In this document: piece after piece, positions 1-34,395 of the stretch
Position numbering within the stretch: the stretch's first letter is position 1
Layout: each line of letters opens with the position of its first letter
From: a virus
DNA length: 34,395 nucleotides
IMG/VR virus record: IMGVR_UViG_3300045977_000472
Location: 1-34,395 of that record
Direction: 5' to 3' (one strand)
Notes under the pieces: model-generated
What the model saw: only the letters and a program-made list of their open reading frames with translations
Told to the model about the DNA's origin: nothing
The model's database searches: none
Program-made: the position numbers and the translations under genes

Positions 1-541
1 CGCGGTTGTACTGATCCTGATTGGCCGTCAGCGCCCGGCCATAGCGCAGTTCATTCTGTCCCAGGGCGCGCCCGTATGCCGCGCCGTACTCCTGGCTGCC
101 CATCTGCTGGCCGAGGTCCAGCGCCCCGCGCAGGGCCCCGCCACTGAGCAGCCCGCCGCGCGCCGCGGCACTGCCTTCGAGGGCTTGCATCCCCGTCTGG
201 AGGCGGAACTGGAAGCCGGGGTCCTGTTGGAGCGTCGCGGCGGTCGGGGGCACGAAGGTGTACTGCCGCGGATCGAGCCCGCGCGGCGCCTGAAACGGCT
301 GCCCGGGCCCCTGCGTGATCATCTGTTGCAGGCGCGGCAGGGCCCATGCCCCGGCTTCGCGCCACGGCGCCAGGTCGGCGCGCCCTTGCGCCCACATCTC
401 GCGTTGCAGGGCGGTCGCCTCATCGGCGGACTCGGCCTGCATTTTGGCGGCCTTTTTGGCGGCACTCGACTGGATGGCGGAGGTTGCCACCGCACCCGCT
501 ATCGCCACACCGCCGGCTACGGCCGCGGCAAGAAATGACAT
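1..541 (-). CDS. DNA ejection / internal virion protein, N-terminal part (gene crosses the window ends)
   Basis: Reading starts at ATG 541 behind an AAGGAG-type ribosome site and stays open to base 1. It gives 180 complete codons plus one base. The N-terminus is a Gly/Ala-rich hydrophobic stretch (residues 3-22), followed by a helical region with the pattern QREMWAQGRADLAPWREAG. That pattern is typical of small internal virion proteins of P22-like podophages, which leave the capsid with the DNA and help it cross the envelope. The frame continues exactly into the minus-strand frame entering at 34395: the split codon is completed to Ala and followed by FGRQTFVGD. The whole protein would be 636 residues. 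Its start overlaps the end of the upstream cupin gene by 25 bases, so the two are probably translated together. The ejection role is inferred from composition and P22-like gene order, not from a catalytic motif. Confidence 0.8.
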   Translation of the reverse strand, partial: MSFLAAAVAGGVAIAGAVATSAIQSSAAKKAAKMQAESADEATALQREMWAQGRADLAPWREAGAWALPRLQQMITQGPGQPFQAPRGLDPRQYTFVPPTAATLQQDPGFQFRLQTGMQALEGSAAARGGLLSGGALRGALDLGQQMGSQEYGAAYGRALGQNELRYGRALTANQDQYNR

Positions 542-1212
542 CCATCGTCTCCTTTGCGTTCAGGCCAGGGCTCTCCGGCGTCCAGCGCCGTCCGCCACGC
601 CGCATAGGCGGCAAATGAGGGGGCAATGATCTCGGCTTCCAACGCCGCCAGATCCTGGGTGTCGGACGGGTTGGCGTGACAGGTCACCCAGACCGTATCT
701 TCCAGGGCCAGCGCGGCGCGTTTGGCGCCGGCCGGCGACTGGAGCACCTGCGGCGCACGCACCTCCTGGAGCCCCCCGGCCTCGGTATAGAGCCGCAGGG
801 CGCCTTGCAGGAGCACCACCAGGTGCGCCTGCTTGTGGATCTTCCCCACCAGCAGCGATCCCGCCGGAATCTGGATCGCCCGCAAGTACATGCCTGGCGC
901 GAAATAGTGCGTCAGAGGAAACTGCTCGCTATCGCCGTGCACGGCCCGGGGATGCTGCCGGAGCGTGGCTTCAAAGGCCAGGATCTGCTCCCGGCGGGCC
1001 AGGGCGTCCGTGCGGGGCACCAGGGTCGTGAGCATCGTCTGCACCTCGGCAGCCACCGCGGGGGGGATCACGTAGACCTCCGTCGTGTGATAGTCCGGAT
1101 AGCGCGCCAGGAGCCGCGCCTGCACCTGCACACACACGTGAAACAACCGCCGCTCGCGCTCCGCCCGGCTCCACGTCACCAGCGGCCTGACGAGATCCCA
1201 GATACGCACCAT
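517..1212 (-). CDS. Cupin-domain protein in the virion operon
   Basis: 231 residues, ATG 1212, four bases after the coiled-coil gene ends. The second half looks like a single cupin barrel. The stretch IPAGSLLVGKIHKQAHL carries two histidines (H126, H130) like cupin motif 1, and SPAGAKRAALALEDTVWVT with H179 just after it resembles motif 2. The first half is helical and charged. Cupin-like proteins are found in the structural modules of some podophages, but I know of no assigned job for them; metal binding or a fold used purely structurally are both possible. Its place between the coiled-coil protein and the ejection protein, with overlap into the latter, argues for a virion or assembly role. 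The start is reasonably fixed by the neighbour's TGA; GTG 1209 is an alternative. Confidence 0.65.
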   Translation of the reverse strand: MVRIWDLVRPLVTWSRAERERRLFHVCVQVQARLLARYPDYHTTEVYVIPPAVAAEVQTMLTTLVPRTDALARREQILAFEATLRQHPRAVHGDSEQFPLTHYFAPGMYLRAIQIPAGSLLVGKIHKQAHLVVLLQGALRLYTEAGGLQEVRAPQVLQSPAGAKRAALALEDTVWVTCHANPSDTQDLAALEAEIIAPSFAAYAAWRTALDAGEPWPERKGDDGCHFLPRP

Positions 1213-1215
1213 GGC

Positions 1216-1788
1216 TCACGCCGCCAGCGCATTGCGGATCGCGTTCACCCCGGTCGCTAACCCGGCATCATTCGTCTCTAACACGCCTTCCCAGGCACTG
1301 GTGAGATTATCGCGTAAGGCGTCCGCACTCGCCGGGGCGTCGGTCAACGTCGGCAGCGCGGTCACACTCACCACCGCGGGTAAACCCGCCACCACCGCCG
1401 CGCGCCACGCCTCCAGCGCCTGAAGCCGCGTCTCCTGATCGGCCTGGCTCGTCTCCAGCGCGCTGACCGTGCCCTCCAGGGTGGTCACCCGTCCGGTGAG
1501 GGCCTCGACGTCGGCGGCGAGATCGAGGAACGATGCCTGCAACGCCGTCAGTTCCGCCTCCAGGCCCTCCACCGTGGTATTGGTGCTGCCGAGATCGTCT
1601 TCCACCTGGCTGATGTGCCCGGCATTGAGGAGGACGCCGCCGGCTAACTCCGTATTGGTCGCGGCTTCCTGCCCGCCCTGCCGTTCGTACGATTGCTGGA
1701 ACCAGGCCAGCCACGGGCGCGACAGGCGGAGCGTGTCCCGGTCGACCACGGGGGCTTGCAACAGGACCGGGGCCAAGGTGGTGGGCAT
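1216..1788 (-). CDS. Coiled-coil virion protein, possible tail needle or fibre-base analogue
   Basis: 190 residues, ATG 1788 behind AGGAGGTCCCC. The N-terminus carries LSRPWLAWFQQ; an RPW-x-x-WF type motif recurs near the start of phage tail-associated proteins. Residues about 60-125 have heptad spacing (GLEAELTALQASFLDLAADVEALTGRV region), predicting a long, probably trimeric coiled coil. The C-terminus is a short helical domain. In P22 the gene after gene 10 is gene 26, the trimeric coiled-coil needle that plugs the tail, and this gene holds the same position. That role is inferred from position and coiled-coil character only; it could instead anchor a tail fibre. Confidence 0.6.
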   Translation of the reverse strand: MPTTLAPVLLQAPVVDRDTLRLSRPWLAWFQQSYERQGGQEAATNTELAGGVLLNAGHISQVEDDLGSTNTTVEGLEAELTALQASFLDLAADVEALTGRVTTLEGTVSALETSQADQETRLQALEAWRAAVVAGLPAVVSVTALPTLTDAPASADALRDNLTSAWEGVLETNDAGLATGVNAIRNALAA

Positions 1789-1797
1789 GGGGACCTC

Positions 1798-3234
1798 CTA
1801 CGCAATCGATGCGCCGATAAACGCCACAGGCACCGGATCACTCACGGTCACTTCGGCCACGAGCTGCCGCGCCCGCCCTAAGCGCCGCCACTCCACCGTC
1901 CGGCCATACTGCCCCTGGCGGTGCGCCGTGGCCCAGCGGCCATTGTCCCACGTGTGGCCGTTATCGCGGGACAGCCGTAACAGGACCTGCGGGTCCGTCC
2001 CTGGCACCACCCCGCCGTCCAGGCCGATGCCCGTCTCCATGAGCACCCGCAAGCGCTGGAGCGTCAGCCACTCCTGCTCCTGCCGGAGCACCGGGGTGAC
2101 CCGCTGGCGCACCAGCGGGAACGTGTCATCCGTATAGCAGGTCGGGTCCAGGGTGTACAGCGTGCCGTCCTCCCAACTGCCCACCAGATGCTGCCCGAAG
2201 GCAAACGTGTGCAGGTACGGGCGCCACGGATACCACACCGGGTCCGGCTCGGGGAGCCGGAGACTGTTGGCCACCAGCGTCCCGCGCTCACTCCAGTGCT
2301 GCGTCGAGAGATCATACCACCAGGAGGTTTCCAGGTCCGGCACATACAACCCGTACCAGCTATGCCCCTCCTGCGCATACGTCAGGCCAACGGCCTCCGC
2401 CAGGCGCGTCGACTGCGCCAACGCCCACTCCACCGGCGGCGTACTGATCCGCTGCGGCTGATAGCCCTGGGCCTGCACCACGGTGCCGTGCCCGCGCGGG
2501 CTGCTGGTCACCCAGAACACCTGACCCACGAGGGAGCGCGCCACGTACGGTCCGACACTGCCGACTTCCATCAGGCCGCCCGGCAGCCGCTGAAAGGGCG
2601 TGAAGGGATCGCCGGTCGAGTACAGGACTTCCGTCGTCTGCGTGCCAAAGAGCCACAGCTCGCGGTGATCGACCAGCAGCCCGACGAGCGGATCGGCGCG
2701 TGCTTCGGCGGTGGCAAAGGCGAGGCCGTCGATACTCGGGCTATAGAGCTCGCTCCACTGATACTGGCCGGTGCCAGCAATGTCCCAGACGAAGCGTCCG
2801 TCCAGGAAGCCGATGGTCCGTCCCGGGCGGAAATCCGGGTCGGCGTTGGCGCTGAAGGCGTTCGTCGCCAGCGTCAGGCCATACCCCTGGGTGCCGTCCA
2901 CCAGGGCCACCATCAGGCCATTATCGGCCATGGAGACGAGCCCCGCGCGGCTCTGGAGCGTCCCACGCGCCACCAGCGGGCCGGCGCTGGCCAGCTCGTA
3001 TAGCGTGGGACCGGCGACGACGAAGGTGCGCCCGGTGGTGCTGGTATAGAGGCCGCGAATCGGTCCCACGGTCGCGTGTGCCCGCCGCCGTAGGCCGGGA
3101 ATCCCGTACAGGGCCAGCGTCGGGGGACGCACGCCGCTGGCGCAGACCTCGGTGAACAGGTTTATGGTTCTGTCAGGACTGACATCCAGGCTTCTTGAGC
3201 GATAGCCTGGCCCGCAAAACCCCTGGAAGTCCAT
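1798..3234 (-). CDS. Packaged-DNA stabilisation / tail hub protein, P22 gp10-like
   Basis: 478 residues, close to the 472 of P22 gp10. ATG 3234 overlaps the stop of the gp4-like gene (TAATG), so translation is coupled and the longer upstream frame is not needed. The N-terminus (GFCGPGYRSRSLDVSPDRTINLF) matches the usual opening of this family: a short Gly/Tyr run, then an Asn-Leu-Phe strand. The rest is beta-rich with many Trp and Tyr residues and repeating blade-like strands. One SRDNGHTW Asp-box lies near residues 425-432. In P22, gp10 forms the hexameric hub under the portal and gp4 ring and helps close the filled capsid. Position after gp4 and before the coiled-coil gene supports this. 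Confidence 0.83.
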   Translation of the reverse strand: MDFQGFCGPGYRSRSLDVSPDRTINLFTEVCASGVRPPTLALYGIPGLRRRAHATVGPIRGLYTSTTGRTFVVAGPTLYELASAGPLVARGTLQSRAGLVSMADNGLMVALVDGTQGYGLTLATNAFSANADPDFRPGRTIGFLDGRFVWDIAGTGQYQWSELYSPSIDGLAFATAEARADPLVGLLVDHRELWLFGTQTTEVLYSTGDPFTPFQRLPGGLMEVGSVGPYVARSLVGQVFWVTSSPRGHGTVVQAQGYQPQRISTPPVEWALAQSTRLAEAVGLTYAQEGHSWYGLYVPDLETSWWYDLSTQHWSERGTLVANSLRLPEPDPVWYPWRPYLHTFAFGQHLVGSWEDGTLYTLDPTCYTDDTFPLVRQRVTPVLRQEQEWLTLQRLRVLMETGIGLDGGVVPGTDPQVLLRLSRDNGHTWDNGRWATAHRQGQYGRTVEWRRLGRARQLVAEVTVSDPVPVAFIGASIA

Positions 3235-3962
3235 TACCGCCTCCAGACATAGTGCCCGCTCGACGCCTCCCACGCCCCGGCCTGCCGGCCGCTCATCGCC
3301 GGGTCCATCCCCAGGGTGGGCACGACCGTATTGGTGCGCTTGATCGCGGAAAAGGCCTGGGCAAACGCCCCGACGAGGGCGGTGGACGCCTCACGGTCGT
3401 ACTCGGGCGCCAGGTCGAGCGCCAGGCCGAAGCGTAACGCGCGCTCATACCCCGGCGGAAACGTCAGCTCCGTATCGAGTGACGCAAACCGCGTGAGTGG
3501 CACCCACGGGAACAGCCCCAGCGTGTGCGCCTGCTGCGGCACCGGCCACATCCGCAGCTCCCCCAGCGGATACGTCGGGGTGTACTGCCACAGCTGCGGA
3601 TACAGGCTCGTCATGCCCTTCTGCGCTAACGCCTGATACTCCGCCTGGCTGTATGCGGTGAGGGGCCATTCCATATCCGGTTGATCGGTGAGCCGCAGCA
3701 CCACGCCTTCGACCTGGAGCGGGCGCGGGTGCGCAATCATCCCCCCTGGCACGCCCCACGTATAGAGCGCCTGGCCGACGATCAAGGGCACGTCCAGGCG
3801 CTCGATGGCGTAGAGGGTGAGCCGCTCATTGCTCCACGAGTCCACGAGCTGATTCAGCGTCTGCAAGCCGTCAAAGGCTTCCTCGGCGGTCGGCGGCTCG
3901 TTGGACGCCAGGACGCCAAGCAGCCGGAGCGTGCTGGCAATCAGGGCGCGCGCGGTGGTCAC
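3234..3962 (-). CDS. Tail accessory factor, P22 gp4-like head completion protein
   Basis: 242 residues starting at ATG 3962, which overlaps the stop of the small HTH gene (ATGA). The opening ALIASTLRLLGVLASNEPPTAEEAFDGLQTLNQLVDSWSNE is the recognisable signature of the gp4 family: a short helix, a Glu/Pro turn, then a Leu-Asn-x-Leu-x-x-x-Trp helix. In P22, gp4 binds the portal as a 12-membered ring and is the first factor added after packaging. The protein is longer than P22 gp4 (166 residues), as many distant homologues are, with the extra length in a beta-rich region in the middle. P22 gp4 has been reported to have muralytic activity; nothing seen here confirms that for this protein. Confidence 0.83.
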   Translation of the reverse strand: MTTARALIASTLRLLGVLASNEPPTAEEAFDGLQTLNQLVDSWSNERLTLYAIERLDVPLIVGQALYTWGVPGGMIAHPRPLQVEGVVLRLTDQPDMEWPLTAYSQAEYQALAQKGMTSLYPQLWQYTPTYPLGELRMWPVPQQAHTLGLFPWVPLTRFASLDTELTFPPGYERALRFGLALDLAPEYDREASTALVGAFAQAFSAIKRTNTVVPTLGMDPAMSGRQAGAWEASSGHYVWRR

Positions 3963-4270
3963 GGGGCCTCCTCCTCCAGCAAGCGGCGCACCCTGGCGCG
4001 ACTGATCCCCAACGTCTCCGCCATGGCCTGCTGACTCATCCCCTCAGCCTGGAGATCTCGTATCCGCTGCCACTCACTCGGCTGCTCCCGTGTCGGGCCC
4101 GGACGGCGATCCGCCGGCGCCGGGGCCTCCGGCACGGCAGGAAAGGGCCCCGCCCGACTGTCCGCGTGCCCCGGCTCCAAGGCGTCCCACTCGTCGAGCG
4201 TATGGACGATCCGCGCCCGGCCATCCGGCCAGAAACGCCAGGTGGGCAACGTGGACGGGCGCTCAGCCAT
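3959..4270 (-). CDS. Small helix-turn-helix protein inside the head operon
   Basis: 103 residues. ATG 4270 is chosen because GGAGGT lies five bases upstream; the longer frame would run through the 13-bp repeat array and into the coat gene. The N-terminal half is Pro- and Trp-containing and probably loosely folded. The C-terminus (EWQRIRDLQAEGMSQQAMAETLGISRARVRRLLEEE) is a clear resolvase/sigma-type helix-turn-helix. A DNA-binding protein between coat and gp4 is unusual for a P22-type operon. It lies directly downstream of three palindromes that could be its own operator. It could regulate the tail genes or be a structural protein that uses an HTH as an interaction fold. Confidence 0.75.
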   Translation of the reverse strand: MAERPSTLPTWRFWPDGRARIVHTLDEWDALEPGHADSRAGPFPAVPEAPAPADRRPGPTREQPSEWQRIRDLQAEGMSQQAMAETLGISRARVRRLLEEEAP

Positions 4271-4287
4271 CAGACACCTCCCTCTTT

Positions 4288-4336
4288 CGTCGCCCGTGGG
4301 CGTCGCCCGTGGGCGTCGCCCGTGGGCGTCGCCCGT
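4288..4336. repeat. 13-bp tandem repeat with three GC-rich palindromes
   Basis: The unit CGTCGCCCGTGGG occurs three full times from 4288 to 4326, followed by ten more matching bases to 4336. Each unit junction forms the 11-bp palindrome GGGCGTCGCCC (4298-4308, 4311-4321, 4324-4334). The array begins at the coat stop codon and ends 17 bases before the start codon of the HTH gene. It may be an operator array, or a set of short RNA hairpins that protects the coat message or lowers read-through. Confidence 0.9.
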
Positions 4337-5553
4337 CACGCCACGGCTTGCCAGAGCCGGCAGGCCCATTCCGGCCGTGGGACCGATTCGCCATGGAGCA
4401 TTTCGACGCGGGTGATCCATTGATCGGAGAGCGCGGCCCACTGACGCGTCACGCGTAAACTGATGCCGAGCTGGTCATCCGTGGCCCGGCTGGCCTCGGC
4501 GCTCTGGCTCGGCAGATCGAGATCCACCGAGGCCAGCGTAAAGGCATCGCGGTGGAAGGCCAGCCCCTGCACATAGGGCGTGTTGGCCGTGCCGACAAAG
4601 GTGAGCGCGGCGCCATCCACCGGACTGGCCGTGACCGTCTGGTACGGCCCGGTCACGGTGATGGCCGGTTGAATACTGAGCGTCGCGGCGCCGCCGATAT
4701 CGGACGAGGCGTTGGCCGTGGCAACGAACTGTTGCAGCTTGCCCGTCGATTGTTTGGTCTGGGGATTGACGCTGTAGACGTCGTCGATGGTGAACACATC
4801 GCCTTTGCGCACCCGTAATGCCGCCGCGGCCGTCCAGCCATCGGTGAGCAGACTGCTGCCGGTCTGACTGTTGGTATTCACCGCCGGGGCGCCCCCGAGC
4901 GGGCCCACCGTATGCGTCACGATGTTTTGGTCCATCGACCAGCGCCAGCCGCCGGCGAGGCCCATGGTGCCCGTCTCGTACTGGTTGGCAATCTGCTCGG
5001 ACGATTGGAAGAGCCCCTTCAGTTGATCGACCACATCGACCTGTTGCCACGGCCCGATCACCACACTGCGAAAGCGGTCGCGCGGCGCGGCGTTGTCGTC
5101 GAGCCGGGCGCCGGCCTGCAGGAAGGGCAGAAAGTAGTTGGTGGTCGCTTGCGGGATTTCGACGCTATTCCAGACGCTACTGTACAGCTCGCAGACCTTG
5201 CGGTCGACGTCGTTGGCGAGGGTGGCAATGGCCGGCTCGAGGACACGCTGGCTATAGTCGTCGAGGGACAGGGCGCGCTCGGCCGAGGTGAACTGCACGG
5301 GCACCACCGGCTGCCACTGGATGGTGAGCGGCGTCGAGGTCTCGATGTAGTCCTGCGGCGTCACACTCGGGCCATTTTGCACGGTAAAGCGGGCCGGCGC
5401 CCGGATGTTTAGGGTGGCGCCGATTTTGGCGCCGGATTGGGCGAATTGATTATCGTAACTGCGGTTCACCTGGCTCGCCATCTTCAGGTTGTTGCGCAGG
5501 ATCGACAGCGCGCGGCGGGTGACCATCGAGATCGTGAGCAGCGTGTTGGGCAC
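4336..5553 (-). CDS. Major capsid (coat) protein, P22 gp5-like
   Basis: 405 residues; P22 coat has 430. The frame begins with GTG 5553, with a GAGG six bases upstream and a stronger AAGGAGG further out. The N-terminus (a helix with SMVTRRALSILRNNLKMASQVNRSYDNQF, then KIGATLNIRAPARFTVQNG) is the characteristic start of the P22 coat family: an N-arm, then the first strand of the HK97 fold with the IRxPxRF element. It follows scaffold directly. The middle contains Thr/Ser-rich strands (QTGSSLLTDGWTAAAALRVRKGDVFTIDDV) that would correspond to the region of the inserted domain. Expression is probably boosted by the promoter at 6717-6745. It is the most abundant virion protein by family expectation. 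Confidence 0.92.
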   Translation of the reverse strand: MPNTLLTISMVTRRALSILRNNLKMASQVNRSYDNQFAQSGAKIGATLNIRAPARFTVQNGPSVTPQDYIETSTPLTIQWQPVVPVQFTSAERALSLDDYSQRVLEPAIATLANDVDRKVCELYSSVWNSVEIPQATTNYFLPFLQAGARLDDNAAPRDRFRSVVIGPWQQVDVVDQLKGLFQSSEQIANQYETGTMGLAGGWRWSMDQNIVTHTVGPLGGAPAVNTNSQTGSSLLTDGWTAAAALRVRKGDVFTIDDVYSVNPQTKQSTGKLQQFVATANASSDIGGAATLSIQPAITVTGPYQTVTASPVDGAALTFVGTANTPYVQGLAFHRDAFTLASVDLDLPSQSAEASRATDDQLGISLRVTRQWAALSDQWITRVEMLHGESVPRPEWACRLWQAVA

Positions 5554-5574
5554 AATGGGCCTCGCTTTCCTCCT

Positions 5575-6558
5575 TTACCGCGAATCCGGATACATGCGCT
5601 TATAGATCGCATCGTATTCTTTCTGCGACATGGCCATAATTTCCTCCTCGGTCATGTCGTAGAGCGTTCGCGGCCCCGGATTCCCGGCGCCACTGAGCGG
5701 CGTCGGCGGGGCAGGTTTGGGGGTCGGAGGCGTCGGACGGGGACTGGTGCCGTTCGGGGGCGGGCTGAGCCGCATCTCGATCTTGCCGATCTCGCGCGCC
5801 ATGGCCAGCGGGCGCTCGCGCGCCACCTCGTTCAGGCGCGTGATCTCGTCGGGGTGCTGCGCCAGGTAGTAGGCCAGTTCGGCGCCGAGCTCGCTGTCCT
5901 GCACGCAGGCATCCAGCGCCGGAGCGCTATAGATGCCGCTCAAGCGGTCCAGCACGGCATCAAAATCGGCATACTTCTGGCGCGCCGCGGTGGCTTGCTC
6001 CTGCAGGCGGCTCAGGCGCTGCTGCTCGGCCTGCTGCTGGCGGGCGGCCTGCTGCTCCAGGGCCAATTCCTGCTTCAGTTGCGCCTTGTCCCAGTCCCGC
6101 ACGGCTTTGAACCACTCCTGCTGCGAGGGGTAGTCTTCTTCGCGCGGTTCGGGTTGCTGGTGCAGCGGCACCGGGGGCGTCTCGGCAGGCGGTTTCCGGT
6201 AGCCTTGCTCCAGCATGGCGAGCTGGGCCTTCAAGGCGGCGGCGTCGCGGCGGGCCTCTTCCCGATCACGGCGCATGCGAGCGAAACTCCGCTCTTGCTT
6301 GCTCGTCATCGGCTCTGCACGGCTGTCCTCGTCGTGGTCCTCCGGGGGCATAGGGGTCGCGGGAACATCCGGGGCTGATTCGGAGGACTGCCCAGTCTCC
6401 GCAGGAGCGGGCACAGCCGGGGGCGCAGGGGCAGGCGGCGGGGCTGAGGCACCAGGGTCGCCCACCTCACCGGGAGGGGGCGCAGCCGGGTCGGGGGATG
6501 GCTCGGCCACAGTCTGCAGCGTGCCATCAGGGCCGGGTTCGGTGACCGTGATCGGCAT
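5575..6558 (-). CDS. Scaffolding protein, P22 gp8-like
   Basis: 327 residues (P22 gp8: 303). The first 95 residues are Pro-, Ala- and acid-rich and probably unfolded. Then comes a long charged helical part (SFARMRRDREEARRDAAALKAQLAMLEQGY and a Gln-rich coiled coil with QQAARQQQAEQQRL), and a short basic end (DAIYKRMYP). A disordered front, coiled middle and small charged C-terminal helix-loop-helix that binds coat is the plan of P22 scaffold. It directly precedes coat, as in P22. ATG 6558 has AGGAG about 11 bases upstream. Assignment rests on position and architecture; scaffolds diverge too fast for motif recognition. Confidence 0.83.
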   Translation of the reverse strand: MPITVTEPGPDGTLQTVAEPSPDPAAPPPGEVGDPGASAPPPAPAPPAVPAPAETGQSSESAPDVPATPMPPEDHDEDSRAEPMTSKQERSFARMRRDREEARRDAAALKAQLAMLEQGYRKPPAETPPVPLHQQPEPREEDYPSQQEWFKAVRDWDKAQLKQELALEQQAARQQQAEQQRLSRLQEQATAARQKYADFDAVLDRLSGIYSAPALDACVQDSELGAELAYYLAQHPDEITRLNEVARERPLAMAREIGKIEMRLSPPPNGTSPRPTPPTPKPAPPTPLSGAGNPGPRTLYDMTEEEIMAMSQKEYDAIYKRMYPDSR

Positions 6559-6589
6559 AGGATGGGTCGCTCCTATGAGGCGTTGGGGG

Positions 6590-6707
6590 ACTTTCTGCGC
6601 CCTGCCGAGCGCAAAAAAAAGGCAGGCGAAGGTGTCACGTGACCTTCACCTGCCTTGCAAGGCGCGCGCTCAACCGGCGCTAGCTAGGCACCGGGAGCGC
6701 AGAAAGT
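6590..6707. repeat. 11-bp inverted repeat enclosing the terminator
   Basis: ACTTTCTGCGC at 6590-6600 is the exact reverse complement of 6697-6707. In a read-through RNA the 5' end of the leader would pair with the segment just beyond the terminator, closing a roughly 118-base structure around the terminator hairpin. Alternatively the pair could be terminal repeats of a very small insertion; no clear target duplication is seen. Confidence 0.8.
6613..6656 (-). terminator. Strong intrinsic terminator ahead of scaffold
   Basis: On the minus strand a 14-bp stem (6643-6656 with 6619-6632, one G-T type mismatch) with a 10-base loop is followed at once by eight T (6620 to 6613). On the plus strand there is no T run, so it acts in one direction. 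The loop is itself palindromic (TCACGTGA). It lies only about 55-95 bases downstream of the likely start site of the promoter at 6717-6745 and upstream of scaffold and coat, so transcription of the capsid genes must pass it. Confidence 0.85.
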
Positions 6708-6716
6708 TTGCGGCTA

Positions 6717-6745
6717 ATTACACAAGGTTCTCCGGCACTTGTCAA
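6717..6745 (-). promoter_or_regulatory. Sigma70-type promoter for the scaffold/coat genes
   Basis: TTGACA (6745-6740), a 17-base spacer and TGTAAT (6722-6717) make a near-consensus promoter reading toward scaffold. Its -35 box overlaps the stop codon of the Trp-rich microprotein gene. The expected start is near 6710, so the RNA would begin in the left arm of the 11-bp inverted repeat and run straight into the terminator at 6613. Confidence 0.75.
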
Positions 6746-6906
6746 GACCTGGAGCGGTCCGTATACCGCAGAGCGTGCGCCAGTCGGGTCAGCTCGCGAT
6801 CCAGTCGGCCGGCCCGCTGATGCGCCCGGAACCAGCCCCACCAGCCGCCGAGCACCAGGGCGTACCACCCCAGCCACCCCAGCCAGTCCCAGAGCCAGGC
6901 GAGCAT
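6742..6906 (-). CDS. Trp-rich single-span membrane microprotein (54 residues)
   Basis: ATG 6906 begins four bases after the portal stop, with a purine-rich site (GGAGGGCTAGAGG) in the end of the portal gene. The first 26 residues are a membrane segment with nine tryptophans in a W-x-W-x-x-W pattern (MLAWLWDWLGWLGWYALVLG and following WWGWF). The rest is a basic amphipathic helix ending DRSRS. The length, single span and basic tail would fit a small holin-like or membrane-anchoring protein, but no known family is recognised, and its position between portal and scaffold is unusual for a lysis gene. Coupling to portal and the promoter box in its stop codon argue that the frame is real and retained. 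Confidence 0.68.
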   Translation of the reverse strand: MLAWLWDWLGWLGWYALVLGGWWGWFRAHQRAGRLDRELTRLAHALRYTDRSRS

Positions 6907-6909
6907 CCT

Positions 6910-9021
6910 CTAGCCCTCCGACCCATTGCGGCTGAGCTGCTCGGCCTTGAGCGCCAGCTCCTGCTCTTTGACGCCAATCTGCCAGGCGTTATACTCGCGC
7001 TCGATCTCCAATTCCCGCGCTTTGAGGGCGTTCTGCTCGGCCTTGTCCTTGACCTGCAACTCCAGCTCATTGTTGCGCTGCGTGAGTTCTTGCAGTTGCC
7101 GCTCGGCCATGGTCGCGTACTGATTCAGCGCCTCCAGTTGCCCGCCCATCTGCTGCACCTGCTGTGTCAGCTCCTGGATCTGCTGCGCCTGCGACGGCTG
7201 GCCGCCCTCGCCCTCTTGCAGCTGGGGCGGCAACTGCTTCTGCAAGCGCTCCACCAGCGCCTTGCCGCCGGGCAGGTCCATGTTTTTGACCAGCAAATCC
7301 ACCGTATTGGCCATCACCTCCGGCAGCGCTTGCGTGAGCTGCATCATCACGGCTACGGCTTCCTGCCGCTTCGTGGCGTAGCCCGGTCCGGCGCTCACCA
7401 CCACGTCATACCGCCCCACGGTGAGGTCGTACAGCGTCGGCAATCCGGAGAGCGGATCGACATAGCTGGCCCCCACGATCACCTGTCTGAGGGTGTCGTC
7501 CGGGCCCAGGATGCGTAAAGCGCGGCGGCCATCGTAGAGGTGCGGGATCAGCTCCACCAGGATCTGCCCCACCCGGCGCACACTGCGGCGCAGGTTATCC
7601 AGGTAGTGGAACTGCCCGAGCTGCCCCTGGCTGCGCTGCTGGTAGACGGTGCTCGCCGCTTCGCCCGGCGGGCCCTGCTGGCCGAGCTGCGGCTGATAGA
7701 TGCCGGTGGTGGTCGAGAGGTCCTGCGCCGCCAGAAGCCGTGCCTGGGCAATCGCTTGCACCGGCGGCTCCAGGGTCTGGCGCTGCGGGGGAGGGACCGC
7801 CACCCCCCCGATGGTCAGCGGTTTATAGGGCAAATAGGCATGATTGCGCGTGTTCGCCGTGGCCCACCACTGGTCATAGCCCTCGATCTGCCCCTCGGCC
7901 AAAATAAAGGGCGCTTTCGGGGCCAGGGCAATCATTTCCGCCTCGGCTGAGGCCCACAGGTCATAGGCGTACTGCGAGTCCTTGGCGTGGCGCACCACCC
8001 CCGTGTAGTCGAGCTGCCCCTCGTCCGTGAGCCGTTCTTCGCCGGTTACCCGCACCAGCGGCAGCGACGAGCCGAGCCATCTGGTTTGCTCAATCACCTG
8101 ATAGCCGCAGATTTTCGCCCAGTGCACGATGGGGATCTGCGCCGTGCGGGTCTGCACCACAGGGGCGCCCTCGGGCAGCTGGTCCACGCGCTGCACGCTC
8201 CCATCCGCCAGTAAGGCCAGGCGGACGCCCTCCCACTCGCGCCAGTAATACTCCGCCACCCGCACCGTATCTGGGGTAATCCAGGTGTCGCCGGTGGTTT
8301 CCCAGGCGCTTGCCTCGGGGGGTAAGCGGCCGTACTGGCTCTCGTAGACATCTTTGGCCATGACCTGCACGATAAACGCCCAGTTGGCGTCGGCGCCGGT
8401 GGGCTCGGTACTGGTGGGGTCGAGGTAGATGCTCAGGGGGTTGATGATGCGCTCGATGGTGGGCTCCTGGTCGAAGCTCAGGGGGCCGACGTAGCGCACG
8501 TTGACCCGTAGGTAGCCCAGCCCGCAGGCGGCCACGCTGTCCGCGGCGGTATCGTAGGCAATATCGGCGTTCGAGGCGTTCTGGATCTGCCGAATCAAGC
8601 CTTCGATCACCTCGGCGGTCGCGACGTCGGCCTGGTCGTCCACCGGCTGTATCGTGATACTGGGCCGATTCTGGCGCTCTTCGTTGACCACTTGCCGGAC
8701 AAACTGGGGGAGTTGATTGATGGTGAGACAGGGCCGGCCATCGGCGGTGCGCTGCGCTTCGACGGCATCGGGCCACTGCTGCCCCTGGAGGAAGGCGAGA
8801 TCATCGCGCGCCTGGGCGCGCCAGGCGGCCTCGGCCTGCTCGGCGGTGCGAAAGCGGGCACGCGCCACGCGCAACAGGGCCTCCCGATCACGGGCCTGAG
8901 CGGCACGGTCTGCCGCCTCCGATCCCTGCGGGGCCTGCCCCTGGATCGGAGTCCAGAGCTTGCCCCTGGCTCGACCAGGGGGCGGGCCCGTACGGCGATA
9001 CGGGGCCTCCGGTTCGGCCAT
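6910..9021 (-). CDS. Portal protein, P22 gp1-like
   Basis: 703 residues; P22 portal has 725. After a short basic Pro-rich extension, the sequence shows family features in order: an N-terminal helix with DDLAFLQGQQWPDAVEAQR, then RPCLTINQLPQFVRQVVNEERQNRP, the wing and stem regions (DIAYDTAADSVAACGLGYLRV, PLSIYLDPTSTEPTGADANW), EYYWRE, and TTGIYQPQLGQQG. The C-terminus from about residue 600 is a long Gln/Glu-rich coiled coil, as in the P22 barrel. It forms the dodecameric DNA channel and the docking site for terminase and gp4. A REP-like palindrome (8963-8981) is absorbed into the N-terminal extension. ATG 9021 follows the previous stop closely and has GGAGGAG upstream. Confidence 0.95.
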   Translation of the reverse strand: MAEPEAPYRRTGPPPGRARGKLWTPIQGQAPQGSEAADRAAQARDREALLRVARARFRTAEQAEAAWRAQARDDLAFLQGQQWPDAVEAQRTADGRPCLTINQLPQFVRQVVNEERQNRPSITIQPVDDQADVATAEVIEGLIRQIQNASNADIAYDTAADSVAACGLGYLRVNVRYVGPLSFDQEPTIERIINPLSIYLDPTSTEPTGADANWAFIVQVMAKDVYESQYGRLPPEASAWETTGDTWITPDTVRVAEYYWREWEGVRLALLADGSVQRVDQLPEGAPVVQTRTAQIPIVHWAKICGYQVIEQTRWLGSSLPLVRVTGEERLTDEGQLDYTGVVRHAKDSQYAYDLWASAEAEMIALAPKAPFILAEGQIEGYDQWWATANTRNHAYLPYKPLTIGGVAVPPPQRQTLEPPVQAIAQARLLAAQDLSTTTGIYQPQLGQQGPPGEAASTVYQQRSQGQLGQFHYLDNLRRSVRRVGQILVELIPHLYDGRRALRILGPDDTLRQVIVGASYVDPLSGLPTLYDLTVGRYDVVVSAGPGYATKRQEAVAVMMQLTQALPEVMANTVDLLVKNMDLPGGKALVERLQKQLPPQLQEGEGGQPSQAQQIQELTQQVQQMGGQLEALNQYATMAERQLQELTQRNNELELQVKDKAEQNALKARELEIEREYNAWQIGVKEQELALKAEQLSRNGSEG
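8963..8981. repeat. REP-like palindrome inside the portal gene
   Basis: CCCCTGG-CTCGA-CCAGGGG, followed by GGCGGGCC. The same core with the same loop and a similar right flank occurs at 23444-23460, and related versions lie in the methylase gene. Here it encodes part of the Pro/Arg-rich N-terminal extension of the portal. Confidence 0.7.
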
Positions 9022-9024
9022 GGG

Positions 9025-9354
9025 CTACAGCTCCTCCGGCGCGGGCGGCGCCGTGGCGGTCTGCTGGGCCTGGCCGGCTGCCGTCACCACGTCCTGCGTC
9101 AGTTGCTGCGTCTGCCGCCGCAACAGGCCACTGAGCACGGCCGGCATGGTGTCGAGGGCCAGGATGGCGTGTCCATAGGCATCCTGCACCGCGTGGTCAT
9201 TGCTCCAGCGTGCCTGGAAGGCGCGCAGGCTCTCAGCGGCCTGGGCGCAGAATTTTGCCTCGCCACTGACGTCCTGATCGAGCTGGGCAAGCGTCTCCAT
9301 AAGGACGGGATCGGCCACAATCAAGGGCGCGGGGGGTGTCGCGGTCGTGTCCAT
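9025..9354 (-). CDS. Small helical protein upstream of portal, unknown function
   Basis: 109 residues. ATG 9354 overlaps the stop of the DUF6496-type gene (TAATG). The protein is almost entirely predicted helix (ETLAQLDQDVSGEAKFCAQAAESLRAFQARWSNDH region) with Ala/Thr/Pro-rich ends. I do not recognise a family. Small helical proteins between terminase and portal are common in P22-like and related podophages and are usually unassigned. Its tight fit between two late genes supports expression with the packaging proteins. Confidence 0.7.
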   Translation of the reverse strand: MDTTATPPAPLIVADPVLMETLAQLDQDVSGEAKFCAQAAESLRAFQARWSNDHAVQDAYGHAILALDTMPAVLSGLLRRQTQQLTQDVVTAAGQAQQTATAPPAPEEL

Positions 9355-9536
9355 TACTTTTTGCCTTTCTTCGGGCGGGAGAGTCCCGCTTCACTGAGGC
9401 CGATCGCCATGGCCTGTTTCGGGTTGGTCACTTTCTGACCACTGGAGGAGCGGAGATCCCCCGCCTTGAACTCGCTCATGACGGTCTCCACTTTGCGCTG
9501 CTTGCCGGCTTTGGTGCGTGGAACGGTCCTGGCCAT
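9354..9536 (-). CDS. DUF6496-like small basic protein
   Basis: 60 residues, 12 of them Lys or Arg in the first and last thirds. ATG 9536 is chosen because AGGAGG lies eight bases upstream. The core VETVMSEFKAGDLRSSSGQKV followed by TNPKQAMAIGLSEAG is the pattern of the DUF6496 family: a short helix ending EFK, a Gly/Ser turn, then KQAxAIxLSEA. This family is small, basic and found in phages and bacteria without assigned function; nucleic-acid binding is a reasonable guess from the charge. It is the first gene after the candidate promoter at 9642-9670. Confidence 0.75.
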   Translation of the reverse strand: MARTVPRTKAGKQRKVETVMSEFKAGDLRSSSGQKVTNPKQAMAIGLSEAGLSRPKKGKK

Positions 9537-9641
9537 GGAGAGATCCTCCTGCTGGGGGGGGGAGAGGCTGCCGGGCACCCGGAGGAACTGCGCTGGGTTC
9601 CCGAGATGGTCAGAGTGACGTCGCAGCGCCCGGCTGCTGCG

Positions 9642-9670
9642 AGGGTACAACGGGCCAGCAGGGGTGTCAA
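9642..9670 (-). promoter_or_regulatory. Candidate promoter after terL
   Basis: TTGACA (9670-9665), 17-base spacer, TACCCT (9647-9642), reading toward the DUF6496-type gene and portal. The -35 is perfect and the -10 is weak (three of six). It shares the CTTGAC core with the candidates at 6745 and 11590, each placed at or just after the end of an upstream gene. Confidence 0.45.
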
Positions 9671-9677
9671 GCGGCCC

Positions 9678-11162
9678 CTAGCCCGTAAAGGTCGACCGCC
9701 ATCCCCCACCCCCCCGGCCGGCGGTCACGACCAGCGGCGCATCCGGCGTGCGGGCCACGGGCACGGCGCGCGCCACGTCCAGGCCCGACACGAGGAGGTA
9801 GCGGGTGCCATCCATCAGGTGGTCGTCTGTTTTCACGATCCGGCCCTTGGCATCGCGCCTATACAACCGGGCTTCCTTGCGCCAGTTGCTCAGGGGCTCA
9901 AATACCTTCAACCGGCCTTGCGTGAGGCGCTCCAGCACCTGATAAATCCCGGCTTCGACCGCATTGACCGCCACGGAAAGATGCAGCCCGAGATCCTGAT
10001 ACGTCTCCAGCAGCACCACCCCATCACCCTGGCTCCGGCCCCGCGCCGCCGGATCAATGACGCCGGGGATCCAGTCACCCGGCGCTTTACAGGCGGCGGC
10101 ATGCACCGACGGCTCGGCTTCGCCGCGGGAGTGCTCGTGGTACAGATACCAGGTATCCGCCTCGGCATCGTAGGCGCCCCACACGGCAGCGGTGCGGTTC
10201 CAGCCCACATCGAGCGCATAGGCGCGCTTCCAGTGCTTCGGCAGGGCGAACGGCTCCACCAGATAGGCCGATTCCTCCACGGGATAGATGACCCCGGCGC
10301 CAAGCACCGGGATGCCGCGCGTGCGGGCGTCGCGCTGGTAGGCCGGGATGGCGGCCAGCATCTCGGCTTTGGTGGCGGCGTCGAGATGCGGCACATCGTC
10401 CCAGGTAGCATTGCCGATCCACTTGGCGCCCTGGCTCGGCTGCGCCGGGATCTCGCCGTCCGGCAAGAAGTGCAGGACCGTCTCGCTCAACCCCTCCAAC
10501 GGCGTGAAGGTGGTGAGCACCAGGCCGTTGCCCGTGCCCGTGCCGGTGGTATCCATGGTGCGCAAGACACACTCGGTATGGATGTCCAGCGGCGGTTCCT
10601 CGTCTTCCAGGATCACATGCTGGAAGGTGCCTTCAAAGGCGGTCCGCCCTTGCTCGTAATATTTGAGGGTGAGGAGCGAGTGTCCGCCGCTGGCGTGGAG
10701 GATGGTCACGCTGTCGATCAGATCGGCCACACTGCTGGCCGCCTTGGTGGGCGGGCGCACAAAGGTGTCGAGGGGCAGCACGCCGGTGCCCCACTGCCCG
10801 ACCGGCCCGAACAGTTCTTCCTGGACGATCTCTTTGACTTTTTTGCTCGTGGTCCCTGCAGCCCAGGCACGAATAGGCCCCGGAAAGCGCCGCCCAGCCC
10901 ACCAGGCCGGGTACTGGCCGGTGAGATGCACCGCCAGCTCGTAGCAGGCGGCGCGCGTCTTGCCGACCCGGTTGGCGGCGATAAAGAGGCGTTCGCGGTG
11001 GGTGGCGCCGGCAGCGAAGAAGGCCAGGTGTTGCGGATAGTAATGGCGCGCAAAGCGCCCGGTGGCGGGAAAGCGCGTGAGGATCTGGTGCGTGCGCTGA
11101 TAGGCGTCCTCGGCTTCAAGCAGCGCCACCAGTTCCAGTTCCTCAGCCAGCGTCAGGGCCAT
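9678..11162 (-). CDS. terL: Terminase large subunit (packaging ATPase/nuclease)
   Basis: 494 residues from ATG 11162 (P22 gp2: 499); the longer frame upstream lies inside terS. The Walker A motif is AANRVGKT (residues 62-69, Lys68). Walker B is VILEDEE (183-189). LTTFTP (216-221) is the coupling motif. The RNase H-like nuclease begins at YALDVGWN (Asp318), with further acidic positions at Asp370 (GVIDPAA) and in KTDDHLMDGTRY (446-451). The enzyme cuts concatemeric DNA and pumps it through the portal; P22-type terminases do this by the headful. It overlaps terS by 20 bases. Confidence 0.97.
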   Translation of the reverse strand: MALTLAEELELVALLEAEDAYQRTHQILTRFPATGRFARHYYPQHLAFFAAGATHRERLFIAANRVGKTRAACYELAVHLTGQYPAWWAGRRFPGPIRAWAAGTTSKKVKEIVQEELFGPVGQWGTGVLPLDTFVRPPTKAASSVADLIDSVTILHASGGHSLLTLKYYEQGRTAFEGTFQHVILEDEEPPLDIHTECVLRTMDTTGTGTGNGLVLTTFTPLEGLSETVLHFLPDGEIPAQPSQGAKWIGNATWDDVPHLDAATKAEMLAAIPAYQRDARTRGIPVLGAGVIYPVEESAYLVEPFALPKHWKRAYALDVGWNRTAAVWGAYDAEADTWYLYHEHSRGEAEPSVHAAACKAPGDWIPGVIDPAARGRSQGDGVVLLETYQDLGLHLSVAVNAVEAGIYQVLERLTQGRLKVFEPLSNWRKEARLYRRDAKGRIVKTDDHLMDGTRYLLVSGLDVARAVPVARTPDAPLVVTAGRGGGGWRSTFTG

Positions 11163-11514
11163 CGTGGCCGTTCTCGCCCCGTTTCGCCAGGAGCGCGGCA
11201 ATGCGCGCCTGGCGCAGGGTGGCATCGGTGAGGACGAGCGGCTTGTCCGGATCGCCGCTCAGTTCCACGGCTTTCAGTTTGGGGAGCATGCGGTCAAATA
11301 ACGCACTGGCCGCCGTCAGGCGGTCGGCCGTGCTGCTCGTCGGGCTCGTCATGATCGTCGTGAACAGGCGCACCGGATGCGCCATCGCATCGCCCGCGGC
11401 CTGGCTCTCCACATAGTCCCAGAGGGCTTCGCGGGTGCGCACGCTGCATTTATTCGGGGTGCCTTTGGTGCGGCCGCCGGTTTTGGGCGTGCCCGGCTTT
11501 CGTCCACGCGGCAT
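11143..11514 (-). CDS. terS: Terminase small subunit (DNA recognition)
   Basis: 123 residues. The N-terminus PRGRKPGTPKTGGRTKGTPNK is a basic tail typical of terminase small subunits and of related phage DNA-binding proteins; a helical middle and acidic end follow. Its place directly before and overlapping terL is the main evidence. It should bind the packaging start site and recruit the large subunit. In P22 the pac site lies within the small subunit gene; a candidate here cannot be seen by eye. No good ribosome site is present. Instead two direct copies of AGTAGAAAA(C/T) lie immediately before the ATG, making the start region unusually AT-rich. Confidence 0.82.
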   Translation of the reverse strand: MPRGRKPGTPKTGGRTKGTPNKCSVRTREALWDYVESQAAGDAMAHPVRLFTTIMTSPTSSTADRLTAASALFDRMLPKLKAVELSGDPDKPLVLTDATLRQARIAALLAKRGENGHDGPDAG

Positions 11515-11561
11515 AATTTTCTACTGTTTTCTACTTTAGAGAGTGCGGACGCCTGCCCGCA

Positions 11562-11590
11562 AGCCTAGCCCACCGCCGCCGCGGCGTCAA
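11562..11590 (-). promoter_or_regulatory. Candidate promoter for terS
   Basis: TTGACG (11590-11585), 17-base spacer, TAGGCT (11567-11562). The -35 contains the TGA stop of the upstream ribbon-helix-helix gene. The -10 is poor, so the call rests on the shared CTTGAC arrangement with two other late-region candidates and on the lack of another promoter near terS. Confidence 0.4.
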
Positions 11591-11811
11591 GCCGGCTCCT
11601 TCTTCGCCCGCCGTACATCGGTCTCGATCAGCCGCAGCACCTGGCCTTGCATGGAGCGGTGCTGCTCACGGGCACGCTCCTCCAGCGCGGTATAGACCTC
11701 CTCCGGCAACCATACGTTTAACCGCCGTCCCACCGGGCGGCGTGGCCGGCGCCGGCGGATGAGTCTGTTGATAGTCAATGAGTTATCTGGAGTTACAGTT
11801 AAGATGTGCAT
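11587..11811 (-). CDS. Ribbon-helix-helix DNA-binding protein
   Basis: Up to 74 residues from ATG 11811. A very basic arm (RLIRRRRPRRPVGR) precedes a MetJ/Arc-type ribbon-helix-helix: strand RLNVWLPEE, helix VYTALEERAREQ, helix MQGQVLRLIETDVRRA. Such proteins are dimeric repressors. There is no ribosome site before ATG 11811, and a possible -10 (TATAGT at 11832-11827) would leave a leader of only about nine bases. A later start inside the basic arm is possible. It lies directly upstream of terS and may control the packaging genes or its own promoter. Confidence 0.75.
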   Translation of the reverse strand: MHILTVTPDNSLTINRLIRRRRPRRPVGRRLNVWLPEEVYTALEERAREQHRSMQGQVLRLIETDVRRAKKEPA

Positions 11812-11879
11812 GGATGATATCTCGGCACTATACGAGACCTCTATATATTTTTAACTCTAGCAATATCAAGACGCTTCAT

Positions 11880-12330
11880 GCTTATGACACTCCCCACGGC
11901 TCAAGCCGGGGGTTTCTTGGAAAGCGCAATGGAAACTCCTTCCAAGCGACAGACTTCCATCCGTGACAGAAGTCTGGCAGGTGTCCGCTGCAACGACGCA
12001 TACTCCGCTTCCTCCCGAAGGAGGAGCCGGTCTACGATACGTGCGAGAGTTCGTCGCACCCCGGCCTACCGGGATATCGGACAGTTCCTCTTTTACGCCG
12101 GGGACTGCTTCCTCCCGGCAACCGCCTCTAGGAAAGAGCATGCAATCCCGTCCCCGTTTGGCAGTCGGACGAGGTTGCTCCCCGGATCTGCCGGGGTTCA
12201 TACAAAAAGTGTATCCAATGCTTTCAAGCACTTGCCACAGAAAGTATGGTCGAAATCTGTGGCCCTTGCAGGGCCAGTGCTGCTTGACCCCACATCGCAA
12301 GCAGGGGGTTTGCGCAGCACATGCGATCAC
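11880..12330 (-). mobile_element. Hairpin-rich remnant resembling an IS200/IS605-type element end
   Basis: Minus-strand reading ends in CCCCCGGCTTGAGCCGTGGGG (palindrome, 11891-11911) then AGTGTCAT, which resembles the right end seen after tnpB genes of IS200/IS605/IS1341 elements. In-frame text upstream (PVGRGATNSR, then PRNPRL in another frame) recalls degraded TnpB C-terminal tails. At least eight short hairpins are packed into about 430 bases (for example stems at 11917/11942 and 11951/11975). No intact TnpA or TnpB domain is present. GC and codon character differ from the flanking phage genes. The left boundary is judged only from where GIY-YIG similarity stops, near 12300-12330. An omega-RNA-like transcript or a non-autonomous element are both possible. 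Confidence 0.5.
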
Positions 12331-12456
12331 CTTTCGTGGGGAGGCATGCTGTAACGCAGCAAGACGCACAGCAACGGGCCTCTTGGTATAACCGATTTTG
12401 AGAGAGCTGGGACCAACCGCCTGAATGGCATAGATATAGCCTGCGTCACGCGGCAT
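12310..12456 (-). pseudogene. Truncated GIY-YIG endonuclease N-terminus
   Basis: ATG 12456 overlaps the end of the HTH gene by 11 bases. The first 50 residues (AGYIYAIQAVGPSSLKIGY followed by TKRPVAVRLAALQHASPRKV) match the start of GIY-YIG family proteins of the MUG113/T5orf172 type: the YIYAI strand, LKIG and the RLxxLQxxSP helix. The catalytic Glu and later helices are absent. The frame runs on, open, into hairpin-rich foreign-looking sequence to 11866 and could produce a chimaeric 196-residue product. Most simply it is a gene cut off by the insertion at 11880-12330. Confidence 0.6.
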
Positions 12457-12703
12457 GTTCGTGTTCTTCCTCCTCGTCGTCTGGTTCATCGCCAAGCAAG
12501 AGGTACTGCACACTGACACCAAGCGTTCTGGCCAGGTCTGGAACGTTTTCGACATACATGGAGCGGCGCCCGCGTTCGATCATCGAGAGATTGGTATAGC
12601 TCATTCCGGCGCATTCCGCGCATGCCTTCAACGTCAACCCCTTGAGAATGCGCGCGGCACGAACCCGACGGCCAAAGTGTTGCAGAAACTTTGCTCGTGT
12701 CAT
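12446..12703 (-). CDS. XRE-family helix-turn-helix repressor with acidic tail
   Basis: 85 residues; ATG 12703 has AGGAGG six bases upstream. The DNA-binding domain covers residues about 9-68 (FGRRVRAARILKGLTLKACA, then AGMSYTNLSMIERGRRSM and a C-terminal LARTLGVSVQYLLLG helix). It ends with DEPDDEEEEHEHAA, an acidic His-containing tail. It is transcribed away from the plus-strand block at 13067, and two inverted 16-bp sites lie between them, so it probably represses both directions. It is separate from the CI/Cro-type switch at 18145-18873, giving this phage a second regulatory node next to the late genes. Confidence 0.88.
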   Translation of the reverse strand: MTRAKFLQHFGRRVRAARILKGLTLKACAECAGMSYTNLSMIERGRRSMYVENVPDLARTLGVSVQYLLLGDEPDDEEEEHEHAA

Positions 12704-12718
12704 AGATACCTCCTGCCG

Positions 12719-12822
12719 TATAATATACATCATCATATAAAATTGTGGGGTATTTTTTAGAAAAAATTCTCGACTAGTGCATTTTACCACTTGACGGTAT
12801 TTATTCGATGATGTATATTATA
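12719..12822. promoter_or_regulatory. Divergent control region with two inverted 16-bp operators
   Basis: TATAATATACATCATC at 12719-12734 is the exact reverse complement of 12807-12822. Each copy is itself a rough dyad (ATGATGTATATTAT, 10 of 14 symmetric). The right copy covers the -10 of a plus-strand promoter: TTGACG (12791-12796), 17 bases, TATATT (12814-12819). The left copy lies between the HTH gene's ribosome site and upstream AT-rich DNA, where the HTH gene's own -10 should be. The arrangement predicts repression of both genes by the HTH protein, possibly with looping. The 245 bases from 12823 to 13066 form a purine-rich leader with no gene that I can support. Confidence 0.8.
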
Positions 12823-13066
12823 GTTATAACACGGCAGCGACGAGGGGAGCAGAAGGTAGGCGCTCCCGAGAAACCTCCAGCCAAAGTCGCTCCCCAGCCC
12901 CGGCGAGAGCAAGACCTAAACCGGGTGGAAGAGAGCAGGTAAGCCGCGACGACCAGGCGAGCGGCACAGGGGGATACGAAGAGCTACGGTCCCCCACGCA
13001 GTGGAGTGTGTCGCCGTGGAAGGCACGGCCTGAGGAGCAACGCGAAACACACGAGGAGACGCGACG

Positions 13067-13426
13067 ATGAGAACACTGGAACAGATCACCACAGACCTGA
13101 CCGCCCTGAAAGCCACCGCCCGCCGCTACGATGCTGGACTCAACGAGGGCGGCGAGGGCTTTACCCCCCACGCTGACGCCATCCGCCGCCTGGAGCGCGA
13201 GTATGACGCGGTCGCGGAAGCCACCGCTGCGGCACGGATGGCGGCCATCCAGCAGGCGGAAGACGCCGAATGGACGCACGAAGTAACCATGGCGCGGCGG
13301 GCGGCGTGGAACGCCTGGGTCCAGAGCCAGGGGACCGTCACGCCGGCGCAGCTCGCGGCGCAGATCAAGCGCCAGGGCTGGCGGATCGAGGCCCTTAAAG
13401 CCGCCATCGTGCGGCACGGATTGTAG
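13067..13426 (+). CDS. Unknown helical protein, first gene of the plus-strand small-gene block
   Basis: 119 residues; ribosome site GAGGAGACGCGACG directly before ATG 13067. It is nearly all helix: a first charged helix (LEQITTDLTALKATARRYDAGL), an Ala/Glu-rich coiled-coil-like middle, then a C-terminal QLAAQIKRQGWRIEALKAAIVRH element. No enzyme motif is seen and no family is recognised. It is the first frame behind the promoter at 12791, with a leader of about 240 bases, so it should be the most directly controlled target of the 12446-12703 repressor. Confidence 0.7.
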   Translation: MRTLEQITTDLTALKATARRYDAGLNEGGEGFTPHADAIRRLEREYDAVAEATAAARMAAIQQAEDAEWTHEVTMARRAAWNAWVQSQGTVTPAQLAAQIKRQGWRIEALKAAIVRHGL

Positions 13427-13437
13427 GAGACGCGACG

Positions 13438-13614
13438 ATGACCCCCGACGACGTAGAAGCCCTGCTCCAGAGCCTGGCCCGCACCATGGAGCATCAACGC
13501 AGCATCAACGACGATTTACGGGCGATAGCGGCCAACCATGAGGGGAGGATGCGGTATGCGGAAGAAACCCTCCGCCTCGTGAAAGACATTCTCGAACGCT
13601 TCAACGGGCGCTAA
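13438..13614 (+). CDS. Unknown small helical protein (58 residues)
   Basis: It starts at ATG 13438 behind TAGGAGACGCGACG, the same ribosome-site cassette as the upstream gene. The translation (MTPDDVEALLQSLARTMEHQ and on to ILERFNGR) predicts two amphipathic helices with heptad-like spacing. It lies 11 bases after the previous stop. No family is recognised. Co-transcription with 13067-13426 and the conserved ribosome site are the evidence that it is translated. Confidence 0.6.
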   Translation: MTPDDVEALLQSLARTMEHQRSINDDLRAIAANHEGRMRYAEETLRLVKDILERFNGR

Positions 13615-13630
13615 GCCCAGACGCAGCAAC

Positions 13631-13669
13631 GCCCTTGCGAGCCTGCCTGGAAAACATACTCGCAAGGGC
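13631..13669. repeat. Perfect 11-bp hairpin between small genes
   Basis: GCCCTTGCGAG (13631-13641) pairs perfectly with 13659-13669 across a 17-base loop. No T run follows, so it is not an ordinary terminator. The 12-bp palindrome CCCACATGTGGG at 13681-13692 follows just before the next ribosome site. The pair may act as an RNA processing or translation-control structure. Confidence 0.7.
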
Positions 13670-13704
13670 ATCAGTCAAGTCCCACATGTGGGCAGGAGAT
13701 GACG

Positions 13705-14289
13705 ATGCAGATTTTAGCACAGTACACGACAGCGCACACGGTTGCCTTTGATGAAGCCTTGCGTGATGCGCGGGCACAGTTGCCCATGACCGCCGATGCA
13801 CGCAGGGCTGATAAAGGCTTAGTCCTTGCTTTGAATAACCATGTGACCCTGGAGGGCGGGGCCGTGGCGCACGTCACCAGTGAGCGCGATCCCGAGGTAG
13901 TCTACCAGGTCACCCGCACGGGGTGTGACTGTTACGACGCCAGACGGCGGGAAGAGCAGATGCCCGACGCCCGGCCTGGCGTCCGCGGCTGCAAACACTA
14001 CTACGCGGCGGTGCTGGTGGCGATGGCCCACGTCAATCTGGTGCTCAAGGGCTATGTGCCGGCGCCGGTGGATCTGATCTACCCCGCCGTATCGCTGGAG
14101 GAGTGGGCCTACGGCGTCGGCGGCTGGGCCTTCCCGCTCGATGATGGCTCGTACTGGTTCGAGCCCCGGAGTGAGCGTCCCGGCTGGTACACGGACAGCC
14201 TTAGTCTGGAGCTATGGGACAAACGGCCGTTCCACGAGACCGAGTGGTACGGCGCGGTAAGCCGGTGGGAACGCTGGTTGCAAGGCTAG
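13705..14289 (+). CDS. SWIM-type zinc-finger protein
   Basis: 194 residues from ATG 13705. The ATG six bases earlier abuts the AGGAG site and is less likely. It contains C74-x-C76, then C96-x-H98 (TGCDCYD and GVRGCKHYYA), the CxC...CxH signature of a SWIM zinc finger, usually involved in DNA or protein binding. Before it are beta strands with LEGGAVAHVTSERDPEVVYQV, and after it a Trp/Tyr-rich domain (EEWAYGVGGWAFPLDDGSYW). SWIM proteins in phages often sit near replication or regulatory genes; the role here is unknown. Confidence 0.8.
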   Translation: MQILAQYTTAHTVAFDEALRDARAQLPMTADARRADKGLVLALNNHVTLEGGAVAHVTSERDPEVVYQVTRTGCDCYDARRREEQMPDARPGVRGCKHYYAAVLVAMAHVNLVLKGYVPAPVDLIYPAVSLEEWAYGVGGWAFPLDDGSYWFEPRSERPGWYTDSLSLELWDKRPFHETEWYGAVSRWERWLQG

Positions 14290-14309
14290 CCAGGAAAGGA
14301 GGAGTGACC

Positions 14310-14690
14310 ATGACCGATGTAACCCTGACCAGCACCCCCGCCACGCCGGCAGCGGCGCCGACCGGCGAGTATCCCCTCTCGACGCTGTGTCTGCGCCTTG
14401 AGGTGGACGGCGTGTCGCTGTCGTGGACGCTGCGTGGCGACGATAACGACGTCGCCTCCAGGCTGCCGCGCATCCTCGAGTACATCAAGCGCCTGCAGGC
14501 GAAGCTCCCCCGGCCGGCGCCGGCGGCGCCCGCCGCGGCACCGGCGCCGCCGCTGGAGGAGCGCGAGGACTGGTGCCCGATCCATCAGCACGCCATGGCG
14601 AAACAGTCGAACGAGCGCGGATCCTGGTTTTCCCACCGCGTGCCCGGCGAGGGCTGGTGCCGCGGCAAGCGCCGCAAGGCTGGAGCGTAA
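14310..14690 (+). CDS. Small protein with C-terminal zinc-ribbon-like motif
   Basis: 126 residues; ATG 14310 follows AAGGAGGAGTGACC. The front part is beta-rich (LRLEVDGVSLSWTLRGDDND) and leads to a helix (LPRILEYIKRLQAKL), then an Ala/Pro linker. The end, DWCPIHQHAMAKQSNERGSW followed by FSHRVPGEGWCRGK, places two Cys and three His as a likely zinc site (CPxH...H...C). Similar Cys-His tails occur in small phage proteins of unknown job. The Ala/Pro linker suggests two independent modules. Confidence 0.7.
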   Translation: MTDVTLTSTPATPAAAPTGEYPLSTLCLRLEVDGVSLSWTLRGDDNDVASRLPRILEYIKRLQAKLPRPAPAAPAAAPAPPLEEREDWCPIHQHAMAKQSNERGSWFSHRVPGEGWCRGKRRKAGA

Positions 14691-14706
14691 CCCCAGACGG
14701 GGCCTG

Positions 14707-14745
14707 CCCCGTACCACGATACGGGGCCACTGGCGTGCACCAGTG
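14707..14745. repeat. Pair of palindromes between small genes
   Basis: CCCCGT-8 bases-ACGGGG (14707-14726) is followed by CACTGG-6 bases-CCAGTG (14728-14745) and then CAGGCCTG. The second palindrome and its flank resemble the elements at 23966 and 24032 in the methylase gene, and the first resembles the CC(C)GG hairpins elsewhere. They belong to the dispersed REP-like family of this genome. Confidence 0.65.
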
Positions 14746-14779
14746 CAGGCCTGCGTGGCCCCGCAGCGAGGAGACAACG

Positions 14780-15097
14780 ATGAGACGACAACGCGACCTG
14801 ACCCCCTGGCCCCTGGCCACCCCAGAGCAGGCCAGGCAGTACACCGTCGAATATAGCCGCACCACAGCGGGAAGCGCCCTCTTTGAGGCGGGCGTCCCCC
14901 TCGCTGCCCTCCCCGCCCGGCTGGAGATCCGGCTGGAATCGATCCGCGTCGATCCCGTCGGGGAGGCGACCGGGATCGTGTGGACGCGCCTCGATGGCGG
15001 GCCCTGGATCCGTGAGGGGGGCTATCTATTGAGCAAGCGCTTCCGCACGGAACCACCGACGGGGCCCTCCGGCCCCGCAGAGGAGACGCGACGATGA
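14780..15097 (+). CDS. Unknown small protein (105 residues)
   Basis: ATG 14780 lies behind CGAGGAGACAACG. The protein has a basic start, a helical segment (EQARQYTVEYSRTTAGSALF) and a beta-rich end (LEIRLESIRVDPVGEATGIV, then WTRLDGGPWIREGGYLLSKRF). Its TGA overlaps the ATG of the next gene (ATGA type, 15094), so the two are translationally coupled. No family recognised. Confidence 0.65.
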   Translation: MRRQRDLTPWPLATPEQARQYTVEYSRTTAGSALFEAGVPLAALPARLEIRLESIRVDPVGEATGIVWTRLDGGPWIREGGYLLSKRFRTEPPTGPSGPAEETRR

Positions 15098-15330
15098 GAA
15101 CGATTCGATTATCGGATGGCACGGAGCTGGGGACCAACGAGCACGACGGCGGCGTGTTTGCCCGCCGCCAGGATGGCACTTGGCAACAGTGGACGGGCAC
15201 GGGCCAGACGCCGTGCTTTCGCAGTCCCCAGCAGTTCTGGCGCTGGCTGCAACGGCACTATGATGGGTTGGAGGGCTGCCGCCTGCAGACCAGTCGCGGA
15301 TGGTGAAGCGTGGCAACGGCCACGAGAGAC
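15071..15330. repeat. 260-bp direct repeat, copy A
   Basis: Matches 15981-16240 at an offset of 910 bases with only two differences (15114 G to A, silent; 15141 G to T, Glu to Asp). It covers the ribosome site, the 70-residue gene and 24 bases past its stop. Confidence 0.97.
15094..15306 (+). CDS. Unknown 70-residue protein, copy A of a duplicated gene
   Basis: Starts ATGAGAACG at 15094 with GAGGAGACGCGACG upstream. It opens with a beta hairpin (MRTIRLSDGTELGTNEHDGG, then VFARRQDGTWQQW) and ends with a Trp-rich helix (SPQQFWRWLQRHYDGLEG). Copy B at 16004-16216 differs only by Glu16 to Asp. The hairpin with Asp-Gly turns and a short helix resembles small toxin or inhibitor folds but matches no family that I can name. 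Confidence 0.7.
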   Translation: MRTIRLSDGTELGTNEHDGGVFARRQDGTWQQWTGTGQTPCFRSPQQFWRWLQRHYDGLEGCRLQTSRGW

Positions 15331-15380
15331 AGCGGGGCACTCCCGAGGGGCCCCGCAGAGAGGAGACGAGGAGGAGAGAG

Positions 15381-15725
15381 ATGAGCAACTATAGCCACGA
15401 CAAACGCACCAGATTCCTCGCCCAGCTCACCCTGGCCGGGGTGGATTATCCCCTGCGGCAGCGCACCGGAGAGCTGCGGCTCCTCAAGCCCACGGGCAGC
15501 GTCCGGGTGCTGTGTCCGCTGACCGCCGTGGCCTGGCACAGCCTGAGCGATATCTATCCGCTGGAGCGCTACCGGAGTGCCGGCGAAGCCCTGGGGCTGC
15601 CCAGCGGCATGGTCCGGGCCATCCAGCAGGCCTCCGACATGGCGCTCCACCCCCGTAGCGCCTGGTGGCGCAGGCAGCTCGAGGCCGCGCTGGGCAGCGC
15701 CGCCGCTGCTGGCGCGCTGGCGTAA
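15381..15725 (+). CDS. Unknown small protein (114 residues)
   Basis: ATG 15381 behind GAGGAGGAGAGAG. The N-terminus (YSHDKRTRFLAQLTLAGVDYPL) leads into a compact beta section (GELRLLKPTGSVRVLCPLTAV) and two helices (RYRSAGEALGLPSGMVRAIQ, then SAWWRRQLEAALGSAAA). The second half could include a small HTH, but the fit is weak. It lies between the two copies of the duplicated gene. Confidence 0.62.
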   Translation: MSNYSHDKRTRFLAQLTLAGVDYPLRQRTGELRLLKPTGSVRVLCPLTAVAWHSLSDIYPLERYRSAGEALGLPSGMVRAIQQASDMALHPRSAWWRRQLEAALGSAAAAGALA

Positions 15726-15736
15726 AGGAGCGACGC

Positions 15737-15928
15737 ATGCTGAAACCACGGTGTCCCCATCATCCCAGGGTGCACCCGTGCACCTATATCCTGATCGGTA
15801 CGAGCCTCTTTATGCTTGGCCATGCCGGGCTGTTTGGCGGCCTGCTGTTTGGCGGCATGACCGCGGTCATGCATCTCGTCTGGGATTTGTGTATCCGCGG
15901 CCATATAGAAGAGTGCAAGGGGTCTTAG
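15737..15928 (+). CDS. Small membrane protein (63 residues), possible holin-like
   Basis: ATG 15737 with AAGGAG six bases upstream. A short Cys/His-rich head (MLKPRCPHHPRVHPC) precedes a long hydrophobic stretch (TYILIGTSLFMLGHAGLFGG onward to VMHLVWDLCI), long enough for one bent or two close membrane spans, and a charged tail. Class II holins have a similar outline, but its place among early genes argues against lysis. Membrane exclusion of other phages is another possibility. Confidence 0.6.
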   Translation: MLKPRCPHHPRVHPCTYILIGTSLFMLGHAGLFGGLLFGGMTAVMHLVWDLCIRGHIEECKGS

Positions 15929-15980
15929 GGCTGCGCTGGCGCTGTAACCCACGGGCGCTAACCCCCACGCGGGGCCCCGG

Positions 15981-16240
15981 GGCCCCGCAGAGGAGACGCG
16001 ACGATGAGAACGATTCGATTATCAGATGGCACGGAGCTGGGGACCAACGATCACGACGGCGGCGTGTTTGCCCGCCGCCAGGATGGCACTTGGCAACAGT
16101 GGACGGGCACGGGCCAGACGCCGTGCTTTCGCAGTCCCCAGCAGTTCTGGCGCTGGCTGCAACGGCACTATGATGGGTTGGAGGGCTGCCGCCTGCAGAC
16201 CAGTCGCGGATGGTGAAGCGTGGCAACGGCCACGAGAGAC
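15981..16240. repeat. 260-bp direct repeat, copy B
   Basis: Second copy of 15071-15330 with two base differences. The left flank (GGGGCCCCGGGGCCCCGCAG) is also similar to that of copy A, so the event may have used GC-rich hairpin flanks. Confidence 0.97.
16004..16216 (+). CDS. Unknown 70-residue protein, copy B of a duplicated gene
   Basis: Identical to the product of 15094-15306 except Asp16. The reading frame, ribosome site and stop are intact. One change is silent and the other conservative, so either the duplication is very recent or both copies are kept under selection or gene conversion. Two unrelated small genes lie between the copies. Confidence 0.7.
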   Translation: MRTIRLSDGTELGTNDHDGGVFARRQDGTWQQWTGTGQTPCFRSPQQFWRWLQRHYDGLEGCRLQTSRGW

Positions 16241-16266
16241 GAGGATTATTCAGGAGGAGAGAGACG

Positions 16267-16512
16267 ATGCGCACGCCCTATCCCTGTGGGTGCCGCTCCC
16301 ATACGCATACGACGGTCCAAGACCGAGACCGGTGCGCACGGGGAGACATCCCGTGTAGCGAGACCCATCCCTGGCCGCCGCTGCCTGCCGGGGGCGGGAT
16401 CTATGTCCGACAAACCTGTCCACACTGCGGCCTGACCCGCCTGGTCACTCGCCGGCAGCAGGAGTCTGACGATGGCTTTTCCCAATCTGACCTGGGTCTG
16501 GGTGACCTCTAG
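16267..16512 (+). CDS. Cys-rich small protein, likely zinc-binding (81 residues)
   Basis: ATG 16267 behind CAGGAGGAGAGAGACG. Cys and His are placed as CGCRSHTH, CARGDIPC and CPHCG, the last a zinc-ribbon knuckle. The C-terminal acidic tail overlaps the start of the next gene by 41 bases. No family is recognised; single-domain zinc proteins are common among early phage genes. Confidence 0.6.
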   Translation: MRTPYPCGCRSHTHTTVQDRDRCARGDIPCSETHPWPPLPAGGGIYVRQTCPHCGLTRLVTRRQQESDDGFSQSDLGLGDL

Positions 16513-16681
16513 CAAGGCGATCAATCTCGATCTCGTGACCACGGTCACGGTGCAGGAGGGGAGCGTGCGGCTGTGGACCATCGACGAGCAGCACGGCCCC
16601 CTGTGCACGCTCACGGGCGACGACGCGGCGCGCTTCCTGTCCTGGTTCAACCGCCGCGCCGCCTCCAGCCTGGACGGCTAA
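16472..16681 (+). CDS. Unknown small beta-rich protein (69 residues)
   Basis: ATG 16472 has AGGAG seven bases upstream inside the previous gene. The sequence predicts four to five strands (LTWVWVTSSKAINLDLVTTV, then TVQEGSVRLWTIDEQHGPLC) and a final helix (DDAARFLSWFNRRAA). It is the last plus-strand gene before the converging integrase, 15 bases away. No family is recognised. Confidence 0.6.
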   Translation: MAFPNLTWVWVTSSKAINLDLVTTVTVQEGSVRLWTIDEQHGPLCTLTGDDAARFLSWFNRRAASSLDG

Positions 16682-16696
16682 GCCCCCCCGGCGGCC

Positions 16697-17878
16697 TCAC
16701 GTCCGTGGCGCCGCCCCCTCCCCTTCCCCCCGGAGCACCCGCGCCAGCGCCGCGCCGGTCTGCACCGCGGCGGCGTGGGCCACGGCGGGCGCAATGTGTG
16801 CGTAGCGGGCTGTGGCTTGCGGGTGTTTATGCCCCAGGAGCGCGCCAATCTGCGGCAGCGTCACGCCGGCGCCCGCCGCATAGGCGGCATACGTATGCCG
16901 CAGATCATGCAGCCGCACATCGTCCAAGCCCACCCTACGCCGGAAATGTTCCCAGGTATTGCGCAAGCCGGTGTAGGGCCGCCCCGTTCTGGCGCCTGGC
17001 AGGACGTATGGATTGTCGAGCGCGCGGGGGAGGTGTCGGAGCACCGCGAGCGCCTCCGGCGCAAAATAGAGCGATTTGGGACCGGTCTTCGACTCCGGCA
17101 ATCGTGCCTGCCCCTGCTGCCAATCGATCCACCGCCATTGCAAGCCCAGGATTTCTCCCGCCCGTGCCCCGGTGAGCAGTAAGAGGCGGATCCCCATGGT
17201 AAAGCGCCAATGCTGCGTGCGTGCCTGGTCAGCCTGCGCCAGCGCCTCCCAGAGGCTCCCACATTCTTCTGGGGTGAGATAGCGCTCGCGGGCGTGCTCG
17301 CGATAGGTCTGGAGACCCCGGGCCGGATTGGTGCCGAGGGCGCGCCAGCCCCAGCGTTCCGCAAGCCGAAACATGCGCGACAGCAGGGCGAGCATGCGGT
17401 TGGCTTGATAGGGTGTCGCATGCATGGCCGCGTGGAGCGCCAGCACCTCGGCGTGCGTCACCTCCTGGACGCGGTACGCCTCCAGGGCGGGCAGGATATG
17501 GATCCGCAGGAGACTCCGCGTCCCCCGTTGGGTGCTGGGTTTGGTATGCCGCTGGCTATACTCGACGACAAAGCGCGCGGCCAGATCCGCCATGGTATGG
17601 CGGGCAGAGGCCACCATCACGGGATCACTCCCCTGCGCCACCTGGGAAAGCCAGAGGCGCGCCTGCGTGCGGGCTTCCTCGACCGTGAGGACGCCATAGG
17701 CACCCAGCTTGCGGCGGCGTTGCTGGCCTGGGGGGAGGCGGTACTGGACGTAAAACATTTTGTGCGGACTGCCTGGACGCAAGCGAACGCCGAAGCCGGT
17801 GAGCAAGCTATCCCAGACGGTGGCATCTTTCGCGACTGGGGGGAGCCCATCGAGCAGGGCTTTGGTGAGTCGTGGCAT
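16697..17878 (-). CDS. int: Tyrosine site-specific integrase
   Basis: 393 residues. The N-terminal part (VWDSLLTGFGVRLRPGSPHK and LGAYGVLTVEEAR) is the arm-binding domain of P4-type integrases (DUF4102-like), then a core-binding SAM-like region. The catalytic domain has all key residues: Arg239 (TGARAGE), Lys264 (SKTGP), His324 and Arg327 (LHDLRHTY), His350 (LLGHKH) and the nucleophile Tyr359 (ARYAH). It joins phage and host DNA through attP/attB. It is read opposite to its neighbours, with the likely attP just upstream. Its presence and completeness show the phage is temperate. Confidence 0.97.
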   Translation of the reverse strand: MPRLTKALLDGLPPVAKDATVWDSLLTGFGVRLRPGSPHKMFYVQYRLPPGQQRRRKLGAYGVLTVEEARTQARLWLSQVAQGSDPVMVASARHTMADLAARFVVEYSQRHTKPSTQRGTRSLLRIHILPALEAYRVQEVTHAEVLALHAAMHATPYQANRMLALLSRMFRLAERWGWRALGTNPARGLQTYREHARERYLTPEECGSLWEALAQADQARTQHWRFTMGIRLLLLTGARAGEILGLQWRWIDWQQGQARLPESKTGPKSLYFAPEALAVLRHLPRALDNPYVLPGARTGRPYTGLRNTWEHFRRRVGLDDVRLHDLRHTYAAYAAGAGVTLPQIGALLGHKHPQATARYAHIAPAVAHAAAVQTGAALARVLRGEGEGAAPRT

Positions 17879-18144
17879 GGCCTCTCCTCCTTGGGAAGCA
17901 TGGGGGAAGCAGCGAAATCGTCACGGAGCGTTTTCCAGCGTCACCAGTGACGTGCTGCCTCGTAGTGTTACGTCATGCAACACTCGTCATAGCGCCTTAT
18001 AGCGTCGTGCGGCGCTATGCAGCGTCGTACAGGGTGGAATGAATAGAACGATGTTTTCTCAGCGCAAGGGTGGCCTGAGGGCCAGCACGACCGGGCAGGA
18101 TCCCGCAGGAGGCAGGAGCGGGGAAGCGAGGGGGAAGCAGCTCT
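17879..18144. other. Non-coding stretch upstream of int, candidate attP
   Basis: No gene is seen. The stretch is dense in small symmetric and repeated sites: CGTCAC-CA-GTGACG (17939-17952), GTGTT...AACAC (17965-17983), ATAGCGCC...GGCGCTAT (17989-17996 with 18011-18018), and direct repeats of AGCGTCGT(G/A)C at 18001 and 18021. Integrase arm-type and core-type sites look like this, and the site between int and the repressor is usual for attP. The core cannot be defined without the host junction. Confidence 0.5.
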
Positions 18145-18513
18145 CTAGGCCGAGACGACCACCAGCTTGATCTCATCCAGGAGCACCTGAAACAGCTCCA
18201 CAATGCGACGTTGCTCGTGGGACGGCAACTGCATCAGCCGGTGCAGGAAGTGTGGCGTCGTCCCCATCGCCGGCGTGCTGAGCAGGGGGTACAGTAAGCG
18301 ATCCAGGGGTACCCTAAGCTCGTTGGCGATACTGACGGCTTTATCAAACGTGGGTAAATCGCCATTTTCAATCTCACTCAGGCGCGTCCGGGAATAGCCA
18401 ACGGCCTCAGCGAGCACTTCCTGTTTCATGCCGAGGGATTTGCGCACGTGCCGCACCGATGCCCCAAACACCTGTCCTACAAGATCGCTATTCACCATCA
18501 TCGCTGTACTCAT
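18145..18513 (-). CDS. CI-like lysogeny repressor (XRE HTH)
   Basis: 122 residues from ATG 18513, which has AAAGG upstream. The longer frame to 18558 would start inside the operator and is rejected. The HTH spans residues about 18-72 (VRHVRKSLGMKQEVLAEAVG, then YSRTRLSEIENGDLPTF). The C-terminal part (HRLMQLPSHEQRRIVELFQV) is helical and likely for dimerisation. There is no S24 peptidase domain, so RecA-driven self-cleavage like lambda CI is not expected; induction must work another way. It is divergent from the Cro-like gene across operators at 18541-18650. Confidence 0.88.
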   Translation of the reverse strand: MSTAMMVNSDLVGQVFGASVRHVRKSLGMKQEVLAEAVGYSRTRLSEIENGDLPTFDKAVSIANELRVPLDRLLYPLLSTPAMGTTPHFLHRLMQLPSHEQRRIVELFQVLLDEIKLVVVSA

Positions 18514-18540
18514 TGTGTCGCCTTTCACGACTACTCCATA

Positions 18541-18650
18541 TGTCGATAACATCGACATTATACCTCAAGAGGAAGCGGCCTCACGCTGGGAAGTGAAGAA
18601 AAAAGGTTGCCAGAATCGACATCCATGCTAAAATGTCGGCATTACCGACG
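18541..18650. promoter_or_regulatory. Immunity switch: operators and divergent promoters
   Basis: Operator 1 is the perfect dyad TGTCGATAACATCGACA (18541-18557). Operator 3 is a weaker version, TGTCGGCATTACCGACG (18634-18650). A half site ATCGACA with a poor partner lies at 18605-18621. The repressor promoter has a perfect TATAAT (18562-18557, minus strand) overlapping operator 1. The rightward promoter has TTGCCA (18607-18612), a 16-base spacer and TAAAAT (18629-18634), overlapped by the other two sites. This is a lambda-like OR layout with competition between repressor and Cro. Confidence 0.85.
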
Positions 18651-18663
18651 CACGGAGGACTCA

Positions 18664-18873
18664 ATGAAGCTCGCAATCAAACAGTGGCGCAAGTCGCGTG
18701 GGATGACCCAACAAGTGCTGGCAGACAAACTCGGCAAATCCCGCTCCCTGATTGCGGAGTATGAGGCTGGCACGGTCGGGGTCTCCAGTCTCGTGCTCTA
18801 TGACCTGGCGAAGGCCCTCGAGGTTTCGGTTGAGGCCTTGTATGACGAGGAGGAGCGTGCGGATGATACCTGA
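18664..18873 (+). CDS. Cro-like HTH regulator
   Basis: 69 residues; ATG 18664 with GGAGGA upstream. An XRE HTH fills it: MKLAIKQWRKSRGMTQQVLA, then DKLGKSRSLIAEYEAGTVGV and LAKALEVSVEAL. It is the first gene of the rightward early transcript and divergent from the repressor, the standard Cro position. It should bind operator 1 to switch off the repressor. Its tail overlaps the next gene by 11 bases. Confidence 0.88.
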   Translation: MKLAIKQWRKSRGMTQQVLADKLGKSRSLIAEYEAGTVGVSSLVLYDLAKALEVSVEALYDEEERADDT

Positions 18874-19129
18874 TCCCCAGGCACCCCCAGGACCTCTCGA
18901 CCCCAACCTGATCTACCTCCCGAGCGAGATCGCGGCCTACCTGCGGGTAGCGGTGCGCACGCTGCAAAGCTGGCGCCACCGGGGCGGCGGCCCGCCGTTT
19001 CGCAAGTACGGCGAGCTCGTGCGCTATCACGGCGGGGATGTGCTCGCCTGGGACGCCTCCCGCCGCCGCCGCACCACGGCGGAGGCCGCGGGCCTGCGGA
19101 TGGTGGGCGGGAAGAGTCTGGGGCCGTAA
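18863..19129 (+). CDS. Excisionase-like MerR/HTH_17 protein
   Basis: 88 residues; ATG 18863 lies inside the end of the Cro-like gene with GAGGAGGAG upstream. The core YLPSEIAAYLRVAVRTLQSW, then RHRGGGPPFRKYGELVRYHG, is the winged-helix pattern of excisionase and related DNA-bending proteins: the helix pair, an x-R-x-G-P-P-F-x-K wing, then a Val-x-Tyr strand. It may direct integrase toward excision, or be a further early regulator. A basic tail follows. Confidence 0.8.
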   Translation: MIPDPQAPPGPLDPNLIYLPSEIAAYLRVAVRTLQSWRHRGGGPPFRKYGELVRYHGGDVLAWDASRRRRTTAEAAGLRMVGGKSLGP

Positions 19130-19175
19130 GAGGAGCACGGGTTGCACAACCATCTGATTGTGAAGTGAGGCACGT

Positions 19176-19418
19176 ATGCGCACGGTGCTGGATGGGGCCC
19201 TGGTGCGCCGGCTGCGCCACCGGCTGCAGCTCACCCAGCGCGAGCTGGGTGCGTCCATGGACTGGGCGCAGCAGTACGTGAGCGCGCTGGAGTGTGGCAA
19301 GCGGCTGTACGTCTACCCGCAGACGCTGGCCAAGCTCGCCCAGGTGCTGGGGGTGGCGATGGAGGAATTGGTGTGTGAGGAGCGGCAGGCGCCGCACCGC
19401 CCCGGGGGGAAGGGATAA
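19176..19418 (+). CDS. Small XRE-family HTH protein (80 residues)
   Basis: ATG 19176 follows GTGAGGCACGT. The HTH is complete: LVRRLRHRLQLTQRELGASM, then DWAQQYVSALECGKRLYVYP and LAKLAQVLGVAMEELV. A third HTH in a row on the early transcript suggests a layered control, for example a CII-type activator or a delayed-early regulator. Palindromes near 19420-19490 (repeated GACGCCGGCG elements) could be its targets. Confidence 0.8.
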   Translation: MRTVLDGALVRRLRHRLQLTQRELGASMDWAQQYVSALECGKRLYVYPQTLAKLAQVLGVAMEELVCEERQAPHRPGGKG

Positions 19419-19505
19419 CCCCCCGGGGCGACAGAGACGGAACAATACTTGCGGCAAGACACGCCGGCGGCAAGAGACGCCGGCGCAGCAGAAAGGATAG
19501 CAGAA

Positions 19506-19700
19506 ATGAAGGCGAAAACAACCGCACAGGGACCGGAGCTGAGTCGTGAAGCAGTACTGGAAGCCCGCGAAGCCCGCGTGCAGGAACAGGAAGCACAGCT
19601 CAAACACCGGGAAGCCGTGTTGAAAATCCGCATGGATTCGCTCAAAAAACGGGTCGCGGATCTCAAGCGGCGTCTCGCGTTGATGGAAGACATGTACTAG
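19506..19700 (+). CDS. Small coiled-coil protein (64 residues)
   Basis: ATG 19506 behind AAAGGATAGCAGAA. From residue 12 to the end it is a continuous charged helix with clear heptads (LEAREARVQEQEAQLKHREA, then VLKIRMDSLKKRVADLKRRL). It lies 21 bases before the replication gene. It may be a partner of the replication proteins or of the HTH proteins; no family is recognised. Confidence 0.68.
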   Translation: MKAKTTAQGPELSREAVLEAREARVQEQEAQLKHREAVLKIRMDSLKKRVADLKRRLALMEDMY

Positions 19701-19721
19701 ATACCAGGTGGAGCACTGGCA

Positions 19722-20786
19722 GTGAGCGTCAAAGTCATGGCCTATGTGTGGGACCATAGCCAACAGACGGGCACCAATCTGCTCATGATGCTGGCCATCG
19801 CCGATATGGCCAACGATGCCGGACGGTGCTGGCCGACTATGGACCGGCTGGCGCAAAAATGCCGCATGGAGAGACGCCAGGCGCAATATCTGATTAAACA
19901 TCTGGTCGAAGTCGGTGAACTGCTTGTTGAGCATGGCAGAGGACGTGGGTATCCGTCGATCTATGTCGTAAAGGGTGCAGCCGAGTGCACCCTTTCTGGA
20001 CCTGCCGAAGAAAAGGTGCAGTCCAGTGCACCCTTTCTCGAAGAAAAGGTGCAGTCCAGTGCACCCTTTCCAGAGATGAGCAACGAAAAGGTGCAGTCCA
20101 GTGCACCCTTTCTCGAAGAAAAGGTGCAGTCCAGTGCACCCTTTCCAGAGATGAGCAACGAAAAGGTGCAGTCCAGTGCACCCTTTTCCGCTGTCAACCA
20201 GGAATTGTTACAGATTCAGGATCTTCAAGATCTAAGACTAAAGACAAGATCTAAGACAAGAAAAGATCCTAAGCAGCCGATACCTCCTCCTCCCTCCTCC
20301 TCCGAGGAGGCGATAGAGCTGGCGACGATTACCAGCGCAGAAGCGTTTGTGGCCCTATACAACGCGAATATCCCCCCAGGCATCCCCATGGCCAAAACCC
20401 TGTCACCAGAGCGCCGTCAGCGCATTGAGAAGCGTCTCAAGGACTTTCCCGACCGCCTGTTCTGGCTGACCTGCTTTCGCGCTCCTGCGAATTCTGCCTT
20501 TCTCCGGGGAGAACGCAATGGGCCAGGCCATCCACGATTCAAGTTCACTCTGAACTTCCTCCTCAGCAAAAAAGACGGCATCGAAAACTGTGTGAAAGTC
20601 TACGAAGGCAATTACGCCGATGATCCTCCACAGGAAGCGAGCCAGCCAGACAACCAGGAGGCGATGGCCGCCCTGAGTCCCCGCATGCAAGACCTGACGC
20701 GCCAGGCGCAACAATCCGCCCAGCGCATGAAAAACGATCCCCGCTGGAATCCAGCACTGCGAAAGGATGTGCATGAACAGCCCTGA
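19722..20786 (+). CDS. Replication initiator with origin iterons inside the gene (lambda O-like arrangement)
   Basis: 354 residues; GTG 19722 follows a GGTGGAG site. The N-terminus is a winged helix-turn-helix (MLAIADMANDAGRCWPTMDR, then LAQKCRMERRQAQYLIKHLV and GELLVEHGRGRGYPSIYVV), as in phage replisome organisers. It then reads through six DNA iterons as a repeated EEKVQSSAPF peptide (residues about 84-155). A Lys/Arg-rich linker and Pro/Ser stretch follow, then a C-terminal helical domain (LSPERRQRIEKRLKDF onward), which by analogy would contact the helicase loader. It is followed at once by the loader-like gene. The order initiator with iterons, then loader, mirrors lambda O and P. Confidence 0.85.
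   Translation: MSVKVMAYVWDHSQQTGTNLLMMLAIADMANDAGRCWPTMDRLAQKCRMERRQAQYLIKHLVEVGELLVEHGRGRGYPSIYVVKGAAECTLSGPAEEKVQSSAPFLEEKVQSSAPFPEMSNEKVQSSAPFLEEKVQSSAPFPEMSNEKVQSSAPFSAVNQELLQIQDLQDLRLKTRSKTRKDPKQPIPPPPSSSEEAIELATITSAEAFVALYNANIPPGIPMAKTLSPERRQRIEKRLKDFPDRLFWLTCFRAPANSAFLRGERNGPGHPRFKFTLNFLLSKKDGIENCVKVYEGNYADDPPQEASQPDNQEAMAALSPRMQDLTRQAQQSAQRMKNDPRWNPALRKDVHEQP
19970..20275. other. Candidate replication origin: six iterons and AT-rich flank
   Basis: Six copies of AAAAGGTGCA-GTCCAG-TGCACCCTTT-like elements begin at 19970, 20011, 20044, 20086, 20119 and 20161. Each has TGCACC/GGTGCA arms; the first is a perfect 10-bp inverted repeat (19970-19979 with 19986-19995). The last five are spaced 33, 42, 33 and 42 bases, about three and four helical turns. 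A purine-rich, GC-poor stretch follows (20203-20275) with three AGATCTTCAAGATCT/AAGATC-like elements, a likely unwinding region. Iterons inside the initiator gene next to an AT-rich flank are the lambda-type origin layout. Confidence 0.82.
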
Positions 20787-21351
20787 CGATATCGATGCCT
20801 TCCATGCGCTCATGACCACTCTGGCGGCGTTTTATCCCAACAGCAAACCCGATTTTGCCGCAGTCCTCGAAGGCTACTTCGAAGACCTCAAGCATCTCAC
20901 GCTGGAGCAAGTCAAGATCGTCTTCGTGCTGGCCCGACGCCGCTATGACTTTTTCCCGCAGATTTCCCAACTGCTCAAAGTCGCCGGCGAAGCCTTCGCC
21001 TCTCCTCCCGCGCTGCCGGCACGCGACCGGGCACTTGAAGCTTGGAGCGATCTGCGCCGCTTCAGTGGCATGCCGTACCGCGAGGTGGCGCTTGAGGATC
21101 CTATCACGCGCCGCTGTTTTGAGGCACTAGGGGGCAAAGCCGCCTTTGGGACGTGGGATTTTGAGCGCGAGGAAAGCCGCATGCGACAGTATTTTTGCGA
21201 CCTCTATCGCACCTATGTCGAACGCGGCGCCCAGTGGACGAGCAAAGAAGAGGCCGAGGCGCTGCTCAAAAACCTGGGCTTCGATCACCTGTTTGGCGGC
21301 CACTGGCTTGGCGCAGGAGATGACGATGACGCGCTCACACCCAGAGATTGA
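20773..21351 (+). CDS. Helicase-loader-like replication protein
   Basis: 192 residues. ATG 20773 is favoured over 20767 because AAGG sits six bases upstream. The pattern FHALMTTLAAFYPNSKPDFA, then YFEDLKHLTLEQVKIVFVLA, FFPQISQLLKVAGEAF and RALEAWSDLRR resembles the helical N-domain of phage helicase loaders of the G39P/lambda P functional group: a short YP turn, a Trp/Tyr-x-x-L helix and FFPxxxEL/QL. The C-terminal half ends with DHLFGGHWLGAGDDDD. It follows the initiator with 14 bases of overlap. No helicase or primase gene is seen, so the host's would be recruited. Confidence 0.72.
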   Translation: MNSPDDIDAFHALMTTLAAFYPNSKPDFAAVLEGYFEDLKHLTLEQVKIVFVLARRRYDFFPQISQLLKVAGEAFASPPALPARDRALEAWSDLRRFSGMPYREVALEDPITRRCFEALGGKAAFGTWDFEREESRMRQYFCDLYRTYVERGAQWTSKEEAEALLKNLGFDHLFGGHWLGAGDDDDALTPRD

Positions 21352-21727
21352 GACCACGCCGGCACGCTACCCGCCGTCCCACGGCACGCGCTACCTGCTG
21401 CCCGCCGCGGTGCTGGGGCTGGGCGGGCTGTACGAGTACGTCCTGATCGATCTGGAGATGGCGCGGCGCTGGCTGCTCGCCGGGCCGTGCACGTCGTATG
21501 TCACGCACCCGCAGCTCAAGGGCGAACTCGATCGCGTCGTGGGGATGTTTACGCCGCCAGGGCAGGGAGGGGCCCTGCCGACGCTGGGCTATCACGATGA
21601 TGCGCTGCTGTGGCAGGTCGAGGGCTTTGAACTCCTCGCCTGGCAGGCGCGCGGCAATAGCAAGCGTCTGCGGGCGCTGGTGGAGGCCGGCAGGTGGACA
21701 CTCGGGCTGCTGCGGCGGCTGGCTTAG
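21326..21727 (+). CDS. DUF1874 / STIV B116-like protein, possible AcrIII-1-type
   Basis: 133 residues; ATG 21326 is chosen since AGGAG overlaps the ATG six bases earlier. By eye it follows the DUF1874 plan: YLLPAAVLGLGGLYEYVLID, a helix MARRWLLAG, then S-Y-V-T-H (His61), a helix KGELDRVVGMF, a Pro turn, and GYHDDALLWQVEGFEL. The His after the Ser is where AcrIII-1 ring nucleases carry their catalytic His, which cleave the cyclic tetra-adenylate signal of type III CRISPR systems. The usual SxIGHxxTA is degenerate (SYVTHPQLK), so it may be an inactive or different member. The end GLLRRLA also matches phage members I know of. Confidence 0.5.
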   Translation: MTRSHPEIETTPARYPPSHGTRYLLPAAVLGLGGLYEYVLIDLEMARRWLLAGPCTSYVTHPQLKGELDRVVGMFTPPGQGGALPTLGYHDDALLWQVEGFELLAWQARGNSKRLRALVEAGRWTLGLLRRLA

Positions 21728-21803
21728 GGCGTTTTTGGGCCTTGAGAGGGCCAGCACGCCCTGTGGCGCAGGCGCCGCGTATCCAGAGAGGGGGGATCCA
21801 GTC

Positions 21804-22013
21804 ATGACCATCCTCGACGCAAAAAACGATAAAAGTGACGCACCCGTCCGCTATTGTCCTCCGGGGCGGCACCGCTGGGCGCCGCGGCTTGCGGCCGATC
21901 ACCCGAAGCAGTGTTGGGACTGTCCGGCGGTGGAGCGCCAGGCGCCGCAGCCCCGGCTGCTGCCGGAGCCGCGGCCGTGGGGGGAGACGACAACCGAGCG
22001 CAGAAGGAGGTGA
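21804..22013 (+). CDS. Small Cys-containing protein (69 residues)
   Basis: ATG 21804; upstream GAGGGGGGATCC is a plausible ribosome site. The motif YCPPGRHRWAPRLAADHPKQ, then CWDCP, places three Cys and two His like a small zinc ribbon. The tail is Pro/Arg-rich. Its TGA stop (22011-22013) is also the first unit of the pentamer repeat block that follows. No family recognised. Confidence 0.6.
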   Translation: MTILDAKNDKSDAPVRYCPPGRHRWAPRLAADHPKQCWDCPAVERQAPQPRLLPEPRPWGETTTERRRR

Positions 22014-22188
22014 CGCGACTCGACTCGACAGGACCGGACGAGACGCGACTCGACTCGACGTGACACGACATGAGACGCCGCCCGCCGCCGCGCAGAACAG
22101 GCAGGACGCGACATGACTGGACGCGACTGGACGCGACTAGACATGACGCGACGCGACCTGACTGGACGCGACACGACCTGACATGACC
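22011..22188. repeat. NGACN pentamer repeat block 1
   Basis: From the TGA of the previous gene, twelve consecutive in-phase pentamers with invariant central GAC run from 22011 to 22070 (TGACG, CGACT, CGACT, CGACA and so on). After a 33-base interruption, seventeen more run from 22104 to 22188. The block fills the whole space up to the ribosome site of the next gene. The variable bases are mostly C/T/G before GAC and T/G/A/C after it. On the other strand this is GTC every five bases. Confidence 0.97.
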
Positions 22189-22209
22189 CGAGACAAGAAA
22201 GGAGACCCT

Positions 22210-22740
22210 ATGGCCGACCCGATTCGCCGCATTTCGCCGAACCCGCCCGCCCGGCGCTGGGGCTGGAAGACGCGCCAGATCGTCGATTGTATCCGCGACC
22301 TGGTAGCCATTGGCGAGGTGTTTAGCTATGCCATGTGTCTGGACCTCTGCGGCATCGACCTGCAACGCGAAGAGCATCTGCGGGAGTCGGTGAAACTCCT
22401 CGCCCTGGACTACGATATCGTCCTGGAAGCCGTACCCGGGGTGGGCTATCAACGGCTCTCGGAGCCGGCCAAGGTGGACAAAGGCGACAGCGATTTCCAG
22501 CGCATCTATCGCAAAGCCCGCCGGATCCAGGCCGAGCAAGCCACGGTAGAGGTGCTCCAGCTCTCCGATCTGGACCGCCATCGCTATCTGTCCCAGCAAA
22601 CCCTTGCCGGGTGCCTGACCCTGTGGACCGATCCGCGCGTGCGCCGGGCCCTGCCGCAGGCGCCTGAGCCGCCGGCGCTGCCCGTGCCGTTCGATTTTGC
22701 GGCGCACAAGGATTTGTTCACGCGGAAGCAGACGTCGTGA
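22210..22740 (+). CDS. Winged-helix-like phage protein, unknown function
   Basis: 176 residues; ATG 22210 with AAAGGAG upstream. The order of elements, a first helix (RQIVDCIRDLVAIGEVFSYA), CLDLCGIDLQREEHLRESVK, then DYDIVLEAVPGVGYQRLSE, resembles a family of phage and proteobacterial proteins with a winged helix whose wing reads V-x-G-V-G-x-x-R-L. After it comes a long helical part. The DNA-binding idea is inferred. The gene is bracketed exactly by the two pentamer repeat blocks, which start at the stop codons on each side, so it could be the protein that recognises them. Confidence 0.65.
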   Translation: MADPIRRISPNPPARRWGWKTRQIVDCIRDLVAIGEVFSYAMCLDLCGIDLQREEHLRESVKLLALDYDIVLEAVPGVGYQRLSEPAKVDKGDSDFQRIYRKARRIQAEQATVEVLQLSDLDRHRYLSQQTLAGCLTLWTDPRVRRALPQAPEPPALPVPFDFAAHKDLFTRKQTS

Positions 22741-22822
22741 CGCGACATGACTTGACTCGACTCGACTCGACGCGACTGGACTCGACTCGACCTGACTCGA
22801 CACGACTTGACGCGACATGACA
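22738..22822. repeat. NGACN pentamer repeat block 2
   Basis: Seventeen uninterrupted in-phase pentamers begin with the TGA stop of the winged-helix gene (TGACG at 22738) and run to 22822, just before the next ribosome site. CGACT is the commonest unit. Structure and composition match block 1, 550 bases upstream. Confidence 0.97.
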
Positions 22823-22870
22823 CGCCGGGGCGCGCCGCCATACGCCCCGCGACGCCAGAAAGGAGGCCCC

Positions 22871-23155
22871 ATGCCTGAGCCCCTCACCGTGATCCGCACC
22901 CCCCACAGCCGCAACCCCTGGCGCCTCGCCGTGCACGGCCAGCCGCTCGACAGCGCGTACTGCTGGCCCACGCGGCGGCTGGCCGAGCAGGTACGGCAGC
23001 AGGTCATCGCGCTCGCTGACTGGACCCAGCCACCAGCGACCTGGGACGCCGCGACGCAGGCGCGGGTGCTGGCGGTGCTGGAGGCGTGCGACAGTGCGCT
23101 TGCCCTCCGGCGGCTACAAGTCCGAAAACTCCAAGGAGATCTCTATGGCCATTGA
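22871..23155 (+). CDS. Unknown small protein (94 residues)
   Basis: ATG 22871 behind GAAAGGAGGCCCC. The front is beta-like (LTVIRTPHSRNPWRLAVHGQ) with a Trp; a helix-rich rest follows (RRLAEQVRQQVIALADW, then ATQARVLAVLEACDSAL). Its end overlaps the next gene by 11 bases. No family recognised. Confidence 0.6.
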   Translation: MPEPLTVIRTPHSRNPWRLAVHGQPLDSAYCWPTRRLAEQVRQQVIALADWTQPPATWDAATQARVLAVLEACDSALALRRLQVRKLQGDLYGH

Positions 23156-23429
23156 CGCCACCACCGGATCGGCGTCCGGTGCAAGCCTGACGACCCAACA
23201 ACCCGGCCAGCCGCCGGTCGTCCGCCCGGTGCCGCCCTCGTGGGCCACGGTAGCGCCGCTCCTGGAGCGCTGGCAGATCGCCCTGGCGCCGCACCGGGAC
23301 GGCACGTGGGACGTGGTTGCGTTCCACACCGGCATCGGTCCCCCGCACGACGCCCGGCAGGTGCCGTTTGCGCGGCTGCCGCAGACCATTGCGGACCTCG
23401 CTGCGCAGTGCGAAGCCGCCCCTGGATGA
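23145..23429 (+). CDS. Unknown small protein (94 residues)
   Basis: ATG 23145 with AAGGAG six bases upstream. A Thr/Gln/Pro-rich disordered start leads to a compact domain (WATVAPLLERWQIALAPHRD, then GTWDVVAFHTGIGPPHDARQ and PFARLPQTIADLAAQC). The stop lies in the left part of a twin palindrome. It is the last gene of the early plus-strand run. No family recognised. Confidence 0.6.
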   Translation: MAIDATTGSASGASLTTQQPGQPPVVRPVPPSWATVAPLLERWQIALAPHRDGTWDVVAFHTGIGPPHDARQVPFARLPQTIADLAAQCEAAPG

Positions 23430-23460
23430 CACTCCAGGGCAGGCCCTGGCTCGACCAGGG
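23420..23460. repeat. Twin REP-like palindrome between converging genes
   Basis: CCCTGGA-6 bases-TCCAGGG (23420-23439), then CCCTGG-CTCGA-CCAGGG (23444-23460) and GGCAGGCC. The second shares core, loop and right flank with 8963-8981 in the portal gene. It lies between the last plus-strand gene and the end of the methylase, where it might also act as a two-way transcription barrier, though no T run follows. Confidence 0.75.
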
Positions 23461-23480
23461 GGCAGGCCATGCGGCATCGG

Positions 23481-24992
23481 TCAACCAAACAGCCCCAGTT
23501 GCCGTCCCTCCTGCAGTACACAGTGGGGGCTCGCCCACAGCCGCTCGCGGTGCTGCTGCGAGCTGCCGTCGATGTTGCCGTAGCCGCCGCGCAGGAAGCC
23601 CTCCGTGTACCATGTGTGCACCGTCCAGCCGTGCGCTTCCAGCGCCGCGTGTTCGGTGTCATACCCGGCCAGCACAATGCGGGTACGCTTCTCCTGGCCC
23701 GCCTCCACGCACCAGGCGCGCACGGCCGCCGTGACGTCCCCGTCCTGCTGGTACAGTATGTCGCTGCGTTCCTTGGGGCTGTACGGCGGGTCGAGGAACA
23801 CGCCGCAGACGCCCTCCCCCTGGCGCACATTGAGGGTGTACATGGCGCCCGTGGTACAGACGCGGCTCCAATCGCCGTTGACGATGCGCACATGCCGCAG
23901 GCGAGCCGAGAGCCAGCGAAACCAGCGCCGCAGCTCGGGCATGACGAGCGGGTGAAACTCCGGTTCACTGGATAGGGCTCCAGTGCAGGCCTCCCCAACC
24001 CCAGGCTCGCGCAGCCCGGCATGGTTGACGCCACTGGATGAAGCTCCAGTGCAGGCCTGGCCGTTGTCGCTCAGAGCCTGCCCTGGACTCGATCCAGGGT
24101 GCGGGCGGTTGCGCCACACGCCCGGCTCGCGCAGCTGCGGGCGGTGCACGCCCCGGCCGTTGTCGCTCAGGTGCGGGCGGTCGCGGCTCACGCCCGGCTC
24201 GCGAAGCCCGGCATGGTGCACGCCCCGGCCGCCGTCGCTCAGGTGCGGCAGGTCGCGGCTCACGCCCGGCTCGCGAAGCCCGGCATGGTGCACGCCCCGG
24301 CCGTTGGTGGTCAGGTGCGGCAGGTTGCGCGTGACGCCCGGCTCGCGCAGCTGCGGGCGGTGCACGCCCTGGCCGTTGTCGCTCAGGTGCGTCCTCTGGC
24401 GCGTGATGCCCGGCTCGCGCAGACCGGCATGGTTGACGCCAAGGCCGTTGTTGCTCAGAGCCTGCCCTGGACTCGATCCAGGGTGCGGGCGGTCGCGGAA
24501 CACGCCCAGCTCGCCCGTGCCGCGCTTGACCAGGCGCCCGCTCACCGGGTCCGCCGTCCAGGGCCCCACGCCATGAAACGCGCCAATCTGGCAGCACATG
24601 GCATAGAGCCACCAGCCCGCCATCTGCGGGTCGCACCACTCCGGCGAGCCCGCCAGCAGGTCGAGCATGCCGCTCCCGGCCCACTCCAGGAGCGCCGCCT
24701 GGCGGGCCTGTTTGCACACCTCCGAGACCGGCCAGGAACACGCCTCAGCCGTCGCCTCAGGCTGCCACTGCATGGCGCGCCAGGCATTAATCACCAGGCC
24801 ATCGGCATCGTTGATCGTCTCCGAGTAGTACGGGCGGTTGCACGGGTGCGGGCGCTCCAGCAGCACGGCCAGGGAGCCCGCAAACGGCTCGATGTAATGC
24901 ACGGGATCCCCCAGCAGACGCCAGACGAGTGGCGCCGCCTGGCGCTTGCCGCCGAAGTAGGGGAAGGGGGCTTTGGTGTATGAGGTCAGCAT
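23481..24992 (-). CDS. DNA adenine N6-methyltransferase (D12/Dam class) with repeat-expanded middle
   Basis: 503 residues; ATG 24992 has GGAG upstream, and the longer frame lacks family sequence. It has FPYFGGK (residues 10-16, SAM-binding motif), EPFAGS (35-40) and DPPY (401-404), the catalytic adenine-methylase motif, followed by SPKERSDILY. The layout matches the phage methylases that open with APFPYFGGK. Residues about 170-342 are an insertion of 24-residue repeats (LREPGVxRxxPHLSDNGRGV). Members of this family often have Gly-rich repeats there, but here the repeat is exact at 72 bp and holds in-frame REP-like palindromes (GSSPGQALS). The enzyme may protect the phage DNA from host nucleases. 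It faces the early operon. Confidence 0.92.
   Translation of the reverse strand: MLTSYTKAPFPYFGGKRQAAPLVWRLLGDPVHYIEPFAGSLAVLLERPHPCNRPYYSETINDADGLVINAWRAMQWQPEATAEACSWPVSEVCKQARQAALLEWAGSGMLDLLAGSPEWCDPQMAGWWLYAMCCQIGAFHGVGPWTADPVSGRLVKRGTGELGVFRDRPHPGSSPGQALSNNGLGVNHAGLREPGITRQRTHLSDNGQGVHRPQLREPGVTRNLPHLTTNGRGVHHAGLREPGVSRDLPHLSDGGRGVHHAGLREPGVSRDRPHLSDNGRGVHRPQLREPGVWRNRPHPGSSPGQALSDNGQACTGASSSGVNHAGLREPGVGEACTGALSSEPEFHPLVMPELRRWFRWLSARLRHVRIVNGDWSRVCTTGAMYTLNVRQGEGVCGVFLDPPYSPKERSDILYQQDGDVTAAVRAWCVEAGQEKRTRIVLAGYDTEHAALEAHGWTVHTWYTEGFLRGGYGNIDGSSQQHRERLWASPHCVLQEGRQLGLFG
23966..24099. repeat. REP-like palindromes inside the methylase gene (right group)
   Basis: CACTGGA-TAGGGC-TCCAGTG (23966-23985), CACTGGA-TGAAGC-TCCAGTG (24032-24051) and CCCTGGA-CTCGA-TCCAGGG (24081-24099), the first two followed by CAGGCCT. 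All are read through in frame. A further copy of the third lies at 24465-24483. Confidence 0.85.
24120..24483. repeat. 72-bp tandem repeat in the methylase gene
   Basis: The anchor GCCCGGCTCGCG recurs at 24120, 24192, 24264, 24336 and 24408, an exact 72-bp period, with partial units on either side. The units are 24 codons, so the frame is kept. Divergence among units is mainly in the variable third, alternating AGCTGCGGGCGG and AGCCCGGCATGG types. The left end carries the REP-like palindrome 24465-24483. Confidence 0.95.
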
Positions 24993-25114
24993 AGGCACTC
25001 CAGCGTAGGGTTCAGGACACGAGCAGCCCGCCCCGCGCCAGACGAAGACGTCAGCAGACCGCCTGGCGCTCGGACACCACCGGAACTCCGAGTCCCGAGG
25101 TGGGGGCGAGCCAT

Positions 25115-25336
25115 TCAGGTATGGCGACGGGCCTGGTGCCCGGAGCCCAACCCACGCCAGCCGTGCTGGTCCCAGACCACGCGCCCGCCCGGATCGTCCG
25201 CGCCGTGCATGGCGCAACCGCAGCAGTGCAGGCACCAGACGTGGTTCCGGCTGCGGGTCTCCCAGCACACGAAGTCCACTGGCTGGATGGTCTGGCAGCG
25301 GTCGCAGCCAAACTGCTCGGGCAACTCGGGCATCAT
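25115..25336 (-). CDS. Small Cys-rich protein (73 residues), likely zinc-binding
   Basis: ATG 25336 (or 25333) with AGGTG upstream. Seven Cys and three His fall as CDRC, VCW, WCLHCCGC and MHG, a plausible zinc ribbon (FGCDRCQTIQPVDFVCWETR then NHVWCLHCCGCAMHG). It precedes the methylase on the same strand by about 120 bases. No family is recognised and the frame is GC-rich, so this is a moderate call. Confidence 0.5.
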   Translation of the reverse strand: MMPELPEQFGCDRCQTIQPVDFVCWETRSRNHVWCLHCCGCAMHGADDPGGRVVWDQHGWRGLGSGHQARRHT

Positions 25337-25404
25337 GGCCCGCACCTGCAGCTGTGCAGAAGCACCATAACGTGTTCTTTCCTATGGGATACTGGTCATA
25401 TCTC

Positions 25405-25459
25405 TGCTATAATGAGCCCTCGATACGAGCCTTGGAAGTCCGCAAAACTTCCAAGGCTC
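25405..25459 (+). promoter_or_regulatory. Extended -10 promoter and 13-bp leader hairpin for the HNH gene
   Basis: TGCTATAAT (25405-25413) is a perfect extended -10; no clear -35 is visible. The RNA would begin near 25420 and fold at once into a perfect 13-bp stem, 25427-25439 with 25447-25459 (GAGCCTTGGAAGT), with a 7-base loop. No T run follows on either strand, so it is a leader structure rather than a terminator. Confidence 0.7.
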
Positions 25460-25493
25460 TCACCACCACCCCTGCAATGAGGATGCAGCGGCT

Positions 25494-26135
25494 ATGGCTT
25501 CTCGTGATAGTACGCTCTGTCTGTGCGGTTGTCAGGAACTTTGTGGGCCTGGAAGCCAATGGCGTCCTGGTCATAGCACACGTGCGCGGGCGCTCCGGCC
25601 TCTGGAAGAACGCTTTTGGGCGAAAGTGCAGAAAACTGCCACCTGCTGGCTGTGGACAGGTGCCAAAAAAGAATGGGGCTACGGGGTCATCAACTCCCAG
25701 AGGAATGGACCGCTTCTCCGTGCCCATCGCTATGCGTATGAACTCCATTATGGACCAATCCCCGATGGCCTTTGGTGCCTGCATCGCTGCGACGTGCCCC
25801 GTTGTGTCAGGCCAGACCATCTCTTTCTCGGCACCAGCAAAGACAACACCCAGGATATGATGCAGAAAGGCCGCCATCTCGCACAGAGCCATCCTGAGGA
25901 ATTTTTCTCCCGGTGTAGTACCGGACAACGGACCAGATGGCGCGATCACCCAGAATCGATCCGGCGTGGGGACCACCATCCCACCGCCAAAGTGACGGCT
26001 GAACAGGTACGGGTCATTCGACAACGCCATCAGTCTGGGGACATCTCCATAGCTGCTCTGGCTCGCGAGTTTGGGGTCAGCGAGAGTGCTATTCGATTCA
26101 TAATCCAGCGAAAAACCTGGCGGCATATTGTTTAG
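25494..26135 (+). CDS. HNH endonuclease with C-terminal HTH (homing-type)
   Basis: 213 residues. A Cys-rich head (LCLCGCQELCGPGSQW) leads to the HNH domain: CWLWTGAKKEWGYG, LLRAHRYAYELHYGPIPDGL, then LHRCDVPRCVRPDHLFLGTS, with His97, Asp100 and His109 in the active-site hairpin and DNTQDMMQKGRH after it. The C-terminus (HPTAKVTAEQVRVIRQRHQS, then IAALAREFGVSESAIRFI) is a DNA-binding HTH. This is the plan of free-standing HNH homing endonucleases of phages. It has its own promoter and lower GC than its neighbours, which suggests recent arrival. Its stop overlaps by four bases the end of the converging lipoprotein gene. Confidence 0.9.
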   Translation: MASRDSTLCLCGCQELCGPGSQWRPGHSTRARALRPLEERFWAKVQKTATCWLWTGAKKEWGYGVINSQRNGPLLRAHRYAYELHYGPIPDGLWCLHRCDVPRCVRPDHLFLGTSKDNTQDMMQKGRHLAQSHPEEFFSRCSTGQRTRWRDHPESIRRGDHHPTAKVTAEQVRVIRQRHQSGDISIAALAREFGVSESAIRFIIQRKTWRHIV

Positions 26136-27529
26136 GGGCTACAACGTCCTGAATCAGGAAAGGTCAGCGACCAGATCGTCAGCCGTCCCGTCTCGTTGCC
26201 ATGGGCGTACAGCCGCAACTGGTGCGTGTCCCGCAGCCACGCCCGGTCCCACGCCACGTCGTACGGCCCGTCCTCCAGCGCCAGCGGCCATAGCGTCCAG
26301 GTCTGCCCGCCATCGGTCGAGACATGGATCCGCAGCCCGGACGACACCGCGATCCAGCGCCCGCGCCAATCGCGAGAGACCAGCGAGGGCGAATAGTCCA
26401 GCACCCGCGGCGGCGCCGTCCAGCCCGTGGCGGGCTGGGTGATATACCCGCGCTTGATGCCTTTGCTGCTGTCGCTGGCATTGGGGAACACGACGAGCGT
26501 TGGCTGCTGCTGCGTGTCCACCGTCAGCGCCACATGCCCGTCATAGTAGCCCACCGCGCCGGCCTGCTCGAACCACGCGGGGCCACTCGCCACCTCGGAT
26601 TCCTGTACCCCCAGCGGCAGGGTCAGGGGTGACCCATCGCTGCGCTGCCAGCTCGTGCCGTGATCCGCACTGATCGCATAGGTGACCGCATTGGGATGCG
26701 CAAAGCAGGCCTGCCCGCCATCGTCCTTGGTGTACTGGTTGCACCAGACCCAGGCCGCATGCAACCGGTTCTGCGGATCGCCGGCCAGGCGCAGGCCGAT
26801 CGGCAGCTTGCCCGGCTCCGTGGCCCAGGGGCGGATCCCCGCCACCCGCGTCCAGGTCCCGGTGGCGACACTGTAGCGCGCCAGGCCCGCCGACCATTGC
26901 CGGTCGTGAAACGCCGCATCACAGATCAGGCACTCGCGGTAGGCGATAAATAGCGTGCCGTCCTGCGTCGTGGCAAAGTGCGGGTAGGTAATCTGGTTGC
27001 CGGGCAGCGCCGCAATGCCGGGCTCGTTGACGGTCCAGTTGGTGGCACACGTCCCCGTACAGCCGCCGTCGGCCGGACTCGAGGCGCCGGGACTGGTGCC
27101 CGCATCCTGGCCCTTGAAGACCATCGTCTGGACGCTATGGGGCTGTGTGCTCATGGCGTATTGCCAGGGCGTGTCGTGCATGTTGAAGGCCGCGTGCACG
27201 TAGCCCTGCGGGTCGAGCCCCAGGGAGCACTGATTGTGGAACTTATCGGCTCTGGTCGCGGCGGCAAGCACCGTCGGCGGGCTCCACTGTCCGGTGGTGG
27301 GCTCGTAGCGCGTGACCACGGTCTCAAGGCTGGGCGTGATGAAGCAGGCATAGGCGGCGCCCTCCGGGCCACTCACCAGCGGCGTGCCAAAGCGCGGCGC
27401 GTTGGTCGCGTGGACGGCGAAGCTCCCGAGTGGCGCGGCGCAAAACGGCGGCGCGGGGGCCTCACGTGGGGCACGGTGCACGCAGGAGGTTAGGAGGAGC
27501 GCGAGGAGCAGCAGCATTAGGCGTCGCAC
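26132..27529 (-). CDS. Secreted sialidase-like (BNR/Asp-box) lipoprotein
   Basis: 465 residues from GTG 27529, chosen because AAGGAG lies seven bases upstream and Arg-Arg gives a proper signal-peptide start; ATG 27517 is the alternative. MRRLMLLLLALLLTSC is a lipoprotein signal with the lipidated Cys at 16. The rest is a beta-propeller-like domain with Asp-boxes SADHGTSW (about 286-293) and STDGGQTW (about 403-410), as in sialidases and other BNR-repeat enzymes. Catalytic residues of true sialidases were not located. A lipoprotein in a phage late operon suggests a surface change of the lysogen or superinfection exclusion, not a virion part. It overlaps the previous gene. Confidence 0.78.
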   Translation of the reverse strand: MRRLMLLLLALLLTSCVHRAPREAPAPPFCAAPLGSFAVHATNAPRFGTPLVSGPEGAAYACFITPSLETVVTRYEPTTGQWSPPTVLAAATRADKFHNQCSLGLDPQGYVHAAFNMHDTPWQYAMSTQPHSVQTMVFKGQDAGTSPGASSPADGGCTGTCATNWTVNEPGIAALPGNQITYPHFATTQDGTLFIAYRECLICDAAFHDRQWSAGLARYSVATGTWTRVAGIRPWATEPGKLPIGLRLAGDPQNRLHAAWVWCNQYTKDDGGQACFAHPNAVTYAISADHGTSWQRSDGSPLTLPLGVQESEVASGPAWFEQAGAVGYYDGHVALTVDTQQQPTLVVFPNASDSSKGIKRGYITQPATGWTAPPRVLDYSPSLVSRDWRGRWIAVSSGLRIHVSTDGGQTWTLWPLALEDGPYDVAWDRAWLRDTHQLRLYAHGNETGRLTIWSLTFPDSGRCSP

Positions 27530-27732
27530 GGCGGGACTCCTTCGGCGGGGCGAAAGGGACAATCGAGCACGCAATACTCCGACCGGGCGTAGCGGCAGTC
27601 CGGGCCCACGAAGCCACACTGGTCGCGCAGGTAGGCCATGGCATCGTCCAGGGTCATGGTCAGGTCCAGTTGCCGCAGCCAGATCAGCTCCTCGTAGAGC
27701 CGGTGCATCAAGAAGCGGATGGTGGCGTCCAT
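27517..27732 (-). CDS. Small Cys-containing protein (71 residues)
   Basis: ATG 27732 directly follows the previous stop; its own stop overlaps the lipoprotein start. A helical first half (MDATIRFLMHRLYEELIWLR, then TLDDAMAYLRDQ) and a Cys-rich end (CGFVGPDCRYARSEYCVLDC, then PPC), with five to six Cys, could hold a metal or disulphides. No signal peptide. Overlap on both sides marks it as part of the operon. Confidence 0.6.
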   Translation of the reverse strand: MDATIRFLMHRLYEELIWLRQLDLTMTLDDAMAYLRDQCGFVGPDCRYARSEYCVLDCPFRPAEGVPPCDA

Positions 27733-27975
27733 TTAGCGCTCCTCCGCGCGGGCGCAGTCGCAGCGCAGGGCCAGGTCGAGTTGGGCTTTGTGGGCGGTCT
27801 GGAGTTCCTCCCACAGGGTCTGATTCACCGCATGCACCCGGCGCAGTTCCTGGAGCGCGAAGTGCCCAAACAGGCCCCCGATGACCAGCATCAAGAGCAA
27901 CGTCACACTCGTGGCCCGATCGGTGACCTCCAGGATCGTCTGCAGCCAGCCGCGCGCCCGCTCGGGCGTGGCCAT
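27733..27975 (-). CDS. Membrane-anchored coiled-coil protein (80 residues), possible spanin-like
   Basis: ATG 27975 with GGAGG upstream, overlapping nothing but adjacent to the previous stop. A short charged head, a membrane span near residues 20-42 (ATSVTLLLMLVIGGLFGHFA) and a charged helical tail (LQELRRVHAVNQTLWEELQT, then AHKAQLDLALRCDC). This is the outline of an inner-membrane spanin (Rz) or a holin accessory; no embedded Rz1-like lipoprotein is seen. Position after the signal-peptide membrane protein suits a lysis or envelope module. Confidence 0.6.
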   Translation of the reverse strand: MATPERARGWLQTILEVTDRATSVTLLLMLVIGGLFGHFALQELRRVHAVNQTLWEELQTAHKAQLDLALRCDCARAEER

Positions 27976-27977
27976 GG

Positions 27978-28514
27978 CTAGTCCTCCAGACTGCGCCCGT
28001 AGAGTTTCCGCGTCACCCCCCACAGCAGGCGCCGGCAGGGCCTGGCCTCCCACAACAGATAGCCGGCCAGCCAGTACAGCATACAGGAGAGCACCCAGCT
28101 CCCCACGTCCCAGCCGAGCTGCCACACACTCCCCGCCAGTCCCAGCAGCGGCAGCGCCACCGAGGCGAGCACCGCGCCGCTTCCCGCGCCCCGCGTCTCC
28201 TGGCGCGGCCCGCCCTGCTGCGTGGCGGCCTGGATGGCCTGGCGCCGCGCCGCATCGCCGGTGAGATACGCTTCCGCGACGCTCCCGGCCTGGCGGCGCA
28301 GCCCTTGATCGCCCAGCCCGCGCAGCAGATTGCCGGCTTCGCGCTGCACATACGCCTGCACGTCTTCGGGGCTGGCGGGCGCCTCCAGGGTCCCCACCAC
28401 CGCCGTGCGCAGCGCCTCATAGAGCCCGTCCGAGACCTCCACCTTGAGCGTCACCGCGCCGGCCGCACAAGGCAGGAGCAGCGCCAGTCCCAGGACGCCA
28501 GCGAGTCTCCGCAT
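27978..28514 (-). CDS. Exported protein with signal peptide and two membrane spans
   Basis: 178 residues; ATG 28514 has AGGAGG five bases upstream (GTG 28520 is rejected). The signal peptide is MRRLAGVLGLALLLPCAAGA. A soluble helical part (LYEALRTAVVGTLEAPASPE onward) follows, then two hydrophobic segments (AVLASVALPLLGLAGSVWQL and VGSWVLSCMLYWLAGYLLW) and a basic tail with RRLLWGVTRKLYGR. No known family. It is just below the secreted beta-helix gene, so both may act in the envelope. It could be the missing holin-type protein or an exclusion factor. Confidence 0.65.
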   Translation of the reverse strand: MRRLAGVLGLALLLPCAAGAVTLKVEVSDGLYEALRTAVVGTLEAPASPEDVQAYVQREAGNLLRGLGDQGLRRQAGSVAEAYLTGDAARRQAIQAATQQGGPRQETRGAGSGAVLASVALPLLGLAGSVWQLGWDVGSWVLSCMLYWLAGYLLWEARPCRRLLWGVTRKLYGRSLED

Positions 28515-28524
28515 AGCCACCTCC

Positions 28525-30585
28525 TTATTGGACCGTCCGGCCCACTTCGTACCACGTCGTCCCGTAGAGTTCCAGCGTCAGGGTCCCCGTCGCCACGGTG
28601 CCTGGAGCCCAGGTATTGGCGTCGCTGCCGGCATTGGAGAGATTCATGTTGCCGCCCTCCTGAAACACCGGCGTATTGCCCGCCACTTTGAGAAAGCGCA
28701 CCTGCGCCCCACTGCGGCAGTGCGGACAACTGATCATCGTCACCGTGGCGCTGCCGGTGAGGTTAAAGGTGTTGCCATCGGTGGGCAGCGTCAGGGTGGG
28801 CGCCAGCACGATGGCGGCGCCGCTACTGTGGCTCACCGTCCGCCCCATGACGACGCGATCCATGGCGGTAATCAGGCCGGTGTAATAACACGCATCCTGG
28901 ATCGGCGTCGCCACCGTGGCCGGATCAAAGAAGTTCCCCATGACGCGCAGCCCCTTGGCGTCAAAGGTGTCGCGGCACCCTATCCCGACCAGACCGCTAG
29001 CGCCTAAGCCGCCCTCGACATAATTGCCCTCGACCGCGATGGAGTGGGTGTCGGTGCTGGTATCGACGTAAAACGTATAGCCCGCCTTCTGGCCGAGAAA
29101 GACATTATTGGCGAACGTGATCGCCTGCGCCCGGCCGCCCGGGTCGCCGACGCCATTGCCGAACAGAATGGCGACATCGTCGGCGTCCAGCAGGTCGTCC
29201 ACCGCGAACCAGGACGCTTCCACCCGGCCGCCACGCGGGTCCGCGTCAAACTGCATGGCGTACTTGGAGATGCCTTCAAAATAACAGCCGGTGCACGAAA
29301 ACCCCCGCAGCGCGTGGCCAACAAACATGCCAATCTGGCAGTTGCCGGCCTGGCCATCGAGGATGGTCACCGCCTGCAAGCGGCTCCCCGTGCCAAAATC
29401 CTGTTCGCCAATCTGCCAGCACGTATCGAAGCCCTTGGCCGAGACGTTGCGCACATCGACCATGCCGCCGGTGGTGGTGGTGTTGGACAGGTAGAGCCCG
29501 CGCCCGGTGCTCCGGCCCTGCGGCACCACCGACTGATACTCGATAAACACCTGCGTCAAGTCCACCACAAAGGTATTGAGCCACTTGAGCCCGGAGCCCG
29601 TCTGGCTCTTTTGCAGCAGGTACATTTCGCGCATCCCGGCGCCATTGTTGGCGCCGTCAATACTCACCAGGTACTGCCCCGGACTCGTCCCCACCACCGA
29701 CAGACGCTCAAGGCGCAAATGTCTGAGGGCATTGGGGGCCCCGGCGCCGGCCCCGGTGAAGGCGTTGATACACGGCTGCGTGGCATCCACGCACTCCAGC
29801 ACGGTGCGCTCGTACTGGCGCGGTTCCGTGGCCGTCTTAAAGCGCATCGGCCCATCGCCGAGCACCAGGAGATAGCCCTGGTGCTCGATGGCCTGGGGGG
29901 CCGCAGCGTTGAAGGTGGCGTGATAGTGCAGCCACAGGGCGCCGGTTTTATAGCAGCCGCCAGGCGGGGTCGGCAGGTACACCTCGCGATCCCGCCACAG
30001 CCCGGCATTGATGGCGGCTTGCAGCCCGGCGGTGTCCACCGTCTGGCAATCGCCGGTGACGCCGTAGAGCCCGGAGAGGGCATTGACCGGGCCTCTGTAC
30101 GGCGTATCTGGCCGCAGATCCGCCACCTGACTGAGCACCCCACCACTGCTGGTGGCCCCGGCCAGGAGCACCGTGCCCTGCGGCAGCACCGGGCGGGTGG
30201 TGGTGGTGTGCGTCCAGACGTAGTGCGTGCCCACCACCCCGGTCCACCCCGGAGGCGTCACCGCGACATCGGCGCGGCCGGCCAGCCAGATGAGGCCATC
30301 GGCGGCGACAAGGGGGATGCTGCGCGCCGTCGGTTCGGCCAGGTAGCGCAGGCGCGTGACGGGCGCCGTCTCCAGGGCATAGGCGCGGCACGGCGGCACC
30401 TGGAGGCTCCCCCCAACGACGGTGGGGAGACAGCCCTCAGCCACGTAGCCGGAGGCAAAATCGCCCACGTAGGCTTGCATCTCCACCTGGGCATCGGGCG
30501 TGCCATGGGTGGTGAGCCCCCAGGCGGGGAGCACCAGCAGCAGTCCGGCACTGGACCACGAGACCATGAGCAGCAACCAGAGCAT
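28525..30585 (-). CDS. Signal-peptide-bearing beta-helix (tailspike-like) protein
   Basis: 686 residues from ATG 30585, with AAGGAG eight bases upstream; the upstream extension overlaps the tail fibre gene. The start (MLWLLLMVSWSSAGLLLVLP) is a convincing export signal, which virion tailspikes never need. The middle has regular short strands with Asn and Gly turns (LYLSNTTTTGGMVDVRNVSA, then FDTCWQIGEQ and GNYVEGGLGASG), the look of a right-handed parallel beta-helix such as pectate lyases and tailspikes. The C-terminus (GSATVTMISCPHCRSGAQVR to TLTLELYGTTWYEVGRT) is a phage tail-tip fold. Around 14 Cys also suit secretion. It may be an exported glycan-degrading enzyme made from a tailspike. 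Confidence 0.75.
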   Translation of the reverse strand: MLWLLLMVSWSSAGLLLVLPAWGLTTHGTPDAQVEMQAYVGDFASGYVAEGCLPTVVGGSLQVPPCRAYALETAPVTRLRYLAEPTARSIPLVAADGLIWLAGRADVAVTPPGWTGVVGTHYVWTHTTTTRPVLPQGTVLLAGATSSGGVLSQVADLRPDTPYRGPVNALSGLYGVTGDCQTVDTAGLQAAINAGLWRDREVYLPTPPGGCYKTGALWLHYHATFNAAAPQAIEHQGYLLVLGDGPMRFKTATEPRQYERTVLECVDATQPCINAFTGAGAGAPNALRHLRLERLSVVGTSPGQYLVSIDGANNGAGMREMYLLQKSQTGSGLKWLNTFVVDLTQVFIEYQSVVPQGRSTGRGLYLSNTTTTGGMVDVRNVSAKGFDTCWQIGEQDFGTGSRLQAVTILDGQAGNCQIGMFVGHALRGFSCTGCYFEGISKYAMQFDADPRGGRVEASWFAVDDLLDADDVAILFGNGVGDPGGRAQAITFANNVFLGQKAGYTFYVDTSTDTHSIAVEGNYVEGGLGASGLVGIGCRDTFDAKGLRVMGNFFDPATVATPIQDACYYTGLITAMDRVVMGRTVSHSSGAAIVLAPTLTLPTDGNTFNLTGSATVTMISCPHCRSGAQVRFLKVAGNTPVFQEGGNMNLSNAGSDANTWAPGTVATGTLTLELYGTTWYEVGRTVQ

Positions 30586-30611
30586 GGCGCGTCTCCTTGT
30601 CTGGGAAAGGG

Positions 30612-32162
30612 TTACCCGACCGTCCAGTCGGCGACAGCGCTGGCGGTTATGGCGGTCCACCCCGTCGTGCCGGTGGCCATGAGGGTGAGAAAACTCCCCA
30701 CCACCTGGCTCTGGCAATAGCCGCCCGCCGTACTGACCAGCCCGACAATCCGGATCGTCGCCCCGGCGGGCGCCACAATGCGGGTGCCGCGCGGGCTCGG
30801 ATGGAAATTGAGCACCGTGTAGTGCAGGCCGTACGCCGCGGTCGGCAGCGTGAGGTAGGTGATTTCCGTCGCATTGTTGCCCACCACGGCGATGCCGGTA
30901 TTGTCCGCCGTGAGGGCATAGGGCGCCCCGACCCCGTAGGTGGTGAGCACAAAGCCGTGCTTGCGGGCCAGCAGGCCGGTGCCAATCGTGGTCACCGCGC
31001 CGCTGGCGCTGCGCACTTTGAGCGCCCCTTGCCCCGCCGCGCCGTCATGATTTTCCACCCAGATCTGGACCGCATTGGCGGGATGCGCGGCGGTCGGGCG
31101 CCCGCCCAGGGGCAGCACCAGGCCGCTTTGCAGGCCGGTGCCCGGAACCACGGCGCCCAGCAGCAGGTTGCTCGCCGCGTCCAGGCTGAGGCCGGTACTC
31201 TCCAGGTTGAGCCCGTCCGTGGCCCAGCGCGGCACCCTGAGCGGCGTGCCCGCCGGGATTTTGGCCTCCAGCGCCGTGATCTGGCTGGTGTGCGTCGCGC
31301 CTACGGCCTCCAGCGCCGTCACGTCCGCCCGCACCGGATCCAGTTGTTCTTTGAGGCGCAGCGGCGAGACGATGCGGCTGTTGTCGGTGCTGTTCCCTTC
31401 CGCCGCATTGGCAACTTCCGCAATCCCCGCCGTCGTCTCACTCGCCGGGGGTTGCGGGGTGGGCGGGATCGGGTCCCCGGCGGACCCCGGTAGGAACGTC
31501 ATGCCCGCAGTCGTCGGGGCCGAAAACTGAAAAAAATACCCCGTCACATAGACCGCCCCGGTGCCATCGAACAGCCCCCCGTAGGCCGTGAGCGTCACCG
31601 CCCCGGGCAGCGGTTGCGGCTGCCCGCCGTAGGCGAGAAAGCCCCCGGCGGTGGTCGTCGTGGGGGCAGTGAGCGCCTCCAGGATCCCCCACGCATCGGG
31701 CAGGTCGGGATTGCCGACGCCGATCGCGCTGAGCCCCTGACTGGTCCCAAAGCTCTCACTGATGCACGCCGTCAGCGCGATGCCCAAGACGTCCTGGGGG
31801 AAGACGCCGGCACTCGCCTGCGCGCTGCCGGCGGTGGGGCGGATGAGCACCGTGTTGGTCCCCATGCCCAGGCCCGGCAGCCCGGTGCTGCCGCTCCCGG
31901 AGACGGGGTCGAGCAGCCACTGCTCCACGTCGTCTTTGTCCGTGAGGAGCAATTTGTAGGCCGCGCCATCGTAGTAAAACTCCGCTTCGCCGCTACTGTC
32001 CAGGATGACCGGATTTTCCAGCGGCGTGGTCAGCTCGGCATCGGCATACAGGGCGTGGGGGGTGCTGGTGCCCGACAGATAGGCATAGACCTTGCCGCCG
32101 GCTAACGGCTCGCCGTCGCGATCGAAGGCGCGAAAGATCGGGTAGGTGGCTAATTGGCCCAT
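30612..32162 (-). CDS. Tail fibre protein with podophage head-binding-like N-terminus
   Basis: 516 residues; ATG 32162 with GAGGG upstream. The N-terminal module (YPIFRAFDRDGEPLAGGKVY, AYLSGTSTPHALYADAELTT, PLENPVILDSSGEAEFYYDG) is the well-known podophage adaptor that attaches fibres or spikes to the tail. The middle carries AGIAEVANAAEGNSTDNSRI, the recurrent phage tail-fibre repeat, then a short coiled coil (ADVTALEAVGATHTSQITAL). The C-terminus is a beta-rich tip ending in SAVADWTVG. It recognises the host surface. It lies where P22 has its tailspike gene 9, after the regulatory island. Confidence 0.87.
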   Translation of the reverse strand: MGQLATYPIFRAFDRDGEPLAGGKVYAYLSGTSTPHALYADAELTTPLENPVILDSSGEAEFYYDGAAYKLLLTDKDDVEQWLLDPVSGSGSTGLPGLGMGTNTVLIRPTAGSAQASAGVFPQDVLGIALTACISESFGTSQGLSAIGVGNPDLPDAWGILEALTAPTTTTAGGFLAYGGQPQPLPGAVTLTAYGGLFDGTGAVYVTGYFFQFSAPTTAGMTFLPGSAGDPIPPTPQPPASETTAGIAEVANAAEGNSTDNSRIVSPLRLKEQLDPVRADVTALEAVGATHTSQITALEAKIPAGTPLRVPRWATDGLNLESTGLSLDAASNLLLGAVVPGTGLQSGLVLPLGGRPTAAHPANAVQIWVENHDGAAGQGALKVRSASGAVTTIGTGLLARKHGFVLTTYGVGAPYALTADNTGIAVVGNNATEITYLTLPTAAYGLHYTVLNFHPSPRGTRIVAPAGATIRIVGLVSTAGGYCQSQVVGSFLTLMATGTTGWTAITASAVADWTVG

Positions 32163-32207
32163 AGAAAAAAGCCCTCAAGGTTTCCGCAGACTTGTCGATA
32201 AGACGTA

Positions 32208-32237
32208 TTGACATAAGAGCTACATATACGCTACAAT
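32208..32237 (+). promoter_or_regulatory. Promoter for the Arc-like gene, probably leaderless
   Basis: TTGACA (32208-32213), an 18-base spacer and TACAAT (32232-32237). The start codon lies seven bases beyond the -10 at 32244, where transcription would begin, and no ribosome site precedes it, so the message is probably leaderless. Confidence 0.72.
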
Positions 32238-32243
32238 CTCAGT

Positions 32244-32390
32244 ATGGAACGCAAAACTTTAACCAGTATCCGCTTGACCCCAGAAGCCAGACGGCTCCTG
32301 AAACTGTTGTCCGCCAAGCTCGGCGTGTCCCAGGCGGCTATTCTGGAATTACTCATTCGCCACAAAGCCTCTGAAGAACGGATTACATGA
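32244..32390 (+). CDS. Arc/Mnt-like ribbon-helix-helix regulator (48 residues)
   Basis: ATG 32244. A strand (KTLTSIRLTP) followed by two helices (EARRLLKLLSAKL and SQAAILELLIRHKA) gives a minimal ribbon-helix-helix, the size of P22 Arc (53 residues). P22 carries arc and mnt between gene 16 and tailspike gene 9; this gene lies in exactly that place, between the ejection gene and the tail fibre, on the opposite strand. It may repress the divergent tail fibre gene and its own promoter. No antirepressor is recognised. Confidence 0.78.
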   Translation: MERKTLTSIRLTPEARRLLKLLSAKLGVSQAAILELLIRHKASEERIT

Positions 32391-32418
32391 ACCCTTTTAC
32401 TCCTGAAAGGAGTCGTCT

Positions 32419-32661
32419 ATGTTGTCCACCATCCTGCTGCTTGTGCTCGCCGTCTGCGGGTTCCTGTGGCTCTGTGCCCTCGCCATCATGGCTTTCAACT
32501 GGCTGCTGAATCTACCGTATGAGCGGGCGCGCAAGGCCCACAACCGTGCGCGTGAAGCGATGCTGCTCGCTTACTCTTCTTCGCCGGACTATGCCAGCGA
32601 TCAGGCCTGGTTTCCCAGGAGACGCCATGGCGTTTCTGCTCGCCGTCGTTTGCAACCTTAG
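32419..32661 (+). CDS. Small membrane protein (80 residues)
   Basis: ATG 32419; the ribosome site AAAGGAG sits in a hairpin (ACTCCT-GAA-AGGAGT, 32399-32413), which could limit translation. One N-terminal membrane span (MLSTILLLVLAVCGFLWLCA, then LAIMAFNWLL) precedes a basic cytoplasmic-type tail (YERARKAHNRAREAMLL). No family. In P22 this region encodes SieA-type exclusion; a similar membrane role is possible here. Confidence 0.62.
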   Translation: MLSTILLLVLAVCGFLWLCALAIMAFNWLLNLPYERARKAHNRAREAMLLAYSSSPDYASDQAWFPRRRHGVSARRRLQP

Positions 32662-32694
32662 CCTCCTGGTCCTGGAGCTGAAAGGAGTCTGTGC

Positions 32695-33096
32695 ATGTAT
32701 ATTCCGCTCTGGGTCGTCCTCCTGGTATGTTCCTGGCTGTGGTTCCGGGAATGGGATACCCCCGCCGCCCGGCAAGACCGCCAGCGCGTCCGGGCCGTCT
32801 GGCGCCGCCTCCGTACCGAGCGGAAGGCCGCCGACCGCGCCACCCGCCACCACTGGCGGGCGGTCCACGGTCTCGCCATGGGCCTGGCCTGGGAGCATGG
32901 CGTAGGAACCTGGCTGCGCTGCGGGTTGTCGGTTGGCTGGACAACGCTCCGCACGGTGTCTCCTCACGATACCATGGCCGTCTACCACTGCCAGATCCCC
33001 CTCTATGTGGCCTGGATCGCCCATCTTATGGGGTCGGAGCCGGAGAAGGCTCTGGAGCATGCATCTGTTGGCGCACCAGCGCGGCCAGGGCATTGA
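32695..33096 (+). CDS. Membrane-anchored small protein (133 residues)
   Basis: ATG 32695 with AAAGGAG eight bases upstream. An N-terminal membrane anchor (MYIPLWVVLLVCSWLWF) is followed by a basic helical part (RQDRQRVRAVWRRLRTERKA) and a second moderately hydrophobic region (TMAVYHCQIPLYVAWIAHLM). The last 71 bases overlap the end of the converging ejection gene. It and the previous gene form a two-gene membrane pair behind the Arc-like regulator. No family recognised. Confidence 0.6.
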   Translation: MYIPLWVVLLVCSWLWFREWDTPAARQDRQRVRAVWRRLRTERKAADRATRHHWRAVHGLAMGLAWEHGVGTWLRCGLSVGWTTLRTVSPHDTMAVYHCQIPLYVAWIAHLMGSEPEKALEHASVGAPARPGH

Positions 33097-34395
33097 GGGC
33101 CGTGGTATCTGCGCCGCCCGTGCTGGTTTCTTCCAGCGCCCGCCGCACCAGCGCCCGCCCCGCTTGCGTCTGCATGGCCTTGGCAATGAGTTCCGGGCCA
33201 TAGACCCCGACGGCGGCCCCGGCAGGGCCCCCGATGGTCGCTCCAATGGCCGCCCCGACGGCGGCACGCCCCGAGCCGCGCTGGCCCCCACGCGGCACGT
33301 TCAGGCGTTCGAGCCGTTGGGCCAGCGTAATAATGCCTTCCACCTCGGCTTTTTCCTCCGGCGTGAGCGTGTCGCGCAACACCTTGTCGCGCCGTAACGT
33401 CCGCTTCCAGGCCGTCTCCATGCGCCCGCCGTTCAAGCTGATGCGACCTTCCGGGTCGATGGTGACCCCATTGGATCCCGGCTTAAACAGCTCATCGAAT
33501 TCGGCCGCAATGTGTTCTTTCCGCGATGCCGCGATGGCGTTCTTCAGTTCCTCCGCCCCCTGGATGCCTTTGCTGGCGGCGGTCTCTAAATCCTCGTGAA
33601 AGGCCGCGTAGAGCTGTTTGATGCGCCCTTCGCCCACGCCGCCTTTGCTCCGTGCCTCCCGGACTAGCTCGCCCACCCGCTGCTGGTGGGCATACAAGGT
33701 GTCCATGTCCACCGTCCCGCTCGCCGTGAGCTTCTTGAGGTCATTTGCTACCCGCATGAGCTTGCCATTGCGCAAGGAGGGTTGCAAGGCCATCTCGGCC
33801 TGGAGAATGTCTGCCGCGTCCCGGGCCACGGCGGTCGGGGTAATGGCCGGATTGTAGCGCGCGACCTGGCCATACAGGGTCCGCGAATCGACTGGAGGCA
33901 ACAGGCTATCGGTCATCCGGGCCAACCGTTCCGCGACTTCCTGATGCATCGCCGTCGCGGCGCCAGGCAGGTGGCGTATCACCGCCTTCGTGGTGGACTT
34001 GAGCAGGGGCGTGACGACTTTGCTCACCCCACGGAGGGCAGGCGGCACGGCCACACTGGCCACATCCCCGATCACGTCGGGCTTTTCCAGCCCCAGGGCG
34101 ACATTGAGCTTGCGGGCGCCGTAACTCCCGGCCATCTCGCCCAAGATGGGCCCCGCCGGCGCGGCGGGTCCAAGGAAGGGCGCCGCGAGGGTCCCGGCAG
34201 CCACCCCGAGCATGGAGCCCCCTATACTGATCCCCGTGGCCATGGCGGCTTGCCCCAGTCCCGTGGGGGCCGGAACGGCCGGACTGCCCACCGCCCGCTC
34301 GGCCTGTTGCCGTCCGGCCTCTTGCCGGGCCAGCATGGCCTGCTGGGCCTGGAGCTGTGCGGCCGTATCCCCCACAAACGTCTGCCGGCCGAAGG
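33026..34395 (-). CDS. DNA ejection / internal virion protein, C-terminal part (same gene as 1-541)
   Basis: This open frame enters from the right edge with no start of its own. A GTG at 34375 is internal, because codons upstream of it remain open to the edge. It completes the 636-residue protein begun at 541. It has a long Gly/Ala/Pro-rich hydrophobic segment around whole-protein residues 230-267, a charged helical middle, and a second glycine-zipper-like segment near residues 565-592. Such membrane-active low-complexity segments suit a protein that is expelled into the cell envelope. It ends with a Pro-rich tail and TAA at 33026-33028. Its last 71 bases overlap, tail to tail, a small plus-strand gene ending at 33096. 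In P22 the equivalent place holds genes 7, 20 and 16; here one protein seems to stand for several. Sequence identity with any P22 ejection protein is not claimed. Confidence 0.78.
   Translation of the reverse strand, partial: FGRQTFVGDTAAQLQAQQAMLARQEAGRQQAERAVGSPAVPAPTGLGQAAMATGISIGGSMLGVAAGTLAAPFLGPAAPAGPILGEMAGSYGARKLNVALGLEKPDVIGDVASVAVPPALRGVSKVVTPLLKSTTKAVIRHLPGAATAMHQEVAERLARMTDSLLPPVDSRTLYGQVARYNPAITPTAVARDAADILQAEMALQPSLRNGKLMRVANDLKKLTASGTVDMDTLYAHQQRVGELVREARSKGGVGEGRIKQLYAAFHEDLETAASKGIQGAEELKNAIAASRKEHIAAEFDELFKPGSNGVTIDPEGRISLNGGRMETAWKRTLRRDKVLRDTLTPEEKAEVEGIITLAQRLERLNVPRGGQRGSGRAAVGAAIGATIGGPAGAAVGVYGPELIAKAMQTQAGRALVRRALEETSTGGADTTALNALAALVRQQMHAPEPSPAPTP

Follow-up and report, generated by a model that had tools for sequence, protein, structure and literature searches.

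Why should a phage encode, directly behind its tail fibre, a group of proteins that appear destined for the host envelope, one of them built like a tailspike? The question is raised by the IMG/VR virus record IMGVR_UViG_3300045977_000472, a 34,395-base fragment that was analysed over its whole length and is referred to here as the window. The presence of portal, scaffold, coat, Hc3 closure and needle genes identifies the virus as a P22-like podovirus, and the integrase and repressor-like genes, which accompany an O-like gene, imply that it is temperate. A contig, L010, joins both ends of the window via ~2.4 kb of ejection proteins, among them an SLT transglycosylase that is truncated at the window's right end; the genome is thus ~36.8 kb, of which the analysis covers almost the whole. 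Genome contigs were searched with the BNR and portal sequences and no relative was found.

The genes of the locus are as follows:

25494..26135, plus strand: HNH endonuclease (phrog_1872, E 3e-31; HNH_3, E 1e-13)
26132..27529, minus strand: P0004, a 465-aa lipoprotein, BNR_4 beta-propeller lyase-like, with a GTG start
27517..27732, minus strand: a 71-aa soluble Cys-rich protein, between P0003 and P0004
27733..27975, minus strand: P0003, 80 aa, with a single span
27978..28514, minus strand: P0002, a 178-aa signal-peptide protein
28525..30585, minus strand: P0001, 686 aa, tailspike-like
30612..32162, minus strand: tail fibre/anchor, 516 aa (phrog_26190, E 4e-10), the operon's first gene

A first-pass annotation had described four successive late-strand genes at 26132-30585. 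Their place and strand are correct, but the genes number five, the 71-aa protein having been overlooked. From the fibre through P0001, P0002, P0003 and the 71-aa protein to P0004 the gaps are 26, 10, 2, 0 and -13 nt, with good ribosome sites, and the codon usage of P0001, P0002 and P0004 is consistent with coding. The HNH endonuclease gene, on the opposite strand, stops inside the lipoprotein stop region and so marks the cassette boundary. At the other end, the fibre shares its N-terminal domain with P22-like tailspikes: residues 8-87 show ~48% identity to the tailspikes of podophages of Vibrio, Shewanella and Rhodoferax. Strongly hydrophobic N-termini were seen in five of the ~45 genes in the window and four of the five belong to the operon downstream of the fibre, so the clustering of exported genes is not due to chance.

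No promoter-like site of note was found on the minus strand of the operon interior, and a strong promoter at 32208-32237 reads away from the operon. As the genes share an operon with the fibre and have no internal promoter, late-gene co-expression is the simplest interpretation. This bears on lysogenic conversion, in which expression of the cassette from the prophage would alter the surface of the lysogen. The integrase and repressor-like genes of a temperate phage are in keeping with that idea, and lipoprotein conversion genes are known from phages. However, the genes trail the fibre in a late operon that shows no promoter-like site inside, and the strong promoter at 32208 faces the opposite direction. 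Late (lytic) conversion is therefore more likely, and we consider lysogenic conversion very improbable.

The N-terminus of P0004 is MRRLMLLLLALLLTSC, and the lipobox cysteine is kept in all three homologues. The initial description of a lipoprotein with sialidase-type Asp-boxes was right about the lipid anchor and wrong in detail about the enzyme. The sole family above its cut-off was BNR_4 (PF15892; E 4e-28, 99 bits against a gathering cut-off of 27.3), which was matched in three of seven records. A typical sialidase (GH33) was rejected, since there is one convincing Asp-box stretch (E 4e-4) and no sialidase-family match, and the protein groups with lyases and GH145. By sequence its nearest solved relatives are GH145 and PL42. 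Foldseek ranked GH145, PL42, PL24 and PL25 in that order, followed by sialidases and lectins, using a weak, low-confidence model (pLDDT 42) that served as support only.

FoRham1, the PL42 enzyme, is itself a BNR_4 protein, in which His85 acts as base and acid, assisted by His105, Tyr150 and Arg166 (PMC8377490, PMC10951650). Residues H98 and H118 of P0004 align with His85 and His105 and are invariant in the three homologues, and Y182 and R198 correspond to Tyr150 and Arg166 with the same 16-residue spacing, as placed by the GH145 alignment and not by superposition. Asp83, which belongs to the His-His-Asp motif of FoRham1, aligns to K96, with D95 adjacent, so this Asp is not kept. P0004 thus shares membership of BNR_4, both histidines and the spaced Tyr and Arg with GH145 (BT3686), PL42 (FoRham1) and PL24/25, but unlike these it is a phage lipoprotein and does not keep the Asp83 and Tyr202 positions.

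Identity of P0004 to its homologues is 89% in the related sequence L002 and 75% in the lambda-like siphovirus L003, with dN/dS of 0.14-0.21. This is purifying selection and shows that P0004 is a maintained functional gene. The lipoprotein gene of L003 adjoins a different fibre and is accompanied by a P0003-like gene and also by a methylase. To judge from these comparisons, P0004 moves between phage types, podo- and siphoviruses, together with P0003-like genes. Two further lipoprotein matches in INPHARED, MT836317 and MT839554, were rejected as phage relatives because their polysaccharide-utilisation genes suggest Bacteroides loci, though both are labelled Bacteriophage sp.; they look like mis-binned Bacteroides chromosome. 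The L002 lipoprotein gene contains low-complexity inserts of the CCTGTGTCC type at 9926-9973 and ~11200-11280, and the window copy is without them.

The smaller proteins were largely as first described. P0002 has a textbook signal peptide, a ~90-aa soluble domain and hydrophobic C-terminal spans, and searches for homologues found none. P0003 has one span and a coiled-coil-like C-terminal half, consistent with the membrane-anchored coiled coil originally proposed, and has homologues in L002 (47%) and L003 (31%). The 71-aa protein is 92% identical to the L002 copy, with dN/dS of 0.06, and 63% identical to a copy in another siphovirus, L014.

The position of these genes is that of a lysis cassette in related phages. 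In the Rhodoferax phage P26218, the Xanthomonas phage PBR31, ctfPj964, ctTUS972 and H6/1 the tail fibre or spike is followed directly by holin, lysozyme or M15 peptidase, and spanin/holin genes. No endolysin was recognised in the window by Pfam and PHROGs over ORFs of at least 105 aa or by six-frame searches with Phage_lysozyme and Amidase_2, nor was one seen among the ORFs scanned in the related records G001 and G002; almost every candidate membrane protein of the window is encoded in the cassette. The early suggestion of an unfamiliar lysis route thus gains some support from the position and the lack of a recognisable endolysin, short of proof. P0002 and P0003 would then be holin- or spanin-like, and the exported enzymes would help to open the envelope in place of a classical endolysin. 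However, P0002 did not align to 3TM holins and was rejected as one, and P0003 had no Pfam or PHROG holin match. We know of no BNR_4 lyase or pectate-lyase fold that cuts peptidoglycan, which also counts against a lysis module. Finally, a divergent endolysin may have been missed, so the lack of a match does not prove its absence. Taken together, an unrecognised lysis module is rather unlikely.

P0001 is the protein on which the interpretation turns. It begins MLWLLLMVSWSSAGLLLVLPAWG, a hydrophobic core with an AWG cleavage-like site at residues 21-23. The first 30 residues are uncharged, D31 being the first charged residue, and a shuffle test gave p ~0.002 both for this hydrophobic start and for that of the homologue in L002 (7231-9444). 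The latter, ~40% identical over the first domain, is also hydrophobic at its start, ending PAWS. There is no basic residue in the n-region and this is a real weakness of the export reading. The signal peptide claimed for P0001 in the first-pass annotation finds support in its core, its AWG site and its retention in the homologue, but not in the n-region, and from its sequence it is best called a plausible but atypical export signal. An internal start that would delete the signal was rejected, because conservation does not extend to Met 36, whose GGTGGAG is too near.

Residues ~29-157 of P0001 are homologous to the L002 protein (hhalign 98.8%). Beyond ~157 no homology remains except for a short F-C-x-G-C-x-F-E-G stretch, the C-terminal part of the L002 protein being different, and further searches with the spike N-domain gave no homologue besides L002. 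After the conserved domain a right-handed beta-helix is probable. The matches of P0001 to Pect-lyase (PF12708, E 0.055) and of the L002 homologue to Beta_helix (PF13229, E 0.006) are both sub-threshold, and so favour the tailspike-like build that had been assigned to P0001 while falling short of proof of the beta-helix. A single-sequence AlphaFold2 model (pLDDT 32) was unusable.

An export signal on a tailspike had been called very unusual. This was overstated: such proteins are uncommon but not unique, as similar genes are carried by Bcep781, BcepC6B, PBR31 and the Shewanella phage vB_Sb_QDWS. Gp49 of Bcep781 (~690 aa), found among the tail genes, carries the note 'possible tail fiber; possible signal peptide domain'. 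In an unannotated 687-aa ORF of vB_Sb_QDWS (L034, 3692-5755) a beta-helix of pectate-lyase type (PF12708, E 2.6e-5) comes after a textbook signal peptide; the ORF adjoins a tail-fibre gene near the endolysin. Bcep781 gp49 is a partial relative of it with the same arrangement of signal peptide and beta-helix. Both differ from P0001 in having a basic n-region, other hosts and another virion type, and no sequence relation to P0001 is detectable. In BcepC6B gp19, annotated as tail fibre, and its homologue orf035 of PBR31, a signal peptide is found on a fibre-like protein encoded directly between the fibre/spike and lysis genes, but here collagen-like or fibre repeats take the place of a beta-helix and a normal lysis cassette comes after the gene. 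Gp24 of P26218 also has a signal peptide and lies between spike and lysis genes.

There are precedents for the lipoprotein as well. PBR31, a related podophage, encodes a lipobox-bearing GDSL/SGNH esterase, gp40, close to its spike and lysis genes; the authors of that genome remarked on the signal peptide of gp40 and on its resemblance to tail-associated hydrolases (PMC10975493). It is unlike P0004 in activity, fold and strand. In T5 Llp and Cor a lipoprotein gene adjoins the receptor-binding gene and the product blocks the receptor (PMC9586334); T5 Llp, whose gene lies downstream of the receptor-binding one, is small, FhuA-binding and non-enzymatic, whereas P0004 has 465 aa, is enzyme-like and is encoded downstream of the fibre. 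The resemblance of all these precedents to the window cassette is one of layout, not of demonstrated sequence kinship with P0001. Signal-bearing tail-like proteins thus recur in several cultured phages, and the open literature searched, where no study of exported tailspikes was found, seems to offer no explanation for them.

The full 687-aa ORF is missed in the public record of vB_Sb_QDWS (OK094664), where only a truncated version of it and an ORF on the opposite strand are annotated. OP650936, 'Hujiaoplasma phage zrk29-1', with Tenericutes given as host, equals that record in length and carries an identical spike gene, and one of the two host labels is therefore probably wrong.

P0001 could alternatively be an ordinary virion tailspike in a branched receptor-binding apparatus, docked on the preceding fibre via its N-terminal domain. 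The hydrophobic start would then be a docking segment or be removed, and only the lipoprotein and the small membrane proteins would be active in the envelope. A conserved N-domain with an exchangeable C-terminus is typical of virion receptor-binding proteins, and the conserved first domain and replaced C-terminal part in L002 follow this pattern. The gene lies directly after that of the fibre, the n-region has no basic residues, and similar proteins of isolates are annotated as tail fibre or structural. Against this stand the 30 uncharged residues with a plausible cleavage site, which are retained in the homologue with no conserved internal start, and the textbook signal peptides of the counterparts in cultured phages. 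The Cys content of P0001 (2.0% vs 0.4-0.5% in portal, coat and fibre) points the same way, but the 1.7% reached by a beta-helix of L003 that lacks a signal makes this a weak argument. The modularity of P0001 would suit a receptor-binding protein of the virion as well as an exported enzyme with a receptor-dependent target. On this evidence a virion spike seems unlikely.

The explanation we prefer, with a confidence that stops a little short of even, is that the cassette encodes late-expressed, envelope-targeted proteins that act on host surface polysaccharide. The conserved lipoprotein of a glycan-lyase superfamily, the signal-like start of the spike and the isolate precedents lend support to the earlier idea of an exported set acting on envelope glycans. 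P0004 would be placed in the outer membrane and cleave a uronate-containing host glycan. The signal-bearing P0001 would reach the periplasm or cell surface and bind or cut the receptor glycan, while P0002 and P0003 might aid export, anchoring or lysis. What the phage would probably gain is the stripping of receptor glycan from the producing cell and from its debris, so that progeny are freed and do not re-adsorb and superinfecting phages are kept out. The most likely function would be late modification of a host surface glycan, by way of receptor destruction or progeny release. Such lytic conversion would share its purpose with T5 Llp but be enzymatic, resembling receptor-destroying enzymes in its means.

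A broader possibility, which we regard as doubtful, is that tailed phages of several unrelated groups Sec-export non-virion copies of spike- or fibre-like proteins, with genes placed between those for fibre and lysis, and that these copies work at the surface of the cell that makes them as receptor-destroying or progeny-releasing factors, joined here by a lyase-like lipoprotein and displacing the classical endolysin cassette. If P0001 and its counterparts are exported, these spike-like proteins would be host-surface tools and not virion parts, and the odd label 'tail fiber, possible signal peptide', which keeps turning up in annotations, would be explained. Phages would then have a counterpart to influenza neuraminidase, and some annotated depolymerases would be secreted enzymes.

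Several other features of the window were recorded. At 32208-32661 (plus strand), facing away from the fibre, a strong sigma-70-like promoter precedes genes for a 48-aa ribbon-helix-helix-like protein and an 80-aa single-span protein; G001 and G002 have similar pairs of a regulator and a membrane or lipoprotein near their tail genes. In the early region a 271-nt direct duplication (15060-15330 and 15970-16240, 98%, spacing 910) carries a duplicated 70-aa gene. The O-like replication gene contains 75-bp tandem repeats (19970-20186) with the palindrome-like core GTGCAGTCCAGTGCAC, probably an iteron origin. Within the D12 adenine methylase gene there is a 72-bp tandem repeat in five copies (24098-24458), and a repeat insert likewise interrupts the homologous methylase of L003.
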